NCBI RefSeq assembly: GCF_001548675.1
Contig: NZ_CP010834.1
Coordinates: forward strand, 62,001 to 126,000
Length of the DNA: 64,000 nt
Direction of reading: 5' to 3'
Source of the DNA: Methanobrevibacter sp. YE315
Lineage (GTDB): Archaea; Methanobacteriota; Methanobacteria; Methanobacteriales; Methanobacteriaceae
This document shows positions 1-64,000 of the stretch, in pieces (position 1 is the stretch's first letter; the number at the start of each line of letters is the position of its first letter). Made by a program: the position numbers and the translations under genes. The notes under the pieces are model-generated. The model was not told the DNA's origin. It made no database searches and worked only from the letters and a program-made list of their open reading frames with translations.

Positions 1-1283
1 ATATCATTCACGTAATAGTCATCATGGTCTAGAAATGTTATGTATTCTGTTGTTGCAGCTTTTATTCCAGCATTTCTTGCAGCTCCTGCTCCTAAATGGA
101 AATCGAGAAATATTGTTTTGATGTTATTATATTTTTCAGCATAATTTTTTATTAAATCTATCGATGGTTGGTGTGTTGACGCATCATCTACTAGTATAAC
201 TTCAATGTTTTCGAATCCGATAGTTTGTTTTTTCAAAGAAGTTATGCAGCGATCAATATAAAAGAATTCACAGTTATATACTGGAATAATAACAGAAATT
301 AGATAATTAGATACATCAGGATAAACAACATCATCTCTAAACTTTATTGAATTTCTGTAAAGATCTTCATTTTGATTAATAAGAACATCAAGATTATTTA
401 ATTTTGTTAAATTATGAAAATCAAATTTTGATGAATTATAAATATCAATTAATAATCTAGTATTTGTCCTTCTAGGGCGTTCTTTATCGTGGTATAAGTG
501 ATATAAAGGATTATTTAGTCTAATAATATTATAATCGGAAAAAGTAATGCGTAAACAAAAGTCATTATCTTCACCACCCCATCCTGTATAGGCAGTGTTA
601 TAACCTCCAATATTAAAAAATGATGATTTTCTGCAAAAAAAGAATCCTCCATCAGCATTTATTCTAGTTTCTACTTCTGAATCTACACTATCAAAATCAA
701 CATTAGTATAATCTACATAACCATAAATTTGTTTAACCATTCTATTAAAAGGATAAAGAAAATCAAAAAAGGAGGCAATGAGAGATAGAGATTCATTAAA
801 AATGTCTTTTGGAATTAATACGTCACTATCTGAAATAGCAATATATTCTGTATTACAATTTTTTACTCCTTCATTAATTGCAATTGATTTACAGAATAAT
901 TCACTTGATTCTGTAAATACCAGTTTAATATCTTCAAAAGTATTTGGATCTTCTTTAATAAATTTTTCTACTTTAGAATAGTCATCCTCTTCTGAAATGA
1001 TAATGTGTTTAACCCCTATAAATTTTAAATAATTCACTACTGTTTTTAAATTTTTATTTCTTTTTTCATCATCAGCTGCACGAAATGGTATTACTACTGT
1101 TAATTCATCATAGTTTGGTGGTTTAATTATAGGATTTTCTGAAATAAATCTCTTTTTGGATTCGTTTTCTTTAGATATATTATCTAAAAATATATATCTT
1201 GCAAATAAAGGATTTTTATTAATGTTTTCTTTATAATAACTTGGTTTATTGAATGATTTATTTGTCACGTAATTTTTATTCAT
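1..1283 (-). CDS. Tandem-domain glycosyltransferase family 2 protein, 3' end outside window
   Basis: The reading frame is open from an ATG at 1283 to the window edge (about 427 residues seen); the C-terminus lies beyond position 1. An N-terminal GT-A-like domain (near residues 55-200) contains the segment ELTVVIPFRA. A second GT2 domain begins near residue 310 with SVIIPVYNCEFF and ends at the edge with the acceptor-type motif LDHDDYY. Two GT2 domains in one chain recall bifunctional polysaccharide polymerases, but the sugar is unknown. The start follows a GTGAT ribosome site, five bases after the stop of the paralogous upstream gene, so the two are probably cotranscribed. About 370 bp of its second domain is nearly identical to the paralogue. 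Confidence 0.85.
   Translation of the reverse strand, partial: MNKNYVTNKSFNKPSYYKENINKNPLFARYIFLDNISKENESKKRFISENPIIKPPNYDELTVVIPFRAADDEKRNKNLKTVVNYLKFIGVKHIIISEEDDYSKVEKFIKEDPNTFEDIKLVFTESSELFCKSIAINEGVKNCNTEYIAISDSDVLIPKDIFNESLSLIASFFDFLYPFNRMVKQIYGYVDYTNVDFDSVDSEVETRINADGGFFFCRKSSFFNIGGYNTAYTGWGGEDNDFCLRITFSDYNIIRLNNPLYHLYHDKERPRRTNTRLLIDIYNSSKFDFHNLTKLNNLDVLINQNEDLYRNSIKFRDDVVYPDVSNYLISVIIPVYNCEFFYIDRCITSLKKQTIGFENIEVILVDDASTHQPSIDLIKNYAEKYNNIKTIFLDFHLGAGAARNAGIKAATTEYITFLDHDDYYVND
27..400 (-). repeat. Duplicated GT2 segment, copy 1 (copy 2 at 2008-2378)
   Basis: Roughly 370 bases here and at 2008-2378 are, by eye, over 90 percent identical, with one 3-base indel. They encode the start of the second GT2 domain in each paralogue. 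Sequence outside this block in the two genes is far more diverged, which points to a recent segmental duplication or gene conversion. Confidence 0.8.
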
Positions 1284-1288
1284 TAATA

Positions 1289-3229
1289 TCACTTTAATAA
1301 ATCGTTATAAATTGAAAAGGCTTCCTCATAATTTTTTGTTATGAATGAATTAAAAATAGGAGTATTTTTTTTAGAAATTAAATATGGTTTGTCCTTAATA
1401 ATTTTAAATAAGTCATAACTTTCATCAATAATTATTTTCATATCTTGCCGACTTAAACTAACATTTACTAATTCGTTTATAAAATAATTTAATTTAGTTG
1501 CTATTGTGCTTGTCCTTCTGTCTCTACTGAAATTGATTAAGTATAATTTATAGCATTCATCCATCACGTGAATATAATCAATTAAGTCTTGTTTTGTATA
1601 TTTTAATGTTGCTGATTTGAAATTTTTATCAATACTATTTTTTAATTCAGTAATAACTGAGATTTCATCAATTATTTTTATATTTTTTGCTTTAAATAAG
1701 GTTTTTTCATTAAAAAGTTCTTGATGGCCCATTTTAAAATTATCGTATTTTAGATTATTTTTTAGTAAAAATTTTTTTCTGTAAAATTTATTTCCTGTGA
1801 TTGGAGAGATTTTAAAAACATCCAGGTCTTTGAAACAATTTATCAGGGTTTTTTCTTTATTATTTAAATTTAAAAATTTCCAATTTTGACTTTTTGCGTT
1901 GTTGTTATGCAAATTTATGAAATTTGTTATTAGCATATCGCCATATTCGTTTTCCATGTTGTTGTAGGCTATTTCGCATATGTTATTTATGAAATAGTCC
2001 TCTTGGTCTAGAAATGTTATGTATTCTGTTGTTGTCGCTTTTATTCCAGTATTTATTGCAGCCCCTGCTCCTGAATGGATATCGAGAAATATTGTTTTGA
2101 TGTTATTATATTTTTCACCATATTTTTTTATTAGGTCTATCGATGGTTGGTGTGTTGATGCATTATCTACTAGTATTACTTCAATGTTTTCGAATCCGAT
2201 TGTTTGTTTTTTCAAAGAAGTTATGCAGCGATCAATATAAAAGAATTCGCAGTTATATACGGGAATAATAACAGAAATTAGATAATTAGATGTATCTGGA
2301 TAAACATCATCTCTAAACATTATGGAATTTCTGTAAAGGTCTTCATTTTGATTAATAAGAACATCAAGATTATTATATATTAATAAATTGTATTGATTTA
2401 TTAAATGTTGTAAATCATTTTTTGAAGTAGAATTTATGGATTTTAATTTATAAGAGTAATCATTTACATAAAACAGTGTTGATTCAGATAATATAATTCG
2501 TAATAATAACTCTTCATCGAAATAATAATCTTTTTTAAATGAAGTATTATATGCTCCAAGTTTCATAAGATGTTCTTTTTTACAAAATAGGATATTTGAG
2601 TAATTTAACTCATAATTGTCATTTGTTTTAATATTTTCAAAATTAAAATCATTTATTAATTCTATTTTATTATTTATTTTTTTAACATAATTGTTTGAAG
2701 CATAAACAAAATCATAAAAAGAATCAACTAATGAAAGTGATTGATCAAATGAATTTTTAGGAACCAATACATCGTAATCCATAATAGCAACAATTGGTGT
2801 GATACATTTTTTAATTGCTTCATTTATTGCATTTGGTTTGTTGAATTCATCATGTGACTGAGTGAATAATAAAGAAATGTCATCAAATTTATCTTCCCAT
2901 TTGTTAAATATTTCATTCATTTTAGAATAATCATCTTCTTCAGAAATGATAATGTGTTTAACTCCAATATATTCTAAATATTGTAAAATAATATAAAAAT
3001 TTTCCATTGCTTCATCATTGTCTTCAGAATATCTTACAGGAATAATAACTGTTAATTTATCATAATCTGGTTTGTTAATTTTTGGGTTACAAGAGATAAA
3101 CTGATCCATTGAATAACTTTCTTTCGTAGATGCTTCTAGATGAATGTACACATTAAGTAATTCAGAATTAGATTTTAAGTTAAAAAAAGGCGCCTCCCTT
3201 CTTGGAGATAATTTATCATTATTTATCAT
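1289..3229 (-). CDS. Tandem-domain glycosyltransferase family 2 protein
   Basis: About 646 aa. Domain one (near residues 50-200) carries KLTVIIPVRYSED and a DYDVLVP motif. Domain two (near 315-560) has SVIIPVYNCEFFYIDRC and, where the paralogue has LDHDDYY, a changed LDQEDYF, so metal or nucleotide binding may differ. No signal peptide or membrane segment is visible, so it probably acts in the cytoplasm on surface glycans. The frame is open to a GTG at 3238, but GGTGAT at 3234-3239 reads as the ribosome site, which makes ATG 3229 the better start. It overlaps the 3' end of the upstream methyltransferase-like gene by 11 bases, indicating an operon. Confidence 0.85.
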   Translation of the reverse strand: MINNDKLSPRREAPFFNLKSNSELLNVYIHLEASTKESYSMDQFISCNPKINKPDYDKLTVIIPVRYSEDNDEAMENFYIILQYLEYIGVKHIIISEEDDYSKMNEIFNKWEDKFDDISLLFTQSHDEFNKPNAINEAIKKCITPIVAIMDYDVLVPKNSFDQSLSLVDSFYDFVYASNNYVKKINNKIELINDFNFENIKTNDNYELNYSNILFCKKEHLMKLGAYNTSFKKDYYFDEELLLRIILSESTLFYVNDYSYKLKSINSTSKNDLQHLINQYNLLIYNNLDVLINQNEDLYRNSIMFRDDVYPDTSNYLISVIIPVYNCEFFYIDRCITSLKKQTIGFENIEVILVDNASTHQPSIDLIKKYGEKYNNIKTIFLDIHSGAGAAINTGIKATTTEYITFLDQEDYFINNICEIAYNNMENEYGDMLITNFINLHNNNAKSQNWKFLNLNNKEKTLINCFKDLDVFKISPITGNKFYRKKFLLKNNLKYDNFKMGHQELFNEKTLFKAKNIKIIDEISVITELKNSIDKNFKSATLKYTKQDLIDYIHVMDECYKLYLINFSRDRRTSTIATKLNYFINELVNVSLSRQDMKIIIDESYDLFKIIKDKPYLISKKNTPIFNSFITKNYEEAFSIYNDLLK

Positions 3230-4718
3230 ATGCATCACCGGTTATTTCTTTAATTATCCCTTCTTTTTTTAATTTATCATCAAATCCTAGTTTAGGTATT
3301 CTTTTTTCATCATATCCATGGCAGACATAATGTGCTTCCGGAGTTAAAAGTTTAAACCATTTAAATTCTGATAATTCTCTATTATTTTTGAAATAAAATC
3401 CAACATCTAGCCAGTTATTTTTTATTATTTCATTGAATAATGTCCTGTTTAACTTTAACTTAGCACCATATTTAAATTTAAAAATTATATAAAATTGAGA
3501 TAATAAAATTGAAAATCTTCGCTTTGAGCTCAGTAAATTTATAGAACGTTTATTATAATGTAATTTTTTATTTTTGTATTTTAATTGTTTATCCTTTGTT
3601 TTTATTGTTTTGTTTAATACCCTTCTTTCTTTTTTGAGGTCATTTATTCTATCGATTTTTGTTCTAATTAGTTTGTCTTTTTGTGTTGTTTGTTTGTTTT
3701 TTCGTGTTATTTGTTTGTCTTTTTCTGTTATTGTATAGTTTAATATCCTTCTTTCTTTTTTGAGGTCATTTATTCTATCGATTTTTGTTCTAATTAGTTT
3801 GTCTTTTTGTGTTATTTGTTTGTCTTTTTCTGTTATTGTTTTGTTTAATATCCTTCTTTCTTTTTTGAGGTCATTTATTCTATTGATTTTTGTTCTTAGT
3901 AAATCATTTAATTCTTCGTTATTTTCTCTGATTTCTATTAATAATTCTTTATTGATATAGTCAGTATCATTTTTAAAATAATCATCTGAATCTTCGGCCA
4001 AAGAATTCTTGACAATATTTTTTAAAAGGGTATGTTTTACATGAAAATTTATAAATTCATTGTTTAAATTTTTATTATTATAGTATTTTTTGAAAATATG
4101 ATGATTTTTAAAGTAAATTAATAATATTCCTGTTTTACAATCAATTAATGTTTTTCCAATGTCTAATTCAGAATTTTCTATATAATCTTCAACAGCTGTT
4201 AAAACTCCATTTTTTGGAGTATTTTGGTAAATTGCATGATAAAATTCATCATCAATAACAAGATCATCATAAAGTCGTAATTTTTTCTCATACGTATTTT
4301 GATAACTAAAAGGAATATTATTAAAATGATAATAAGTGTCTCTTCTTTCATTAGGGAAAATTGAATTACATATAAAAATTAAAGGAAATTTATCACAATT
4401 TTTTTCAATAATATTTAATTCGTTATAAACTGTATACCAGTTGGGATTATCATCAATAAATATTGCATCATAATCTTTAAAATTAGTTAATTTATTTAAA
4501 CTATCCTCATTATAAAAAGTGAAATTTACGTTAGTATAATCATTAATAATTTCCTCAATATTGATTTTTGGCTGTGAATCAATAAATATAAGTTCTCCAC
4601 AATTTATCTGAGTATAACTTAAAATATATTTCATTAAATTTTCAGAGTTGCAGCCTAAAAAAATTATTTTTTTTACTTTAAAATCTTTCAATATCTCTAT
4701 TATTTGCTTGTAATTCAT
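3219..4718 (-). CDS. Methyltransferase-like protein with a repeated coiled coil
   Basis: 499 aa. Residues 1-190 look like a Rossmann-type methyltransferase fold (KKIIFLGCNSENLMKYIL, then GELIFIDSQ, then DAIFIDDNPNW), similar to class I methyltransferases found in surface-glycan clusters. Residues of about 265-390 form a lysine-rich coiled coil made of near-identical repeats (RINDLKKERRILN). The C-terminal 100 residues contain a WLDVGFYFKNNRELSEFKWF segment, also seen in cell-surface glycan genes. It is the first gene of a three-gene minus operon with the two glycosyltransferases. The substrate is unknown; the methyltransferase assignment rests on fold-like motifs only. Confidence 0.6.
   Translation of the reverse strand: MNYKQIIEILKDFKVKKIIFLGCNSENLMKYILSYTQINCGELIFIDSQPKINIEEIINDYTNVNFTFYNEDSLNKLTNFKDYDAIFIDDNPNWYTVYNELNIIEKNCDKFPLIFICNSIFPNERRDTYYHFNNIPFSYQNTYEKKLRLYDDLVIDDEFYHAIYQNTPKNGVLTAVEDYIENSELDIGKTLIDCKTGILLIYFKNHHIFKKYYNNKNLNNEFINFHVKHTLLKNIVKNSLAEDSDDYFKNDTDYINKELLIEIRENNEELNDLLRTKINRINDLKKERRILNKTITEKDKQITQKDKLIRTKIDRINDLKKERRILNYTITEKDKQITRKNKQTTQKDKLIRTKIDRINDLKKERRVLNKTIKTKDKQLKYKNKKLHYNKRSINLLSSKRRFSILLSQFYIIFKFKYGAKLKLNRTLFNEIIKNNWLDVGFYFKNNRELSEFKWFKLLTPEAHYVCHGYDEKRIPKLGFDDKLKKEGIIKEITGDAYDK
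3598..3910 (-). repeat. Three tandem coding repeats (coiled-coil unit)
   Basis: A block beginning GTTTAATA(T/C)CCTTC recurs at 3612, 3738 and 3843 on the plus strand, spaced 126 and 105 bases. That is 42 and 35 codons, exactly six and five heptads, so unit changes keep the coiled coil in register. The longer unit holds an extra seven-residue insertion. DNA identity between units is very high, which suggests recent expansion or ongoing recombination. Confidence 0.8.
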
Positions 4719-4740
4719 GATGCACCGATTAAAAATTATT

Positions 4741-4795
4741 CTGAAAATTTGTGTAAAGTATACTGAAATTTGTGTAAAGTATACTGTATTATAAA
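4741..4795 (-). promoter_or_regulatory. Promoter region with 21/22-bp direct repeat
   Basis: This lies upstream of the minus-strand surface-glycan operon starting at 4718. CTGAAA(A)TTTGTGTAAAG followed by TATA occurs twice in tandem (4741-4762 and 4763-4783). A likely TATA box (TTTTATAATAC, read on the minus strand) sits at about 4785-4795, which puts a transcription start near 4765, inside the repeats. The placement suits an operator or repressor site. The rest of 4719-4951 is AT-rich, with no gene seen. Confidence 0.45.
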
Positions 4796-4927
4796 ACCGT
4801 TATTATTAAATGAATATTTATATGTGTTTGTTTTTTTATAAATGTAACGAATTTTTTCAAAAATGCAATATTATTCATTCTATTATCAATTTTGACTTTT
4901 TATTAAAATTTAATAAATACATTAAGA

Positions 4928-4949
4928 ATCTGCATCAAAGGATGCAGAT
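4928..4949 (-). terminator. Hairpin terminator of the coenzyme B/ribH operon
   Basis: A perfect 9-bp inverted repeat (ATCTGCATC / GATGCAGAT) with a 4-base loop lies two bases after the stop of the marker-11 gene on the minus strand. It is followed by AT-rich sequence. Its position and symmetry support a transcript end or RNA-stabilising hairpin. Confidence 0.6.
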
Positions 4950-4951
4950 AT

Positions 4952-5893
4952 CTAATTTTTTTTATCATATGCCTTAACTGCTTCTTCAACATCATTATAA
5001 AGACCTAAAGCAGCCAATGCGCCAACTTTTCCTTGTTCACCAGTAACGGCAATCAATGGTATATCCAATTCTTCTGCAACTTTTTCAGCAGTTTCGACAT
5101 CCATCATTCCGGTTTTGGTGGCAATTGAATATTCCCTTAATTTTTCAGGGATATCCAAACCTTCCAAAATAGCTATTGCTGTTTTGTCGGATAAGGTATC
5201 GCGTTTGAGTATTTCAATAACCCTTTCAATCAGTTTTTCTTTGTTTTCGCTTTCAACAGCAAAAGTAAGGGCAATTGATACACAGTTTTGGGTTTTGTGA
5301 GGGTTATGTGGATATAGTTGGACAATTATATGGTCAATGTATTCAAAACCTTCGCTGGCAAGTTCAACACCTAAATTATGTGCCATAGTCCAGGTAGCTC
5401 CAGCATCTTTTATATCGGTATCATCAACACCGATAACTACTTTTTCAAGTTTAGGGGTCACTACAGTTGCCTTTCCGGCTTTTGAACCTCCTCCCACTTG
5501 AATAAGTTCAACATATTTAACTCCTTTTCCCATTCCTCTGCACATTCCAGCTCCAACACCTGCACCTGCAAGACCGGCATGGGTTACTTTGACTTCATCG
5601 CCGTCGACAATGATTTCGTCGATTCCTGCAGCATTGAAACTAGCTTTCAAATCCAGCGGTGCTGAACCAACATGACATGAATAAACATGTTTATTCCCGT
5701 CACGATAAGCTGAATCGATTAGTTCAGAGTTATTTCTGTATTGATTCAATAGCCAGTGAGATCCGGAGATGCATGGATGATATTCGACGAGTTCCACTTT
5801 ATCTCCGTCTACCATAGTCAAGACTTTTTCGTATGGTGCAATCCATGGATCATTGAATTTTTCTCTTAATTCGTTAGGTTTTAGTATTTCCAT
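4952..5893 (-). CDS. Probable methanogenesis marker protein 11
   Basis: 313 aa. The N-terminal half is glycine- and cysteine-rich (YHPCISGSHWLLNQYR, then GLAGAGVGAGMCRGMGKG). The C-terminal half starts with VVIGVDDTD, the signature of the TiaS-like/DUF1743 fold. This combination matches, from memory, the family called methanogenesis marker 11, found only in methanogens and of unknown biochemical role. It is the last gene of the minus operon, eight bases after ribH, with a ribosome site GATGATT before the ATG. It could instead be another GVDDTD-fold protein, but length and context fit the marker family well. Confidence 0.75.
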   Translation of the reverse strand: MEILKPNELREKFNDPWIAPYEKVLTMVDGDKVELVEYHPCISGSHWLLNQYRNNSELIDSAYRDGNKHVYSCHVGSAPLDLKASFNAAGIDEIIVDGDEVKVTHAGLAGAGVGAGMCRGMGKGVKYVELIQVGGGSKAGKATVVTPKLEKVVIGVDDTDIKDAGATWTMAHNLGVELASEGFEYIDHIIVQLYPHNPHKTQNCVSIALTFAVESENKEKLIERVIEILKRDTLSDKTAIAILEGLDIPEKLREYSIATKTGMMDVETAEKVAEELDIPLIAVTGEQGKVGALAALGLYNDVEEAVKAYDKKN

Positions 5894-5901
5894 GTAATCA
5901 T

Positions 5902-6318
5902 CTAAATTTCTTTTAATCTATCGCACATTTTTACTGCAGCTTCAACAGCACCTTTTGCGTTTTTAACGCGTCTGTGAGCATCTAATCTTGTCATGCCCGG
6001 ACCGGTAATACCGAGTGCTACTGGAGTGTCATATTCTAAAGCCAAATCAGCAATTTTACGTGAAGCATGTTGAGCCACGATTTGGTCGTGGTCAGTTGCA
6101 CCTTCAATTACGGCGCCTAATGTGATAATTGCATCATATTCATCTTTTTGTAATAATTTTTTAATTACAAGTGGCATATCGAACACGCCAGGAACTGCAA
6201 CTACCTTTGTGATTTCACAGTCTCTATTTTTTGCTTCCGCTTTAGCTAATTCTAGCATCATTTGAGTTATATCATAATTAAATTCTGCAACAACTGCTGC
6301 TATTTCGTATTTTACCAT
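5902..6318 (-). CDS. ribH: 6,7-dimethyl-8-ribityllumazine synthase
   Basis: 138 aa, the short archaeal form. It makes the lumazine precursor of riboflavin, and thus of FAD, FMN and coenzyme F420 chemistry, from a ribityl-pyrimidine and a four-carbon phosphate. Visible family motifs are VAEFNYDIT at the N-terminus, VPGVFDMPLVI, the conserved block LGAVIEGATDHDQIV and the basic segment near GMTRLDAHRR. The start has a strong GAGGATGAT ribosome site. It sits between a 38-aa membrane protein gene and the marker-11 gene in a minus operon. Confidence 0.95.
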   Translation of the reverse strand: MVKYEIAAVVAEFNYDITQMMLELAKAEAKNRDCEITKVVAVPGVFDMPLVIKKLLQKDEYDAIITLGAVIEGATDHDQIVAQHASRKIADLALEYDTPVALGITGPGMTRLDAHRRVKNAKGAVEAAVKMCDRLKEI

Positions 6319-6339
6319 TTTATCATCCTCTTTTTTTGT

Positions 6340-6456
6340 TTACATTCCACTATTACTGAAAATTATGAGAAGGAATCCTGCAACCCCACTTACCACCATA
6401 ATGAATATGATAAAAAGTGCTGCCAATTGCATTCTACTTAATTTTTTTAAATTCAT
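6340..6456 (-). CDS. Small single-span membrane protein (38 aa)
   Basis: A short open frame runs from ATG 6456 to TAA 6340. The peptide has a basic N-terminus (MNLKKLSRMQL), one hydrophobic span of about 20 residues rich in I, V, F and L, and a short polar tail ending SNSGM. A GGAG ribosome site lies eight bases before the ATG. The gene fills the gap between the dehydrogenase and ribH in a tightly packed operon, so it is probably translated. No function can be named. The single-span architecture suggests a membrane anchor or small regulatory subunit. Confidence 0.65.
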   Translation of the reverse strand: MNLKKLSRMQLAALFIIFIMVVSGVAGFLLIIFSNSGM

Positions 6457-6471
6457 ATTTTTTATCTCCAT

Positions 6472-7485
6472 TTAATTTTTTAGATTATTTTTAACTTCTC
6501 TAGCCAGTTCCATAGTTGTAGCGGAACCGCCTAAATCACCAGTTAATTTATTAGCGTCATTCAATACTTTTAAAATTGCCGCTTCAAAGTTTTCAGCAGC
6601 TTCATTTTCACCAAGATATCTAAGCATCATAATGGCTGAAAGCATCATAGCTATTGGATTGGCCTTATTCTGACCTGCTATATCTGGTGCTGAACCGTGA
6701 ACCGGTTCAAAAAGCGCTCCATCTTCCCCAATATTGGCGGATGGAATTAAACCAAGTCCTCCAACGAGTCCTGCGCCTTCATCGGATAAAATATCTCCGA
6801 AGAGATTTGTGGTTACAATAACATCGAAGTTTTCAGGCTGTGTTATGAGATACATTGCTGTTGCATCCACATAGAAATCTTCAGCCTCTATATCAGGATA
6901 TCTGCTTGCAACTTCGTAAAATATTTCTTTAAACAAACCGTCACTTTTCTTTAAAACATTAGCCTTATGAACGCCTGTAACTTTATTTTTATTGTTTTCT
7001 TTTGCATATTTAAATGCATAATCGATAATGCGCTCTTCAGCTTCTCTTGTGATAATACGCCTTGCTACTGCACCTTCATCAGTATAACTCTCTTCGCCAG
7101 CAATATATAATCCTTCTGTATTTTCGCGCACAATCATGAAATCGATATTGTCGTATAATGGATTTGTATTCGGATAGGATTTCACAGGCCTTAAATTGGC
7201 GAACATTCTCATTTCCTGGCGTATTTTAACAATGACGTCAGCTGCAGTTTCACCCGCTGCACCGAATAGACATGCATCTGAATTTCTAATCAGATCCAAT
7301 GTTTCGCTTGGAAGTGCAGTTCCATTTTTTTCAAGGCATTCGTCTCCAGCTTCCGCATAAACATAATCGAATTCAATGTCTAAAGCATCTAAAACATATA
7401 TTGCTGCTTCCATTACTTCTTTACCTATTCCATCACCGGGAACCACAGCAATTTGATATCTATCTTTTGTTTTTGAGGTATTCAA
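6472..7485 (-). CDS. aksF: Homoisocitrate / 3-isopropylmalate dehydrogenase
   Basis: 337 aa, NAD-dependent beta-decarboxylating dehydrogenase. Motifs are VVPGDGIGKEV, FANLRPVKSYP, VRENTEGLYIAGEE, TNLFGDILSDEGAGLVGGLG and PVHGSAPDIAGQ. In methanogens this family either makes leucine (LeuB) or extends 2-oxoacids for coenzyme B (AksF). The adjacent small dehydratase subunit has a homoaconitase-like loop, so AksF is the preferred reading, but LeuB cannot be excluded. The start is TTG at 7485, supported by AAGGTGG about five bases upstream; no in-frame ATG precedes the VVPGDG motif. It overlaps the upstream gene by 26 bases. Confidence 0.85.
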   Translation of the reverse strand: MNTSKTKDRYQIAVVPGDGIGKEVMEAAIYVLDALDIEFDYVYAEAGDECLEKNGTALPSETLDLIRNSDACLFGAAGETAADVIVKIRQEMRMFANLRPVKSYPNTNPLYDNIDFMIVRENTEGLYIAGEESYTDEGAVARRIITREAEERIIDYAFKYAKENNKNKVTGVHKANVLKKSDGLFKEIFYEVASRYPDIEAEDFYVDATAMYLITQPENFDVIVTTNLFGDILSDEGAGLVGGLGLIPSANIGEDGALFEPVHGSAPDIAGQNKANPIAMMLSAIMMLRYLGENEAAENFEAAILKVLNDANKLTGDLGGSATTMELAREVKNNLKN

Positions 7486-7939
7486 TTAAACCACCTTGTT
7501 CCAATATCTCTAACATGAATGGAGGCAATTTTTTAAATTCAATGCTTTCTCCATTTTCATTTGTTATGGTAGCATTTTCCATGTCTACTGTTATCTCTTC
7601 TCCATCTTCTACAATTTTGCTAATTCCTGGAGCTTCTAGAAGTGGAACCCCTACATTTGTAGCGTTTCTGTAGAAAATTCTTGCAAATGATTCAGCTATT
7701 ACCGCTGAAACGCCAACACCCTTTAATGCTATTGGGGCATGTTCCCTTGAAGAGCCACATCCAAAATTGGTTCCGGCAACAATGAAATCTCCTTTTTTGC
7801 ATTTTTCATTGAATTCAGGGTCTAAACCTTCCATACAGTGTTGGGATAATCTTTCTTCATCAGTATAAATCAGGTATCTTCCTGGCACAATAATGTCTGT
7901 GTCTATGTCATTTCCAAATTTCCATGCTGTACCTTTCAT
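7460..7939 (-). CDS. aksE: Homoaconitase / isopropylmalate dehydratase small subunit
   Basis: 159 aa, swivel domain of the aconitase family. It begins KGTAWKFGNDIDTDIIVPGRYL and contains the hallmark GCGSSREHAP. The substrate-specificity loop reads YLIY. From memory, characterised Methanocaldococcus small subunits have YLRT in isopropylmalate dehydratase and YLVY in homoaconitase, so this copy probably accepts homocitrate-type substrates in coenzyme B synthesis. It partners the large subunit encoded four bases upstream. It is a full-length cytoplasmic protein. Confidence 0.88.
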   Translation of the reverse strand: MKGTAWKFGNDIDTDIIVPGRYLIYTDEERLSQHCMEGLDPEFNEKCKKGDFIVAGTNFGCGSSREHAPIALKGVGVSAVIAESFARIFYRNATNVGVPLLEAPGISKIVEDGEEITVDMENATITNENGESIEFKKLPPFMLEILEQGGLIEYLKNKR

Positions 7940-7943
7940 ATTA

Positions 7944-9188
7944 TCACTCCGGAGCTACAATTCTTCCTTTAATTGCTGATGCTGCAGCAACAGCGGCAGA
8001 GGATAAGAAAACTTTTCCATCAGGGCTTCCTTGTCTTCCTTTAAAGTTTCTATTTGAAGTTGAAAGACTTGTTTCGCCAGGGCCTATTATTCCTGTATGC
8101 CCTCCAAGACATGGACCGCAGCATGGAGCGGATACTAGCGCTCCGGCATCTACGAATATTCTAATCAACCCTTCATCCAATGCTTTTGAATAAATTTCTT
8201 TGGATGCAGGAATAACTAACATTCTAGTGCCTTTGGCTATTTTTTTCCCTTTTAAAATTTTTGCAGCATCTCTTAAGTCACTGAGTCTGCCGTTGGTACA
8301 GGAGCCTATAAACACTTGGTCAATCTCCTGGTCGACTTCACTAACGGCTTTCACATTGTCAACATTGTGAGGGCATGCCACCTGCGGTTCTAAATCGCTA
8401 ACGTCAATGTCAATCATGTTTAGTGAAGGTGAGTCCAAATCAGTTTTATAAACTTTATAAGGTTTTTTAGAGCGAGCTTCAACATATTCAATGGTTTTTT
8501 CATCAGGTTCTACCAGTCCGGTTTTTCCACCCATTTCAATTGCCATATTGCATAGAACCATTCTATCTGAAACACTCATGTTTGAGATTGTTTCACCTGC
8601 AAATTCACAGGCTTTGTATGTTGAACCGTCCGCACCCATTTTACCTATTATATGTAAAATCACGTCTTTTGCATAAACATTATCTTTTAATTTGCCTGTT
8701 ATTTCAAATCTGTTTGTTTCAGGCACTTTTAACCATAAGTTACCTTCAGCAAACACCATGGCCATATCTGTAGAGCCTATTCCAGTTGAAAATGCTCCTA
8801 ATGCTCCATGAGTACATGTATGTGAGTCGGCTCCTACAATAACATCTCCAGGAACTACATGACCTAATTCAGGTAGTATTTGATGACATACTCCTGCATT
8901 AACGTCATAAAAATTCTCAATACCTTGCTCTTCTACAAATTTTCTCATTAATATATGGTTTTTTGCTGAATCGATAGAGTCGGCTGGAACTTGATGATCA
9001 AAGGGGATAACGATTTTTGAAGAATCCCAAACCCTTTCAGCTCCAATTTTTTCAAACGATTCTACTGAAAGAGGGCCAGTTAAATCATGTGTCATTGCAA
9101 TGTCAATGTTTGCAATAACTATGTCTCCAGCTTCTACATTTTCATTATTTGAAGCTTTAGCTAGTATTTTTTCAGACATTGTTGGCAT
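7944..9188 (-). CDS. aksD: Homoaconitase / isopropylmalate dehydratase large subunit
   Basis: 414 aa, the [4Fe-4S] catalytic subunit. Key segments are [33 protein letters not shown] and [14 protein letters not shown]; the cysteines in the last two ligate the cluster. It catalyses dehydration and rehydration of tertiary 2-hydroxy acids, giving 2-oxoglutarate extension to 2-oxosuberate if it pairs with the homoaconitase-like small subunit next door. The start could be the ATG at 9188 or the internal ATG three codons on (MSEK). It is the first gene of the minus operon, whose promoter lies in 9189-9272. Confidence 0.9.
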
Positions 9189-9272
9189 ATTTTTGACCTC
9201 TATATTAATGATAAATATTTATGAACAATAAAATATATAATCGTTGCTCAATTTTTTTAATATTTATATAAT
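9189..9272. promoter_or_regulatory. Divergent promoter region, aksD / DUF2264 gene
   Basis: 84 bp, strongly AT-rich. AAATATATAA at about 9232-9241 and TTTATATA at 9263-9270 are both TATA-like on the plus strand. If the second is used, transcription would start close to the internal ATG at 9294 and the message would be leaderless. Minus-strand TATA-like sequence (ATATATTTTATT) can serve aksD. Which box is used cannot be decided by eye. Confidence 0.4.
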
Positions 9273-10502
9273 ATGTTTAACAGAATATATTTTATGAGCA
9301 TCTCATTTTTTAAAAGATTTAGAAAAAAAGAAACTCCTATAGTAGAGGAGAAACCTTCAGTTTGGGAAGATAGGATATATTGGGTTTCAAAATTACAAAA
9401 AATAACTTTCCCGGTCATAGCTAATCTTGCAAAGGGCACCCTTAGGAAAAATATGCCTATTGAGTCACAAAGCGGACAAGATCAGAAATTCGCATATTTT
9501 GGAGCATTTGCACGTGTATTTAATGGAATTGCGCCATGGCTGGAACTTGGTGAAGATAATTCTGAAGAAGGTCAAATTCGTAAAAAATACGCATTTTTGA
9601 CTTTGAAAGCTATTTCTAATTCAGTTAATCCTAATAATAATGACTACATTTTTGTTGTAGAACCAAAACAATCTTTAGTTGATGTTGCTTTATTCGCACA
9701 AGGTTTGCTTAGAGCTAAAAATGAAATTTGGCTTAACTTACCTATGGGCATCCAGGCCAGAATCATTCGTGAATTGAAAAACACAAGAATAATTGCTCCT
9801 TATGAAAATCATTGGCTATTATATACAGCAATTATTGAAGCAACACTTTTAGAATTCACTGGAGAATGCGATAAACAGCGTTTAGTTTATGGTGTTTCTA
9901 AGTTTAGAGATGAATACTACCTTGGAGATGCGGTTTATTCTGATGGTGAAGACATGGATGTAGGTTATTACAACAGTTTGATTATCCATCCGATGCTCAA
10001 TGACATATTGGCGGTAATGAGAAAATATGGACTTCAGGATGGAGAGTTTCTGGATATTCAATTAATGAGGTCTTCAAGATTGTCTTCTCAACTCGAAAGA
10101 CAAATTTCACCAGAAGGCACCTATCCTCTTTTAGGTAAATCATTGTGCTATCGTTGCGGTGTTTTACATTTGCTTTCTCAGGCGGCCTTACTTAACATTT
10201 TACCAAGAAACATTAATCCTGCCCAAGTCAGATCCGCTTTAACAAAAGTCATCAAAGTACAATTGGGTAATGATAATAATTTCAATGAAGACGGATGGTT
10301 AAAAATGGGACTTATAGGTCCTCAAATAGACATTTGTGATGAAGATGTTAATACCGGAAGTCTTTATTCATGCTGTGCAGTATTTTTACCTTTAGGTTTA
10401 GATGCAAACGACAAATTCTGGACTGACCCGGCTGCTGAATGGACTAGCGTAAAAGCATGGAGAGGTCATCCGGTGCAAAAAGACCAAACAATAAATTTTT
10501 AA
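9273..10502 (+). CDS. DUF2264 family protein
   Basis: 409 aa. Segments typical of DUF2264 are FGAFARVFNGIAPWLELGED, DGEDMDVGYYNSLIIHPML, SPEGTYPLLGKSLCYRCG and TGSLYSCCAVFLPLGL. The family is mostly known from polysaccharide-degrading bacteria and is predicted to adopt an alpha/alpha-toroid fold like polysaccharide lyases; no reaction is established that I know of. No signal peptide is seen, so it is probably cytoplasmic. The start may be ATG 9273 or ATG 9294, with no clear ribosome site for either. Its stop overlaps the convergent wecC stop by four bases. Next to surface-polysaccharide genes, a role in glycan handling is inferred. Confidence 0.75.
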   Translation: MFNRIYFMSISFFKRFRKKETPIVEEKPSVWEDRIYWVSKLQKITFPVIANLAKGTLRKNMPIESQSGQDQKFAYFGAFARVFNGIAPWLELGEDNSEEGQIRKKYAFLTLKAISNSVNPNNNDYIFVVEPKQSLVDVALFAQGLLRAKNEIWLNLPMGIQARIIRELKNTRIIAPYENHWLLYTAIIEATLLEFTGECDKQRLVYGVSKFRDEYYLGDAVYSDGEDMDVGYYNSLIIHPMLNDILAVMRKYGLQDGEFLDIQLMRSSRLSSQLERQISPEGTYPLLGKSLCYRCGVLHLLSQAALLNILPRNINPAQVRSALTKVIKVQLGNDNNFNEDGWLKMGLIGPQIDICDEDVNTGSLYSCCAVFLPLGLDANDKFWTDPAAEWTSVKAWRGHPVQKDQTINF

Positions 10503-11737
10503 TTCAATTCATATAAGTTCCCGTAATTATATAATTTAATTTCGCTTGGAACTTCTTTTATTATATTTTTTGTATCAAATATAATCGGATTTTTCATATT
10601 CTCTTTTATTAAATTATAATCCATTGATTTGAACTCGTTATGGTCGCATAAAACCAAAATCAAATCAGCATCTTTAGTCGCTTCATCCAAGCTTACAAAA
10701 TCAGGATTTTCAATATGCGGGTCATGAATGTCAATTTCGTAATCGCTGCTTAGTTTTGCAATTATTTCATAAGCTGGGCTTTCCCTGTCGTCTCCGGTAT
10801 TTCCTTTGTAGGAAACGCCCAGGACAGCTATTTTTCCTTTTGAAATAATTTTCCTCACATATTCACATACAAAATCAGGCATTGAATTATTTGTGTCACG
10901 TGATAACTTGATGATTTTAGCTGTCTGCGGAGCTTTTGCATAAATGAAGTAAGGGTCAATTGCAAGACAATGTCCTCCAACACCTGGTCCAGGGGAATGA
11001 AGATTTACTCTAGGATGCTTGTTTGCCATTTCAATCACGTCAAGTGCATTTACTCCAATTTCAGCACAGATTTTTGCAAGTTCATTTGCAAGGGCAATGT
11101 TAACGTCCCTGAAGGTATTTTCCATACATTTTGATAATTCAGCGGTTTTTGCTTCGGTCAACATCAATTCCCCTTCTACGAATTGTCCGTAAACTTCACT
11201 GGCTTTTTTTGAACATTCCGGTGTCACGCCGCCAATGATGCGGTCATTATGGATTAGCTCTTCAATTATCCTTCCTGGAAGAACTCTTTCCGGGCAGTGC
11301 GCAAGGTATAGGTCTTCACCGATTGTAAATCCTGCATTTTCAAAAATAGGTTTGATTACTTCATCAGTAGACATTGGAGCTATTGTGGATTCGACAATAA
11401 CCGTATTTCCTTTTTCTAAAAAGGGTATTATTGATTCGCATGCAGTAATTACATAGCTCAAATCACAGCTGTAGTTTTCAACGACATATGGAGTCGGAAC
11501 GGTAATTATGAATGCATCGGCTTTTTGGGGAGTTAGACTAGCAGTATATAATTTGTTTTCAACAGCGTTTTTGATAATATCAGATATTCCAGGCTCTTCA
11601 ATATGGATTATTCCCTTATTTAAGTTGTCAACTATTTTTTCGTTAATGTCAACGCCGACCACTTCACAGTTGTTTCTGCTGAAAAGTGCGGCGGTCGGAA
11701 GTCCAATATAGCCCTGACCAATAATGCATACTTTCAT
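10499..11737 (-). CDS. wecC: UDP-N-acetyl-D-mannosaminuronate dehydrogenase
   Basis: 412 aa, nucleotide-sugar 6-dehydrogenase. It has an N-terminal NAD fold (MKVCIIGQGYIGLPTAALF), central VPTPYV and TEAKTAELSKCMENTFRDVNIA segments, the catalytic-cysteine motif GPGVGGHCLAIDPYF and a C-terminal UDP-binding domain starting LGVSYKGNTGDDRESPA. It oxidises UDP-ManNAc (or a related UDP-sugar) twice to the uronic acid, probably for surface polysaccharide. No partner epimerase gene is next to it. It is divergent from rfbD across a 76-bp AT-rich promoter region. Confidence 0.88.
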   Translation of the reverse strand: MKVCIIGQGYIGLPTAALFSRNNCEVVGVDINEKIVDNLNKGIIHIEEPGISDIIKNAVENKLYTASLTPQKADAFIITVPTPYVVENYSCDLSYVITACESIIPFLEKGNTVIVESTIAPMSTDEVIKPIFENAGFTIGEDLYLAHCPERVLPGRIIEELIHNDRIIGGVTPECSKKASEVYGQFVEGELMLTEAKTAELSKCMENTFRDVNIALANELAKICAEIGVNALDVIEMANKHPRVNLHSPGPGVGGHCLAIDPYFIYAKAPQTAKIIKLSRDTNNSMPDFVCEYVRKIISKGKIAVLGVSYKGNTGDDRESPAYEIIAKLSSDYEIDIHDPHIENPDFVSLDEATKDADLILVLCDHNEFKSMDYNLIKENMKNPIIFDTKNIIKEVPSEIKLYNYGNLYELN

Positions 11738-11813
11738 GATATCTAACTCCGTCTTTTAAATATTACATATAATATATATTTAAACTAATATTAAAAGTTT
11801 TAAGAGGTTATTT
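11738..11813. promoter_or_regulatory. Divergent promoter, wecC / rfb operon
   Basis: AT-rich gap with overlapping TATA-like sequence (ATATAATATATATTTAAA) near 11767-11786, usable in either direction. On the plus strand AAGAGGTTATTT just before ATG 11814 is the ribosome site of rfbD. Coupled expression of the two sugar-nucleotide branches is plausible. Confidence 0.4.
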
Positions 11814-12653
11814 ATGAAGATTTTAATTACAGGTTCTAATGGAATGTTGGGGCATGATTTGGAGAAAGTCTTGAAAAATAAGCATGAATTGATTCTTACA
11901 ACTTCAAAAACATTGGATATTACCGATGAGGACGTGGCATTGGATGTCATCTGCAACGAAAAGCCTGACATTGTTATTAATGCTGCGGCATATACCGATG
12001 TTGACGGTTGTGAAGATAACCAGGATATTGCATATGCCGTAAATGGCCAAGGTGTGAAAAATCTGGCGGTTGCCTGTAAGAAAGTCGATTGTCCATTGGT
12101 TCATGTCAGTTCAGATTATGTATTCAATGGCGAAAATACCATGCCATGGATTGAAACTGATGAAAAAGGACCAATCAGCGTTTATGGCAAAAGCAAACTT
12201 GAAGGGGAACAGGCAATTTTGGAAATAATGGATAAGTTTTTCATTGTAAGAACCGCATGGCTATACGGAATCAATGGGAAAAATTTCCCAAGAACCATGT
12301 TGGAATTGGCTAAAAGTCATTCTGAAATAACTGTTGTTTATGATGAGGTTGGAACACCCACATATACGCTTGATTTAGCCAATGCCATTTCAGAACTGAT
12401 TGAAACGGATCTTTACGGTATTTATCATATTACAAATTCTGGAAGCTGCTCCTGGTGCGAGTTTGCAAGATACATTTTTGAAATTGCAGAAGTTGACGTC
12501 AATGTCATTCCCGTCACAGCTTCAGAATTTGCAAGGCCGGCTCCTAGACCGAGCTATTCTGTCCTGAATAATAAGAATTGGACTGATAACGGCTTCAAAC
12601 CTCTTAGAGATTATAAGGATGCTATAATTGAATATGTTGAGTTGATAAAATGA
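11814..12653 (+). CDS. rfbD: dTDP-4-dehydrorhamnose reductase
   Basis: 279 aa, short-chain dehydrogenase fold that performs the last step of dTDP-L-rhamnose synthesis. It has an N-terminal GSNGMLGHDL nucleotide site, NAAAYTDVDGCED, HVSSDYVFNG and the catalytic YGKSK motif. It is the first gene of a plus-strand rhamnose/surface polysaccharide operon. The last four bases (ATGA) are shared with the start of the barnase-like gene, implying translational coupling. Confidence 0.93.
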   Translation: MKILITGSNGMLGHDLEKVLKNKHELILTTSKTLDITDEDVALDVICNEKPDIVINAAAYTDVDGCEDNQDIAYAVNGQGVKNLAVACKKVDCPLVHVSSDYVFNGENTMPWIETDEKGPISVYGKSKLEGEQAILEIMDKFFIVRTAWLYGINGKNFPRTMLELAKSHSEITVVYDEVGTPTYTLDLANAISELIETDLYGIYHITNSGSCSWCEFARYIFEIAEVDVNVIPVTASEFARPAPRPSYSVLNNKNWTDNGFKPLRDYKDAIIEYVELIK

Positions 12654-13099
12654 ATAGAAAAGTAGTTTTGCTGATTGCATTAGTCGTTTTCTTGTTGGGT
12701 ATTGGTGCTGTAAGCGCAGGATTTTTTGATTTTTTAAAATCCGGTGATGATACAAGTGACGTTAATATAGTTGAAGACGGTCAATATTGCACAGTCAATG
12801 AAGTTTCTGCCTATATTAAGCAGTTTCACAAGCTTCCAAGCAATTATATAACCAAAAAAGAGGCTCAAAACCTTGGATGGCATGGTGGACCTCTCAAGAA
12901 ATATGCGCCCGGAAAAAGCATTGGGGGAGATGTATTTACCAACAGGCAGCATGCGCTTCCAGGCAGTGAATCCAAATATATTGAATGTGATATAAATGCA
13001 AACGGAACCAGCCGTGGGGCGGAAAGGATAGTTTACAATACCGGAGACTTTAAGGTGTACTACACATCCGACCACTATAAAACATTTAAAGAGGTATAA
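12650..13099 (+). CDS. Secreted barnase-like guanyl-specific ribonuclease
   Basis: 149 aa. A signal peptide is clear: MNRK, a hydrophobic core, and a likely cut after VSA near residue 23. The mature domain (residues 47-149) matches barnase closely, with HKLPSNYITKKEAQNLGW, APGKSIGGDVFTNR and YYTSDHYKTF. Residues equivalent to the barnase catalytic set are all present: K61, E112, R122, R126 and H142. It should cleave RNA outside the cell or in the pseudo-periplasm. The downstream gene encodes its barstar inhibitor. The ATG overlaps the rfbD stop, so the toxin is embedded in the rhamnose operon. Barnase homologues are chiefly bacterial, so transfer is likely. Confidence 0.9.
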   Translation: MNRKVVLLIALVVFLLGIGAVSAGFFDFLKSGDDTSDVNIVEDGQYCTVNEVSAYIKQFHKLPSNYITKKEAQNLGWHGGPLKKYAPGKSIGGDVFTNRQHALPGSESKYIECDINANGTSRGAERIVYNTGDFKVYYTSDHYKTFKEV

Positions 13100-13100
13100 A

Positions 13101-13331
13101 ATGCAGCTTGATGGCAAAATGATAAAAAAAGATGGGCATGATTATTTGATGAAGGCATTGAATTTCCCGGAATATTACGGAAAGAATTTAGATGCACTAT
13201 ATGATATTTTAACCGAAATGGATTGTGAAATCGAATTGATCAATTCAGAAGAGGTTGATAAGGATATTATTGACACTTTTAAGGACGCAGCAAGTGAAAA
13301 TGATTTTCTTAAATTTGAAATATTATATTAA
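13101..13331 (+). CDS. Barstar-family ribonuclease inhibitor
   Basis: 76 aa, cytoplasmic (no signal). The core segment LNFPEYYGKNLDALYDIL matches barstar, including the two aspartates (D31 and D35) that occupy the barnase active site and the adjacent tyrosines. It starts one base after the barnase-like stop, with GAGGT inside the preceding coding end as ribosome site. Its expected job is to neutralise any RNase folding inside the producing cell. It is slightly shorter than classical barstar (about 90 aa). Confidence 0.9.
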   Translation: MQLDGKMIKKDGHDYLMKALNFPEYYGKNLDALYDILTEMDCEIELINSEEVDKDIIDTFKDAASENDFLKFEILY

Positions 13332-13365
13332 TTATGAGAAATAATAGATTAATTAAGTGATTATT

Positions 13366-14232
13366 ATGAAAGGTATAGTACTTGCAGGCGGTTCTGGAAC
13401 ACGTCTTTATCCTATTACAAAGGCGGTTTCAAAACAGTTATTGCCTTTATATGATAAACCAATGATTTATTATCCTATTTCTGTTTTAATGCTTGCAGGA
13501 ATTAAAGAAATATTAATTATAACCACTCCTCGTGACTTGCAAATGTATAAGGATTTGCTGGGTGACGGAGCAAGCCTGGGAATTGAATTTTCATATGCGG
13601 TTCAGGAAAATCCCAACGGTATTGCCGATGCATTTATAGTCGGTGAAGAGTTCATTGGAAATGACAATGTCGCATTGATTTTAGGGGACAATATATTTCA
13701 TGGACACAGATTCACAGAAATACTCGAAAGGGCAACAACTTTACAGGAAGGTGCTGTGGTATTCGGTTACTACACCAATAATCCTGAAGACTTCGGTGTT
13801 GTTGAGTTTGACAGGGAGTGGAATGTTTTGTCCATTGAGGAAAAACCCGAAAAGCCAAAGTCAAATTATATCGTGCCGGGATTATATTTCTACGATAATG
13901 ATGTTATCGAAATAGCCAAAAACATCAAGCCGTCTTCAAGAGGGGAAATTGAAATTACTTCAGTCAATGAGGAATATCTCAGGCGAGGAAAACTAAAAGT
14001 TGAACTTTTGGGAAGAGGTATGGTTTGGCTTGATTCAGGAACCCATGAAGGTCTTTTGGAAGGAGCCAATTTCATTGAAACAATCCAAAAAAGGCAAGGA
14101 CTATACATTGCATGCCTTGAAGAAATCGCATATCTTAAAGGATACATTGATGAAGAGCAGTTATTGAAAACAGCCGAAGAATTGAAAAAGACAGACTATG
14201 GCCAATATTTATTTGATTTAGTTAAAAAGTGA
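13366..14232 (+). CDS. rfbA: Glucose-1-phosphate thymidylyltransferase
   Basis: About 288 aa. It makes dTDP-glucose from glucose-1-phosphate and dTTP, the first step of rhamnose synthesis. The nucleotidyltransferase signature [14 protein letters not shown] is at the N-terminus, followed by [17 protein letters not shown], the metal-binding LGDNIFHG and [13 protein letters not shown]. The open frame reaches a GTG at 13357, but that GTG belongs to GTGATTATT before ATG 13366, a typical ribosome-site spacing here, so ATG 13366 is chosen. Confidence 0.95.
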
Positions 14233-14239
14233 TGATTAT

Positions 14240-14800
14240 ATGGGAAAATTTAAATTTATAGAGACAGGCATTGAAGGCATGTTTCTTGTGGAGCCTACAG
14301 TTTTTGAAGACAATAGGGGGTATTTCATGGAAACATACCAGCAGAATGATTTTAAGGATGCCGGACATGATTTAACATTTGTTCAGGATAATCAATCCAA
14401 ATCAAGTAAAGGAGTTTTAAGGGGTCTGCATTTTCAAATAAATTATCCCCAAGGAAAATTAGTCCGCGTCATTAAGGGAGAAGTTTTTGATGTCGGTGTT
14501 GACTTGAGGGCCGATTCTTCCACCTACGGCAAATGGTTTGGAGCTATACTGTCTGATGAAAATAAAAAGCAATTGTATATTCCGCCAAAATTCGCTCACG
14601 GATTTTTAGTATTGTCCGATGAAGCCGAATTTCTTTATAAATGCACAGAATTTTACCATGGTGAAGATGAAAGCGGAATCAAGTGGGATGACGAAGACAT
14701 AGCTATCGATTGGCCATTGGATGGTATCGATGAAATAATTCTATCAGAAAAGGATAAGCAGTGGAAAAGTTTAAAGGAATCTCAAATTAAGTATGAGTGA
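14240..14800 (+). CDS. rfbC: dTDP-4-dehydrorhamnose 3,5-epimerase
   Basis: 186 aa cupin-fold epimerase. Motifs are VFEDNRGYFMETY, LRGLHFQ, GKLVRVIKGEVFDVGVDLR with the catalytic Asp, and PPKFAHGFLVLS. It converts dTDP-4-dehydro-6-deoxyglucose to the L-lyxo form used by RfbD. It begins seven bases after rfbA and its stop overlaps the GTG-containing ribosome-site region of rfbB, so translation is probably coupled. Confidence 0.95.
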   Translation: MGKFKFIETGIEGMFLVEPTVFEDNRGYFMETYQQNDFKDAGHDLTFVQDNQSKSSKGVLRGLHFQINYPQGKLVRVIKGEVFDVGVDLRADSSTYGKWFGAILSDENKKQLYIPPKFAHGFLVLSDEAEFLYKCTEFYHGEDESGIKWDDEDIAIDWPLDGIDEIILSEKDKQWKSLKESQIKYE

Positions 14801-14805
14801 TTATT

Positions 14806-15813
14806 ATGACAAAAATTTTGGTTACAGGCGGGGCAGGATTCATAGGAAGTAATTTCATTAGGTACATGGTAAATAAATACTCTGAATTTGAAATTATCAA
14901 TTTTGACGCATTGACTTACTGTGGAAACCTTGAAAACTTGAGGGATATTGAAAATAAAGATAACTATTCATTTGTAAAAGGTGACATTAGAGACAAGGAC
15001 ACCGTAGATGATTTGGTCAGGAAATCTGATTATGTAATTAATTTTGCCGCCGAAAGTCATGTCGACAGAAGCATAGAAGATCCTGAAATATTTATCAAGT
15101 CCAATGTTTTGGGAACACAGGTTCTGCTTAATGCCGCAAAGGAAAACGGCATTGAAAAGTTCATTCAGATTTCTACAGATGAAGTTTACGGCACATTAGG
15201 CAGCGATGGATATTTCACTGAAGATACCCCATTACAGCCAAACAGCCCGTATTCCGCTTCAAAAGCTGGCGGAGATTTGATTACCCGTGCTTTTGGTGAG
15301 ACTTACGGTTTGCCAATCAACATTACCCGATGTTCAAATAATTATGGACCTTACCAGTTTCCGGAAAAACTGATTCCATTAATGATTTCAAATGCTTTGG
15401 AAAATAAGAAATTGCCCCTTTACGGTGATGGAAAGAATGTTAGGGATTGGCTTCATGTCCGTGACCATTGCGCAGCTATTGATTTGGTATTGCAGGAAGG
15501 CAAAATCGGTGAAGTCTATAACATTGGGGGAAACAACGAAAAGCAAAACATTGAAATTGTTAAGCTGATATTGGATGAATTGGGTAAGGACGAATCATTG
15601 ATTGAGTTCGTAACCGATAGATTGGGTCATGACAGGCGTTATGCAATAGATTCTACTAAAATTCAAGATGATTTGGGCTGGAAACCTGAATATTCATTTG
15701 AAAATGGTATTAAAGAAACAATTCAATGGTATTTGGATAATCAGGATTGGATTAATCAGGTTAAAAGCGGCCAATACCAGGAATACTATGAAAAGATGTA
15801 TTTGAACAGGTAA
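14806..15813 (+). CDS. rfbB: dTDP-glucose 4,6-dehydratase
   Basis: 335 aa extended short-chain dehydrogenase. It has an N-terminal TGGAGFIGSNFIRY NAD site, FAAESHVDRSI, the active-site STDEVYG with Asp and Glu, and YSASKAGGD carrying the YxxxK pair. It removes water from dTDP-glucose to form the 4-keto-6-deoxy sugar. The open frame extends to GTG 14797 (shared with the rfbC end), but GTGATTATT-ATG marks ATG 14806 as the start. It completes a full rfbD-A-C-B set. Confidence 0.95.
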   Translation: MTKILVTGGAGFIGSNFIRYMVNKYSEFEIINFDALTYCGNLENLRDIENKDNYSFVKGDIRDKDTVDDLVRKSDYVINFAAESHVDRSIEDPEIFIKSNVLGTQVLLNAAKENGIEKFIQISTDEVYGTLGSDGYFTEDTPLQPNSPYSASKAGGDLITRAFGETYGLPINITRCSNNYGPYQFPEKLIPLMISNALENKKLPLYGDGKNVRDWLHVRDHCAAIDLVLQEGKIGEVYNIGGNNEKQNIEIVKLILDELGKDESLIEFVTDRLGHDRRYAIDSTKIQDDLGWKPEYSFENGIKETIQWYLDNQDWINQVKSGQYQEYYEKMYLNR

Positions 15814-15941
15814 CTTTTACACTTGAAATATACCTCTTTTTTGAAAATTTAGTATTTAAGATAATTTTATATATTATTTTATTTAAAATTGAATAATGTA
15901 ACTTTAAATAATATTATTTAATTTGGGGAAATGGTGATTTG
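15814..15941 (+). promoter_or_regulatory. AT-rich gap with promoter before the small membrane pair
   Basis: The 128-bp gap after rfbB holds a T-run (CTCTTTTTTG) that could end transcription. A TATA-like TTTTATATATTA near 15867-15878 follows. GGTGAT directly before ATG 15942 is the ribosome site. The downstream genes may therefore have their own promoter. Confidence 0.4.
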
Positions 15942-16208
15942 ATGTTGGAGCAATATTTACCTTTTGTAGCATTAATTGTTTTTGGTAATATTGAAAACTT
16001 GGTTTTGTCTTCTCAAGGTGTTGTAGCAGGAGTAAACCCTATTAAATTAGGTATTGCAAGTATTTGTTGTGTTTCAGCATGGCTTATTATTGGAACGTTT
16101 GCAACACAAATGTTAATACAATACGTTGATTTCATTAATTTTATTGGCGGTTTTGCAATTTTCGTTTTAGGTCTTCAAGCAATGATTAAATCAGCAAGGG
16201 GTGTTTAA
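15942..16208 (+). CDS. Small membrane protein, half-transporter-like (paralogue 1)
   Basis: 88 aa with about three hydrophobic segments. It shares with the next gene the pattern FGNIENL..S/A.QGV..NP near the N-terminus and GFAIFVLGLQAM near the C-terminus. The repeated three-span unit with a polar NIENL motif inside a membrane span recalls half-size members of the TerC/UPF0016/MntP-like cation exporter families, which work as pairs of repeats. This is only a resemblance. GGTGAT three bases before ATG 15942 favours that start over TTG 15939. Confidence 0.7.
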   Translation: MLEQYLPFVALIVFGNIENLVLSSQGVVAGVNPIKLGIASICCVSAWLIIGTFATQMLIQYVDFINFIGGFAIFVLGLQAMIKSARGV

Positions 16209-16490
16209 ATGGATGGCAGTTTAAAACAATTCATCGGTTTAATAGTTTTCGGAAACATTGAAAACCTGATTCTTGCTGCTCAGGGTGTTGATGCCCATGT
16301 TAATCCATTGGGACTAGCTTCCTTAAGTTTATTAGCTGTTATTTGCTGGCTTTTAATTGGAACATTCGGTACCAGATTTGCAATGAAATATGCCAGACAT
16401 ATCAGTTTCATCGGCGGTCTTGCAATTTTCATTTTAGGTCTTCAAGCCATGGCCGAATCCATCCCAGGCATAATCGCATTTTTCCACTAA
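16209..16490 (+). CDS. Small membrane protein, half-transporter-like (paralogue 2)
   Basis: 93 aa, about three membrane segments, clearly homologous to the preceding protein (FGNIENLILAAQGVDAHVNP, then SFIGGLAIFILGLQAM). The ATG follows the previous stop with no gap, so the two are translated together and likely form a heterodimer. No family name is assigned with confidence. The context among polysaccharide genes may be incidental or may indicate ion or precursor transport. Confidence 0.7.
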   Translation: MDGSLKQFIGLIVFGNIENLILAAQGVDAHVNPLGLASLSLLAVICWLLIGTFGTRFAMKYARHISFIGGLAIFILGLQAMAESIPGIIAFFH

Positions 16491-16505
16491 TATCGTTGAT
16501 TTAAC

Positions 16506-17597
16506 ATGTCATTTTTAAAGCATAAAATATATGGAATGTTATTTTCCCTATTTAAGATTTTCCCAATTAACAAAAACAGAGTTTCATTTGTCATAGACTC
16601 CAACAAATCCTTTGAGGGCAATCTGGATTATATTAAAAAGGAGTTTGAAAGAAGGGGAGATTTCGAATTCAACTTTTTTTACAAGGATAAAATTTCATTT
16701 AATGATTTTAAAAATCTGGCGACTTCAAAATTCGTATTTTTAAATGATAACTTTTTCCCACTTGCCTTCATGAATTTTAAGGATGAAACATCCGTCATTC
16801 AATTATGGCATGCTCCGGGAGCTTCCAAAAAATTTGGCGGATCTGTATGCAGCGATGAAGAGCGAGAGATGTTATCAAAAGCCAGTGACAATACTGATTT
16901 TTTAATAACCTCTTCCAAAAATGTTGAAGATGAATATGCCGAAGCGTTTCAGATAGACAAATCAAAAATCAAACCTTTAGGCCTTCCAAGAATAGACTAT
17001 TATTTTGAAAATCATGATGTTGATGGGATTAAATCTGAATTCTGTCAAAAATATAATGTTTCCCCCGATAAGAAAATCATTCTTTATGCTCCAACCTTTA
17101 GGGATGAGAAGAAATACAATAACGTATTTGATTATCTTGATTTGGAAGACTTTAACGAAGCGTTGGGCGAAGAGTATGTTTTTGCTTTAAGGTTGCATCC
17201 TAAAATCAGGGATTTCTATGATGGGGACATTTCCTCAAAAGGCAAATACATTGATGTAAGCAGTTTCAAAAGCGAGCAAGAGCTGATGCTGATCAGCGAC
17301 ATGTTAATCACTGATTATTCATCCATAATGATTGAATATGCGATTTTGAAAAGGCCTATTGTATTTTTCACATATGACTTGGATAGCTATTTATCAAATG
17401 AACGCGGTTTTTATTATGATTTTAAGGAAACTGTTCCGGGACCAATTGTTTATACTTGTGAAGAACTAATTAATGTTATAGAGAACAATGAATTCGATGA
17501 GAGGAAAATTTCGGATTTTGTTCGCACACAATTTGATGCAATTGACGGTGAATCATCTAAAAGAATAACAGATTTTCTTTTAAATGAAGGTAGGTAA
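16506..17597 (+). CDS. CDP-glycerol glycerophosphotransferase-family protein (TagB/TagF-like)
   Basis: 363 aa. It contains the family motifs IQLWHAPGASKKFG and ITDYSSIMIEYAILKRPIVFFTYDLDSY. In Gram-positive bacteria this family polymerises or primes glycerol- or ribitol-phosphate teichoic acids at the inner membrane face. In a pseudomurein archaeon the acceptor is unknown, but a phosphodiester-linked surface polymer is a fair inference. No signal peptide. It is followed by GT2 genes in a tight operon. Confidence 0.85.
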   Translation: MSFLKHKIYGMLFSLFKIFPINKNRVSFVIDSNKSFEGNLDYIKKEFERRGDFEFNFFYKDKISFNDFKNLATSKFVFLNDNFFPLAFMNFKDETSVIQLWHAPGASKKFGGSVCSDEEREMLSKASDNTDFLITSSKNVEDEYAEAFQIDKSKIKPLGLPRIDYYFENHDVDGIKSEFCQKYNVSPDKKIILYAPTFRDEKKYNNVFDYLDLEDFNEALGEEYVFALRLHPKIRDFYDGDISSKGKYIDVSSFKSEQELMLISDMLITDYSSIMIEYAILKRPIVFFTYDLDSYLSNERGFYYDFKETVPGPIVYTCEELINVIENNEFDERKISDFVRTQFDAIDGESSKRITDFLLNEGR

Positions 17598-17598
17598 T

Positions 17599-18558
17599 AT
17601 GGATAATATTGATGTTAGTGTTATAGTTCCCGTTTATAATTTGTCGGAATATATAGGAAATACCCTTGATTCAATCATCTATCAGGATTTTAAGAATTTC
17701 GAACTGATAGTCATCGATGACGGGTCAACCGATAACAGCCTGGAAATTATAAACGATAAGTTATCCAGATCAAATCTGAATTACAATGTGATTCATCAGG
17801 AAAACGGTGGCGTAAGCAATGCCCGAAACAAGGGAATTGAAATGGCTAAAGGAAACTATCTTGTTTTTGTCGACGGCGATGACTACATTACCGGAAACCA
17901 TTTGTCTGAACTTTACAACGGCAAGACAGACTTTAGTTTAATACAGCTTGTAAAGAAGGACGGCGACAAGCTATCCACTCCTCATCATTATTCAAGAAGT
18001 GAAATTTCATGCAAGGACTTCATCAAAAAGGAATTGAACATGGAAATACCTTTTAATTTTTGCCAATTAATGTATAAGGCAAGCATTATCAAAGAAAACA
18101 ATATTAGGTTTAATACTGATGCAGTTTATGGCGAAGACACTGAATTTGCACTTAAGGCATTGGCTTTCGGCGATAGGATAGCCATCAGCAATGAAGTGAC
18201 TTATTATTATATTCAAAGGGAGGATTCCGCAATAAGGACATCAGATTTTAAACGTTTTGAAATAGTGGGAATTTTTGAAAATCTGGCGGAATTTTATAAA
18301 GGCATGGGCCAGAATGATTTATCTAATCTTATAATAACCTCAAGAATACCAAAAGCCATTTTCGGAAACATGAACTATTTTTTCTATAACGATTATGATT
18401 TTGATGAAGTAATCGGCAAAATGAAAGAATTGGACCTATTTGAAAAATTGTCAAAATATGAAGGGGACAAGAAATTCGCATATAAGATAAAGCTATTCTT
18501 TTTAAATCCAAAAATATATTATAAAATGTGGAAAAAATTCAAAAATTCAATTGATTGA
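17599..18558 (+). CDS. Glycosyltransferase family 2
   Basis: About 319 aa. A single GT-A domain begins VSVIVPVYNLSEYIGNTLDSI, followed by IDDGSTDNSLEI, GVSNARNKGIE and the metal-binding VDGDDYI. The C-terminal helical region has no obvious membrane span. An earlier in-frame ATG at 17584 lies inside the preceding gene; ATG 17599 with GGTAGGT before it and the usual family N-terminus is preferred. It acts on surface polysaccharide; the sugar is unknown. Confidence 0.9.
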   Translation: MDNIDVSVIVPVYNLSEYIGNTLDSIIYQDFKNFELIVIDDGSTDNSLEIINDKLSRSNLNYNVIHQENGGVSNARNKGIEMAKGNYLVFVDGDDYITGNHLSELYNGKTDFSLIQLVKKDGDKLSTPHHYSRSEISCKDFIKKELNMEIPFNFCQLMYKASIIKENNIRFNTDAVYGEDTEFALKALAFGDRIAISNEVTYYYIQREDSAIRTSDFKRFEIVGIFENLAEFYKGMGQNDLSNLIITSRIPKAIFGNMNYFFYNDYDFDEVIGKMKELDLFEKLSKYEGDKKFAYKIKLFFLNPKIYYKMWKKFKNSID

Positions 18559-18559
18559 T

Positions 18560-19519
18560 ATGAAGGTTTCTGTAGTAACGCCAAATTATAATGGGGAAAG
18601 ATTTCTTAAAACTTTTCTTGAATCGCTAAATGAAGACAGCGAATATATCGGAGAGGTAATTATCGTAGATAACGGATCCAGCGATAACAGCAGGCAGTAT
18701 CTTAAAAACAGCTCCTTTAATTTTCCCCTTGTTTTGATAGAAAATTCAGAAAATGTCGGCTTTTCACCGGCAGTCAATCAGGGGATTTTAGAATCCCAAA
18801 ACGATTTGATTTTTTCAATAAACAATGACACAGAAATTAAAAAAGGTTCAATAAAGGCTTTGATAGACTTGATTACATCCAGCGATGATATTTTTTCGGT
18901 GCAGGCCAAAATGCTTCAGTACAACAATAAGGAACTGATAGACGATGCCGGCGATGAATACAACTTGCTTGCATGGACTAAAAAAACAGGCGAAAACCAC
19001 CGTTCAGATGAATACACCGAAGTCAAAGACATATTTTCTAGCTGTGCTGGGGCGGCAATGTATAAAAAATCTGTTTTGGATGAAATCGGATTGTTTGATG
19101 ACAATTTTTTTGCATATATGGAAGATGTTGATTTGGCAATAAGATCAAGAATCCATGGCTATAGGAATCTGTTATGCCCGGATGCTGTTGTCTATCATAT
19201 CGGAAGCGCAACTTCAGGAAGCAGACATAACGAGTTCAAGGTAAGGCTTGCGGCCCGTAACAATGTATGGGTTGTCTATAAGAACCTTCCGATTCCTCTT
19301 AAAATCGTTAATTTCATTTTCCTGTTTTTAGGATTCTTAATTAAATATTTGTTTTTTGTAAAAAAGGGATTCGGTTCCACTTATCTGGATGGCCTGAAGG
19401 AAGGGTTGTCTACCAGAGGCAAAATCAGCAAGGTAAAATTCGAATTTGAAAATACGATAAATTATTTTAAAATCGAATACAGATTAATTATTAACACTCT
19501 TAAATTTTTAAAAAGATAA
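18560..19519 (+). CDS. Glycosyltransferase family 2 (rhamnosyltransferase-like)
   Basis: 319 aa from ATG 18560, one base after the previous stop; an upstream in-frame TTG lies inside the preceding gene. GT2 motifs are VSVVTPNYNGERFLKTFLESL, VDNGSSDNS, ENVGFSPAVNQGI and AYMEDVDLAIRSRIHGY. The last part carries a hydrophobic stretch near residues 255-275 (IVNFIFLFLGFLIKYLFFV), suggesting membrane association. The subfamily resembles rhamnosyltransferases, which fits the rfb genes upstream, but donor specificity is inferred. Confidence 0.88.
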   Translation: MKVSVVTPNYNGERFLKTFLESLNEDSEYIGEVIIVDNGSSDNSRQYLKNSSFNFPLVLIENSENVGFSPAVNQGILESQNDLIFSINNDTEIKKGSIKALIDLITSSDDIFSVQAKMLQYNNKELIDDAGDEYNLLAWTKKTGENHRSDEYTEVKDIFSSCAGAAMYKKSVLDEIGLFDDNFFAYMEDVDLAIRSRIHGYRNLLCPDAVVYHIGSATSGSRHNEFKVRLAARNNVWVVYKNLPIPLKIVNFIFLFLGFLIKYLFFVKKGFGSTYLDGLKEGLSTRGKISKVKFEFENTINYFKIEYRLIINTLKFLKR

Positions 19520-19531
19520 TCAGTGAGTCTT

Positions 19532-20389
19532 ATGGATCTTTCAGTTGTAATTGTAAATTATCAAACATACGAGTTAACTAAAAATACGGTTAATTCCATT
19601 TTTGAATATGATTATCCTTTTAGCTATGAAATTTTTGTGGTGGATAATGCTTCCAGTGATGATAGTTTATCCAAATTGCAGGATTATTTCAAGGATAGGG
19701 TAAATTTCATTGCTTCTAGCGAAAACAATGGTTTTGCAGCCGGAAACAATCAGGCATTGAGAATGGCCAAGGGAAGATATGTTTTGCTTTTAAATTCAGA
19801 TACCATAGTTTGGCAAGACACTTTGGAAAATATTTACAACTATATGGAAAAGCATCAGGATGTCGGAGCATGCGGCTGCAGGGTTCTTTTGGAAAACGGC
19901 CAACTCGACAAAGCATGCAAGAGAAGTTTTCCAAACGTCAAGAACTCTTTTTTCAGATTGTTCCACATACCGACCAACAGCAAGGATGACAACTATAATC
20001 TTGATAATCTGCCTGACGATGAAATTTATGAAATCGACTGCCTTACCGGAGCGTTCATGTTCATTAGGAATAAGGCTCTTGATGAGGTTGGATTTTTGGA
20101 TGAAACATTTTTCATGTACGGTGAAGACATAGACCTATGTTATAGGATTAAAAAGGCCGGCTGGAAGATAATTTATTATGGAGAGTCAAAAATAACTCAT
20201 TTGAAGGGTGCAAGCAGTAAAAAACAGAAGTCTAAATTAATTTATGAATTTTACCGTGCGATGTACATTTATTATAAAAAACATCATGCTGATGAGTCAT
20301 CATTTATTGTCAATTTCGTTGTTTATTTGGGAATTGCCTTATTATGTGTTTTAAAGCTATTTTTAAATTTATTTAAAAAGAAAAATTAA
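19532..20389 (+). CDS. Glycosyltransferase family 2 (WbbL/rhamnosyltransferase-like)
   Basis: About 285 aa. Motifs are LSVVIVNYQTYELTKNTVNS, VDNASSDDSLSKL, NNGFAAGNNQALRMAKG, LLLNSDT and MYGEDIDLCYRIKKAGW. The C-terminus has one hydrophobic segment and a lysine-rich end. It resembles dTDP-rhamnosyltransferases, matching the rhamnose operon. An in-frame GTG at 19523 is possible, but it reads better as part of the ribosome site for ATG 19532. Confidence 0.88.
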   Translation: MDLSVVIVNYQTYELTKNTVNSIFEYDYPFSYEIFVVDNASSDDSLSKLQDYFKDRVNFIASSENNGFAAGNNQALRMAKGRYVLLLNSDTIVWQDTLENIYNYMEKHQDVGACGCRVLLENGQLDKACKRSFPNVKNSFFRLFHIPTNSKDDNYNLDNLPDDEIYEIDCLTGAFMFIRNKALDEVGFLDETFFMYGEDIDLCYRIKKAGWKIIYYGESKITHLKGASSKKQKSKLIYEFYRAMYIYYKKHHADESSFIVNFVVYLGIALLCVLKLFLNLFKKKN

Positions 20390-20442
20390 TTAATGTAATA
20401 CAACAAATAAGTGTATTGAAACTAGTTTTTTTGGTAATTGTC

Positions 20443-21846
20443 ATGATAAAAGAGAATCAACGAATATTGAACATAACTTTAGTATTACTGGATGTTATAG
20501 TGATTGCTCTAGCATTCATATGTTCATTTTTTTTGAGGTTTAAAACGACATTTTTCGGTCCTATTGGAGCTCATTTAGGTTTTCAAAGTTATCTTATATT
20601 TTTCACATTCGCTGTGGTGCCTGTTTATCTGATTTTGTATTTTGCGTTTGGGCTTTATAAGCCGCGTAGAACATATAGGACTAATTTTTCCGAAGCAACA
20701 CAGATTATAAAGGTTAACATTTTAGCTTTTATAACATTAGTTTCTATTCTGTTTATCATAAATCAACCAAACTTTTCAAGGATAATGATGTTCCTATTGG
20801 CTATCATTGCAACAACCTTTGGAATTATTGAAAGATTGATTATTAGGGAAAGTTTAAAGAAAATCAGGATAAATAACAGGAACATCAAGCATATTTTAAT
20901 TGTAGGAGATAATGATCTGGCTTTTACATTTGCGCGAAGAATTCATGAAAATCCTTATTTAGGTTTTGTCGTCAGCGGTTTTTTAGGACGTTCAGAACAT
21001 ATCGGCATGGAAATTGAAGGAAGTAGAGTAATTGGAGCTTTCAAGGACATAGATGATATTCTTGATAAGCATAGGTATGATAGGGTTGTTCTGGCAATTC
21101 CTTTGAAGTATTATTATCGTATCGACGAGCTTGTGGAAAGCTGCGAAAGAGTTGGAATCAAGGCGGAAATCATTCCGGATTACATTAGGTACTTCCCGGC
21201 ACAGCCGTCAGTAGACATGATAGAGGACATTCCAATCATCAATATCCGTTATGTTCCGTTGGATGACGATTTTAATAAGTTCTTGAAATATACTTCAGAC
21301 TATATAATTTCAATAATAGCTATTATTATAACATCTCCCGTCATGATTTTGACAGCAATTGCAATCAAATTAACCTCTCCGGGCCCAATTATCTTCAAGC
21401 AGGAAAGAATAGGCCACAATGCTAAGCCGTTCATGATGTATAAGTTCCGCAGTATGAAGGTTCAAGATCCGAATGAGGAAAAATCAGAATGGACAACAAA
21501 GGACGATCCGAGAAAAACCAAAGTCGGAGACTTTATTAGAAAAACTAGTATCGATGAGTTGCCACAATTTTTCAATGTTTTAAAAGGAGATATGAGTGTT
21601 GTTGGTCCAAGACCTGAAAGGCCATATTTTGTAGAACAATTTAAGGAGACCATTCCAAAATACATGGTCAAGCATCAAGTCAAGCCGGGGTTGACCGGTT
21701 GGGCTCAAATTCATGGATGTCGTGGAGACACATCTATTGCACAACGTATTGAATATGATATAGAGTACGTAGAGAACTGGCATATGGGTTTAGATTTGGC
21801 TATAATGATTAAAACCACAGTCAAGAAAAATCCTAATGCATATTAG
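20443..21846 (+). CDS. Polyprenyl-phosphate sugar-1-phosphate transferase (WbaP/EpsE-like)
   Basis: About 467 aa. It has four N-terminal membrane spans, a CoA-binding-like Rossmann region near 140-230 (HILIVGDNDLAFTFARRIHE), one more span, then the bacterial sugar transferase domain with SPGPIIFKQERIGHNAKPF, MYKFRSM, SIDELPQFFNVLKGDMS and VGPRPERP. It transfers a sugar-1-phosphate from a nucleotide sugar to a membrane lipid phosphate, starting repeat-unit assembly. ATG 20443 is preferred to TTG 20416 because it begins the conserved N-terminus. It ends the polysaccharide gene run. Confidence 0.9.
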   Translation: MIKENQRILNITLVLLDVIVIALAFICSFFLRFKTTFFGPIGAHLGFQSYLIFFTFAVVPVYLILYFAFGLYKPRRTYRTNFSEATQIIKVNILAFITLVSILFIINQPNFSRIMMFLLAIIATTFGIIERLIIRESLKKIRINNRNIKHILIVGDNDLAFTFARRIHENPYLGFVVSGFLGRSEHIGMEIEGSRVIGAFKDIDDILDKHRYDRVVLAIPLKYYYRIDELVESCERVGIKAEIIPDYIRYFPAQPSVDMIEDIPIINIRYVPLDDDFNKFLKYTSDYIISIIAIIITSPVMILTAIAIKLTSPGPIIFKQERIGHNAKPFMMYKFRSMKVQDPNEEKSEWTTKDDPRKTKVGDFIRKTSIDELPQFFNVLKGDMSVVGPRPERPYFVEQFKETIPKYMVKHQVKPGLTGWAQIHGCRGDTSIAQRIEYDIEYVENWHMGLDLAIMIKTTVKKNPNAY

Positions 21847-22001
21847 TTATTTTACGCATTTTCACACATCTGCACTTAAGTAATATTTATATAAATTTTT
21901 TTTATTAAGTAGTATATAGATTACTTTTCAAATGCTCTCTCTAATACTTTATATACATTCCAATTATAAATTAATAATTAACTTTCTATGAGGGGTTTGG
22001 T
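21847..22001 (+). promoter_or_regulatory. Promoter of the RPA/radA genes
   Basis: A 155-bp AT-rich gap. CTTTATATAC at about 21948-21957 is a good TATA box, which would place the start near 21980. GAGGGG lies seven bases before the RPA ATG as ribosome site. A second TATA-like ATTTATATAAA occurs near 21885-21895. T-rich DNA after the preceding stop may end the polysaccharide transcript. Confidence 0.5.
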
Positions 22002-24662
22002 ATGCAAGAAGAAATTTTAGAATTATACGAAAAAATTAAAGATCAAATTTCACAAGAGCAATTCCAAGTTGAAATGAACGAAGTTCGTGAAAGCTTTGGA
22101 TTAGATTTTGTAGATGACTTAGACTGTGCTCGTGAAGTCTTAAAAAATCATGGAATTGATGTTTCATCAATAGTACCTCAAAAAGAAAACGAAGCAACCG
22201 AAGAGCTACCTTTTGAAATATCATCCGATGATGATGCAGGAGAAGTAAATCAAGAAGAACAAGGATTTACAATGACTGAAGAGATACAGGAAAAGTATGA
22301 TAAGGTTAAGGACTTAATCACCGAAGAGGAATTCCTTTCCAGAATGAACGATTTTAAAAGTCAGGAAGTGGATAATCCTTTCATGAATGCTTCCGGATTT
22401 GCTGACATGGTAGTCGGCGAATTGATAACTGAAGAAGTTGAAGTGGTTTCAGAAAAACCGGAATATGCAGTTGACACTATCGACAAACTTGAAGAAGGAA
22501 GCAAAGATGTTACCATTTCCGGTAGAGTAATTTCAATTTCAAATCCAAGATCATTTAAAACTCGAAAAGGGCAAAACGGTGAAGTTTGCAATGTCGAGTT
22601 AAAAGACAACACCGGTGAAATTAGAGCTGTATTCTGGACTCAAAACATTAAACTTCTTAAAAATATCAAAGAAGGAAACATTATTCAAATCAAAAATGTC
22701 GATATCAAAGACGGATTTTCCGGATTAGAGGCAAATTTAAGACCTAGATCAACTGTTAAACAGTTAGCTGAAGATCCTTCTAAATTCCCTGAATATGAAG
22801 AGACAATTACAGACATTGCTGATATCAAACCGGACACTAAAGTGAATGTTATTGCAAGAATTGTTAGAATTCCAACTATCAGAAGCTATGAAAAGAATGG
22901 AAAAGAAGGAAAAGTTGCTTCAATAGAATTGCAAGACGCTTCCGGAAAAATCTCATACACCTTATGGAATAAAAATGTTGAATTGATTGACAGTTTAAAA
23001 TTAGAAGACGGAGATACAGTCAAAATAATTCAAGCCCAAGCCCGTGAAAGAATTGACAGAGATGGAAATAGCGAAATTTCCTTAACTCATTGGGATGGTA
23101 GAATTATTAAAGGCGATTTTGATGTTCCTGAAGTTGAACAGGAGTTTACCCCAATCGCCGATTTAAGTGAGCAAAAGGATGTTTCAATTATAGGTATTGT
23201 TTCAAGACTCCAGGATGTTAGAACATTTACCAGAAAAACTGATGGCAATGAAGGAAAATTAAGGAATTTTGATGTAAGGGATGTAACCGGCGAAATTAGG
23301 GTTACACTCTGGGGTGATGATACAGATCTGCCAATAAAGAAAGGAGACATTGTAAAAATTATCGGCGGTGATGTAAGATATGATGAGTACACCCAAAGCC
23401 AATATTCAATGAATACTAATTTTAATACTCAAATCACTATTAACCCGGAAAATCTACCAATTGAAGAGCTTGATGAATTGGAGTCATTAAAAAATGAATT
23501 AAGACCAACCCCTATTGGCGAGATTTATACAATTGATGATGATGGTATAGAGATTGATGTTGTAGGTAGAATTCTATCAGTTGAGGATATTAACGAGTTC
23601 CAAAGAGATGACGGCTCCGTTGGTATAGTCCGTTCAGTCCTCTTTGCTGACGAATCAGGCAAAGTTAGATTGGCTTTATGGAATGAACGTGCACAGGAAG
23701 ATTATAAAGTTGGAGACGCATATCAAATCGAAAATGCAAGAACCAGACTTGGAATGTACAGTGTAGATTTAAACATCGGAACTACTTCCCGTGTAATTAA
23801 ATTATCCGAAGAACAAGCATCCGCTAGGTTCATACCTGAATTATCCACTTTAGAGAAAACATTATATGATTATAAGAAGATTTCTGACCTTGATGAAGAT
23901 GATCAAGATGTTATCGTCATTGGTAGAATCATTGAATTATATGAAGTCCGTAAATTCGATAGGGATAATGGGGATGAAGGTTTTGTTAGAAATATGGAAG
24001 TTGCTGACGATACAGGTTCTCTTAAAGTTGTCCTTTGGGACGACGATGCTAAAAAGGAATTTGAAGTAGGTCAGCCAATTAAATTACAAAATCCTCGCTT
24101 ATCTTTAGATATGGATAATCGTATAGAAGCAAATGTAAATAGAAGTACAGCTATTCTTGAACCTAGTGAAAGCGAATTGGAGAAATTACCTTCCCAAGAA
24201 GAATTAATGGAAGCGATCTATGTTTCAAAACCTATTGAAGCTTTAACTGAAGATGACACAAATGTTTGTGTAACTGGTACCATTAAAGAAGTTTTTACTC
24301 AAAGAACTATTCTTAAAAAATGTCCAAACTGCAGAGCTAATGTTGAAGAAACTGATGACGAATATATTTGTGATAATTGTGGTAATGTATTTGATGAGCC
24401 TGATTACATTCTTATGATTCCAACCAGGATTGAAGATGATACCGGTGAAATTCAAGTTACATTCTTTGATAATTTAGCCGAAGAATTAATCGGAATGAAA
24501 AAAGAGGAAATTGTTAGCCTTGTTGAAGATGGTTATTCAATTGAAGATAAGATTGAAGATTTGAATGGACAAACCATTGAAATAATTGCTAATGTTAGTT
24601 TTGATGAATATAATGAAGAAAATAGGTTAAATCCTAAGAAAATTTTATCTAAATATTTTTAA
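22002..24662 (+). CDS. rpa: Replication protein A, multi-OB-fold single-stranded DNA-binding protein
   Basis: 886 aa. Six OB-type repeats with the pattern V..GRI....R.F....G..G.VRN....D.TG.IRV.LW lie near residues 165, 280, 390, 515, 640 and 755. The last contains a zinc ribbon (CPNCRANVEE then CDNCG, near 773-795), as in other euryarchaeal RPAs. The N-terminus has two copies of a short helical unit (EILELYEKIKDQIS and EIQEKYDKVKDLIT). It protects ssDNA in replication and repair. radA follows at once, giving a recombination pair. Confidence 0.92.
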   Translation: MQEEILELYEKIKDQISQEQFQVEMNEVRESFGLDFVDDLDCAREVLKNHGIDVSSIVPQKENEATEELPFEISSDDDAGEVNQEEQGFTMTEEIQEKYDKVKDLITEEEFLSRMNDFKSQEVDNPFMNASGFADMVVGELITEEVEVVSEKPEYAVDTIDKLEEGSKDVTISGRVISISNPRSFKTRKGQNGEVCNVELKDNTGEIRAVFWTQNIKLLKNIKEGNIIQIKNVDIKDGFSGLEANLRPRSTVKQLAEDPSKFPEYEETITDIADIKPDTKVNVIARIVRIPTIRSYEKNGKEGKVASIELQDASGKISYTLWNKNVELIDSLKLEDGDTVKIIQAQARERIDRDGNSEISLTHWDGRIIKGDFDVPEVEQEFTPIADLSEQKDVSIIGIVSRLQDVRTFTRKTDGNEGKLRNFDVRDVTGEIRVTLWGDDTDLPIKKGDIVKIIGGDVRYDEYTQSQYSMNTNFNTQITINPENLPIEELDELESLKNELRPTPIGEIYTIDDDGIEIDVVGRILSVEDINEFQRDDGSVGIVRSVLFADESGKVRLALWNERAQEDYKVGDAYQIENARTRLGMYSVDLNIGTTSRVIKLSEEQASARFIPELSTLEKTLYDYKKISDLDEDDQDVIVIGRIIELYEVRKFDRDNGDEGFVRNMEVADDTGSLKVVLWDDDAKKEFEVGQPIKLQNPRLSLDMDNRIEANVNRSTAILEPSESELEKLPSQEELMEAIYVSKPIEALTEDDTNVCVTGTIKEVFTQRTILKKCPNCRANVEETDDEYICDNCGNVFDEPDYILMIPTRIEDDTGEIQVTFFDNLAEELIGMKKEEIVSLVEDGYSIEDKIEDLNGQTIEIIANVSFDEYNEENRLNPKKILSKYF

Positions 24663-24684
24663 ATGAACGTGAGGAATGATTATT

Positions 24685-25620
24685 ATGGTTGAATTGAGTG
24701 ATTTACCTGGTGTTGGTGAAAAAACAGCAGAAAAATTAGTAGATGCAGGTTTCGCTGATATGATGAGATTAGCTACTGCTACTCCAAAAGAATTATCTGT
24801 TAAAGCAGAAATTGGTGAAGGTGTCGCTGAAAAAGTAATTGAAGCTGCACGTAGAGCTGAAAACATTGATTTTGAAACTGCATTCGATGTACTTGAAAGA
24901 AGAAGAGATGTTGGTCACATTACTGTTGGAAGCCAAGAATTCAATGATTTAATCGGTGGAGGAATTGAAACCCAATCTATCACTGAAGTATTCGGTGAAT
25001 TCGGATCAGGTAAAAGTCAAATTTCCCATGAATTGGCCGTAACAGTACAGTTACCTAAAGAGCTTGGTGGTCTTGATGGTGAATGTGTATTCATCGATAC
25101 TGAAAATACATTCCGTCCAGAAAGAATTGAACAAATCGCAAATGGTTTTGAATTGGATATTGATGAAGTATTACACAAAATCCATGTTGCCCGTGCATTC
25201 AACTCTTCACATCAAATCTTAATGGTGGATAAAATCAATGAACTTATCCAAAGTGGTGTTAATATTAAATTGGTCATTGTAGATTCATTAATGGCACATT
25301 TCAGAGCTGAATATGTTGGAAGGGAATCATTAGCTGTAAGACAACAAAAATTAAATCAGCATTTACATTCACTTCAACAAATCGCTAATACATACAATGT
25401 TGCTGTATTCATTACCAATCAAGTTCAAGCAAAACCAGATTCCTTCTTTGGAAGTCCTACAAAAGCTATTGGTGGTCACGTTTTAGGTCACGCTTCCACT
25501 TACAGAATCTGGCTTAAAAAAGGTTTGGCCGGAAAAAGAATTGCACGTTTAGTCGATTCACCTCATTTGCCTGAAGGTGAATGTGTATTTAAAATTACTA
25601 GCGAAGGTATCGTTAGCTAA
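24685..25620 (+). CDS. radA: DNA repair and recombination protein RadA
   Basis: 311 aa archaeal RecA/Rad51 recombinase. An N-terminal helix-hairpin-helix domain ([19 protein letters not shown]) is followed by the ATPase core with Walker [10 protein letters not shown] near residue 104 and Walker B region [13 protein letters not shown]. The DNA-loop segments around [11 protein letters not shown] and [12 protein letters not shown] are intact. The open frame reaches ATG 24676, but GAGGAATGAT spacing favours ATG 24685, where the family N-terminus begins. It performs homologous strand exchange. A T-rich tract after the stop is the likely terminator. Confidence 0.96.
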
Positions 25621-25680
25621 TTTTAACTTTTTTTCTTTTTTTATTAAATTTTAAATACTTTTTTTTAATTAATTATAATT
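25621..25680 (+). promoter_or_regulatory. radA terminator tract and AEC transporter promoter
   Basis: Oligo-T runs at 25628-25642 follow the radA stop and fit archaeal T-tract termination. TTAAATAC at about 25651-25658 is TATA-like and would place a start at about 25680, right at the next ATG, so the transporter message may be leaderless. No ribosome site is seen before that ATG. Confidence 0.45.
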
Positions 25681-26586
25681 ATGAATAATATTGAAATTAC
25701 TATTTTGTCAATCATCTTAATGATTGCTTTGGGTTATTTTCTTAAAAGAATTGATTTTTTAAGTGAAAGTGATATTGATCCATTTAATAAGATAGTAATG
25801 TATATTCTATTGCCCTGCATGATTTTTCATGCGATTTACAGTTCTGATTTGTCCTTGATTCCAAAATTAGGAATTTTGCCTTTTATAGTCATTGTTTCGT
25901 CTTTAGTTACTGGGGCAGTTTCCTATTTTGTCTTGAAGAGATTAGGATTTGATGATGTAAGGCTATGGTCTGTTTTAGTAACAGTCATGATTGCCAATAC
26001 TGGTTTTATGGGATATCCGGTTACTTTAGGAATTTTCGGTCAGGAAGGATTCTTAAGGGCCATATTTTGTGACATGGCAACCTTATGTATCTTTTTATTC
26101 TTGTCTTTCCTTTTAATTTTGAGATTCGGAGGCACTATAAAAACAGCATTAAAAAAGATTTTGCTGTTTCCGACTTTGTGGGCTGTGGTTTTGGGTTTGG
26201 CTTTCAATTCATGCGGCATTCCTATTGGGCCTGTTTTGGACAATACCATTAACTATTTGGGTCAGGGTGCCATTCCGTTGATAATGATTGCTTTGGGATT
26301 GTCCATTGACTTTTCTGCAATATCCAGGAGCAAATCAATGATTGCGTTTACTTCTGTCATGAAACTTGCATTTTTCCCATTCGTTGCATTTGTCATCGCA
26401 TCCCAATTGGGTTTGGTTGATCTTCAGTATAAGGTTTCTATTGTTGAGGCTGCAATGCCATCCGGAATGATGTCTCTGTTGCTTGCCATAACATACAAAC
26501 TGGATTATGAATTGACATCGGATTGTATACTAATCAACACTGTAATCTCTTTGATTACACTTCCGCTGATTATCATGATATTATAG
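25681..26586 (+). CDS. AEC-family (auxin efflux carrier) transporter
   Basis: 301 aa with about ten hydrophobic spans. Family features are the N-terminal LGYFLKRIDFLSE segment, FNKIVMYILLPCMIF, the conserved NTGFMGYPV in the middle and EAAMPSGMMSLLLA in the C-terminal half. The substrate is unknown; bacterial relatives carry dicarboxylates such as malate. It is full length for the family and not in an obvious operon. Confidence 0.85.
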   Translation: MNNIEITILSIILMIALGYFLKRIDFLSESDIDPFNKIVMYILLPCMIFHAIYSSDLSLIPKLGILPFIVIVSSLVTGAVSYFVLKRLGFDDVRLWSVLVTVMIANTGFMGYPVTLGIFGQEGFLRAIFCDMATLCIFLFLSFLLILRFGGTIKTALKKILLFPTLWAVVLGLAFNSCGIPIGPVLDNTINYLGQGAIPLIMIALGLSIDFSAISRSKSMIAFTSVMKLAFFPFVAFVIASQLGLVDLQYKVSIVEAAMPSGMMSLLLAITYKLDYELTSDCILINTVISLITLPLIIMIL

Positions 26587-26885
26587 TCAAAAAATTTAAA
26601 ATTTTAATTAACCTAAATTTATTATTTAATCAAATAATCAAGATTTGCCCTTATTTGCTTTGAATATGTTTGTATATTCTTAGTTTAATATTTAAGGGCG
26701 ATTTTAAGCTTTGTTTATTTCATCATATATAAACTTTACTCCAAGTTTTTGATAGAAAGCTTTATAAATGTGTATTTACTACATTAGTATATCTAATACT
26801 ATGTAAAAATTTTTATAACTATTTTTAAAATTGCAATTTTTTATATATATTAGATATTTTTCACGACTTGTACAAGGTGAATTAT
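26587..26885 (+). promoter_or_regulatory. Upstream region and promoter of hdrA
   Basis: About 300 bp without a gene, very AT-rich. TAGTAT (26785-26790) and ATACTA (26796-26801) form a 6-bp inverted repeat with a 5-bp spacer, a possible operator. TTTTTATATATATTAG near 26838-26853 is the best TATA box. GGTGA at 26877-26881 is the ribosome site that selects ATG 26886. The first part may include the end of the transporter transcript. Confidence 0.4.
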
Positions 26886-28871
26886 ATGGCAGAAGAGATA
26901 AATAATGAAGAAATTAGGATAGGTGTTTACGTCTGTCACTGTGGTGTAAACATTGGTGGAGTAGTCGACTGTCCTGACGTTGCTGAGTATGCGAAGTCAT
27001 TACCTAACGTCGTTTACGCAACCGACTACAAATATATGTGTTCCGATCCGGGTCAAGCTATGATTCAAGAGGACATTAAGGAAAAAGGATTAAACAGAAT
27101 TGTTGTAGCAGCATGTTCTCCTCGTCTTCACGAACCTACCTTCCGTAGATGTGTAGAAGAAGCAGGATTAAACAAATTCTTGTTTGAATTTGCTAACTTA
27201 AGAGAACAAGACTCCTGGGTACACATGGAATTACCTGAAGAAGCTACTGCAAAAGCTAAAGATTTAACACGTATGGCTGTTGCAAAAGCAAGATTACTCG
27301 AACCATTAGAAGCTACCAAAGTAGCAGTAGATAACAAAGCATTAGTTATCGGTGGTGGAGTTGCAGGTATTCAAACTTCATTGGACTTAGCTGATATGGG
27401 ATTCAAAACCTACGTAGTAGAAAGAAACCCAACTATCGGTGGACGTATGGGACAATTAGATAAAACATTCCCAACTCTTGACTGTTCAATGTGTATTTTA
27501 GCACCTAAGATGGTAGACTGTGCAAAACACGAAAACATCGAATTAATTTCTTACGCAGAAGTTAAAGAAGTTGACGGATTTATCGGAAACTTCAAAGTAA
27601 AAGTTGAGAAAAAACCTAGATATGTAGATGAAGCTTTATGTACTGGATGTGGATCCTGTCAAGAAGCTTGTCCTATCGAAATACCTAACTACTACGACGA
27701 AGGTGTAGGTATGGTAAAAGCAGCATTCATCCCATTCCCTCAAGCTGTACCATTATGTGCAACTATCGATAAAGACTACTGTATCGAATGTAACTTATGT
27801 GTACAAGCATGTGGACCTGATGCTATCGACCACAACCAACAACCTGAAGAAATTGAATTAGAAGTTGGTACTATCGTTGCTGCTATCGGTTACGACCCAT
27901 TCGACCCATCCGGAATTTACCAATACGGATACGGCCGTTTCTCAAACGTAATTACTGCTATGGAAATTGAAAGGATGATTAACGCATCCGGTCCTACCGG
28001 TGGACACGTTATCAAACCTTCCGACGGTATCGAACCTAAACGTGTTGCATTCATCCACTGTGTAGGTTCAAGAGATGAACAAATCGGTAAACCATACTGT
28101 TCCAGAGTATGTTGTATGTACTCCATGAAAAACGCTCAATTATGTATTGACCACGAACCTGACACCGAAGTAACCTGTTACTACATGGATATCCGTTCAT
28201 TCGGTAAAGGATATGAAGAGTTCTACAAAACATCTCAAGAAAAATACGGTATTGAATTTATCAGAGGTAAACCTGCACAAATCTTCGAAAACGATGATTT
28301 AACCTTAACTATCAGAGCAGAAGATACTTTACTCGGTAAAGTAACTGAATACACTTACGATTTAGTTGTATTAAGTGTAGGTCTCGAACACTCCGCTGGA
28401 TCTGACGAACTCAGACAAACCTTAGGTCTTTCCAGATCTGCAGACGGATTCTACATGGAAGCTCACCCAAAACTCAGACCTGTTGACACCTTAACTGACG
28501 GTGTTTACATTGCTGGTGTAGCTCAAGGTCCTAAAGATATTCCTGACTCCGTAGCACAAGGTTCAGCTGCAGCATCCAGAGCAGCAATCCCAATGGCTAG
28601 AGGAGAAGTAGAAATCGAACCTATTATTGCATCTAACGATGAGACTGTTTGTGGTGCTTGCCAAGTATGTGTTGAATTATGTCCATTTGATGCTATTTCA
28701 ATCGCAACTGGTGTAGGTGGAAAAGAATTTGCACAAATTAACTCCGCATTATGTAAAGGATGTGGTACTTGTGTAGGTGCATGTCCATCTGGTGCTATGA
28801 ACCAACAACACTTCAAAACCGAGCAAATTATGGCACAAATCAGTGCTGCTCTTGAAGACTTAGGTAAATAG
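26886..28871 (+). CDS. hdrA: CoB-CoM heterodisulfide reductase subunit A
   Basis: About 661 aa iron-sulfur flavoprotein of the soluble HdrABC complex, which bifurcates electrons from H2 (through Mvh) to heterodisulfide and ferredoxin. It has [15 protein letters not shown] at the N-terminus, the FAD site [19 protein letters not shown], ferredoxin motifs [12 protein letters not shown] and [14 protein letters not shown], and two C-terminal clusters ([24 protein letters not shown]). All positions are cysteine, with no selenocysteine codon seen. hdrB and hdrC are not in the window. An earlier TTG (26868) is in frame, but GGTGA before ATG 26886 decides the start. Codon use is strongly biased, as expected for a highly expressed gene. 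Confidence 0.96.
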
Positions 28872-28874
28872 ATT

Positions 28875-28921
28875 TAGAGATTAATTTCTCTATTTCTTTT
28901 TTTATTTTTTTTATAATTCCA
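28875..28921 (+). terminator. hdrA terminator
   Basis: TAGAGA (28875-28880) and TCTCTA (28887-28892) form a 6-bp hairpin with a 6-base loop just after the hdrA stop. Long T-runs follow to about 28921, giving an intrinsic-like terminator. Confidence 0.65.
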
Positions 28922-29112
28922 ATTTTGATTTTACAGCTTTTTTTCTAAATTGATTTCTCATAAAAAATCAAGGATTTCCTATTTTTTTCGTAATTTTCAA
29001 CAATTTATATATAATATTTAAGATATATACAATATAGAATAGTTAAAATAGTAATACATTCTCTCAATTTAAGTATTATAATGATGATTTAACTTAGACT
29101 ATTGGTGATGAT
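28922..29112 (+). promoter_or_regulatory. Promoter and leader of metK
   Basis: AT-rich gap. TTTATATATAAT near 29004-29015 is a strong TATA candidate, giving a leader of roughly 75 bases. GGTGATGAT directly before ATG 29113 is the ribosome site. I could not recognise a SAM riboswitch in the leader. Confidence 0.4.
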
Positions 29113-30288
29113 ATGAACGAAGTATATAGGACATTTACATCAGAATCAGTAACTCAAGGACACCCTGATAAGGTTGCTGATATTATTTCTGATGCGATAT
29201 TAGATGCATACATGGAACAAGATAAGAATTCACATGTTGCATGTGAAACCTGTGTAACAACCGATTTCTGTATGGTATTCGGTGAAATAACTTCTGAAGC
29301 CCATATAGGTAATGATGAAATTGAAAAGATTATAAGGGATACAATTATCGAAATCGGTTATGATAATCCTGATTTAAAATTTGATGGCCACAGTTGTGAA
29401 GTTGTATCCAGACTTCATGAACAATCTGCAGACATCAACCAAGGCGTAGATCGTGGAGATGAAGAAACTGGAGCAGGTGACCAAGGAATGATGTTCGGTT
29501 TTGCAACCAACGAAACAGAATCATTAATGCCTTACCCAATCGACCTTGCACGCAAGTTAACCAACAAATTAACCCAACTTAGAGAAAGCGGAGAGATTCC
29601 ATATTTAAGGCCTGACGGAAAAGCACAAGTATCCGTTAACTACGATAAGGACGGAAACGTCGTTTCACTTGATGCAGTGGTATTGTCAACCCAGCATGAT
29701 GAGACAATGTCCATGAATCAGGAACAACTAAAAGAAGACATTCGCGAAAAGCTCTTCAAAGCAGTCATTCCAGATGAATTGATGACAGAAAATACCAAAG
29801 AACACATAAACCCAACCGGAAAATTCGAAATAGGCGGTCCTCATGGAGATGCAGGTCTAACAGGACGTAAAATCATTGTAGATACCTATGGAGGATATGC
29901 CCGCCACGGTGGAGGAGCATTTTCAGGTAAAGACTGTACCAAAGTGGACAGAAGCGCATGCTACATGGCAAGATACATCGCAAAAAACATTGTAGCAAGC
30001 GGACTTGCTGAAAAATGTGAAATTCAGCTATCCTATGCGATTGGAGTTGCAGAACCAACTTCAATTATGGTAGACACCTATGGTACCGCAGCCGATATTG
30101 GAGACATGACCTTTGAGGAAATCGTACGTGAAAACTTCAAATTAACTCCTGATGGAATCATCGAAACATTAGGATTAAGGGACACTACCTATAAGCAAAC
30201 CGCTAAATACGGTCACTTCGGTATTGAAGGTCTTCCATGGGAAAAAACAGACAAAGTCGAAGATTTGAAAAAATACATTAAAGGTTAA
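29113..30288 (+). CDS. metK: S-adenosylmethionine synthetase, bacterial type
   Basis: 391 aa. It has the bacterial/eukaryotic MetK motifs [19 protein letters not shown], the central [12 protein letters not shown] and the phosphate-binding [17 protein letters not shown]. Most archaea instead use a separate, highly divergent MAT family, so this gene is probably of bacterial origin, as is known for some Methanobacteriales. It makes SAM from methionine and ATP. It stands alone between a strong promoter and a strong terminator. Confidence 0.95.
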
Positions 30289-30328
30289 AACTTTCCTCTT
30301 TGAGGATAAGTTTCCATATTTTTTTTAT
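30288..30328 (+). terminator. metK terminator
   Basis: AAACTT-TCCTC, loop TTT, GAGGA-T-AAGTTT (30288-30313) makes an 11-bp stem with a single bulged base. It is followed by a run of eight T from 30319. It is the clearest intrinsic-type terminator in the window. Confidence 0.75.
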
Positions 30329-30474
30329 TTTTATAGTTTTATTTTTTCATTTTTTGTTTATTTTTAATTTTCAGAATTATTTTTATTTTAAAAACACGGT
30401 TTTTCATAACTATTATATTAAATGATTTACAAAAATTATAGCATAATAATTTAATTGGATATTAGGTGTAGTAA
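30329..30474 (+). promoter_or_regulatory. Promoter region of glyA
   Basis: AT-rich gap with a TATA-like CTATTATATTAAATG near 30410-30424, about 50 bases before the start codon. AGGTG at about 30464-30468 is the ribosome site. No other feature is seen. Confidence 0.35.
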
Positions 30475-31746
30475 ATGACTAATTATCATGACGAAATTTT
30501 AAATTTTGAGAAAATCGCAAAAGAACATACTGAATATATGAGGAACAGTATCAACCTTATTGCTTCTGAAAACGTAACAAGTGTAGAAGTAACTGAAGCT
30601 GTAGCAACAGATTTTGCTCACAGATACGCTGAAGGACAAGCATTCCAAAGATTTTATGAAGGATGCCAATATATCGACTTAATTGAAGATAAAACCAAAA
30701 AACTTTCATGTGAATTATATGACTGTGATTATGCTAACGTTCAACCGGTTTCCGGTGTAACAGCAAATCTTGCAGCATTTTTCGGATTTGGAAAACCTGG
30801 TGATAAAGTAATGGCATTGGAAGTACCATCAGGAGGTCACATTTCCCATGCTGATGTAAGTGCTGCCGGTATTCGTGGTCTTAAAACTGTTTTCCACCCA
30901 TTGGATAAGAATGTAATGAACATTGACATTGATGCAATGAACAAAAAGATTTTAGAAGAAAAACCACAAATAATCTTGTTCGGTGGAAGTTTATTCTTAT
31001 TCCCTCATCCAATTAAAGAAGCTCGTGAAGCAGCTGATGAAGTTGGAGCTACTGTCATGTATGATGGAGCACACGTATTAGGTCTTATTGCAGGAGGTCA
31101 ATTCCAACAACCTCTTAAAGAAGGAGCAGATTTAATGATGGGAAGTACCCACAAAACATTCCCGGGTCCTCAAGGAGGAATCATTCTTTCAAGCAAAGAA
31201 AACGAAGAACGTATTGATGAAGCGGTATTCCCAGGTGTAGTAAGTAACCACCATTTACACCACTTGCTTGGTTTAGGCATTGCAACTGCTGAAATGCTTG
31301 AATTCGGTGAAGCTTACGCTAAACAAATCATCAAAAACGCTCAAGCATTAGGTCAGGCAATGTATGAAAGAGGATTCAATGTGTTATGTGAAGATTTAGG
31401 ATTCACCGAGTCTCACCAAATCGCAGTAGACTTAACCAACATCAGATCAGCATCAGACATTGCAAAGGAATTAGCTGACAACAATGTTATCCTAAACAAA
31501 AACCTCTTGCCTGGAGACAACAGGGACAACTCCGATGATCCATCCGGTATCAGGATAGGTACTCAGGAAATCACAAGAAGAGGTTTAAAAGAAAAAGAGA
31601 TGGATGAAGTTGCAGAATTCATCAAACGTGTTGCAGTTGATAAGGAAGACATTGCTGATGAAGTAGCTGAATTCATGAACCAATACACAAAACTTGACTA
31701 TTCATTCTCCGACAGAGAAGCTTACCAATATCACACTTTAGATTAA
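30475..31746 (+). CDS. glyA: Serine hydroxymethyltransferase
   Basis: 423 aa, archaeal-type PLP enzyme using tetrahydromethanopterin. Recognisable parts are [35 protein letters not shown] and the PLP-lysine motif [13 protein letters not shown] near residue 226. It interconverts serine and glycine with transfer of the methylene group to H4MPT. The next gene begins one base after its stop and encodes an H4MPT-linked flavoprotein, supporting functional coupling. Confidence 0.95.
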
Positions 31747-31747
31747 A

Positions 31748-32440
31748 ATGAGAATCGGATTTGCATTTACTGGAGCTGGTCATTTACTACGTGAATCAGT
31801 AATAGCGGCTGAAAAATTAGCCGGCGAGCATGAAGTCACTATATTTTTATCAGGGGCTGCAGAAGAGGTCCTTAAAATGTATGGGCTTTATGACCGTGTT
31901 GTTGCACTCACTGGCGGAAAGTATCGTGAGCTAGCCACTGATTCAAACCAAAAATTTTCATATCCAATAACAGGTCGCCTGTCCTTAGGCAAATATGACC
32001 TATTGATAGTTTCACCAGCCACAGCAAACACCGTTTCAAAAATAGTTTACGGAATAGCCGATACTTTAGTAACCAACGCCGTTGCGCAATCTGGAAAAGG
32101 TGCCGTTCCGGTTTATATGGTGCCGGTTGACATTCATCCGGGACCAATTGACACTGTCTTGCCGTCCAAGATGGAATTGTCCAAATGCGAAAACTGCGAT
32201 GAGTGTTATGCGGCTCTTGCCTGTGAACAGGGAGCTATTATTCCACATGAGGAAATAGACTTGACAAAATGTATCGGTTGCGGATTGTGCAGAAACACAT
32301 GTCCAAATGATGCAATTTCCGAAGGCAAAATCATTACAATCTACATGAGGGATATTGACATTGAAAATACTCGCAAGTTGACAAGTATTGACAATATTCA
32401 GATTTTCGAAACTCCTGACGAAATTTTAGATAAAATCTAA
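31748..32440 (+). CDS. Archaeoflavoprotein, dihydromethanopterin reductase-like (MJ0208 family)
   Basis: 230 aa. An N-terminal flavoprotein domain (RIGFAFTGAGHLLRES, then LLIVSPATANTVSKIVYGIADTL) is followed by a C-terminal two-cluster ferredoxin domain (CENCDECYAALAC and CIGCGLCRNTCPNDAI). This layout is that of the MJ0208 archaeoflavoproteins and DmrX/DmrB enzymes, which reduce dihydromethanopterin to the active tetrahydro form. Lying one base after glyA, whose product needs H4MPT, it may supply or repair the cofactor. The exact electron donor is not shown. It is convergent with the DUF192 gene, overlapping by 15 bases. Confidence 0.82.
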   Translation: MRIGFAFTGAGHLLRESVIAAEKLAGEHEVTIFLSGAAEEVLKMYGLYDRVVALTGGKYRELATDSNQKFSYPITGRLSLGKYDLLIVSPATANTVSKIVYGIADTLVTNAVAQSGKGAVPVYMVPVDIHPGPIDTVLPSKMELSKCENCDECYAALACEQGAIIPHEEIDLTKCIGCGLCRNTCPNDAISEGKIITIYMRDIDIENTRKLTSIDNIQIFETPDEILDKI

Positions 32441-32752
32441 TTCGTCACCTATTTCTATTTTTAAAATATCTTTTTTTGTTTCTAAAACGTATTTTACCTG
32501 ATTTTTTCCCTTATAGAATCTCCAGGGCTTTAACGTTGTCTTGTCGACGACTGATTTTTTTTCATCTAGAAAATAGACATCGATTTCAAATCTCATGAAT
32601 AGGGTGTGGATGCTTGAGTCCTCAAGGTTGGTGAATACCATGCAGAAGTCAATATCCTTTTTCAGCATCAATCCTTTAAATCGCTTAAAAAAAGTATCTG
32701 CATATCTGATTTCCATATTGATTAATTCATAAGTTGTTCTGTTAAAAATCAT
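32426..32752 (-). CDS. DUF192 family protein
   Basis: 108 aa. The family core is FKRFKGLMLKK and IHTLFMRFEIDVYFLDEKKSVVDKTTLKPWRF. DUF192 proteins are small beta-rich proteins of unknown function. Many carry a signal peptide; this one has none visible, so it is likely cytoplasmic. Its 3' end overlaps the convergent flavoprotein gene. Confidence 0.85.
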   Translation of the reverse strand: MIFNRTTYELINMEIRYADTFFKRFKGLMLKKDIDFCMVFTNLEDSSIHTLFMRFEIDVYFLDEKKSVVDKTTLKPWRFYKGKNQVKYVLETKKDILKIEIGDELDFI

Positions 32753-32812
32753 GAATTAATATTCTTTATTTTAAAATATTTAAATTTTTAATAAGTTTAA
32801 AGCAATATTGAT

Positions 32813-33469
32813 TTAAATGAATGTTTTGTTTCTTATTTCCCCACTTAATAAGTCTTTAAAAGCAGTTTTGAAATATTCCTTTTCGAAAACTCCCGGTATT
32901 ATCAGCCGCTCATTTTTGTAATATAGGAAATAATAGGGAATTGTTGTTATTCCATTGGATAGCGCTTCATCCATGTCAAGATACACTTCGATTTTCAGCG
33001 AATCCTTTTCAAGAAATTCTCTTATTTCATTTTCATCCAATCCGCAGGAAGAAGCTATTTTTTTTAAAACGTCATGGTTTGCGATATTTTCATTTCTAAT
33101 GAAGTTGTATTCAAATATTTTAAAAACAAGTTCCAAAGCTATCTGAGGATATTTGTCCTGCACGTATTTTACAAGTCTGTGGGCATCTTTTGAGCTATTG
33201 ATGACCATATCTCTGTAGTTGATGTTTAAACCCTCGGCCTTGGCTATTTTTTCCAGGTCTTCTATTTCTCGTCTCGCGTCGTTTAATGACAATCCGTTTT
33301 TGATGGCGTGCCTTTCAACGGCAGGGACGTTATTGGAATCAGGTTCAAGTTCAAATGATCTCATTTCCCATTCCGCGTCCAAATCCAGTTCATCGCAAAC
33401 GTTTTTTATTCGGTTCAGGCCGATATATGAATAAGGACAGTTGAAATCACTTAAATAAAGTATTTTCAT
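32813..33469 (-). CDS. DsbA-family (FrnE-like) oxidoreductase
   Basis: 218 aa thioredoxin-fold protein with a large helical insertion. The active-site region is FNCPYSYIGLNRIK (CPxS instead of CxxC), as in FrnE and 2-hydroxychromene isomerase-type members of the DsbA family, so it is more likely a glutathione- or isomerase-type relative than a disulfide former. A cis-Pro-like NGITTIPYYFLYY occurs near the C-terminus. No signal peptide. The ATG overlaps the stop of a 38-aa upstream gene (ATGA). Confidence 0.85.
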   Translation of the reverse strand: MKILYLSDFNCPYSYIGLNRIKNVCDELDLDAEWEMRSFELEPDSNNVPAVERHAIKNGLSLNDARREIEDLEKIAKAEGLNINYRDMVINSSKDAHRLVKYVQDKYPQIALELVFKIFEYNFIRNENIANHDVLKKIASSCGLDENEIREFLEKDSLKIEVYLDMDEALSNGITTIPYYFLYYKNERLIIPGVFEKEYFKTAFKDLLSGEIRNKTFI

Positions 33470-33582
33470 TTTTTACCATCTTCGGATTTTTTGGAATCAT
33501 CCTTATCTTTGTAAATCTTGTATAGCTTTATCATATTGTCTACGGCTTTGAATAGTGAATTGTATTTTCTGTGAAATCCCAT
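33466..33582 (-). CDS. Small basic protein (38 aa), hypothetical
   Basis: An open frame from ATG 33582 to TGA 33466 encodes a lysine-rich peptide starting MGFHRKYNSLFKAV and ending KKSEDGKK. Its TGA shares four bases with the DsbA-like start (ATGA), a common coupling arrangement. On the minus strand a TATA-like GATATAAAAT lies about 25 bases before the ATG, so the transcript could be leaderless; no ribosome site is seen. There is no recognised family. It could be a real small protein or only a leader for the downstream gene. Confidence 0.5.
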   Translation of the reverse strand: MGFHRKYNSLFKAVDNMIKLYKIYKDKDDSKKSEDGKK

Positions 33583-33639
33583 AATGTTATTTTTAATCTT
33601 TATTTTATATCAAATTTTTCCAGAAAAAATAGGGTCATG

Positions 33640-33776
33640 ATAAGTTAATATAGTATGTAGTAGATAATATATAGTATAATGTTATATATGTGAGCAATAT
33701 CCGTAGAGTACATCTCGGTTTTTTGTATTGTTCATTTTTTAATTTAAAGACATAATATTAATTCAGAGGAGTTACA
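33640..33776 (+). promoter_or_regulatory. Promoter and structured leader of ileS
   Basis: TATA-like stretches occur at about 33663-33673 and 33681-33689. Depending on which is used, transcription starts near 33693 or 33710. A long hairpin occupies 33692-33733. GAGGAG at 33765-33770 precedes ATG 33777 as ribosome site. The leader would be about 65-85 bases, unusually long for a methanogen housekeeping gene. Confidence 0.45.
33692..33733 (+). promoter_or_regulatory. Hairpin element in ileS leader
   Basis: An outer 8-bp stem (GAGCAATA with TATTGTTC, one G-U pair) encloses an inner stem CCG-AGA / TCT-CGG (one bulged T, loop GTACA). Six T at 33719-33724 follow the inner stem directly. The inner stem plus T-run looks like an intrinsic terminator, while the outer stem would compete with it. 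This may be an attenuator or an operator; it is inferred from sequence only. Confidence 0.45.
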
Positions 33777-36700
33777 ATGCCAATAAAAGAGGCAGATAAA
33801 TCATATAATCACGATAAAATAGAAAAGAAAGTGCAAAAATTCTGGAAGGAATATGACACTTTCAAAAAGGTTAATGAACTTAGGGAAAAAGGTCCAAGAT
33901 ATTCATTTTTAGATGGTCCTCCTTATTGTAGTGGTAAAATACACTTAGGTACAGCTTGGAACAAGGTTATTAAGGACACCTATCTCAGATACAAATCCAT
34001 GAATGGATTTAGCTTAAGAAGACAAGCCGGATGGGATATGCATGGTTTGCCGATTGAAAACAAGGTAGAGCATTTACTTAACATTCAATCCAAACAGGAA
34101 ATCGAAGAGATTGGAATAGACAAATTCGTCGATAAATGTAGGGAATTTGCTTTGGAAAACAAAGTGGCTATGGAAGAGCAATTCGACCAATTGGGCGTTT
34201 GGATGGATTGGGAAAATCCTTACATGACTTTGGATCCGAAATACATGGAATCCTCTTGGTGGACACTTAAAAGAGCAAATGAACAGGATTTACTTGTAAA
34301 TGACCAAAGGGTAATCAGCTGGTGTCCTCACTGTGGAACTGCTCTTGCAGCTGCAGAAATTGAATATGAAGAAAAGGAAGACCCGTCTATTTACATTAAA
34401 TTCCCGGTTCGCGGTGAAGAAAATACCTATTTCCTCGTTTGGACAACTACTCCTTGGACATTGCCTGCAAACATGGCAATTTGTGCAAACCCTGAATTCG
34501 ATTATGTTTACGTTTCAAAAGACGGAGAAACTTATATTTTAGCTGAAAACTTAATGGAAACAGTTTTAGGCCGTCAAGTTAAAATTCACAGAACCAAAAT
34601 CCCTGCCGAATCAGAAGATGAAGAAGACCAAATCATTGAAGAAAAAGAAGTAATGTATGAAGTCATCAAAACAGTCAAAGGCGAAGAACTCATTGGAATG
34701 AGCTATGACTACATTCTTATGGATGAAGTTCCAAAACATGCTGAATTCGATGAAATAGATTCAGTCCATAAAGTCCTGTCCGGAGACCATGTTGAACTTG
34801 GCGAAGGTACAGGTTTAGTGCACACAGCACCAGGACACGGTCCTGACGATTTTGAAGTTGGTCAAGCTAACGGAATTCCAATATTCTGCCCTGTAGGCGA
34901 AGACGGATGCTTCAATGAGGATGCAGGAAAATATGCTGACGGATTTACAAAAGATGAAAATACTCAAATCATCAAGGATTTAGAAGATAAAGGCTTGATG
35001 TACAGATCAGAAACCATCGAACACAGATACGGTGTATGCTGGAGATGTAAAACTCCTATCATCTACCGTGCTACAAAACAATGGTTCTTGAAAGTAACAG
35101 ACATTAAGCAAAAGATGCTTGATGAGATTGCCAACGTCGAATGGGTACCTAAATGGGCCGGTGAAGGAAGATTCCATGATTGGGTTGACAATGCCCGTGA
35201 CTGGACAATTTCAAGACAAAGGTTCTGGGGTATTCCAATTCCTATATGGGAATGTCCTGACTGTGGTGAAATCAAGGTTATAGGATCTCTTGATGAGTTA
35301 AAACAAGAATCCTTAAATGAAATCACTGTCAGCGATGCTGAACTTATACACAGGCCATATGTCGATGAAGTTGAAGTGAAATGTGACAAATGTGGCCAAA
35401 CCATCAAAAGAATTCCTGACGTATTGGATGTATGGATTGATTCAGGAGTAGCTGGATGGGCTTCACTTTACTATCCGGAAGAAAAGGATAAATTTGAAGA
35501 TTGGTTCCCTTATGACTTTATTACAGAAGGCCATGACCAAACCAGAGGATGGTTCTACTCACAACTCGGTACTGGAGTAATTTCAATGGGTAAAAGTCCA
35601 TATCAAAAAGTTTTAATGCACGGATTTGTATTAGATGAAAACGGAAATAAGATGTCCAAATCCTTAGGAAATGTCGTGTCTCCGGAAGAAGTGATTGAAA
35701 AGTACGGAGCGGATGTTTTAAGATTCTACCTGTTATGGGCTTCAAAACCATGGGATGACTTGAAATTCGTATGGGAAGAGCTATTGAACATCAACAAAAT
35801 GTTCAACATCCTATGGAACGTATACGTATTTTCAACCACTTACATGTCCTTGGATAACTTCGACCCTACTGGCCTTACAGAAGACAAGATGGTCTTAAGG
35901 CCTGAAGACAAATGGATAATATCCAAAGCAAATACTCTGGTAAAAGAAGTGGCTGAAGACTTGGATAAGTTATTCTTCCACAATGCGACAAGAAAAATAA
36001 ATAATTTCATTTTGGAAGACTTGAGCCGCTGGTATGTAAGGCTTATCCGTGGAAGAACCTGGGTTGAAAGCGATGATCCGGATAAATTAGGCGCATATTA
36101 CAGCTTATACACAGCGCTTGTCAAATTAATATCAGTATTATGTCCAATAGCTCCTCACATATCAGAGGAAATCTATGAAAACCTTGTTAAAGGCGTCAAT
36201 CCTGATGCGCCTGAAAGCATTCATATGAACGATTGGGGATATGACGAAGATGCGATTGATGTTGAATTGGAAGCAAAAATGGATGTTGCCCGCGAAGTGA
36301 TTGAGGCTTCAATCAGAGCACGTGACATGGCACAATACAAGCTTAGATGGCCAGTTTCAGACATTACAGTTGTATCTCAAGATGAAGATGTATTGAAAGC
36401 TATTGAAGAGCTAGAGGAAATTATCAAAGATCAGTCAAATACTAAAGAAGTTTTAAGGGCCAGCGAATTTGACAAACTGTCATTCATTGCAAAACCAAAC
36501 CTTAAAATCTTAGGTCCAAAGCTTAAAGGCGACATGGGCAAAGTCGTTAAAGGTTTGAAGACTGCAGACGGCAATCAAATCAAGGCTGAACTTGAAGCAA
36601 ATGGAAGCGTAGTTATTGAAGGAATTGAATTATCACCAGAAGAAGTATTGTTCGATTCAGAACTTCCAGATGATTTTGTATCTTCTGAATTTGATGGTGG

Positions 36701-37010
36701 AAACGTATTTGTAAATACAAACATCACCTTGGAAATCAGACAGGAAGCTATGGCTCGTGAACTCATAAGAAGAATTCAGGACATGAGAAAAGAACTGGAT
36801 CTTGATGTTGAAGCAAACATAAGTGTAGATGTAGAAACTTCAGCAGAATTCAAGGACTTAATCGTACCGCAGTGCGAAGTCATATCTCATGAAGTAAGAG
36901 CTAAAAGCTTAATTATCACTGACACAGAAGAATGCAGTAAAGATTCTAAAGATTATACCAAAGAATGGGATATTGAAGGAGAAAAAGTAATTATTTCAAT
37001 TAAAAAATAA
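33777..37010 (+). CDS. ileS: Isoleucyl-tRNA synthetase
   Basis: 1077 aa, class Ia synthetase of archaeal/eukaryotic type. The HIGH-equivalent is KIHLG in [15 protein letters not shown] (residues 48-62), and KMSKS lies near residue 626 ([12 protein letters not shown]). Zinc-type cysteines (CPHCGTA and others) and the editing domain ([12 protein letters not shown]) are present. It charges tRNA-Ile. purL starts ten bases downstream, probably in the same transcript. Confidence 0.97.
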
Positions 37011-37020
37011 GGGTGTTAAA

Positions 37021-39159
37021 ATGACTTTAGCCGATTCTGAAATTGAATATATTGAAGGAATCCTTGGTAGGAAAATGAACGAATTAGAGGAAGGAATGCT
37101 TGACGTAATGTTTTCAGAACATTGTTCCTACAAAAGCAGCAGGCCATTCCTAAGGGCTTTCCCAACCGAGGGTGAAAATATTATTTTAGGTCCAGGTGAC
37201 GATGCTGGACTTGTATCCGTAACTGACAAATATGCATTGGCAGTAGGAATGGAATCCCACAACCACCCATCAGCTATTGAACCTTATGGAGGGGCTGGTA
37301 CAGGTATCGGTGGAATTTTAAGGGACATTATCTCAATGGGAGCAATGCCTATTGCACTTTTAGATTCACTTAGATTTGGACCATTGGAAGACGAAAAATC
37401 CAGATACTTATTCGAACATGTTGTAAAAGGAATTTCCGATTACGGAAATCGTGTAGGGGTTCCGACCGTTGCAGGCGAAATTGAATTCGACGAATCATTC
37501 AGAACAAACCCTCTTGTAAATGTAATGTGCGTAGGGCTTGTTGAAAAAGACAAAATCGTTCGCGCTGAAGCACCGAACATTGGCGATGTATTCCTTTTGA
37601 TGGGAGGAACAACAGGCCGTGACGGTATCCATGGTGTAACATTTGCATCAGAGGAATTGACATCAGACAGTGAAACAGAAGACAGGCCGGCCGTACAGGT
37701 GGCTGACCCATTCACCAAAAAGAGGGTATTGGAAGCTTCTTTAGAAATCCTCGAAAAAATCAATGTCAGTGGTGTAAAGGATTTAGGTGGTGGAGGCCTC
37801 ACATGCTGTATTTCAGAGCTTGTTGATTCTTCAAGCAACGGTGCATTGGTAGACCTTCGTGCAATTCCTTTAAGAGAAACCGGAATGACTCCATATGAAA
37901 TCATGCTTTCAGAATCACAGGAAAGGATGGTATTTGTCATAAACCCTGACGATGTTGAGCTTGCAAAACAAATCTGCGATAAACATGAAATCGCATCCTC
38001 AATCATCGGAGAAGTAATTGAAGGAAACAACATGATTATTTCAGATGAAGGTGAAGAAATCGCTAACTTGCCGACTATCCTTTTGGCAGATCCACCTTCA
38101 ATCGACAGACCTATCTGCGAAATTCCAGAGGATACAGAAAAAATTGAACTTAAAGAACCTGGAGTTTATGAATCTTTACCAAAATTATTGGCCAGTCCAA
38201 ATATCGCTTCAAAAGAGTGGGTTTACAAACAATACGACCATGAAGTTCAAGTAAGGACAGTTGTAAAACCTGGCGATGACGCGGCTGTTTTAAGAATTGA
38301 TGAAAATACAGCCATTGCGCTTACTACTGATTCAAACACAATCCACACCAAACTGTCTCCATTTGATGGAGCGGCAGGATGTGTTGCAGAAGCCATCAGA
38401 AACGTAATTTCCATGGGTGCAACCCCATATGCTGTTGTGGACTGTTTGAATTTCGGAAATCCTGAAACTCCAGAAATCCTATGGCAATTTAAAACAGCTA
38501 TTGAAGGAATGAGTTTGGTGGCTGAAAAATTTGATGCGCCGGTCATCAGCGGAAATGTAAGTTTCTATAACGAAACAGAAGGAATCAAAATCAATCCTAC
38601 ACCTGCTGTAGGGGTAATTGGTGTTGAAAATATTGAAAATATCAGGACCATGGACTTCAAGAATGAAGGGGATAAGATTATTTTAATAGGTAAGACTTAT
38701 GATGAGTTAACAGGTTCAGAGTACCAAAGAACCATTCACAATATAGAAAAAGGAACAGCTCCAAGAATCAGAATTGATGATGAGGTAGCTAATGGTCAAA
38801 CAGTCTTAAAATTAATCGATGACGATGCAGATAAAAATATCACAGCAGTTCATGACGTTTCAGCAGGAGGTTTGGCGGTAGCCTTATCCGAAATGGTCAT
38901 TAAGTCAGGGCTTGGATGTGAAGTTGAATTGAAAGATGATGAATTGGATAAAATTCAATTGCTTTACTCAGAAAGTCATGGCAGATACATTTTAACCGTA
39001 AAAGCTGATGCATTGGATGATGTTTTATCTCAAATTGATGTTGATGTTTGTGTCATTGGTGAAGTGAAAGGTGACTCATTAATCGTTAATGGTCATGAAT
39101 TTAGTTTTGAAGATTTAGATAATGCATATCATGGTGTTATTGAGCAGTACATGGCTTAA
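37021..39159 (+). CDS. purL: Phosphoribosylformylglycinamidine synthase subunit PurL
   Basis: 712 aa, the standard small-type PurL that works with PurS and PurQ in purine synthesis. Motifs are [61 protein letters not shown] and SESQERM. It is full length. It lies ten bases after ileS and 22 before moeA, so the genes may be cotranscribed. Confidence 0.97.
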
Positions 39160-39181
39160 ATAACTTGGGGGAGTTTTTCAC

Positions 39182-40399
39182 ATGTTTCTATCTAAACTGG
39201 ATTCTTTATCTAATGCGATTAAATTAGTTAATGATAATCTGAAAATCACGGAAATTGAAGAGATTCCATTATATGGAGCACATAAAAGGGTTTTAGCTGA
39301 AGATATAATTGCATTTCATGATTCACCGCCATTCGACAAATCCGCAATGGATGGTTTTGCAGTGATTGGTGAAAATACCTTTGGAGCTTCACAATCCGCT
39401 CCTAAAAAATTGAAGGTTATTGATGCAATCGGCGCTGGAGATTTCTCATCAAAAAAAGTCGGTGAAAACGAAGCTATTGTAATAGCTACCGGCGCTCCAG
39501 TTCCTGAAGGGGCAAATGCAGTTATAATGAAGGAGTATACCACTTGCGATGGTGATGAGTTAACAATATATTCTCAAGTGACTCCAGGTGAAAACGTGAG
39601 TCCGAAATCTGAAGACATTGAAAAGGGTCAAAAGATTCTGGATAAGAACACTTTCATCAGATACCAGGAGTTGGGATTAATTGCCTCAGCGGGTTATGAT
39701 ACTGTTAAAGTATTTAAGAAGCCTAGAGTCAAGATTATCATCACAGGCAATGAATTGGTAGAGCCAACCAAGGAAGAGATTGATAAGGCTAAAATTATTA
39801 ACTCCAATCAGTTCACAATCAAGGCAATGGTGGAGGATTCAGGTGCTATTGCTGATATTGGTCATGCAGGAGATACTTTTGATGAAGTGAAGCAAGCCGT
39901 TTTGGAAGCTAGCGAAGAGTATGATGTAATCATGACCACAGGGGGAACAGCCATCAGTAAAGGAGATGTTGTCCTTGATGTTGTTGATGAGCTTGGTGAA
40001 ATATTGTTCCATGGGGTAGCTATTAGGCCAGGAAAACCTGCGGGTGCTGGAATAGTTAATGGAAAGATGATATTTACTTTTTCAGGTCAGCCTGTTGCTG
40101 CAATGAGCCAGTTTGACATGTTTGCAAGAAAGTATTTGTTTGAAATGCAAGGCAGGTCTTTTGATTTCCATATTGTTAAAAGAGTATCCCAACTTAAAAT
40201 ACCTTCACAACTTGGAAGGACTGATTTCGTACGTGCAGTTTCTGATGATGAACATGCAAAGCATGTGCTCAATAGAGGTTCTGGCATTATTAGGTCAATG
40301 GTTGAGGCGAACAGCTATATCATAATCAACGAAAATGATGAAGGATATCAAAAGGATGATATAGTTGATGTTGTCTTCTTTGATTCACTACTTTGGTAA
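39182..40399 (+). CDS. moeA: Molybdopterin molybdotransferase
   Basis: 405 aa. It has PPFDKSAMDGFAV, IATGAPVPEGANAVIMKEY, the central MoaB-like domain with TTGGTAISKGDVV and the C-terminal beta domain. It inserts molybdenum or tungsten into adenylylated molybdopterin for formate or formylmethanofuran dehydrogenases. The ribosome site GGGGGAG is ten bases before the ATG. Confidence 0.94.
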   Translation: MFLSKLDSLSNAIKLVNDNLKITEIEEIPLYGAHKRVLAEDIIAFHDSPPFDKSAMDGFAVIGENTFGASQSAPKKLKVIDAIGAGDFSSKKVGENEAIVIATGAPVPEGANAVIMKEYTTCDGDELTIYSQVTPGENVSPKSEDIEKGQKILDKNTFIRYQELGLIASAGYDTVKVFKKPRVKIIITGNELVEPTKEEIDKAKIINSNQFTIKAMVEDSGAIADIGHAGDTFDEVKQAVLEASEEYDVIMTTGGTAISKGDVVLDVVDELGEILFHGVAIRPGKPAGAGIVNGKMIFTFSGQPVAAMSQFDMFARKYLFEMQGRSFDFHIVKRVSQLKIPSQLGRTDFVRAVSDDEHAKHVLNRGSGIIRSMVEANSYIIINENDEGYQKDDIVDVVFFDSLLW

Positions 40400-40415
40400 G
40401 TAATGGTGTATTTTA

Positions 40416-41549
40416 ATGAATGGTATTTACTATTATTTGATAGCTTTTGCTGTCATCTGGATATTGGTCGGAATATTTCATGAAAAGCTGTCAAATCATG
40501 GTGTGGAATTGAACTTTCCGGTCATCATGTGGAAGACTACAAAGCTGAGAGGGCTGATATCTAGAATAAACAATATTTCCCCGAAATTTTGGAAATGGTA
40601 TATGAATGTTGGGATAGTAATATCATTTGCCGCAATGATTTTCATTTCATGGACATTGATCAGTTCGCTTCAGACAGCTCTTGAAGCACCTTCCGTTTCT
40701 ATTGTTATTCCCGGAGTTGAAATTCCCGGATCACCTATTTTTGTTCCATTTTTATCCGGATTCATAGCTCTGGCTACGGTTTTGGTTGTGCACGAGTTCT
40801 CCCATGGAGTTCAGTGTGTAGGTGAGAAAGTTCCAATCAAATCAATAGGATTGCTGCTTTTTGCCATTCTTCCGGGAGCTTTCGTAGAGCCCGATGAGGA
40901 TGAACTTAAAAAAGCCAGCAAAATCTCTCGTTTAAGGGTTTATGGTGCCGGGTCAATGGCAAACATGACTCTTGCTTTGATAGCTATTCTGATTGTTATG
41001 GGTGCTGCTTATGGGATTCCACATTTCTTTGCTGAAGATGGAATTGAAATAAGTCATATTGTTGGTGATTCCCCATCAGACGGTGTTTTAAAGGAAGGAA
41101 TGGTTGTTGAATCCATTGACGGCCATGTCATTAACGATTCGCAAACTTATCTGAATTTTGTCGGTTCATTCAAGCCTGGAGACAATATCACTGTCGGAAC
41201 AGACCAGGGAGACTATTCGGTCGTGCTTGGTAAAAATCCTAACAACGAATCAATAGGATTTTTCGGAATTCAGGCAGGCAAGCATTTCAAATTGGCAGAT
41301 AACAGTTTAGGCCCTCTTCCATGGGCATTATTTACTATAATTGATATATTCCAATGGATCTTTACACTTAACTTGGGAATTGGTCTGTTTAACCTGCTCC
41401 CAATCAAGCCTCTCGACGGAGGGCATATGCTTGAAATATTATTGACATACAAATTGACTGAAGCTCAGGCAAAGCCTATCGTCAATGCCATTTCAGCAGT
41501 ATTTGCAATGATTGTTATCTTTAGTGTGCTGGCTGGTTTTCTTGGTTAA
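40416..41549 (+). CDS. Site-2 protease-like M50 membrane metalloprotease
   Basis: 377 aa with several membrane spans. The zinc motif HEFSH is near residues 126-130 and the third ligand motif KPLDGGHML near 332. A PDZ-like domain (GDSPSDGVLKEGMVVESIDG) lies between them. The family cleaves membrane-bound regulators within the bilayer; the substrate here is unknown. It starts 17 bases after moeA and ends before the adhesin promoter. Confidence 0.9.
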   Translation: MNGIYYYLIAFAVIWILVGIFHEKLSNHGVELNFPVIMWKTTKLRGLISRINNISPKFWKWYMNVGIVISFAAMIFISWTLISSLQTALEAPSVSIVIPGVEIPGSPIFVPFLSGFIALATVLVVHEFSHGVQCVGEKVPIKSIGLLLFAILPGAFVEPDEDELKKASKISRLRVYGAGSMANMTLALIAILIVMGAAYGIPHFFAEDGIEISHIVGDSPSDGVLKEGMVVESIDGHVINDSQTYLNFVGSFKPGDNITVGTDQGDYSVVLGKNPNNESIGFFGIQAGKHFKLADNSLGPLPWALFTIIDIFQWIFTLNLGIGLFNLLPIKPLDGGHMLEILLTYKLTEAQAKPIVNAISAVFAMIVIFSVLAGFLG

Positions 41550-41684
41550 CTGCCTGTTTTAAATTTTAAATTTTTTTTCATTAACCCTATGCAAAATATA
41601 ATTACTTGCTATAGTTTATATGTAATAACTGATATATTGTATATATACTTAATTGTTCTTTAAAGGATAATACAATGGGATAAC
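41550..41684 (+). promoter_or_regulatory. Promoter of the adhesin-like genes
   Basis: A T-run just after the protease stop (about 41571-41579) is a likely terminator. TTGTATATATAC at about 41637-41648 is a strong TATA box with a start near 41672. A GGGAT ribosome-like site lies close to ATG 41685. No gene is seen in this gap. Confidence 0.45.
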
Positions 41685-44600
41685 ATGAAATTTAAAGTAA
41701 TCTTTGCATTACTTTTATTATTGATTACAATATCTGCAGTTTGCGCTGAAGAAAATCAGACTTTAGAATCCGGAAAATTCGATGATTTGCAGAAAAAGGT
41801 AGATGATGCTAAAAAGTATTCTGAAATAGTATTGGATGATGATTATACTCAAGGAAGCGCTCCGATTAAAATTAATAAGGATATTTCAATTGATGGTAAA
41901 GGTCATATAATTGACGGACAGGGAAAACATAGTCTAATTACTTGCTCTCAAGGTACAGTCACATTAAAGAATATCATGTTTAAAAACGGATATTCGGAGG
42001 AAGATGGTGGTGCCATTTATATTTCTGGCAAAGGCGTTGTTGAAATTATAAATTGTACTTTCATTGGCAATAAGGCTTATCGTGGCGGTGCTATAGCCAA
42101 TTGGGGCGATACAGTTTTTATTACAAACTCTACTTTTAAACAGAATACAGCCCTTTTGGATTTTGGAGGTGCTGTTTTATCATGTTCTAATTCTGTCATA
42201 GATAACTGTTATTTTGAATCCAATCGTGCCGAAAAGGCAGGAGGAGCAGTATTTACCAGTTACACTCCTTTGGGAATTTCAACTATTACAAATTCAATTT
42301 TCATTAAAAATACAGCTGATGAAGATGGAGGTGCAATTTCCAATTCCGGCGATTTGAGATTTGAAGAATGTGAATTTATGCAAAACTATGCTACTTATGG
42401 CGGAGCCATTTGGTCCAACAGATGGCTTACTTTTTCTGATAAGGAATCCATCTTCACAGAAAACGGAGCTTATTACGGTGGGGCAATTTATGCCTATACA
42501 TTTGATAGTGTTGCTTTCAACCTCATCTTCAACAAAAATTATGCTTATGCCTATGGCGGTGCTGTCATGTTATATTCTCGCGATGCCAGTACTGTCTCAA
42601 AGTACTATTTCAAAAATTGTACCTTCAATGGAAATAAATGTGAAAAGAAAAGCGTTTTCTATGATGGCAGAGGAGGGGCAATCTACTTTGACACTTATAC
42701 TACTAAACCCTGTGAATTGAAAATCGATGGTTGCAGCTTTTCTGATAATTATGCCTATGATGATGGCGGTGCAATTTATGTCGATAAGGGTAGAGATAAT
42801 AATAATATCCTTGAATTTGTAGGTTCGCCATCCTATTTCAATTCAAATGTCGCAGAATCAACTGGCGGTGCAATTTATAGCTATTGCGATATTCGATTCA
42901 ACAGCTCTTCAGTTAATTTTGTGAAAAATCAGGCTAAAGATGGAAACGGCGGTGCTGTTTACACTAAAAATAATATTATGTTTAATCTTCCATCCACTTT
43001 TGAAGAGAATTATGCGAAAACTGATGGAGGAGCCATTTATTGTGACAAAGAAATCTATTTTAATAATGTCCCATTGAAATTCATATATAATCAGGCAGAG
43101 GTTAACGGTGGTGCGGTATATACAAATTATATTTCCAATGTTAAAAATGCCATTTTTATAGATAATCATGCGGAAAAAGATGGCGGGGCGATTTACGTTA
43201 ACAAAGAATCTCATTTTGATGTCACATCCTGTCTTTTTGACAGTAATATGTGTGTTGATGAGGGCGGTGCAATATATTTAGATTCAAGCAGTTCTTCCAT
43301 CTCTTTATCATATAATATTTTCTTTACTAATCGTGCTGATATGGGTGGTACAGTTTATAATTGTGGAAAATATTCTAATATTTATCAAAATTGGTGGGGT
43401 CATGATACGCCAAATTTCGGAAATGGGGATTTAATAGAATGGTATGTAACAAAGACAGAAAAACATTATGATTCAGATCCTTTAAAAATGAGAATCACTT
43501 TAGGTTCTACAACAACTGGTGTCAATAAGTCTGTTCCGGTTGAATATAGCTTGGTTTCAACTTATGGCAATGAGGTTAATGGCGAAATATCCATGTTGGG
43601 CTATTATTATTATCTTGTGCATACCAATTCCGGTGAATTTTCACAAGCCGTTTTAAATAAGAATTCAATGTTAAGCAGCTATACTCCAAGAGATGTGGGC
43701 ATTCATCATATTTCCGTTAAGGGATGGTCCAACCCTGGCGCTTTCCTTACTGTTGACGAGTCCTCCGAACCGGATAATGTAGTTCAAGTTGTCCAAAGCA
43801 ATTATCGGACCTTTACAGATTTGCAGACAATAATAGATAATGCGCCATCAAATTCGGTTATAAATCTTGATAAGGACTATGCGTATTTTATACACGATTT
43901 TGAAAAAGAGCAAAAAGGAATTACCATAAATAAAAACATTGTAATTGATGGTCATGGACATACTATCGACGCTCAGTACGCATCCAGAATCTTTTATTCC
44001 AGTGAAGGAACTGTTACATTGAAAAATTTGATATTGACCGACGGTTATGAATATGATGATGATGACGGTGGAGCCATTTTCATAAAATCCGATGCCAAGT
44101 ATGTTATTGTGAACTGTACTTTCAGCTATAATCATGCATGGCAGGACGGAGGCGCAATCTTTAATGATGGCGGTGAACTCAGAATTCAAAATTCCACATT
44201 CAGTAATAATCTTGCACAGGGAGCTTCAATTTTAAACGATTGTGATGGTGGAGCGATTCATTCCAAGGCTCATCTGATTATAGATAATTGCGTTTTTGAT
44301 AGAAATACTGCTGCGGATAGTGGTGGTGCAATCTATGCAACTAATGGCTTAACAATAGAAAATACACCTTCTTCATTCATGTATAATAAAGCGTTACATG
44401 CAAAGGGCGGCGCAATACGCACAAACAAATTCATGAAAGACGTCAAATATGCATCATTTATTGGAAATGAAGCCAATAAAAACGATGGTGGCGCAATATA
44501 TATCAACGATGAAAATCACATAACCTTTACACAATGCTTATTCGCTTACAATCACTGTGGCGATAGAGGCGGAGCAATGTATTTGGATTCAATCAGTTCT

Positions 44601-45890
44601 CATTTAACTTTATCCAATAATATTTTCTTGTTTAATGATGCTGATAAACAAGGACAAACAGTATTCAACTCAGGGTACTTTGATAAAATAAACAATAATT
44701 GGTGGGGAAATAATAATCCTTCTAAAAGCAATGACCAGTTGATTGAATGGAAATTTTTACCATGGGAATCAAATGAACCTCATACTGACAGCGATCCTTT
44801 AAAAATTAATCTGGTATTGAATAGAGAATATTTCATAATAAACGAAACCGTTACCGCAACACTTTGTTTCTATAAATCTGATGGAAGCTTATTTACTGGG
44901 GAAATTTTCGATGCTAAATTTGATAATAATTATATTTCCTTTACTGTAAATCCATCTTTGACAAATGAAGTTAAATATAATACTAAAAATGCGATTATGG
45001 AGTTAACAGCTGAAAAAATCGGCACATTCGATGTAATCTGTGAAGTAAGTTTTCATTCTGGCTTAGAATCCATATCCGTATCAAAAACATTTAATGTTTT
45101 GAATTTGACAATAGTTGCACCTGAAATAAAAGATTATTACAGTAATTCTCAGACTTTAAAAGTATATTTGGAAGGGGATAAGGACATTATTGCTAATCAG
45201 AGAGTTGGTATTCATGCATTGAATAATAATTATGAGATGTACACTGATGAAAATGGAGTTGGAAGCTTTTGTTTTAGTAATTATGTATATCCTGGTGTAT
45301 ATTCGGTTTCATTAGATGTCTTGGGCATTTCAGCAAAAACAACATACACAGTTTTATCAACTATCAATGCAACAGACATTGTCAGAGTTTTAGGTAATCA
45401 TACTCCATTTTATGCGGAGTTTGTAGATGGAAATGGAGAATTCTTGCCTGAATACACAGTGGTTGGGGTTGCAATTGACGATTCATCCGTGACATATGTA
45501 AATGTAAAAAGCAACGGCCTTGCATCATTCAATATCGCATTTTTGGGTGTCGGACAGCATTATATTACATTATTTAATTTTGAAACTTCAGAAGCTGAAT
45601 GCTATCAAATCACAATTCTTCCGGAATTCAATGAGGGCGATTCTATAAATAATGGAAGTCATCAGCATAGCAATTCAATTTCTCAAGATAGTTATGAGGA
45701 TATTTCCGCAACATTGCCGTTTGCAGGTTACAACAATTTAAATAACCAATCAGATGACAGGGTTGGCAAATCAATACTTAAAAATCAGTCTAATATTTTT
45801 CATGATAATAATAATGCGTATCTTATAATATTATTGATAATACTTATTTGCCTATTTGGGGCTTTAATTAAAAGATATAAGGACAAATAA
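41685..45890 (+). CDS. Adhesin-like beta-helix surface protein (1401 aa)
   Basis: The N-terminal signal peptide is MKFKVIFALLLLLITISAVCA. Two pectate-lyase-like beta-helix regions (about residues 20-600 and 700-1040) carry many copies of a GGAIY-type repeat (DGGAIYI, NGGAVYT), and each ends with a WWG...DP block, so the protein arose by internal duplication. An Ig-like region follows, then a C-terminal membrane span and the basic tail KRYKDK. Such adhesin-like proteins are abundant in Methanobrevibacter and are thought to mediate contact with host, plant fibre or partner microbes. It is anchored by the C-terminal span. The next gene is a paralogue 18 bases downstream. Confidence 0.9.
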   Translation: MKFKVIFALLLLLITISAVCAEENQTLESGKFDDLQKKVDDAKKYSEIVLDDDYTQGSAPIKINKDISIDGKGHIIDGQGKHSLITCSQGTVTLKNIMFKNGYSEEDGGAIYISGKGVVEIINCTFIGNKAYRGGAIANWGDTVFITNSTFKQNTALLDFGGAVLSCSNSVIDNCYFESNRAEKAGGAVFTSYTPLGISTITNSIFIKNTADEDGGAISNSGDLRFEECEFMQNYATYGGAIWSNRWLTFSDKESIFTENGAYYGGAIYAYTFDSVAFNLIFNKNYAYAYGGAVMLYSRDASTVSKYYFKNCTFNGNKCEKKSVFYDGRGGAIYFDTYTTKPCELKIDGCSFSDNYAYDDGGAIYVDKGRDNNNILEFVGSPSYFNSNVAESTGGAIYSYCDIRFNSSSVNFVKNQAKDGNGGAVYTKNNIMFNLPSTFEENYAKTDGGAIYCDKEIYFNNVPLKFIYNQAEVNGGAVYTNYISNVKNAIFIDNHAEKDGGAIYVNKESHFDVTSCLFDSNMCVDEGGAIYLDSSSSSISLSYNIFFTNRADMGGTVYNCGKYSNIYQNWWGHDTPNFGNGDLIEWYVTKTEKHYDSDPLKMRITLGSTTTGVNKSVPVEYSLVSTYGNEVNGEISMLGYYYYLVHTNSGEFSQAVLNKNSMLSSYTPRDVGIHHISVKGWSNPGAFLTVDESSEPDNVVQVVQSNYRTFTDLQTIIDNAPSNSVINLDKDYAYFIHDFEKEQKGITINKNIVIDGHGHTIDAQYASRIFYSSEGTVTLKNLILTDGYEYDDDDGGAIFIKSDAKYVIVNCTFSYNHAWQDGGAIFNDGGELRIQNSTFSNNLAQGASILNDCDGGAIHSKAHLIIDNCVFDRNTAADSGGAIYATNGLTIENTPSSFMYNKALHAKGGAIRTNKFMKDVKYASFIGNEANKNDGGAIYINDENHITFTQCLFAYNHCGDRGGAMYLDSISSHLTLSNNIFLFNDADKQGQTVFNSGYFDKINNNWWGNNNPSKSNDQLIEWKFLPWESNEPHTDSDPLKINLVLNREYFIINETVTATLCFYKSDGSLFTGEIFDAKFDNNYISFTVNPSLTNEVKYNTKNAIMELTAEKIGTFDVICEVSFHSGLESISVSKTFNVLNLTIVAPEIKDYYSNSQTLKVYLEGDKDIIANQRVGIHALNNNYEMYTDENGVGSFCFSNYVYPGVYSVSLDVLGISAKTTYTVLSTINATDIVRVLGNHTPFYAEFVDGNGEFLPEYTVVGVAIDDSSVTYVNVKSNGLASFNIAFLGVGQHYITLFNFETSEAECYQITILPEFNEGDSINNGSHQHSNSISQDSYEDISATLPFAGYNNLNNQSDDRVGKSILKNQSNIFHDNNNAYLIILLIILICLFGALIKRYKDK

Positions 45891-45908
45891 AACATTAGGA
45901 GAGTTAAT

Positions 45909-48900
45909 ATGTTAAGAAATAAGTTAGGGATTATTTTCATATGTCTGTTAATAATGCTTCTTTCGATTTCAGCTATTAATGCGTCGGATGTTGATAATCA
46001 AACATTAGTTGATGCAGATGATGAAAATTTAGCTCATGATATTGATATTGAAGAGAATCAAAACTCCAATCAATATGACCAAGATATTTCCGGTGAAAGT
46101 GACCTTACGGATGGATGGGCAACATTCACTCAATTAAGATTCGCAGTTTCAGTTTCGCCAAATGTTGTCTTAAGTACTAATTACCGGTATGATAAAGCTG
46201 TAGACGGTGCTGAACTCGGGCTTGATGGAGTCAAGCTTGCCATACCGATTACTATAGATGGACGAAATCATATTATTGATGGGGCTATGCAATCTTATAT
46301 ATTTAGAATAAGTTCTCCTAATGTTGTTTTAAAAAATATAGTCTTTCAAAATGCCAAATCACAAAGCGGCCAATGTCCGGATAATATGCGTGACGGATCT
46401 GCATTGTATGCTATGAATTCTGCTGTCACTATCATTAACTGTACTTTTTCAAATAATATGGCAACCCGTGATGGCGGAGCCATTTTTGCCAATACCGGAT
46501 CCACTTTAGATATTTCAAATTCTAAATTCACATCCAATCAGGCTTCACAATCCGGTGGCGCTGTTTATGGTAAAAAAATAACTTTAGATAATGTTGTATT
46601 CACATCAAATGTTGCTTCACAATCCGGTGGTGCTGTTTATTCTTCAAATTACCTGAAGTCCACCAATTCAAAATTTAATGAGAATTCTGTCATCAGCGGC
46701 AGGGGTGGTGCGGTATATAAGGAATCAATAGGCGACGGAATTTTCCGCAATAATGTATTTGAAAGAAATCGTGCAAGTGATGGTGGTGGAATTTATTCTG
46801 ACAATCTTATTACACTATCCAATTCTTCATTTTCTTCTAATTCCGCAACAAGTAAGGGTGGTGCTGTTTATACTGATGCATTGCACACTGATGCCACTGT
46901 TCCTAATATTCAAACAGACTGTAACTCTTTTACTTCTAATAGTGCTGAACGGGGCGGTGCAATCTATACAAAAGAAATACGAAATATTGATGGTGACGGT
47001 GAGATAGTGTATGATGGTGTTTTAAGATACTGTTATTTTGTCAATAATGTTGCCCGCAATCAAGGTGGGGCCTTGTATATAGACTGTAATTCCGGTTCAT
47101 TTACTATTAAGCAATGTAACTTCAGGACTAATTCTATTAATGAAGGAGGGCTTATTCCTTCCGGTTCAGCAATATATGTTGACGGGGATGGAGAAATCAG
47201 TATCAAATATAATGTATTTGTGGACAATAAAATGGATGCAGAATGCCCAGCCATATATCTTGATTCAGGAGTGACTGGCACGATATCCAGTAATTGGTGG
47301 GGGGCTAATGAAATTAATTTCACTAGAAATAACTATATTAAGATTGGACATGAGTCTGCTGTAGACAATTCCCCTATTCAAATGCGTATGGATGATAGAG
47401 TTCATGTAATGGGCAATGTTGGTGAGGTAATCATAAATATTACTAGTGATGGACTTCCAGCCTTATTTGAACTTTTAAAACCGGATATATCTGCTAATTC
47501 GGAATTAGGAACACTATCTCTTCCAGTAGTGACTAGTGAGTTTATTTCGCTCGATTATGTTCAGATGAGGGAAGGTTTTGGAAAAATTCAGGTGATTATT
47601 GATAATCAGGCTTTTGTTAAAAACATAGTATATGATAGGCATATTCAGGATGAATCTAATGTGGGCAGAATTGTGAAAGTCAGTATAATTATCGGTGGAA
47701 TCTCATTTCTTGCACTAATGTATTTCATTAATCTTTGGAACAGTGATAATCTAACTGATATTAATGGAATAGGCTATAATAATACTGGGGACGGTTCTTT
47801 AATGGCCCCATTCACTTCTCTCCAGGACGCCATCAATAATGCTAATGAAAGCAGCATAATTTATATGGCTCCAGGAACATACACCGGTCTAGGAAACACA
47901 AATTTAACTATTAATAAGAATTTGATTTTCTATGATCCTGCTAATGAGGCAATCATCGATGCTGAAGGAAACTCTAGAATTTTCAATGTCGACTCTCAAA
48001 AAATTGTTATTCAGGGCATAACCTTTAAGAACGGTTTAGCCGATGAGGGTGGAGCCATCAAATTCAACAATGAACTTTCTGACAGTTTCATCAATTCCAC
48101 TTTCATCAATAATGGCAATGGTCTTGGCAGTGCAATCTATTTCGAAAAACCAACATCAAATGTTAGCATTATTGGAGAATTTATTAATAATTCTTTAAAT
48201 TCCATTTATTTTGCTCAAAATTCCAAAGACACTTCAATTAAAGATTCATTATTCCTGAATTCCAATGTGAATGAATCTATTGGGGATGTTTATTCTTCCG
48301 GCGGAGGAGTTTCTTTGAAAGACAGTTGGTTTGGAGGAAATAAGACAGATAATGTCAATGTTAATAATGTAGATGTTTTAAGCTATTTATTCTTGGATTC
48401 AAGCATTTCTCCAAAAGAGTATAGTGCCGGCACTCCACTGACTGTTGATATAAGTCTATATTCTAATGATACTGCTTCCGGCAGTATTTCCAAGTATTCT
48501 AAAAATTTCAATAATTTGACTTTATCATTATCTTCCAATACCGGATCCCTGGATAAAACAAGTGTTAAATTAGGCGAGAAGTTTACTTTTACTCCATTCA
48601 ATAAAATATCCAGCATCAGTGTATCAGTTCAAAATGTTACTACTACATTATATCTCATAAATGATGATAATGATTTCTATGAGGGCAATAATACGATTGA
48701 TTCAGATTCCGATAATTTAGCTGATGATTCTCAATTCGTTAATCAAATCGGTTATTCATTAGGCAACAATTTATTGTCTTATGATGCAGGCATCGTATTG
48801 GATAATAATACAACAGCATCTAATCAATCAAATGTTGTCAATTCCCTTAATGTTCATTCCAATAGCTTCTGGTTGATAATTCTCTTATTGGTTATTATAT

Positions 48901-48938
48901 GTGGAGTTTTAATTTGGAATTATAAAGATAAATTTTAA
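45909..48938 (+). CDS. Adhesin-like beta-helix surface protein (1009 aa)
   Basis: Signal peptide near residues 1-25 (LGIIFICLLIMLLSISAINA). The first beta-helix (about 75-460) has repeated SGGAVY motifs and ends with WWGAN. A hydrophobic segment, VKVSIIIGGISFLALMYFI, lies in the middle (about 580-600). A second, shorter beta-helix follows (GDGSLMAPFTSLQDAINNA). A C-terminal span ends in NYKDKF. The internal span makes it look like a fusion of two adhesins. The ribosome site AGGAG precedes the ATG, and cotranscription with the upstream paralogue is likely. Confidence 0.88.
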   Translation: MLRNKLGIIFICLLIMLLSISAINASDVDNQTLVDADDENLAHDIDIEENQNSNQYDQDISGESDLTDGWATFTQLRFAVSVSPNVVLSTNYRYDKAVDGAELGLDGVKLAIPITIDGRNHIIDGAMQSYIFRISSPNVVLKNIVFQNAKSQSGQCPDNMRDGSALYAMNSAVTIINCTFSNNMATRDGGAIFANTGSTLDISNSKFTSNQASQSGGAVYGKKITLDNVVFTSNVASQSGGAVYSSNYLKSTNSKFNENSVISGRGGAVYKESIGDGIFRNNVFERNRASDGGGIYSDNLITLSNSSFSSNSATSKGGAVYTDALHTDATVPNIQTDCNSFTSNSAERGGAIYTKEIRNIDGDGEIVYDGVLRYCYFVNNVARNQGGALYIDCNSGSFTIKQCNFRTNSINEGGLIPSGSAIYVDGDGEISIKYNVFVDNKMDAECPAIYLDSGVTGTISSNWWGANEINFTRNNYIKIGHESAVDNSPIQMRMDDRVHVMGNVGEVIINITSDGLPALFELLKPDISANSELGTLSLPVVTSEFISLDYVQMREGFGKIQVIIDNQAFVKNIVYDRHIQDESNVGRIVKVSIIIGGISFLALMYFINLWNSDNLTDINGIGYNNTGDGSLMAPFTSLQDAINNANESSIIYMAPGTYTGLGNTNLTINKNLIFYDPANEAIIDAEGNSRIFNVDSQKIVIQGITFKNGLADEGGAIKFNNELSDSFINSTFINNGNGLGSAIYFEKPTSNVSIIGEFINNSLNSIYFAQNSKDTSIKDSLFLNSNVNESIGDVYSSGGGVSLKDSWFGGNKTDNVNVNNVDVLSYLFLDSSISPKEYSAGTPLTVDISLYSNDTASGSISKYSKNFNNLTLSLSSNTGSLDKTSVKLGEKFTFTPFNKISSISVSVQNVTTTLYLINDDNDFYEGNNTIDSDSDNLADDSQFVNQIGYSLGNNLLSYDAGIVLDNNTTASNQSNVVNSLNVHSNSFWLIILLLVIICGVLIWNYKDKF

Positions 48939-49049
48939 AGTTTGACAGTTATGGAGAGATATGTTATTTTTTCTATAGCTGTTACTAATTTTCAAGACTA
49001 AAAAAAGAAATGGTGAAAGAATAATTAAATTCTTTCGAGTTTTAGGTAT
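48939..49049. terminator. Convergent terminator region, adhesin / rubrerythrin
   Basis: GAAAGAAT (49015-49022) and ATTCTTTC (49029-49036) form a perfect 8-bp stem with a 6-base loop. On the minus strand it follows the rubrerythrin stop and precedes a T7 run. On the plus side ACAGTTATGG and CTATAGCTGT (about 48947-48983) can pair with wobble pairs and flank a T6 run. Each convergent gene therefore has its own hairpin. Confidence 0.5.
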
Positions 49050-49463
49050 TTAGAAGTATCTTTCTAAGATTCCTTCTAAGATTTTGTAGTGACGGCCTTC
49101 GTCTTTGGAACTTTCTCTGAAGAAATCAGCAGCGGTTTCGATACCTGCTTCAGCAGCTTTTTCGGAAGCTTCCCTTTTTTCTGCGTTTGCCATTTTTTCT
49201 CCACCCATCATCCATTCGATGTTTTCTTTGAGGGTAGGTTTGATGATTCCGTTCATTTCACAGAATCTGGCAGCGTGTTCAGCTTCTTCCCATGCTAATC
49301 TTTTGAATACTTCAGCCAATTCCCCATAGCCTTCTCTGGAAGCTTGTCTGGACATGGCAAGATAGATACCTACTTCGTTGGTTTCTCCTTCAAAGTTTCC
49401 TGCAACATAGTTTTCTACAGGGGTTCCTTTTGTAATTCCGATTTCATGTTCGTATTTAACCAT
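49050..49463 (-). CDS. Rubrerythrin-like ferritin-fold diiron protein
   Basis: 137 aa. The ferritin-like helices hold E-x-x-H type ligands ([41 protein letters not shown]). The C-terminal rubredoxin domain of classical rubrerythrin is absent, so it needs a separate electron donor. It detoxifies peroxide. It lies 45 bases downstream of fprA with ribosome site AAGGAG, forming an oxygen-defence operon like the flavodiiron/rubrerythrin operon known in Methanothermobacter. Confidence 0.88.
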
Positions 49464-49508
49464 AATTTCATTCTCCTTGGTTTATCATATATGTTTTAAT
49501 TTTTTGGT

Positions 49509-50735
49509 CTATAATTCTTTACAAGCTTTAGCTAGTTTTACACCCAATTCGTAGCTTGCTTCTTCTTCTTCAGCGTTTGGCACGAAAGTGATTTCCTGGG
49601 TGTCAATCACGTCAAATCCGCAGGTTTCCAATTCTTCAGCGAGTTTTGCTGGTGATCCTCCTTTTCCACCCATTGAACCGAAGGTAACGGCTTTTCTTAC
49701 AATGCCTGTTCTGTTGAATAAGAGACCTTTCAGGTAGTACATGATGTCTCCGATACTTGGGTATGGCACATCGTTGATTGTTGGATCTCCGATTGCGATT
49801 CCTTTACTGGTCAGGATGCTTTTGACGATTTCTGATCTTTCATCTTCGTGCAGGAAGAAGATTTCAACATCATAGCCTTCAGACATTGCACCTTCTGCAA
49901 TTTCATGAGCCATTTGTTGGGTTGAGTAGTGCATGGTATCGTAAATGATTGTGATTTTGTCTTCACATACACCTGTAGCCCAGTTTTGGTAAGCTCCGAT
50001 TACTTGCATAGGGTCGGTCCAGATTTGACCGTGGGATGGTGCAATCATTTTAATGGAGTCAAGCAAGCCCAATTCAACTACTTCATTTAATTTTTTAAGC
50101 ACTAATTTTGAAAGAGGTGTAATCAAGTTTGCGTAGAATTTTTGTGCCGCATCCATTAAGACATTTTCAGGGATTTCATCTGAAAATCTTTTGGTGAAAC
50201 ATAAGTGTTGACCGAATGCATCGTTAGGGAATAAAATACCGGTTTCGTCTGCAAGCAGGGTAAACATGCTGTCAGGCCAGTGTAATAGGAACGCATCTAG
50301 GAATGCTAAGGTTCTGCCGCCAACATCCAAGGAGTCACCGGTTCCTACTGTGATGAATTCAGCGCCTTCAAGTGCAGGGTAGTGTTTTAAAAGACCGTTT
50401 ACAGCGATTTTGGTACAGTAAATTGGTGCTTCCGGGAATCTTTTGTGCAAGTCCACTAATACTCCGGAGTGGTCTTTTTCCACGTGGTTTTGGATGATGT
50501 AGTCAACTTTGACTTCCCTTCCTTCTTGAGCGAAAGCGTCGTCGATACGTGCCATCATCTCTTTGGTTTTACCAGGATAAGCGTTGTCGATAATCGCTAC
50601 TTCGTCTTCTCCAAATACAATGTATGCATTGTAGGTGGTTCCGTCTAATGTGTAACCGTGGTAGGTTCTTAAATCCCAATCGAGTACACCAATCCAGTAT
50701 ACTCCATCAGCTATTTTTTGTGCATTGGCTTTCAT
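49509..50735 (-). CDS. fprA: F420H2 oxidase (flavodiiron protein FprA)
   Basis: About 408 aa. The N-terminal beta-lactamase-like diiron domain has NHVEKDHSG (ligands near H84, E86, D88, H89) and HWPDSMFT. The C-terminal flavodoxin domain starts near residue 255 ([17 protein letters not shown]). In methanogens this enzyme reduces O2 to water using F420H2. The open frame extends to TTG 50750, but GGAGAT before ATG 50735 makes that the start. It is divergent from the aldo/keto reductase and shares an upstream region that contains the repeated ACGAATTGTTCGT core. Confidence 0.93.
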
Positions 50736-50967
50736 TTTATAAATCTCCAATTTTGTTTTTAATTCATATTATGTTCTTATGAATTGATATTATTTTGTAC
50801 TATTTATTTTATATAGTTTTGTTTTATACGAATTGTTCGTGTTATTGTAGGTTTTATCTATATAAATGACTTTCCAAATCTATTGTTAATATTAAATCAT
50901 TTTTGAATCACATGAAAGATTCATTTAATACATATGTTTTTAAATTACTCTATTAAAATTAGTTATC
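50736..50967. promoter_or_regulatory. Divergent control region, fprA / aldo-keto reductase
   Basis: 217 bp between divergent genes. ACTATATAAAATAAA read leftward (about 50803-50817) is a TATA box for fprA. Rightward, TCTATATAAATG near 50858-50869 may serve the reductase. Between them lies a core containing the inverted repeat ACGAA-TTG-TTCGT (50829-50841). An operator placed against both TATA boxes would suit redox control of both genes. Confidence 0.5.
50821..50843 (+). repeat. Dispersed core element, copy A
   Basis: A 23-bp core with the inverted repeat ACGAA-TTG-TTCGT, identical to the cores of copies B, D and E downstream. Here the long left arm of the element is not recognisable, so this may be only the shared operator. 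It lies between fprA and the aldo/keto reductase gene. Confidence 0.8.
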
Positions 50968-52007
50968 ATGAAATACATTAAACTTGGAAATTCAAACCTC
51001 AATGTTAGCCGAGTGTGTATGGGTTGTATGGGCTTTGGCGATCCGACAACAGGTATGCATACTTGGACATTGCCTGAAAAAGAATCAATTGAAGTGATTA
51101 AAAGGGGTTAAATCATGAAATAAACTTCTATGATACTGCAATTGGTTATCAGAACGGTACTTCTGAACAATACCTTGGAAAAACGATTAATGAACATGCC
51201 AATCGTGAAGATGTTGTAATTGCAACAAAATTCCTACCCAGAACAGAAGAAGAGATTAAAAACAATGTCACAGGCCAACAGCACATCCACAATCTTGTCA
51301 ATAAAAGCTTAGATAACCTTCAAATGGATTATATAGATTTATACATTTATCACATGTGGGATTACAATACTCCAATATATGATATTTTGGAAGGTTTAAA
51401 CGAAGTGATTGAAGAAGGCAAGGTTCGATATATAGGTATTTCCAATTGTTTTGCTTGGCAACTTGCAAAAGCAAATGCAATAGCTGAAATGAATGATTTC
51501 AATAAATTCGTATCCATTCAAGGACATTATAACTTAATTTTTCGTGAAGAGGAACGTGAAATGATTCCATTATGTAAAACAGACAATATTGCCCTAACAC
51601 CTTACAGCGCACTTGCATCTGGAAGGCTATCAAGATTGCCTGGTGAAGTTTCCAAAAGACTAAAGAAAGACTTTTATGCTAAATTGAAATATCAAAACAC
51701 AGAATCATTGGATTTGGAAATTATTAAAAGAGTACATGAAATTTCACAGAATTATGGCGTTTCAATGACTGAAGTCTCTCTTGCTTGGCTTTTAAAAAAG
51801 GTAACTTCTCCTGTAGTTGGTGCAACTAAAATGCATCATGTGGATGGTGCAGTCAATGCAGTTGATTTAATATTGTCCGACGATGATATGAATTATCTTG
51901 AGGAACCTTACATTGCTCATGATTTGGTAGGTGTGATGGCGGACAATAAGGTTTCAGCTAACGATAATGAAAAAGTATGGCAGAAATATACAAAGAATAA
52001 CATTTAG
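50968..52007 (+). pseudogene. Aldo/keto reductase, broken by a one-base deletion
   Basis: Reading from ATG 50968 gives a good N-terminus (YIKLGNSNLNVSRVCMGCMG) but meets TAA at 51109. From 51108 the frame shifted by one base continues LNHEINFYDTAIGYQNG to a stop at 52007 with all usual features (IATKFLPRT, MDYIDLYIYH, EEGKVRYIGISN). One base is missing near the GGGG run at 51104-51107. It is either a recent frameshift mutation or a sequencing error; the rest looks intact and full length (about 346 aa). Intact relatives reduce aldehydes and ketones with NADPH. A truncated protein could start at an internal ATG. Confidence 0.85.
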
Positions 52008-52017
52008 TTAACTAAAT
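52002..52017. promoter_or_regulatory. Perfect 16-bp palindrome
   Basis: ATTTAGTTAACTAAAT is its own reverse complement. It spans the stop codon of the aldo/keto reductase and lies 28 bases before the LtrA start. The related half CTTAGTTA recurs directly before that ATG. It could be an operator for the LtrA gene or a short terminator. Confidence 0.4.
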
Positions 52018-52044
52018 ATAACTGTTAATTCAATACTTAGTTAT

Positions 52045-53160
52045 ATGGAAATAACTAAAAAGCCAGTGCAATTGATTGAATTATTCTATGACTTGATTTT
52101 TGTTTATGCAATTTCACAGTTGACCGGCTTGATTAACGAACCTATTGGAGGAATAATTCCTCCTTTTAATTTTTTCGCTTATTTGATTACTTGCTTTGTA
52201 ATTCTCCAAGCCTGGCTTTATTTTACAAACTATGTTAACCGTTATGGACAATGGAAATGGTATGATTATGTTTTAGTCTGTGTAAATATGATTGCAGCTA
52301 TTTTCATGGCCAATACCATTTCGCTCGATTGGGCTTCAATGTATTTTGCTTTCGACATTTCCATGCTCATAATGCTAGGTACTGTTGTAATATTATATGC
52401 AATTCAAGCTAAAAAAGAAAAATCAATGTCTGGAGCAGCAGGAAACTCCATAACAATCCTATCAATTGTATGTACCATCTATATCATTGCCATTTTATGC
52501 CATATTTTCGATTTTGAAGATTATGTAATTTGGATTAATGTTTTAGCGGTATTGGCAGGTGCATTTTTGCCATTTTTCATTAGAGGTAAATTTAATAAAA
52601 ATATCATCAACTTTCCCCATCTTGTTGAAAGGTTTGAATTATTGACAATCATCACCTTTGGTGAGGCTGTTGTTGGATTGGCAGAATTTTTCGATGTAAC
52701 CAACTTTAATGTAGTGCCAATCTTACTATTTCTAATTGTAATAACCATGTTTGGTTCATATGTAATTCAAATTCACAGATTAATGCAACATAATAGGATT
52801 GAGAGATCATTAAGGCTAATGTTTAGCCATTATTTTATTATCATAAGCATTAATCTTGTCACTGTTTCCTTTGAGCTGATTAATTCTGGTGAGGTTAATT
52901 ATTGGTTTGTAAGTATTTTGATGATTGTTTCATTAGTTGTTTTCTACATTTCAATTTTAGCAAACAAACAATATTATAGGCAAAATATTAAATTAACAAA
53001 AAAGGATTTGCTGTTAATGACAACATTTACAGTTCTGGGAATGGCAATAATGTTAATATTTATCTCAAACTTATATGCATTCCTGATTGGAACCTTGATT
53101 ATAACTGTTGGCAATTTTGAAATTTTACTAATGAAATATAAAAAATATTTAACTGAATGA
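52045..53160 (+). CDS. LtrA-family (low temperature requirement A) membrane protein
   Basis: 371 aa with about ten hydrophobic spans. The N-terminal signature VQLIELFYDLIFVYAISQLT and the later FPHLVERFELLTIITFGEAVVG are typical of the LtrA family. LtrA was first linked to cold growth in Listeria; its biochemical role is unknown. It is mainly bacterial, so acquisition by transfer is likely. No clear ribosome site is seen and TTAGTTAT touches the ATG. It may be cotranscribed with the reductase. Confidence 0.85.
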   Translation: MEITKKPVQLIELFYDLIFVYAISQLTGLINEPIGGIIPPFNFFAYLITCFVILQAWLYFTNYVNRYGQWKWYDYVLVCVNMIAAIFMANTISLDWASMYFAFDISMLIMLGTVVILYAIQAKKEKSMSGAAGNSITILSIVCTIYIIAILCHIFDFEDYVIWINVLAVLAGAFLPFFIRGKFNKNIINFPHLVERFELLTIITFGEAVVGLAEFFDVTNFNVVPILLFLIVITMFGSYVIQIHRLMQHNRIERSLRLMFSHYFIIISINLVTVSFELINSGEVNYWFVSILMIVSLVVFYISILANKQYYRQNIKLTKKDLLLMTTFTVLGMAIMLIFISNLYAFLIGTLIITVGNFEILLMKYKKYLTE

Positions 53161-53196
53161 AAGATTTATAATCGCTACAAAATAAATTTCATATTA

Positions 53197-53263
53197 GAGT
53201 TTTAGTGCTTAAATCGATAAGTATCAGAACTTTTTTATACGTTTTATACGAATTGTTCGTGTT
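53197..53263 (+). repeat. Dispersed element, copy B (with degenerate half copy at 53297-53340)
   Basis: It begins GAGTTTTAGTGCTTAAATCG and ends with the 23-bp core containing ACGAATTGTTCGT. Exactly 100 bp further on, 53297-53340 repeats the left part in degenerate form (GAGTTTAGGGGTAG, then TTGATAAACATCAGA and TTTTATAAG) without the core. It lies between the LtrA and C_GCAxxG_C_C genes. Otherwise 53161-53363 shows no gene. Confidence 0.75.
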
Positions 53264-53363
53264 CTTATGCGATTTCTTTATATAAGGTTCATATTTGAGT
53301 TTAGGGGTAGAAATTGATAAACATCAGATTATTTTATAAGTCAAAATAATTAAAATTATATTT

Positions 53364-53774
53364 ATGAAAAATATAGAAAAAGCAGTTCAATTATTTGAAA
53401 ATGGATATGTGTGTTCACAAGCGGTATTTGCAACATTTTCACAAAATTTAGGCCTTTCAGAAGAACAAGCCTTGAAAATCGGCGCATGCTTTGGTAGTGG
53501 TATGCGTAAAGGTGAAGTTTGTGGTGCTTGCACAGGTGCACTAATGGCATTAGGCCTTAAATATGGAGAAAGTAAAACTAAAAGTAATGAAGTATGTGAA
53601 AAATTTTTAGATGAATTCGAAAAGGAAAACGGATCATATATCTGTAGAGAATTACTTAATTGTGACATTAGAACTGAAGATGGTGTTAAATATGCATTGG
53701 ATAATAATCTATTTAAAGAGTTTTGTCCAAAGATGGTTGAATCCGCAACTAAAATAATTGAAAGTTACCTTTAG
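53364..53774 (+). CDS. C_GCAxxG_C_C family redox protein
   Basis: 136 aa. The cysteine pattern that names the family is visible: YVCSQAVFATF, IGACFGSGMRKGEVCGACTGALMALG and, near the end, YICRELLNCD plus EFCPKM. Members are thought to be redox-active or metal-binding and are often fused or adjacent to oxidoreductases. It is cytoplasmic. There is no strong ribosome site before the ATG. Copies of the dispersed repeat flank it on both sides. Confidence 0.88.
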   Translation: MKNIEKAVQLFENGYVCSQAVFATFSQNLGLSEEQALKIGACFGSGMRKGEVCGACTGALMALGLKYGESKTKSNEVCEKFLDEFEKENGSYICRELLNCDIRTEDGVKYALDNNLFKEFCPKMVESATKIIESYL

Positions 53775-53836
53775 ATTTAATATTTTGGATAACTTTCAAA
53801 AATTTTATAATCCTAAAAAAAAATAAATTCCATATC

Positions 53837-53904
53837 GAGTTTTAGTACTTGATTTTGATAAGCATCTGAACTTTTTTATAAGTTTTATACGAAATGTTCG
53901 TATT
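53837..53904 (+). repeat. Dispersed element, copy C
   Basis: It starts GAGTTTTAGTACTTGATTTTG and ends with a variant core (ACGAAATGTTCGTATT). It shares the middle part GAACTTTTTTATA with copy B. It lies between the convergent C_GCAxxG_C_C and sirtuin genes. The remainder of 53775-53950 holds no gene. Confidence 0.75.
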
Positions 53905-53950
53905 TTCAAGTGTTAATTCAAGAATTATGTGTCCATGAATAATTGATAAT

Positions 53951-54802
53951 TTAAATCCTTGAAAGCCAATATGCAAATATTTCTGAAATATTTTCATCAA
54001 AACAAATGGTCTTATCTTTGTTTTCAGGTATTGCTTGTGATGAGCTTCTATTTAACCTAATTAATGTGGTGTTCGGGTTTTCATATGTCATCTGTTCAAA
54101 TGGATATCTTATTATCGAAGGTGTGTTAAAGCCAACGCCCAACTCCAAGAATACAATGTTTTTGTCTTCATCAACATGTTCCAAATACTTTGAATAATTA
54201 TTATACATTTCCGTCCATTTCTCATCTTCAACAAATGTATTGTCGACTCTTAGATTCAAAGCCATTTCCTTTCCGCAGACTGGACACTTTGGTATTAAAT
54301 CGGAAGGGATTCTACAATCGTTAATGTTTTCAACGGCTTTAAAGACAAAATCCCTATTTGAGTATAATTTTTCATGGCAGGGTTCGCTGCATTGGAAAAT
54401 GCCATAGTCTCCCTGTGTTGCAAAGATTCTATCATCCTCAAAGCCATTTATCCAAAATTGATGTTCGACATTGGTTGTCAGGATGAAATAATCCTTATCT
54501 TTAACCAGATTCAATAACTGTTCATATAATTCGGTTTTGCCAACGGAGTATCTGTTCATAAAAACATGACGGGACCAGTAGGCCCATTTTTCCTCGGAAG
54601 TTTTGAATGGATAAAATCCGGAAGAATACATGTCGGTCAAGCTGTATTTTTCAATGAAGTCCTTAAAGTTGTCTTCAAAACGTTTACCCGAATATTCAAT
54701 GCCCGCAGCTGCAGAAAATCCGGCACCTGCACCAACAAGAATATATTCTGCATCATTTATGGCATCATATGCCTTGTCTAATCTTTTAACGAAATGTTCC
54801 AT
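53951..54802 (-). CDS. SirTM-type sirtuin (predicted protein ADP-ribosyltransferase)
   Basis: 283 aa Sir2 fold: NAD site VGAGAGFSAAAGI (residues 23-35), TTNVEHQF with N111, and ATQGDYG where the catalytic histidine of deacetylases is replaced by Q130. The N-Q spacing (19) and the zinc cysteines C138, C142, C173 and C176 match macrodomain-linked sirtuins (SirTM), which in Staphylococcus and Streptococcus ADP-ribosylate a lipoylated GcvH-like carrier during redox stress. The upstream gene encodes the partner macrodomain. No GcvH-L or LplA2 gene lies nearby, so the target here is open. The ribosome site AGGAG is clear. Confidence 0.88.
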   Translation of the reverse strand: MEHFVKRLDKAYDAINDAEYILVGAGAGFSAAAGIEYSGKRFEDNFKDFIEKYSLTDMYSSGFYPFKTSEEKWAYWSRHVFMNRYSVGKTELYEQLLNLVKDKDYFILTTNVEHQFWINGFEDDRIFATQGDYGIFQCSEPCHEKLYSNRDFVFKAVENINDCRIPSDLIPKCPVCGKEMALNLRVDNTFVEDEKWTEMYNNYSKYLEHVDEDKNIVFLELGVGFNTPSIIRYPFEQMTYENPNTTLIRLNRSSSQAIPENKDKTICFDENISEIFAYWLSRI

Positions 54803-54811
54803 ATTCTTCTC

Positions 54812-55588
54812 CTAGAATAATAAATTCCTGTATGTTGTATAGCTGTCATCTGAGAATACGTCAAAAATCACATGCTTTAAGCTGGTTTCATTTGAGTTCA
54901 AATATTCTCTAACAGTACCAATAGCTATTTTGGCCGCTAAATCTCGTGGAAAATTAAATACTCCTGTTGAAATGCCACAAAAAGCCAATGATTCAAGATT
55001 ATTTTCATCGGCTATTTCTAAACATGAAATGTAGCAACTTTTCAGTGCTTCACAGTCGCTTTTGGAAGGCTTTGAGCCATGGGGGATTGCGGGGCCGACA
55101 GTATGGATTACATATTTTGAAGGCAGATTATAAGCGCTTGTGATTTTAGCTTCGCCCACTTTTTCATCTTGTCCCTGCAACTGCATTATTTTGTTGCATT
55201 CCTCTCTGAGCTGTAATCCGGCTGCTGAGTGAATCATGTTGTCAATGCAATTGTGAAGAGGTATAAAGCAACCTAATAATTTTGAATTTGCAGCATTGAC
55301 AATCCCGTCAACTTTCAAGGTTACAATATCGCCTTGCCAAAGCATGATTTTGCCGGCAACATCCTTGATATCTTCAACTGAAGTTAAATTTTTACTTAAT
55401 GTTTCGGCAGTTAGGAAATCGTCCTGAACTTTTAGAAATTCATCTGAAATTTTTAAAGGCATTCTTACATTCATTAAGGATCGAAGCAAATCTCTTTTAG
55501 ATTTGTAGTCTTGTGGAATTTCAATAGATTCGTTTCTCTCATCAATCAAATAATTAATTAGAAAATCAAGCTGTTCTTCTTTATTCAT
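54812..55588 (-). CDS. Zinc-containing macrodomain ADP-ribosylhydrolase
   Basis: 258 aa. An N-terminal helical extension (residues 1-75) precedes the macrodomain ([19 protein letters not shown], then [11 protein letters not shown]). The zinc-binding segment [19 protein letters not shown] (C107, H112, C114) identifies the SirTM-associated class. It should remove ADP-ribose placed by the adjacent sirtuin. It sits 14 bases after the HxlR regulator and nine before the sirtuin gene, so the three form one minus-strand operon. A GGAG ribosome site is present. Confidence 0.92.
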
Positions 55589-55602
55589 ATGATTCTCCTG
55601 TA

Positions 55603-55977
55603 TTAATCAATATTCAGGGTGTTCTTAAAGATGTTTGTCATTTCTTCAGATTCGTCATCTGTTGCGGTATCATCTTTTTCTAAAGTGAACATGGCCAGTT
55701 CATAAAGAATTCTATTCATTCTTTTTCCTTCTTCAGTCAGGGAATATTCAGTTATTTTGGAGTCATCTATATTGGTTTTTGAAATCAGTCCGTTTGATTC
55801 CAAATCCTTTAGGCATTCTGTTAAAACTTTATTGCTTAAAGCAGGTTTGTCTTCCTTAAATTCTTTGAATCTTGTTTTACCGAAAAACAAATCCCTTATT
55901 ATTAGAAGGTGCCATTTTCCGCTGATGATTTTTAAGGTTTCGTTTACCGGACAGTAATTGCTTTCGAATTTAGCCAT
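55603..55977 (-). CDS. HxlR-family transcriptional regulator
   Basis: 124 aa winged-helix protein. [34 protein letters not shown] is the family hallmark region (quoted only in part here by its motifs CPVNETL and GKWHLLI), with a cysteine near residue 8 that in relatives senses electrophiles or redox state. It is the first gene of the macrodomain/sirtuin operon and is divergent from the flavin oxidase-like gene. The shared gap has five GTTAC/GTAAC-type half-sites, a likely operator for itself. Confidence 0.9.
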
Positions 55978-56038
55978 GATATCACACTTTCCATTTTGGA
56001 TATGAATTTATCTATTGATGATTATTAATAAAATTTTA

Positions 56039-56092
56039 GTTACGAAAAAGTAACCAAAGACTCTAATCAGTTATTAGTAACTTTAAAGTAAC
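56039..56092. promoter_or_regulatory. HxlR-type operator cluster, divergent promoter
   Basis: Half-sites GTTAC (56039), GTAAC (56050), GTTAT (56070), GTAAC (56077) and GTAAC (56088) lie between the divergent HxlR and PNPOx-like genes. The pairs 56039/56050 and 56077/56088 are each 11 bp apart, one helical turn, and GTTAC-N6-GTAAC is an inverted repeat. A rightward TATA-like CTTATATTTAG follows at about 56099-56109, before ATG 56180. Confidence 0.6.
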
Positions 56093-56179
56093 AAAAAGCT
56101 TATATTTAGTATAAAACCAATTTATAATTAATGCTAAACAAAATAAAGAGATTTAGTATTATAAATAAAGGTGATATGA

Positions 56180-56584
56180 ATGGAAGACGTAATTAAATTC
56201 TTAACTGAAAACCCTCAGCAATATCTCGCAACTACAGGACTTGACGGAAATGCAAAAGTAAGACCTATATTATTCTACTTTGCAGAAGATGACAAACCAT
56301 ACTTCTGTACCAGCAATCAAAAGCCAATGTATAGGGAATTGGATGCAAACCCTAACTTTGAAATGACTGCAGCCACTCCTGAATTCCAATGGATCAGAAT
56401 TGCTGGAAAAGTCGAATTCGTCGATGATTTGGAAATAAAACAAAAGGTAATTGATGCTAATGATCTTGTAAAGGCATTATATGAATCTGGTGACAATCCG
56501 ACATTTGAAGTATTTACCATTAAAGAAGGCAAAGCTACTATCGCCGACTTTTCTGGAGAACCTCCAAAGGTTTATGAAATTTAA
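56180..56584 (+). CDS. Pyridoxamine 5'-phosphate oxidase-family flavin-binding protein
   Basis: 134 aa split-barrel protein. The FMN- or F420-binding fold is indicated by QYLATTGLDGNAKVRPILFYF, KPYFCTSNQKPMYRELDANP and WIRIAGKVEFVDD. Small proteins of this type reduce or bind flavins and quinone-like compounds; the substrate is unknown. GGTGAT with good spacing precedes ATG 56180. Divergent pairing with the HxlR gene suggests redox or electrophile-inducible expression. Confidence 0.88.
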   Translation: MEDVIKFLTENPQQYLATTGLDGNAKVRPILFYFAEDDKPYFCTSNQKPMYRELDANPNFEMTAATPEFQWIRIAGKVEFVDDLEIKQKVIDANDLVKALYESGDNPTFEVFTIKEGKATIADFSGEPPKVYEI

Positions 56585-56750
56585 ATTCTGTTAACATTAC
56601 TGTTAACCCATTCTTTTTTTTAACATCAACATCCATCCATTGAATATTATGTTCATCATCTAATGTTACATAGTTTGGAAGGAAATCCAGAGTTGTTATA
56701 TAATCATGGCTATTGTATACATAGCTATGGCTTAAACTATTGCTTTTCAT
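56538..56750 (-). CDS. Hypothetical small protein, doubtful
   Basis: A 70-aa frame read leftward from ATG 56750, of which the last 16 codons overlap the end of the PNPOx-like gene. The first 54 residues (rich in D, Y, N, such as YNSHDYITTLDFLPNYVTLD) have a natural-looking composition, while the overlapping part does not. A TATA-like AAATATTTATG lies about 35 bases upstream on that strand; no ribosome site is seen. It may be a small gene, a decayed fragment, or chance. Confidence 0.25.
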   Translation of the reverse strand: MKSNSLSHSYVYNSHDYITTLDFLPNYVTLDDEHNIQWMDVDVKKKNGLTVMLTEFKFHKPLEVLQKSRR

Positions 56751-56866
56751 ATGACTTCAAAATTGCTTTAAACTCGTAAAAAGCATAAATATTTAAATTA
56801 AGAGAAACAATAAGTTAAACAACGTAGTGTAATCTTAAATTATTTAATTAAAGGAGGGTATAAACA

Positions 56867-57367
56867 ATGGAATTTGATAAAGAGAAGTTCAAAACAGTTC
56901 TTTCATACATTATCAACAGATGTGAAAATAAAAAGAATGTTGGAAAAACCGTGATTTGCAAATTATTGTATTTTTCAGATTTCAATTATTATGAGAAATA
57001 TGAAACCTCCATAACCAATGAAACCTACATCAAATATGAAAGGGGTCCATACCCACAACACATTGATGAAATAATCGATGAGATGATAAATGACGAATCC
57101 ATCACAATCGAAAAAAAACCTTATTTTGGAACTACTATCCATAAACACTATTTAAAAGATGTTCCAGACCTATCAGCCCTAAACACTAAAGAGTTGAGTG
57201 TCATAAATGAAGTAATCGATGATTTAGGCGATTTGTCTGCAAAAGAAGTCAGTGAATACTCCCATGGGGACATGCCTTGGATGATTGCAGAGGATAATGA
57301 GGATTTAGACTACGAATATGTTTTCTACAGGGACCCTGAATACAGCGTTAGAGAATATGACAACTGA
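56867..57367 (+). CDS. Panacea-domain (DUF4065/SocA-like) antitoxin
   Basis: 166 aa. The Panacea core is visible: VLSYIINRC, KTVICKLLYFSDFNYYEKYETSIT and YIKYERGPYPQHIDEIIDEM, then AKEVSEYSHGDMPW near the end. Panacea domains neutralise many unrelated toxins by direct binding. The following gene encodes a RelE-like protein whose start overlaps this stop by 11 bases, a classic antitoxin-toxin order. A strong ribosome site AAAGGAGGG lies upstream. Confidence 0.85.
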   Translation: MEFDKEKFKTVLSYIINRCENKKNVGKTVICKLLYFSDFNYYEKYETSITNETYIKYERGPYPQHIDEIIDEMINDESITIEKKPYFGTTIHKHYLKDVPDLSALNTKELSVINEVIDDLGDLSAKEVSEYSHGDMPWMIAEDNEDLDYEYVFYRDPEYSVREYDN

Positions 57368-57755
57368 ATACACCATTAAGACTTATCCTAAATTTGATAA
57401 GGAATTTAAAAAACTCACCAAAAAGTGCCCATCACTTGAAGAGGACTTTGAAAGGTTAAAAAAGGTTTTACTTCTGGATTTGAAAAGGGGAGACCATAGA
57501 TTAACCCAAGATAGGTATAATCAGATTCCGGGTTTAGGTTCAAAAGTGAAATTTCCGGTTTTCAAAATCAAGAAATTCCGTTGCAAATCAATTAAGGAAG
57601 GAAACAGATCACCATTCAGATTCATATTCATATTAAGCAGAAAACATAACATAATATATTTCACAGAATGTTATTACAAATCCAAACAGGAAATAGAAAA
57701 CAAAAAAAGAATACAGGACATCTGTGCAAATTATGAAATATATTTTAATGAATAA
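57357..57755 (+). CDS. RelE/ParE-superfamily toxin-like protein
   Basis: 132 aa from ATG 57357 (an earlier in-frame ATG at 57318 lies inside the antitoxin gene). The pattern YPKFDKEFKKLTKKCPSLEE, a central basic stretch and FRFIFILSRKHNIIYFTECYYKSKQE is that of RelE-fold mRNA interferases or gyrase inhibitors. It is very lysine-rich. It is coupled to the Panacea antitoxin by an 11-base overlap. The target (ribosome-bound mRNA or other) cannot be told from sequence. Confidence 0.78.
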   Translation: MTTEYTIKTYPKFDKEFKKLTKKCPSLEEDFERLKKVLLLDLKRGDHRLTQDRYNQIPGLGSKVKFPVFKIKKFRCKSIKEGNRSPFRFIFILSRKHNIIYFTECYYKSKQEIENKKRIQDICANYEIYFNE

Positions 57756-57765
57756 ATTTCTATTG

Positions 57766-57829
57766 GAGTTGTGTTGAAATCAATAAGGTTGCGAACTATA
57801 TCATACGTTTTATACGAATTGTTCGTGTT
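57766..57829 (+). repeat. Dispersed element, copy D
   Basis: It begins GGAGTTGTGTTGAAATC, shares the middle GCGAACTATATCATACG with copy E, and ends with the identical 23-bp core. It lies between the toxin gene and the convergent TPR gene. The rest of 57756-57899 has no gene; a TATA-like CATTATATGAAA follows the core. Confidence 0.78.
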
Positions 57830-57899
57830 ATTTTTGGGTTTCATTATATGAAATTGTTTTTAAAAGTTAATATTTCAATAGCTAAGTCAGAGGTTAATC

Positions 57900-58643
57900 T
57901 TAATCAGATTTATTATTGATTACTTCAATTAGTTCACTTAATAATTCATTATTTTCATTCAATTCAAATGCTTTATTAATATAAGATAAAGCTTCATCAT
58001 ACTTTTCTAATTGAATTAATAATTGTGAAATGTTATATAAATATGCAAATTCGTTAGGATTAATTTCTGATGCTAATTTAAAGTATTCAAGTGCTTTTTC
58101 ATAATCCTCCAAATAAATACAGCAATAACCTAAATTCGAATAAAGAAAATGATGATTATATCCCAATTCCTGAGATTCTTCCAAGCAGACTAAAGCTTCA
58201 TCGTAGCGATTTAACATATTTAAAGCACTTCCTTTTATAGCTAAAATATAAGATTTTTTTCCAAATATAAATATGGAAATATTGGCAAATTTTAAAGCGA
58301 TTGAAAAATGGTCTTGTCTAAGAAAAAAACTAGCTAAACTGTTTAATGTAGGTTCAAGACACACCCATAATAAAAATAATAAAAAACCGAAAAATCCATA
58401 AGTCAAAATCCAATCATCGTTTTTTAGTCCGATATATATTTCAATGAAACAAACTACTATCATAATGTAATGTAAGAATTTATAAACTTTATTTAGGTCT
58501 AAAATTGCAAATTGGTAAAATAAAATAATGATAACTAAAGAAGATACGAAAATATTCCATAAACCGAAATTATAAGTGCATTGATAACATAAATTTGCGA
58601 TTAATAGTATTAAAAGAATGAAGTATTTAATCTTCTTATCCAT
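57900..58643 (-). CDS. Membrane protein with TPR repeats
   Basis: 247 aa. Four hydrophobic spans occupy residues 5-105 (for example YFILLILLIANLCYQ). The C-terminal half has about three TPR units (YDEALVCLEESQELGYNHHFLY, YEKALEYFKLASEINPNEFAYL, YDEALSYINKAFELNENNELL). It probably scaffolds protein contacts on the cytoplasmic membrane face. No partner is evident. Its base composition matches neighbours. There is no close ribosome site, and AT-rich DNA lies upstream. Confidence 0.8.
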   Translation of the reverse strand: MDKKIKYFILLILLIANLCYQCTYNFGLWNIFVSSLVIIILFYQFAILDLNKVYKFLHYIMIVVCFIEIYIGLKNDDWILTYGFFGFLLFLLWVCLEPTLNSLASFFLRQDHFSIALKFANISIFIFGKKSYILAIKGSALNMLNRYDEALVCLEESQELGYNHHFLYSNLGYCCIYLEDYEKALEYFKLASEINPNEFAYLYNISQLLIQLEKYDEALSYINKAFELNENNELLSELIEVINNKSD

Positions 58644-58727
58644 ATATATGCTTTGAGTTTAGGATAATATATTTATTTTCACTGGTGAAGGCCAAACAGT
58701 AAAATGAAATATGGAAATAATGAAAAG

Positions 58728-58796
58728 TATATTACCAAAAAACAGTTAAATATATTACCAAAAAATAGTTAAATATATTATCAAAAAATAGTTAAA
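58728..58796 (+). repeat. Three 23-bp tandem repeats before the DUF4143 ATPase
   Basis: Units at 58728-58750, 58751-58773 and 58774-58796 follow TATATTACC then AAAAAA(C/T)AGTTAAA, with only single-base changes. The array ends 12 bases before ATG 58809, and GAGG between the two acts as ribosome site. Each unit contains a TATA-like TATATTA, so this could be an array of promoters or an iterated operator. The remaining gap 58644-58727 holds nothing recognisable. Confidence 0.85.
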
Positions 58797-58808
58797 TGAG
58801 GCAGTTCT

Positions 58809-60083
58809 ATGGAATATATGGATAGGTATTTGGATGATGAACTAGAGCAATGGATGAATGTTATTGGTGCTGTGCTTATTGTTGGCCCTAAATGGTGTGG
58901 TAAAACAACCACCGCTGAACAATATGCCAAGAGTGTTTTAAAACTTCAAGATATTGACAGGCAAGAAGAATATCAAATGTGGCTGGACATCAGACCTTCA
59001 AAATTATTGGAGGGCGAAAAACCTAGGTTGATTGATGAATGGCAAATGGCACCGATTTTATGGGACGGTGTTAGAAACAGTGTTGATGAACTACAAGGTG
59101 AAGGATTATATATCCTAACAGGTTCCACAGTTGTTGACGAGTCTAAAATTATGCATTCAGGAACTGGTAGAATTCATAGGCTGCTTATGAGACCAATGAG
59201 CCTATATGAAAGCGGTGAATCGAACGGAAAAATTTCTATTGAGGGCATATTTAATAATCCAGATATTGACATTGATGGGATTGAATCCGATTTAACAATT
59301 GAGGATTTGATTTTTGCGGCATGCCGTGGAGGATGGCCAGATTCCATAAACAAAAAAAATAATAAAGATAAATTATTAATTGCTTATAATTATCTAGATA
59401 ATATATGTGAAACTGATATTTCTAATGTTGATGGTGTTAAACGTGATCCTGATAGGGTTAAAGTTATTTTAAAAGCTATTGCTAGGAATAATTCTACTTT
59501 AGCTAAGGATACTACAATAATGGCTGATATTTCTGCTAACTTTGGGGATATTAGCAAACCGACTTATTATTCCTATGTTGATTCCCTAAAACGCTTATTT
59601 GTTATTGAAGATTTAAGGGGTTGGGCTCCAAATATTAGGTCAAAGTCATCAATGAGGTCGGGCAATAAAAAAGTTTTCATAGATCCTTCAATTCCAGTAG
59701 CTGCTTTAAATATGAGTCCCGAAGCTTTTGATACAATTGATGGTTTAAAAACTTTTGGTTTTATTTTTGAAAATTTGTGTATTCGTGATTTGAGCGTGTA
59801 TACTTCTAAATTTGGAGGTTCAATATCTTATTATCATGATAATTCCGATGTTGAGGTCGATTGTGTTGTACACCTTAATGATGGAAGATATGCTTTAATT
59901 GAATGTAAATTAGGCAAAACTAAGATAGAGGAAGGTGCTCAAAATTTACTGAAAGTAAATAAATTGATTGAAGCTAACGACCAGGTTAGAAATCCTAGTT
60001 TTTTAGCAGTTTTAACTGGAGGAGAGGTAGCACATACTCGTCCAGATGGTATTAAAGTTATTCCGATAGGTTGTTTAAAATAA
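58809..60083 (+). CDS. AAA_14/DUF4143-type ATPase
   Basis: 424 aa. It has Walker A VGPKWCGKTTTAEQYAKS near residues 26-43, a Walker B-like PRLIDEWQ, then GSTVVD and GTGRIHRLLMRPMSLYESGES. The C-terminal DUF4143 domain ends with a nuclease-like EVDCVVHLNDGRYALIECKLGK motif (D, E, K residues resembling PD-(D/E)XK). These ATPases are common and often laterally moved in archaea and bacteria; function is unsettled, with defence or toxin-antitoxin-like roles proposed. Three tandem repeats sit directly upstream and a dispersed element downstream. Confidence 0.88.
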   Translation: MEYMDRYLDDELEQWMNVIGAVLIVGPKWCGKTTTAEQYAKSVLKLQDIDRQEEYQMWLDIRPSKLLEGEKPRLIDEWQMAPILWDGVRNSVDELQGEGLYILTGSTVVDESKIMHSGTGRIHRLLMRPMSLYESGESNGKISIEGIFNNPDIDIDGIESDLTIEDLIFAACRGGWPDSINKKNNKDKLLIAYNYLDNICETDISNVDGVKRDPDRVKVILKAIARNNSTLAKDTTIMADISANFGDISKPTYYSYVDSLKRLFVIEDLRGWAPNIRSKSSMRSGNKKVFIDPSIPVAALNMSPEAFDTIDGLKTFGFIFENLCIRDLSVYTSKFGGSISYYHDNSDVEVDCVVHLNDGRYALIECKLGKTKIEEGAQNLLKVNKLIEANDQVRNPSFLAVLTGGEVAHTRPDGIKVIPIGCLK

Positions 60084-60127
60084 GTAGAGATTAATTCGGC
60101 AAATATATTATAAAAATTAATAATTTG

Positions 60128-60195
60128 GAGTTTTAGTACTTGAAATCGATAAGGTTGCTAACTATATCATACGTTTTATACGAATTGTTCGTGTT
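60128..60195 (+). repeat. Dispersed element, copy E
   Basis: The most complete copy: GAGTTTTAGTACTTGAAATC, then AAGGTTGC, CTATATCATACG and the 23-bp core, followed by T6. It lies after the DUF4143 ATPase gene. The rest of 60084-60305 is AT-rich, with TATA-like stretches near 60208-60222 and no gene. Confidence 0.78.
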
Positions 60196-60305
60196 TTTTA
60201 GTCTTTATTATAATAAAATAATTTTTTTATTAGTTTAATAAATATTTAGGTATGACTAAAAATATAAATAAGAAGTAAACGAACATTAATATTAAGGGTG
60301 ATTGG

Positions 60306-60710
60306 ATGAATAAAAAAATTACTGTAGATGTTTTAATGGGTATCGCAATTATATTGGAATTCCTTAGTCTTCCTATTTTAATTCATGAAATTGTGGGAAT
60401 AGGATTATTATTTTTAATTATATTACATTTAAAATTCAATAAAAACTATTTTAAAGCAATACCTAAAGGAAAATACAATCTTAAAAGAACCATAGATCTT
60501 ATCGTAAATATGGGTTTGCTGATTTCTTTATCAATAACCATCATTTCAGGTATTCTTTCCAGCCAAAAATCATTAAAAAGTTTGAAAATTGGAAATCATA
60601 AAGTTTCACATATCCACAAATCCTCTTCAATTTTCAGTCTAATATTTCTAGGATTGCATTTGCTGACTACCCGTAAAAAATTATTGAGAGAAATGAAGAA
60701 ATCGCATTGA
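60306..60710 (+). CDS. DUF4405 membrane protein, cytochrome b-like
   Basis: 134 aa with four hydrophobic spans. Histidines sit within or at the ends of spans (ILIHEIVGIGLLFLIILHL and HKVSHIHKSSSIFSLIFLGLHLL), the arrangement seen in DUF4405, a family related to b-type cytochromes. Haem binding is inferred only; Methanobrevibacter is thought to lack membrane cytochromes, so the histidines may serve another purpose. GGTGATT before ATG 60306 is the ribosome site. Confidence 0.7.
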   Translation: MNKKITVDVLMGIAIILEFLSLPILIHEIVGIGLLFLIILHLKFNKNYFKAIPKGKYNLKRTIDLIVNMGLLISLSITIISGILSSQKSLKSLKIGNHKVSHIHKSSSIFSLIFLGLHLLTTRKKLLREMKKSH

Positions 60711-60768
60711 TTTTATGGTTAATCTCATTTTAAGATAGTTCTTGGTAACTATTAAATTTTATACAATA

Positions 60769-61643
60769 CTACTTTGTTTTTGTTCCGTATTTGCCATATC
60801 CTTCTTGTAAGTTTAATCTTTCTCTCAGTTCGCTGCTTGGACACAACTTTTTACTGAAGAGGTCCATTATTTGATGAATTCTTATTAGATAATCTTCATT
60901 GCTTGCTAATTTTGTTCGTTCGTCATCGTACCAAATGTTATCTTCCAATCCTACGCGGACACCGTGTCCTGTTGCTATGGATATGGCGTTTGTTGGTAAC
61001 TGAAATCTACCGATAGCACCCATAGAAAATATTGTATCCTTAGGTAAATTTACCACTAAAGCCCCGGACTGTAAAAGTGTGGGTTGTGCTCCGGCAATAT
61101 TTCCTAAAATGATATTTGCGTAATGTGGTGGATGCAGCATTCCTTTTTTTGTCAAATATTCTGCATAATTTATCATTCCAAGATCAAAAATTTCCAACTC
61201 TGGCTTGATACCTTTCTCATTCATCTTGGCCACTATATCCTGTATCATCTGTGGCTCATTTGTACTGATTGTTCTGTTAAAATTCAATGAGCTAAGTGTA
61301 AGACTGGCCATATCAGGCTTTGCCATACCTGACAGGTTCAATACATCGGTTCTTTTGGAAAACTCGCCATACGCTCTGCCGCTTGTAGTAACTGCAATAA
61401 TTAAATCTGGAGCAAACTCGCGTATTCCTAAAATAATTTCTTCAAACTCCTCTTTTTTCCAGCAAGGTTTTCCTGTAGTTCTGTCACGAGCATGCAAATG
61501 AACACTGGTTATGCCTATTTCACAAGCGCGACGAACGTCTTCGATTATTTCTTCAGGTGATATTGGGATAAATGGGGTATCTTTTTTTGCATCAACACTC
61601 CTGTCGGAGCAAAATTTATGATAATCCTGTCCATATTAGTCAT
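60769..61643 (-). pseudogene. DUF849/BKACE-type beta-keto acid cleavage enzyme, broken by one-base deletion
   Basis: From ATG 61643 the frame reads DRIIINFAPTGV, then runs out of register near 61594-61599. The next frame continues DAKKDTPFIPISPEEIIEDV and VHLHARDRTTGKP through to a stop at 60769. Alignment to the usual N-terminal pattern needs one extra base, so a single base is missing. Beyond that the protein is complete (about 290 aa), with metal-ligand HLHARD and the GxGxR-like end region. Family members cleave beta-keto acids with acetyl-CoA; the substrate here is unknown. An N-terminally short product could start at 61497 (MHARDR) but would lose the first barrel strand. Confidence 0.8.
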
Positions 61644-61967
61644 GATAAATAATTCCTATCATTTGTTTTATTTTTGGGTTCTTTTTATAACCCTATAACG
61701 AGTTTCACAAAATTATCTTTCGTTAAATGTTTGTTTAAAGAATTAAATTAAACCCTTAATATTCTTTCTTATTTTACTTATTTAAATGGTTTATCATTAT
61801 CAAAAGGAAGATGAAACATTCCACATCCCATCACTGATTTTCCAAAATGAAAAAGTTAGTAAGTATGGAAATTATTTGTTTCTTTTTTGGTCAAGTATTT
61901 TAAACGAAAATTTTATTTATGTTTTTTTTAATACCTATTTATAAAGAGGGTTTTTGGAGGTGAAAAT
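61644..61967. other. Intergenic gap without a convincing gene
   Basis: 324 bp between the broken BKACE gene and a small membrane protein gene. A 52-codon frame from 61786 exists but has no ribosome site and unnatural composition. TTTTTTTTAATACCTATTTATAAAG near 61922-61946 may contain the promoter of the next gene. Nothing else is recognisable. Confidence 0.5.
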
Positions 61968-62195
61968 ATGGATTCCGGAAAAATTCTTGCAATCATTGGT
62001 TATCTTCTTGCAATATGTTTCCCACTAATTGGTATAATCTATGGTTTGATATTATACTTCGCTAAAGGCGATGACGCATATATCAAAAAGCATGCGAAAT
62101 ATATCATTATCGTTGGTTTAGTATTGCTCTGTATATCATTTGTATTAATGATGGTATATAATATATCAGTGTTTACATTTTATCAATTAAAATAA
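61968..62195 (+). CDS. Small two-span membrane protein
   Basis: 75 aa. Two hydrophobic segments (ILAIIGYLLAICFPLIGIIYG and YIIIVGLVLLCISFVLMMV) are joined by a charged loop (GDDAYIKKHAKY). It resembles short DUF4870-type proteins but is not assigned firmly. An ideal ribosome site GGAGGTGA precedes the ATG, so it is clearly translated. Confidence 0.75.
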   Translation: MDSGKILAIIGYLLAICFPLIGIIYGLILYFAKGDDAYIKKHAKYIIIVGLVLLCISFVLMMVYNISVFTFYQLK

Positions 62196-62231
62196 TTCCA
62201 CTTTTTCTTTTCTTTTTTTTTTAAAATAAGA

Positions 62232-62837
62232 TTAGTTTGTATTTTTGCCTATTTTTTCAGCTTTTAACTTGTAATTTTCACGATTATTTAATATCAGTTC
62301 CTTATGATAGGTGGTTTCGTCGAATATATGGATATTAGTTTTTTTGGTTTTTCCGGCCATGCGGTCTTTTATGAATATTGTTTCCAATGCTTTTATCTTT
62401 CCATCATTTTTTAAATCTTCATAGCTGCTTCCTGCACTAATTAAGAAATTTGTCACATCCATGGTTTTCATTGTAGCCGGACTTCCATCTTCATGCTCGT
62501 ATTTGAATCCTTTGGTGAATACTCTAGCAAAATATCCTACTAATTTTGCCGGTGCATCCATCCAGAATAATGGAAATATGAATGTCAATATTACTGCATT
62601 GTTTATTTTTTCCTGTTCAATCTGTATATCCTCGGATAATGGTGAGGGGATATTATTGTTTTCTCTCAGGTATTCTTCTTCTGTGATGTCTGGATTAAAA
62701 TTGGATTCATATAAATCTGTTATCGTGTATTGAATATTATTTTCATTTAACCCTTGAATGTATCCCTCTTTTATTTCATGTGTGATTGATTTTTTACTTG
62801 GATGAGCATAAATTATGTGTACTTTTGGGTTTGCCAT
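62232..62837 (-). CDS. NAD(P)H:quinone oxidoreductase / flavodoxin-fold reductase
   Basis: 201 aa of the flavodoxin_2 family: VHIIYAHPSKKSITHEIKEGY at the N-terminus and LTFIFPLFWMDAPAKLVGYFARVFTKGF in the middle. Members bind FMN or FAD and reduce quinones or drug-like electrophiles with two electrons. No signal peptide. It stands alone, convergent with the small membrane protein gene, and fits the redox theme of the region. Confidence 0.88.
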   Translation of the reverse strand: MANPKVHIIYAHPSKKSITHEIKEGYIQGLNENNIQYTITDLYESNFNPDITEEEYLRENNNIPSPLSEDIQIEQEKINNAVILTFIFPLFWMDAPAKLVGYFARVFTKGFKYEHEDGSPATMKTMDVTNFLISAGSSYEDLKNDGKIKALETIFIKDRMAGKTKKTNIHIFDETTYHKELILNNRENYKLKAEKIGKNTN

Positions 62838-62911
62838 GATTGATACTTTTTATTTTCATGGTTTAAAAAATTATTAGAAAGACGGTTCTTATAAGTAAAA
62901 TAAAAAATGGG

Positions 62912-63454
62912 TTATTCCCCACCGTATTTTTCTTTCAGCTCTTCTTTTTCGGTTGCGATTTTTCCTTCCAGGGTACCTATTAAATGGTCTGTTTTTTCTT
63001 TAAGGGCCGCAACATCTTCTTCATAATCAGCTAATTCAAGATTATCCTCATAAACATCCTGAAGATTTGTAATCAAATCATTTTTAGCCATTAATATTTT
63101 TAATTGTGTCCTTAAGTATATTTCCTCTAGAATGCTGGATGCCTTATATAGAATCATGTCTTCAGGCCCTTCTTCATTTTTAATTTCTAAAGCAATTTCT
63201 TCTGATAACTCGTCAATTTCCAAATCAGCATCTTTTAAAGCTTTATCAACGCTTTTTTCCGCTGATTTAAGGTAGGATTGTAGTTTTTTTTCATTTCTGG
63301 ATTTTTTCCTTTCCAGTCTTCTTTCCTGGAATCTGATTTTGGCATTTGCACCTCTTTCGCTGGCTTTTAATATTGTTTCTTCTCTTTTGATTTCGTCGGT
63401 GTCCTTAATTTCATTGACTTTTTCTTGAAATGTTTTTTCATCATCAGAAGACAT
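62912..63454 (-). CDS. Coiled-coil hypothetical protein
   Basis: 180 aa, very rich in E, K, D and L, predicted largely helical and coiled coil (RFQERRLERKKSRNEKKLQSY, AALKEKTDHLIGTLEGK). No cysteine, no signal and no membrane span. No known family is recognised. A minus-strand ribosome-like GGGTGA precedes the ATG. It may be a structural or DNA/membrane-associated factor; function unknown. Confidence 0.75.
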   Translation of the reverse strand: MSSDDEKTFQEKVNEIKDTDEIKREETILKASERGANAKIRFQERRLERKKSRNEKKLQSYLKSAEKSVDKALKDADLEIDELSEEIALEIKNEEGPEDMILYKASSILEEIYLRTQLKILMAKNDLITNLQDVYEDNLELADYEEDVAALKEKTDHLIGTLEGKIATEKEELKEKYGGE

Positions 63455-63752
63455 TTTTTTTCACCCGAATATCTTTTTAGTACTGGAATGTACAGATTTT
63501 ATAGTTCATATGTGAATTTTTATATATAAACAAGTATTAATATTTATATGTAAATAATGAATTATATTTACGAATGTTTAAAATTTATCGAAAAATATCA
63601 GAATATTACAATATTAAGTGTTTAGGGATAAAATATCTTTTCAAAAAGACAGAATATATTGTTTTTGACCTGTTCATATGCGACTTAAGATGCATCAACT
63701 GATAATGTATCTGTTTTGATAAGGTATTGCTCAAGACTATTGGAGGGATTTT
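63455..63752. other. Divergent intergenic region before the last gene
   Basis: About 300 bp, AT-rich. TATATATAAACAAG near 63520-63533 can act as TATA for either neighbour. A 13-codon frame (63677-63718) begins ATGCGACTT and ends TGA. GGAGGG at 63742-63747 is a strong ribosome site for the partial gene that follows. No other gene is seen. Confidence 0.4.
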
Positions 63753-64000
63753 ATTTCTAAAAGTCATTCACGATTACAACAAAGGCAACACAGGTATAGG
63801 CGACACAGGTATAGGCGTCGAGCGGATAGGGCCATTAAGAAAAGCCCACCATGGAAAGAGTATAATTTACATATTACCATATTGATTTTAGTCATTATCT
63901 CAATGGCCATTGGTGTTATAGATATTAAGATAACCGACACTATCAGTTTCTTGTTATTGCCTTTAATATACTCATTGGTATTGGGATTAGCTCTTTATTT
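63753..64000 (+). CDS. Membrane protein, partial, with apparent ATT start
   Basis: An open frame follows GGAGGG by six bases, but the codon at the expected start is ATT, and no in-frame ATG, GTG or TTG occurs before the first membrane span. The N-terminal region is arginine-rich, with two near-copies of a 15-base unit (CACAGGTATAGGCGA) encoding RHRYRRHRYRRR. Two hydrophobic spans follow (HITILILVIISMAIGVI and SFLLLPLIYSLVLGLALY), then the window ends. It resembles the start of DUF3100-type membrane proteins, with low certainty. The start could also be broken by mutation. Confidence 0.5.
   Translation, partial: MSKSHSRLQQRQHRYRRHRYRRRADRAIKKSPPWKEYNLHITILILVIISMAIGVIDIKITDTISFLLLPLIYSLVLGLALY

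Follow-up and report, generated by a model that had tools for sequence, protein, structure and literature searches.

The window analysed here, a 64 kb stretch of the genome of a gut methanogen, Methanobrevibacter sp. YE315, encodes a class M sirtuin (SirTM) and a zinc-dependent macrodomain (Zn-Macro) together with an HxlR-family regulator and, on the opposite strand, a flavoprotein of the PPOX type. We consider it probable that these genes form a redox-responsive, lipoyl-independent SirTM/Zn-Macro switch run by HxlR, with PPOX as the leading candidate for its target or partner. The SirTM/Zn-Macro pair itself is already known: lone pairs were described in 2015 (PMC4518038), and the observation as worded in the initial annotation is largely a congener of a published Methanobrevibacter oralis case (PMC11490716). 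Here, the lipoyl route is ruled out in the complete genome of a gut methanogen, a regulator and operator common to gut Clostridia and gut methanogens are named, and a class of inducer to try (thiol or electrophile stress) is defined. With the lipoyl route out, the regulator and operator named, and PPOX as a candidate, the long-open question of the target becomes directly testable.

The operon and its divergent neighbor

Three open reading frames follow one another on the minus strand in the order HxlR, Zn-Macro, and SirTM, at the coordinates and in the order that the initial annotation gave. They are separated by 14 bp (HxlR-Macro) and 9 bp (Macro-SirTM). SirTM (53951..54802, minus strand, 283 aa), a predicted protein mono-ADP-ribosyltransferase, has no Pfam match, and phmmer aligns it with SpySirTM (PDB 5a3a, E 6.5e-54) and also with the fungal Mfs1 (8rsn). 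A residue check equates its N111, Q130-G131, and R185 with Spy N118, Q137, and R192, the mutation of which lowers SirTM transfer activity (PMC4518038). Where deacylases have HG, this protein has QG, and the replacement of the deacetylase histidine by Q130, already pointed out in the annotation, is a feature of the whole class: Q and R occur in 106/106 aligned rows of class M relatives, and N in all except the fungal row. The class motif GVGx[NT]TP appears as GVGFNTP (residues 222-228), the zinc-binding cysteine pairs are C138, C142, C173, and C176, and the adjacent gene (54812-55588) supplies the expected genetic linkage to a zinc macrodomain.

This Zn-Macro (54812..55588, minus strand, 258 aa), a predicted ADP-ribosyl hydrolase, has M. 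oralis MorMacro as its closest solved relative (8rsi, E 5.9e-118), scores 351 bits against NCBIfam model PRK04143 for protein-ADP-ribose hydrolases (cut-off 272), and also matches PF01661. Residue mapping finds both the Dx3H dyad (D116/H120) and the zinc loop C107/H112/C114, the C-H-C set that had been reported. The matches to 5a3a, 8rsn, 8rsi, and PRK04143 bear out the identification of both enzymes. The first gene of the operon (55603..55977, minus strand, 124 aa) encodes the HxlR/DUF24-family regulator, which clears PF01638 with 72 bits (cut-off 20.8).

Divergent from HxlR, with the operator region in between, lies the gene for a PPOX (PNPOx_N, NimA/NimC-like) flavin split-barrel protein (56180..56584, plus strand, 134 aa). 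It clears PF01243 (42.4 bits, cut-off 28.1) and has a NimC/NimA-like structural match in PDB 2ig6; for the F420-dependent PPOX class TIGR03618 it stays below the curated cut-off (31.7 bits vs 79). The earlier reading overlooked this gene and the shared operator. Its statement that the usual oxidoreductases are missing is right for OYE and LLM; the flavoprotein PPOX, however, adjoins HxlR and is conserved with the system.

Some further neighbors deserve mention in their own right. A C_GCAxxG_C_C redox-active protein gene (53364-53774, plus strand) is convergent with SirTM, and in six congeners a relative of this family lies some kilobases from the SirTM/Macro pair. An aldo/keto reductase gene (50969-52007, plus strand) has its frame broken near 51110 by an in-frame TAA and, after it, a change of frame, leaving an ORF for the C-terminal 227 aa only. 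On the other side, a Panacea (SocA-like) antitoxin domain gene overlaps a 145-aa ORF without a Pfam match (56867-57755, plus strand); the two are a probable Panacea-type toxin-antitoxin pair, with homologues in loci L023 and L033.

Lipoyl machinery and descent of the pair

In the neighborhood there is neither a lipoyl carrier nor a lipoate ligase gene, which agrees with the reported lack of GcvH-L and LplA2. The initial annotation had proposed that the target gene might be elsewhere or that another protein is modified, and we searched the whole genome (one contig, 2.27 Mb, 99.96% complete) with the profiles GCV_H, LplA-B_cat, BPL_LplA_LipB, and Biotin_lipoyl. There was no genome match to GCV_H, a profile positive in 13/14 controls, nor to LplA-B_cat, the LplA/LipB catalytic domain. 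The single BPL_LplA_LipB match is the biotin ligase BirA, encoded beside PycA, and the single Biotin_lipoyl match is the biotinyl domain of PycB (pyruvate carboxylase). Given a complete genome with no GcvH and no lipoate ligase by these four profiles, the canonical target is not simply encoded at another site; a GcvH-L target is excluded at the sensitivity of the profiles used. No GcvH-L/LplA2 locus turned up in the genome, so the result that the initial annotation itself had named as refuting did not appear. The first of the two proposals thus falls, and the second, modification of another protein, stands.

Lipoyl independence is common, as full-length GcvH is present in only 10/50 bacterial genomes with close SirTM relatives. 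Matches to GCV_H of 20-22 bits in Clostridia were set aside as partial and probably due to other biotinyl domains.

Within the phylum, SirTM occurs in 75/152 genomes but in only 4/20 genera, all belonging to the family of the window. The other close relatives in public genomes are mostly from Clostridia (47-58% identity), and in a quick tree the archaeal SirTMs fall into at least two groups interleaved with them, which suggests more than one transfer between the domains. Three loci of a related genus (L164, L165, and L168) contain tandem SirTM paralogs behind one Zn-Macro, the second copy being only 35-39% identical to the window SirTM.

The HxlR regulator and its putative operator

The idea that HxlR replaces the missing genes as an archaeal peculiarity finds no support, as a divergent HxlR is recurrent beside lone pairs in Clostridia and a lone pair from M. 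oralis had already been published (PMC11490716). HxlR lies within 5 kb of SirTM in 35/75 bacterial loci; with 119 HxlR genes spread over 169 Mb of bacterial sequence, the expected number is 0.6. Its placement there is upstream and divergent in nearly all cases (35 occurrences, with one upstream on the same strand and one downstream). Among congeners with complete flanks, a divergent HxlR adjoins the pair in 10/12; in these 12 genomes the pair occupies a chromosomal place unlike that in the window and conserved among them. The linked HxlRs of congeners are 57-61% identical to the window HxlR, other HxlRs 39-48%. One congener (G126) has both arrangements, the window type with HxlR first in the operon and PPOX divergent, and the congener type with HxlR divergent (L176 and L177). 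A nearby HxlR is missing in archaeal genus g18 and in several bacterial loci, a point against the proposed switch; bacterial loci without HxlR often contain an Rrf2 regulator (21 loci, 3 with both, Fisher P 6e-4).

In an HxlR tree with midpoint rooting and few columns, the linked archaeal HxlRs cluster with unlinked archaeal ones (100/100) and the linked bacterial HxlRs with bacterial ones. This suggests that the SirTM-HxlR association arose separately on each side, HxlR probably having been recruited separately by the archaea as far as such rooting and so few columns can tell. A simple transfer between the domains of the complete cassette, HxlR included, was rejected, as in this tree the linked archaeal HxlRs do not group with the bacterial ones.

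Motif searches located two putative operator sites of 16 bp, both in the HxlR-PPOX intergenic region. Site 1, GTTACTTTTTCGTAAC (56039..56054), upstream of HxlR, has the dyad GTTAC-N6-GTAAC, and site 2, GTTACTTTAAAGTTAC (56077..56092), is 38 bp away. Directly downstream of site 1, a TATA-like element, TTTTATTAATA (56023..56033, minus strand), was picked out by eye and carries no score. An exact GTTAC-N6-GTWAC is found nowhere else in the 64 kb, and the TTT-form of the motif exists exactly twice in the genome, both times at this promoter, a confinement that led us to reject a large HxlR regulon in this genome. One-mismatch sites elsewhere in the genome are at the level of a reversed-pattern control, apart from an array of ~34 repeats with a 288-bp period (G000:C1:1043999-1053525), in all likelihood a gene for a large repetitive surface protein.

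Conservation of the operator at HxlRs linked to SirTM extends from Clostridia to methanogens. Counting sites with at least 9/10 motif positions, GTTAC-N6-GTWAC lies upstream of 50/62 linked HxlRs vs 4/35 unlinked ones (Fisher P 2e-11), although P values overstate the independence of the data since the motif originally came from archaeal sequences and those compared are related. Split by domain, the linked counts are 25/27 (archaeal) and 25/35 (bacterial), with shuffle expectations of 0.4 and 0.8. Across the archaeal loci, 37 exact sites lie in promoters of Macro, HxlR, or PPOX (21 kb in all) vs 3 in the other 486 kb. Loci with no HxlR near Macro (L023, L028, and L169-L171) still have sites ahead of that gene, and in L161 and L163 sites precede separately promoted PPOX genes; together this amounts to regulon-type evidence that does not depend on gene adjacency.

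As to the signal, an N-terminal cysteine of HxlR/DUF24 proteins such as HypR, YodB, and CatR serves as the sensor for diamide, quinones, and HOCl (PMC6943732). Cys9 of the window HxlR aligns with HypR Cys14 (alignment to HypR 4a5m and YodB 5hs7), which makes this residue the probable sensor of thiol or electrophile stress. HxlR would bind the two GTTAC-N6-GTWAC sites beside the promoter and control its own operon (HxlR-Macro-SirTM), probably along with the divergent PPOX gene. We infer that HxlR is more likely a repressor.

Candidate targets, rival readings, and known systems

With the system on, SirTM would draw on NAD+ (through N111, Q130, and R185) and place a single ADP-ribose on an acidic residue of some cellular protein, a mark that the zinc macrodomain would take off again. 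As the canonical lipoyl-GcvH-L is absent from the organism, the target should be a protein other than a lipoyl carrier. The most economical candidate for target or partner would be the co-regulated PPOX, as a counterpart of the operon-encoded flavoproteins of pathogens; we saw no other candidate that both shares the operator and recurs in the two domains.

A PNPOx_N protein occurs in 33/75 bacterial SirTM loci, mostly on the same strand just upstream of Macro, a count that the ferredoxin half of the PPOX profile may inflate by a few. Bacterial PPOX is often fused to two 4Fe-4S motifs; a PPOX-two-cluster ferredoxin fusion directly upstream of Zn-Macro-SirTM is seen in L126 (4619-5236) and its relatives in many Ruminococcaceae and Lachnospiraceae. 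In archaeal pairs PPOX is adjacent or downstream, but it is absent beside most congener pairs. Apparent PPOX proteins in L169, L170, and L173 were rejected, being ferredoxin/flavodoxin proteins caught by that same half of the profile. For the single-domain PPOX of the window, identity is 94-95% to copies in another genus of the family, whose linked SirTM is far more divergent (50% identical). A further genus has PPOX copies at ~69-71% identity, and bacterial copies linked to SirTM are at 44-50%. One contig (G002:C16) contains a second, orphan class M sirtuin (L035:9164-9994), 38% identical and with QG kept but no macrodomain, which adjoins genes for HxlR, PPOX, and a membrane protein. Another redox context is found in the g18 loci L166, L170, L171, and L173, where genes for glutathione-peroxidase-like and flavodoxin-like proteins come after the pair.

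Because PPOX is absent beside most congener pairs, its role may be that of a co-regulated enzyme and not of a target, and a PPOX that is co-regulated but unmodified is at least as likely. The strongest rival builds on this: PPOX would merely be a co-regulated detoxifying flavoenzyme, while SirTM modifies an unlinked host protein, for example a redox enzyme of methanogenesis. We rate this as a serious contender, if slightly on the doubtful side. In its regulatory features it does not differ from the favored explanation at all, and it accommodates both the many Macro-SirTM pairs without an adjacent PPOX and their varied neighbors (the glutathione peroxidase of g18, an NAD(P)-binding or MBL-like protein in Clostridia). 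It also has a precedent in pathogens, where OYE and LLM are co-encoded, yet the label was found on GcvH-L only (PMC4518038). The bolder proposition that the NimA-like PPOX is itself the substrate, reversibly ADP-ribosylated by the HxlR-controlled pair, with lipoyl control in pathogens as one branch of a wider system, strikes us as rather unlikely; if true, class M sirtuins would act in both domains as on-off switches for redox proteins.

Biotin might also stand in for lipoate, with the biotinyl domain of PycB as the SirTM target. The genome has one Biotin_lipoyl domain and one biotin ligase, PycB is the only protein with the biotinyl/lipoyl fold of GcvH, and GcvH-L, the sole known SirTM target, has the same general fold (PMC4518038). 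Nevertheless, we find this improbable: neither PycB nor BirA is linked to SirTM in any of the ~110 loci inspected, SirTM is highly specific for GcvH-L (PMC4518038), and residue mapping shows that the basic GcvH-L-binding patch of SauMacro (R175/R176) is absent from the window macrodomain, which has P169/H170 instead.

It is harder still to believe that HxlR, PPOX, and SirTM/Macro are mere neighbors, with HxlR-PPOX as a unit of its own that does not control the pair. HxlR-PPOX does stand apart from Macro-SirTM in L035, and several hundred bases intervene in L165, L167, and L180, but operator sites immediately precede Macro also in loci with a separate or missing PPOX or HxlR, the bacterial recurrence is ~60-fold over expectation, and HxlR heads the operon in the window. 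Least credible is a toxin-antitoxin or anti-phage module, which we rejected: sirtuin and macrodomain folds do occur in defence systems and the pair in this genome sits in a region differing between congeners, but no PADLOC model matches SirTM or Macro, the pair keeps to one chromosomal place across 12 congeners, and publications tie SirTM systems to oxidative stress (PMC4518038, PMC11490716).

Our preferred reading, the HxlR-run switch without lipoyl, has relatives among several known systems. On the regulatory side, HypR and YodB of Bacillus subtilis (PDB 4A5M and 5HS7) belong to the same family and have the N-terminal cysteine at the same position, whereas their targets are nitro- and azoreductases. 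The window HxlR has nothing equivalent to HypR Cys49; a different cysteine, Cys55, is conserved among congeners (ortholog alignment). We found no paper in the open-access literature that joins SirTM with HxlR.

The extended operon of Staphylococcus aureus and Streptococcus pyogenes comprises GcvH-L, Macro, SirTM, LplA2, OYE, and LLM (PMC4518038). It has in common with the window the same two enzymes, the same catalytic residues, and the association with a flavin oxidoreductase. The window, on the other hand, is without GcvH-L, LplA2, OYE, and LLM, its genome has no lipoyl system by the profiles, and its flavoprotein is a PPOX and its regulator an HxlR. Fungal Mfs1 (8RSN) likewise joins a class M sirtuin to a zinc macrodomain with no lipoyl partner gene, but it is eukaryotic, fuses macrodomain and SirTM in one chain, and is not beside HxlR.

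Closest of all is M. oralis, where MorMacro (PDB 8RSI/8RSJ/8RSK) comes from a "minimal operon" of the pair only, described in 2024 (PMC11490716). The text of that publication, searched for HxlR, an operator, and PPOX, mentions none of them; it names GcvH-L as the sole known SirTM target and leaves the targets of lone SirTM/Zn-Macro pairs open. Like the window, the M. oralis operon combines an archaeal Zn-Macro with a linked SirTM and does without GcvH-L and LplA. MorMacro itself does not demodify SpyGcvH-L but strips Glu/Asp-linked ADP-ribose from PARP1 E988Q (PMC11490716).
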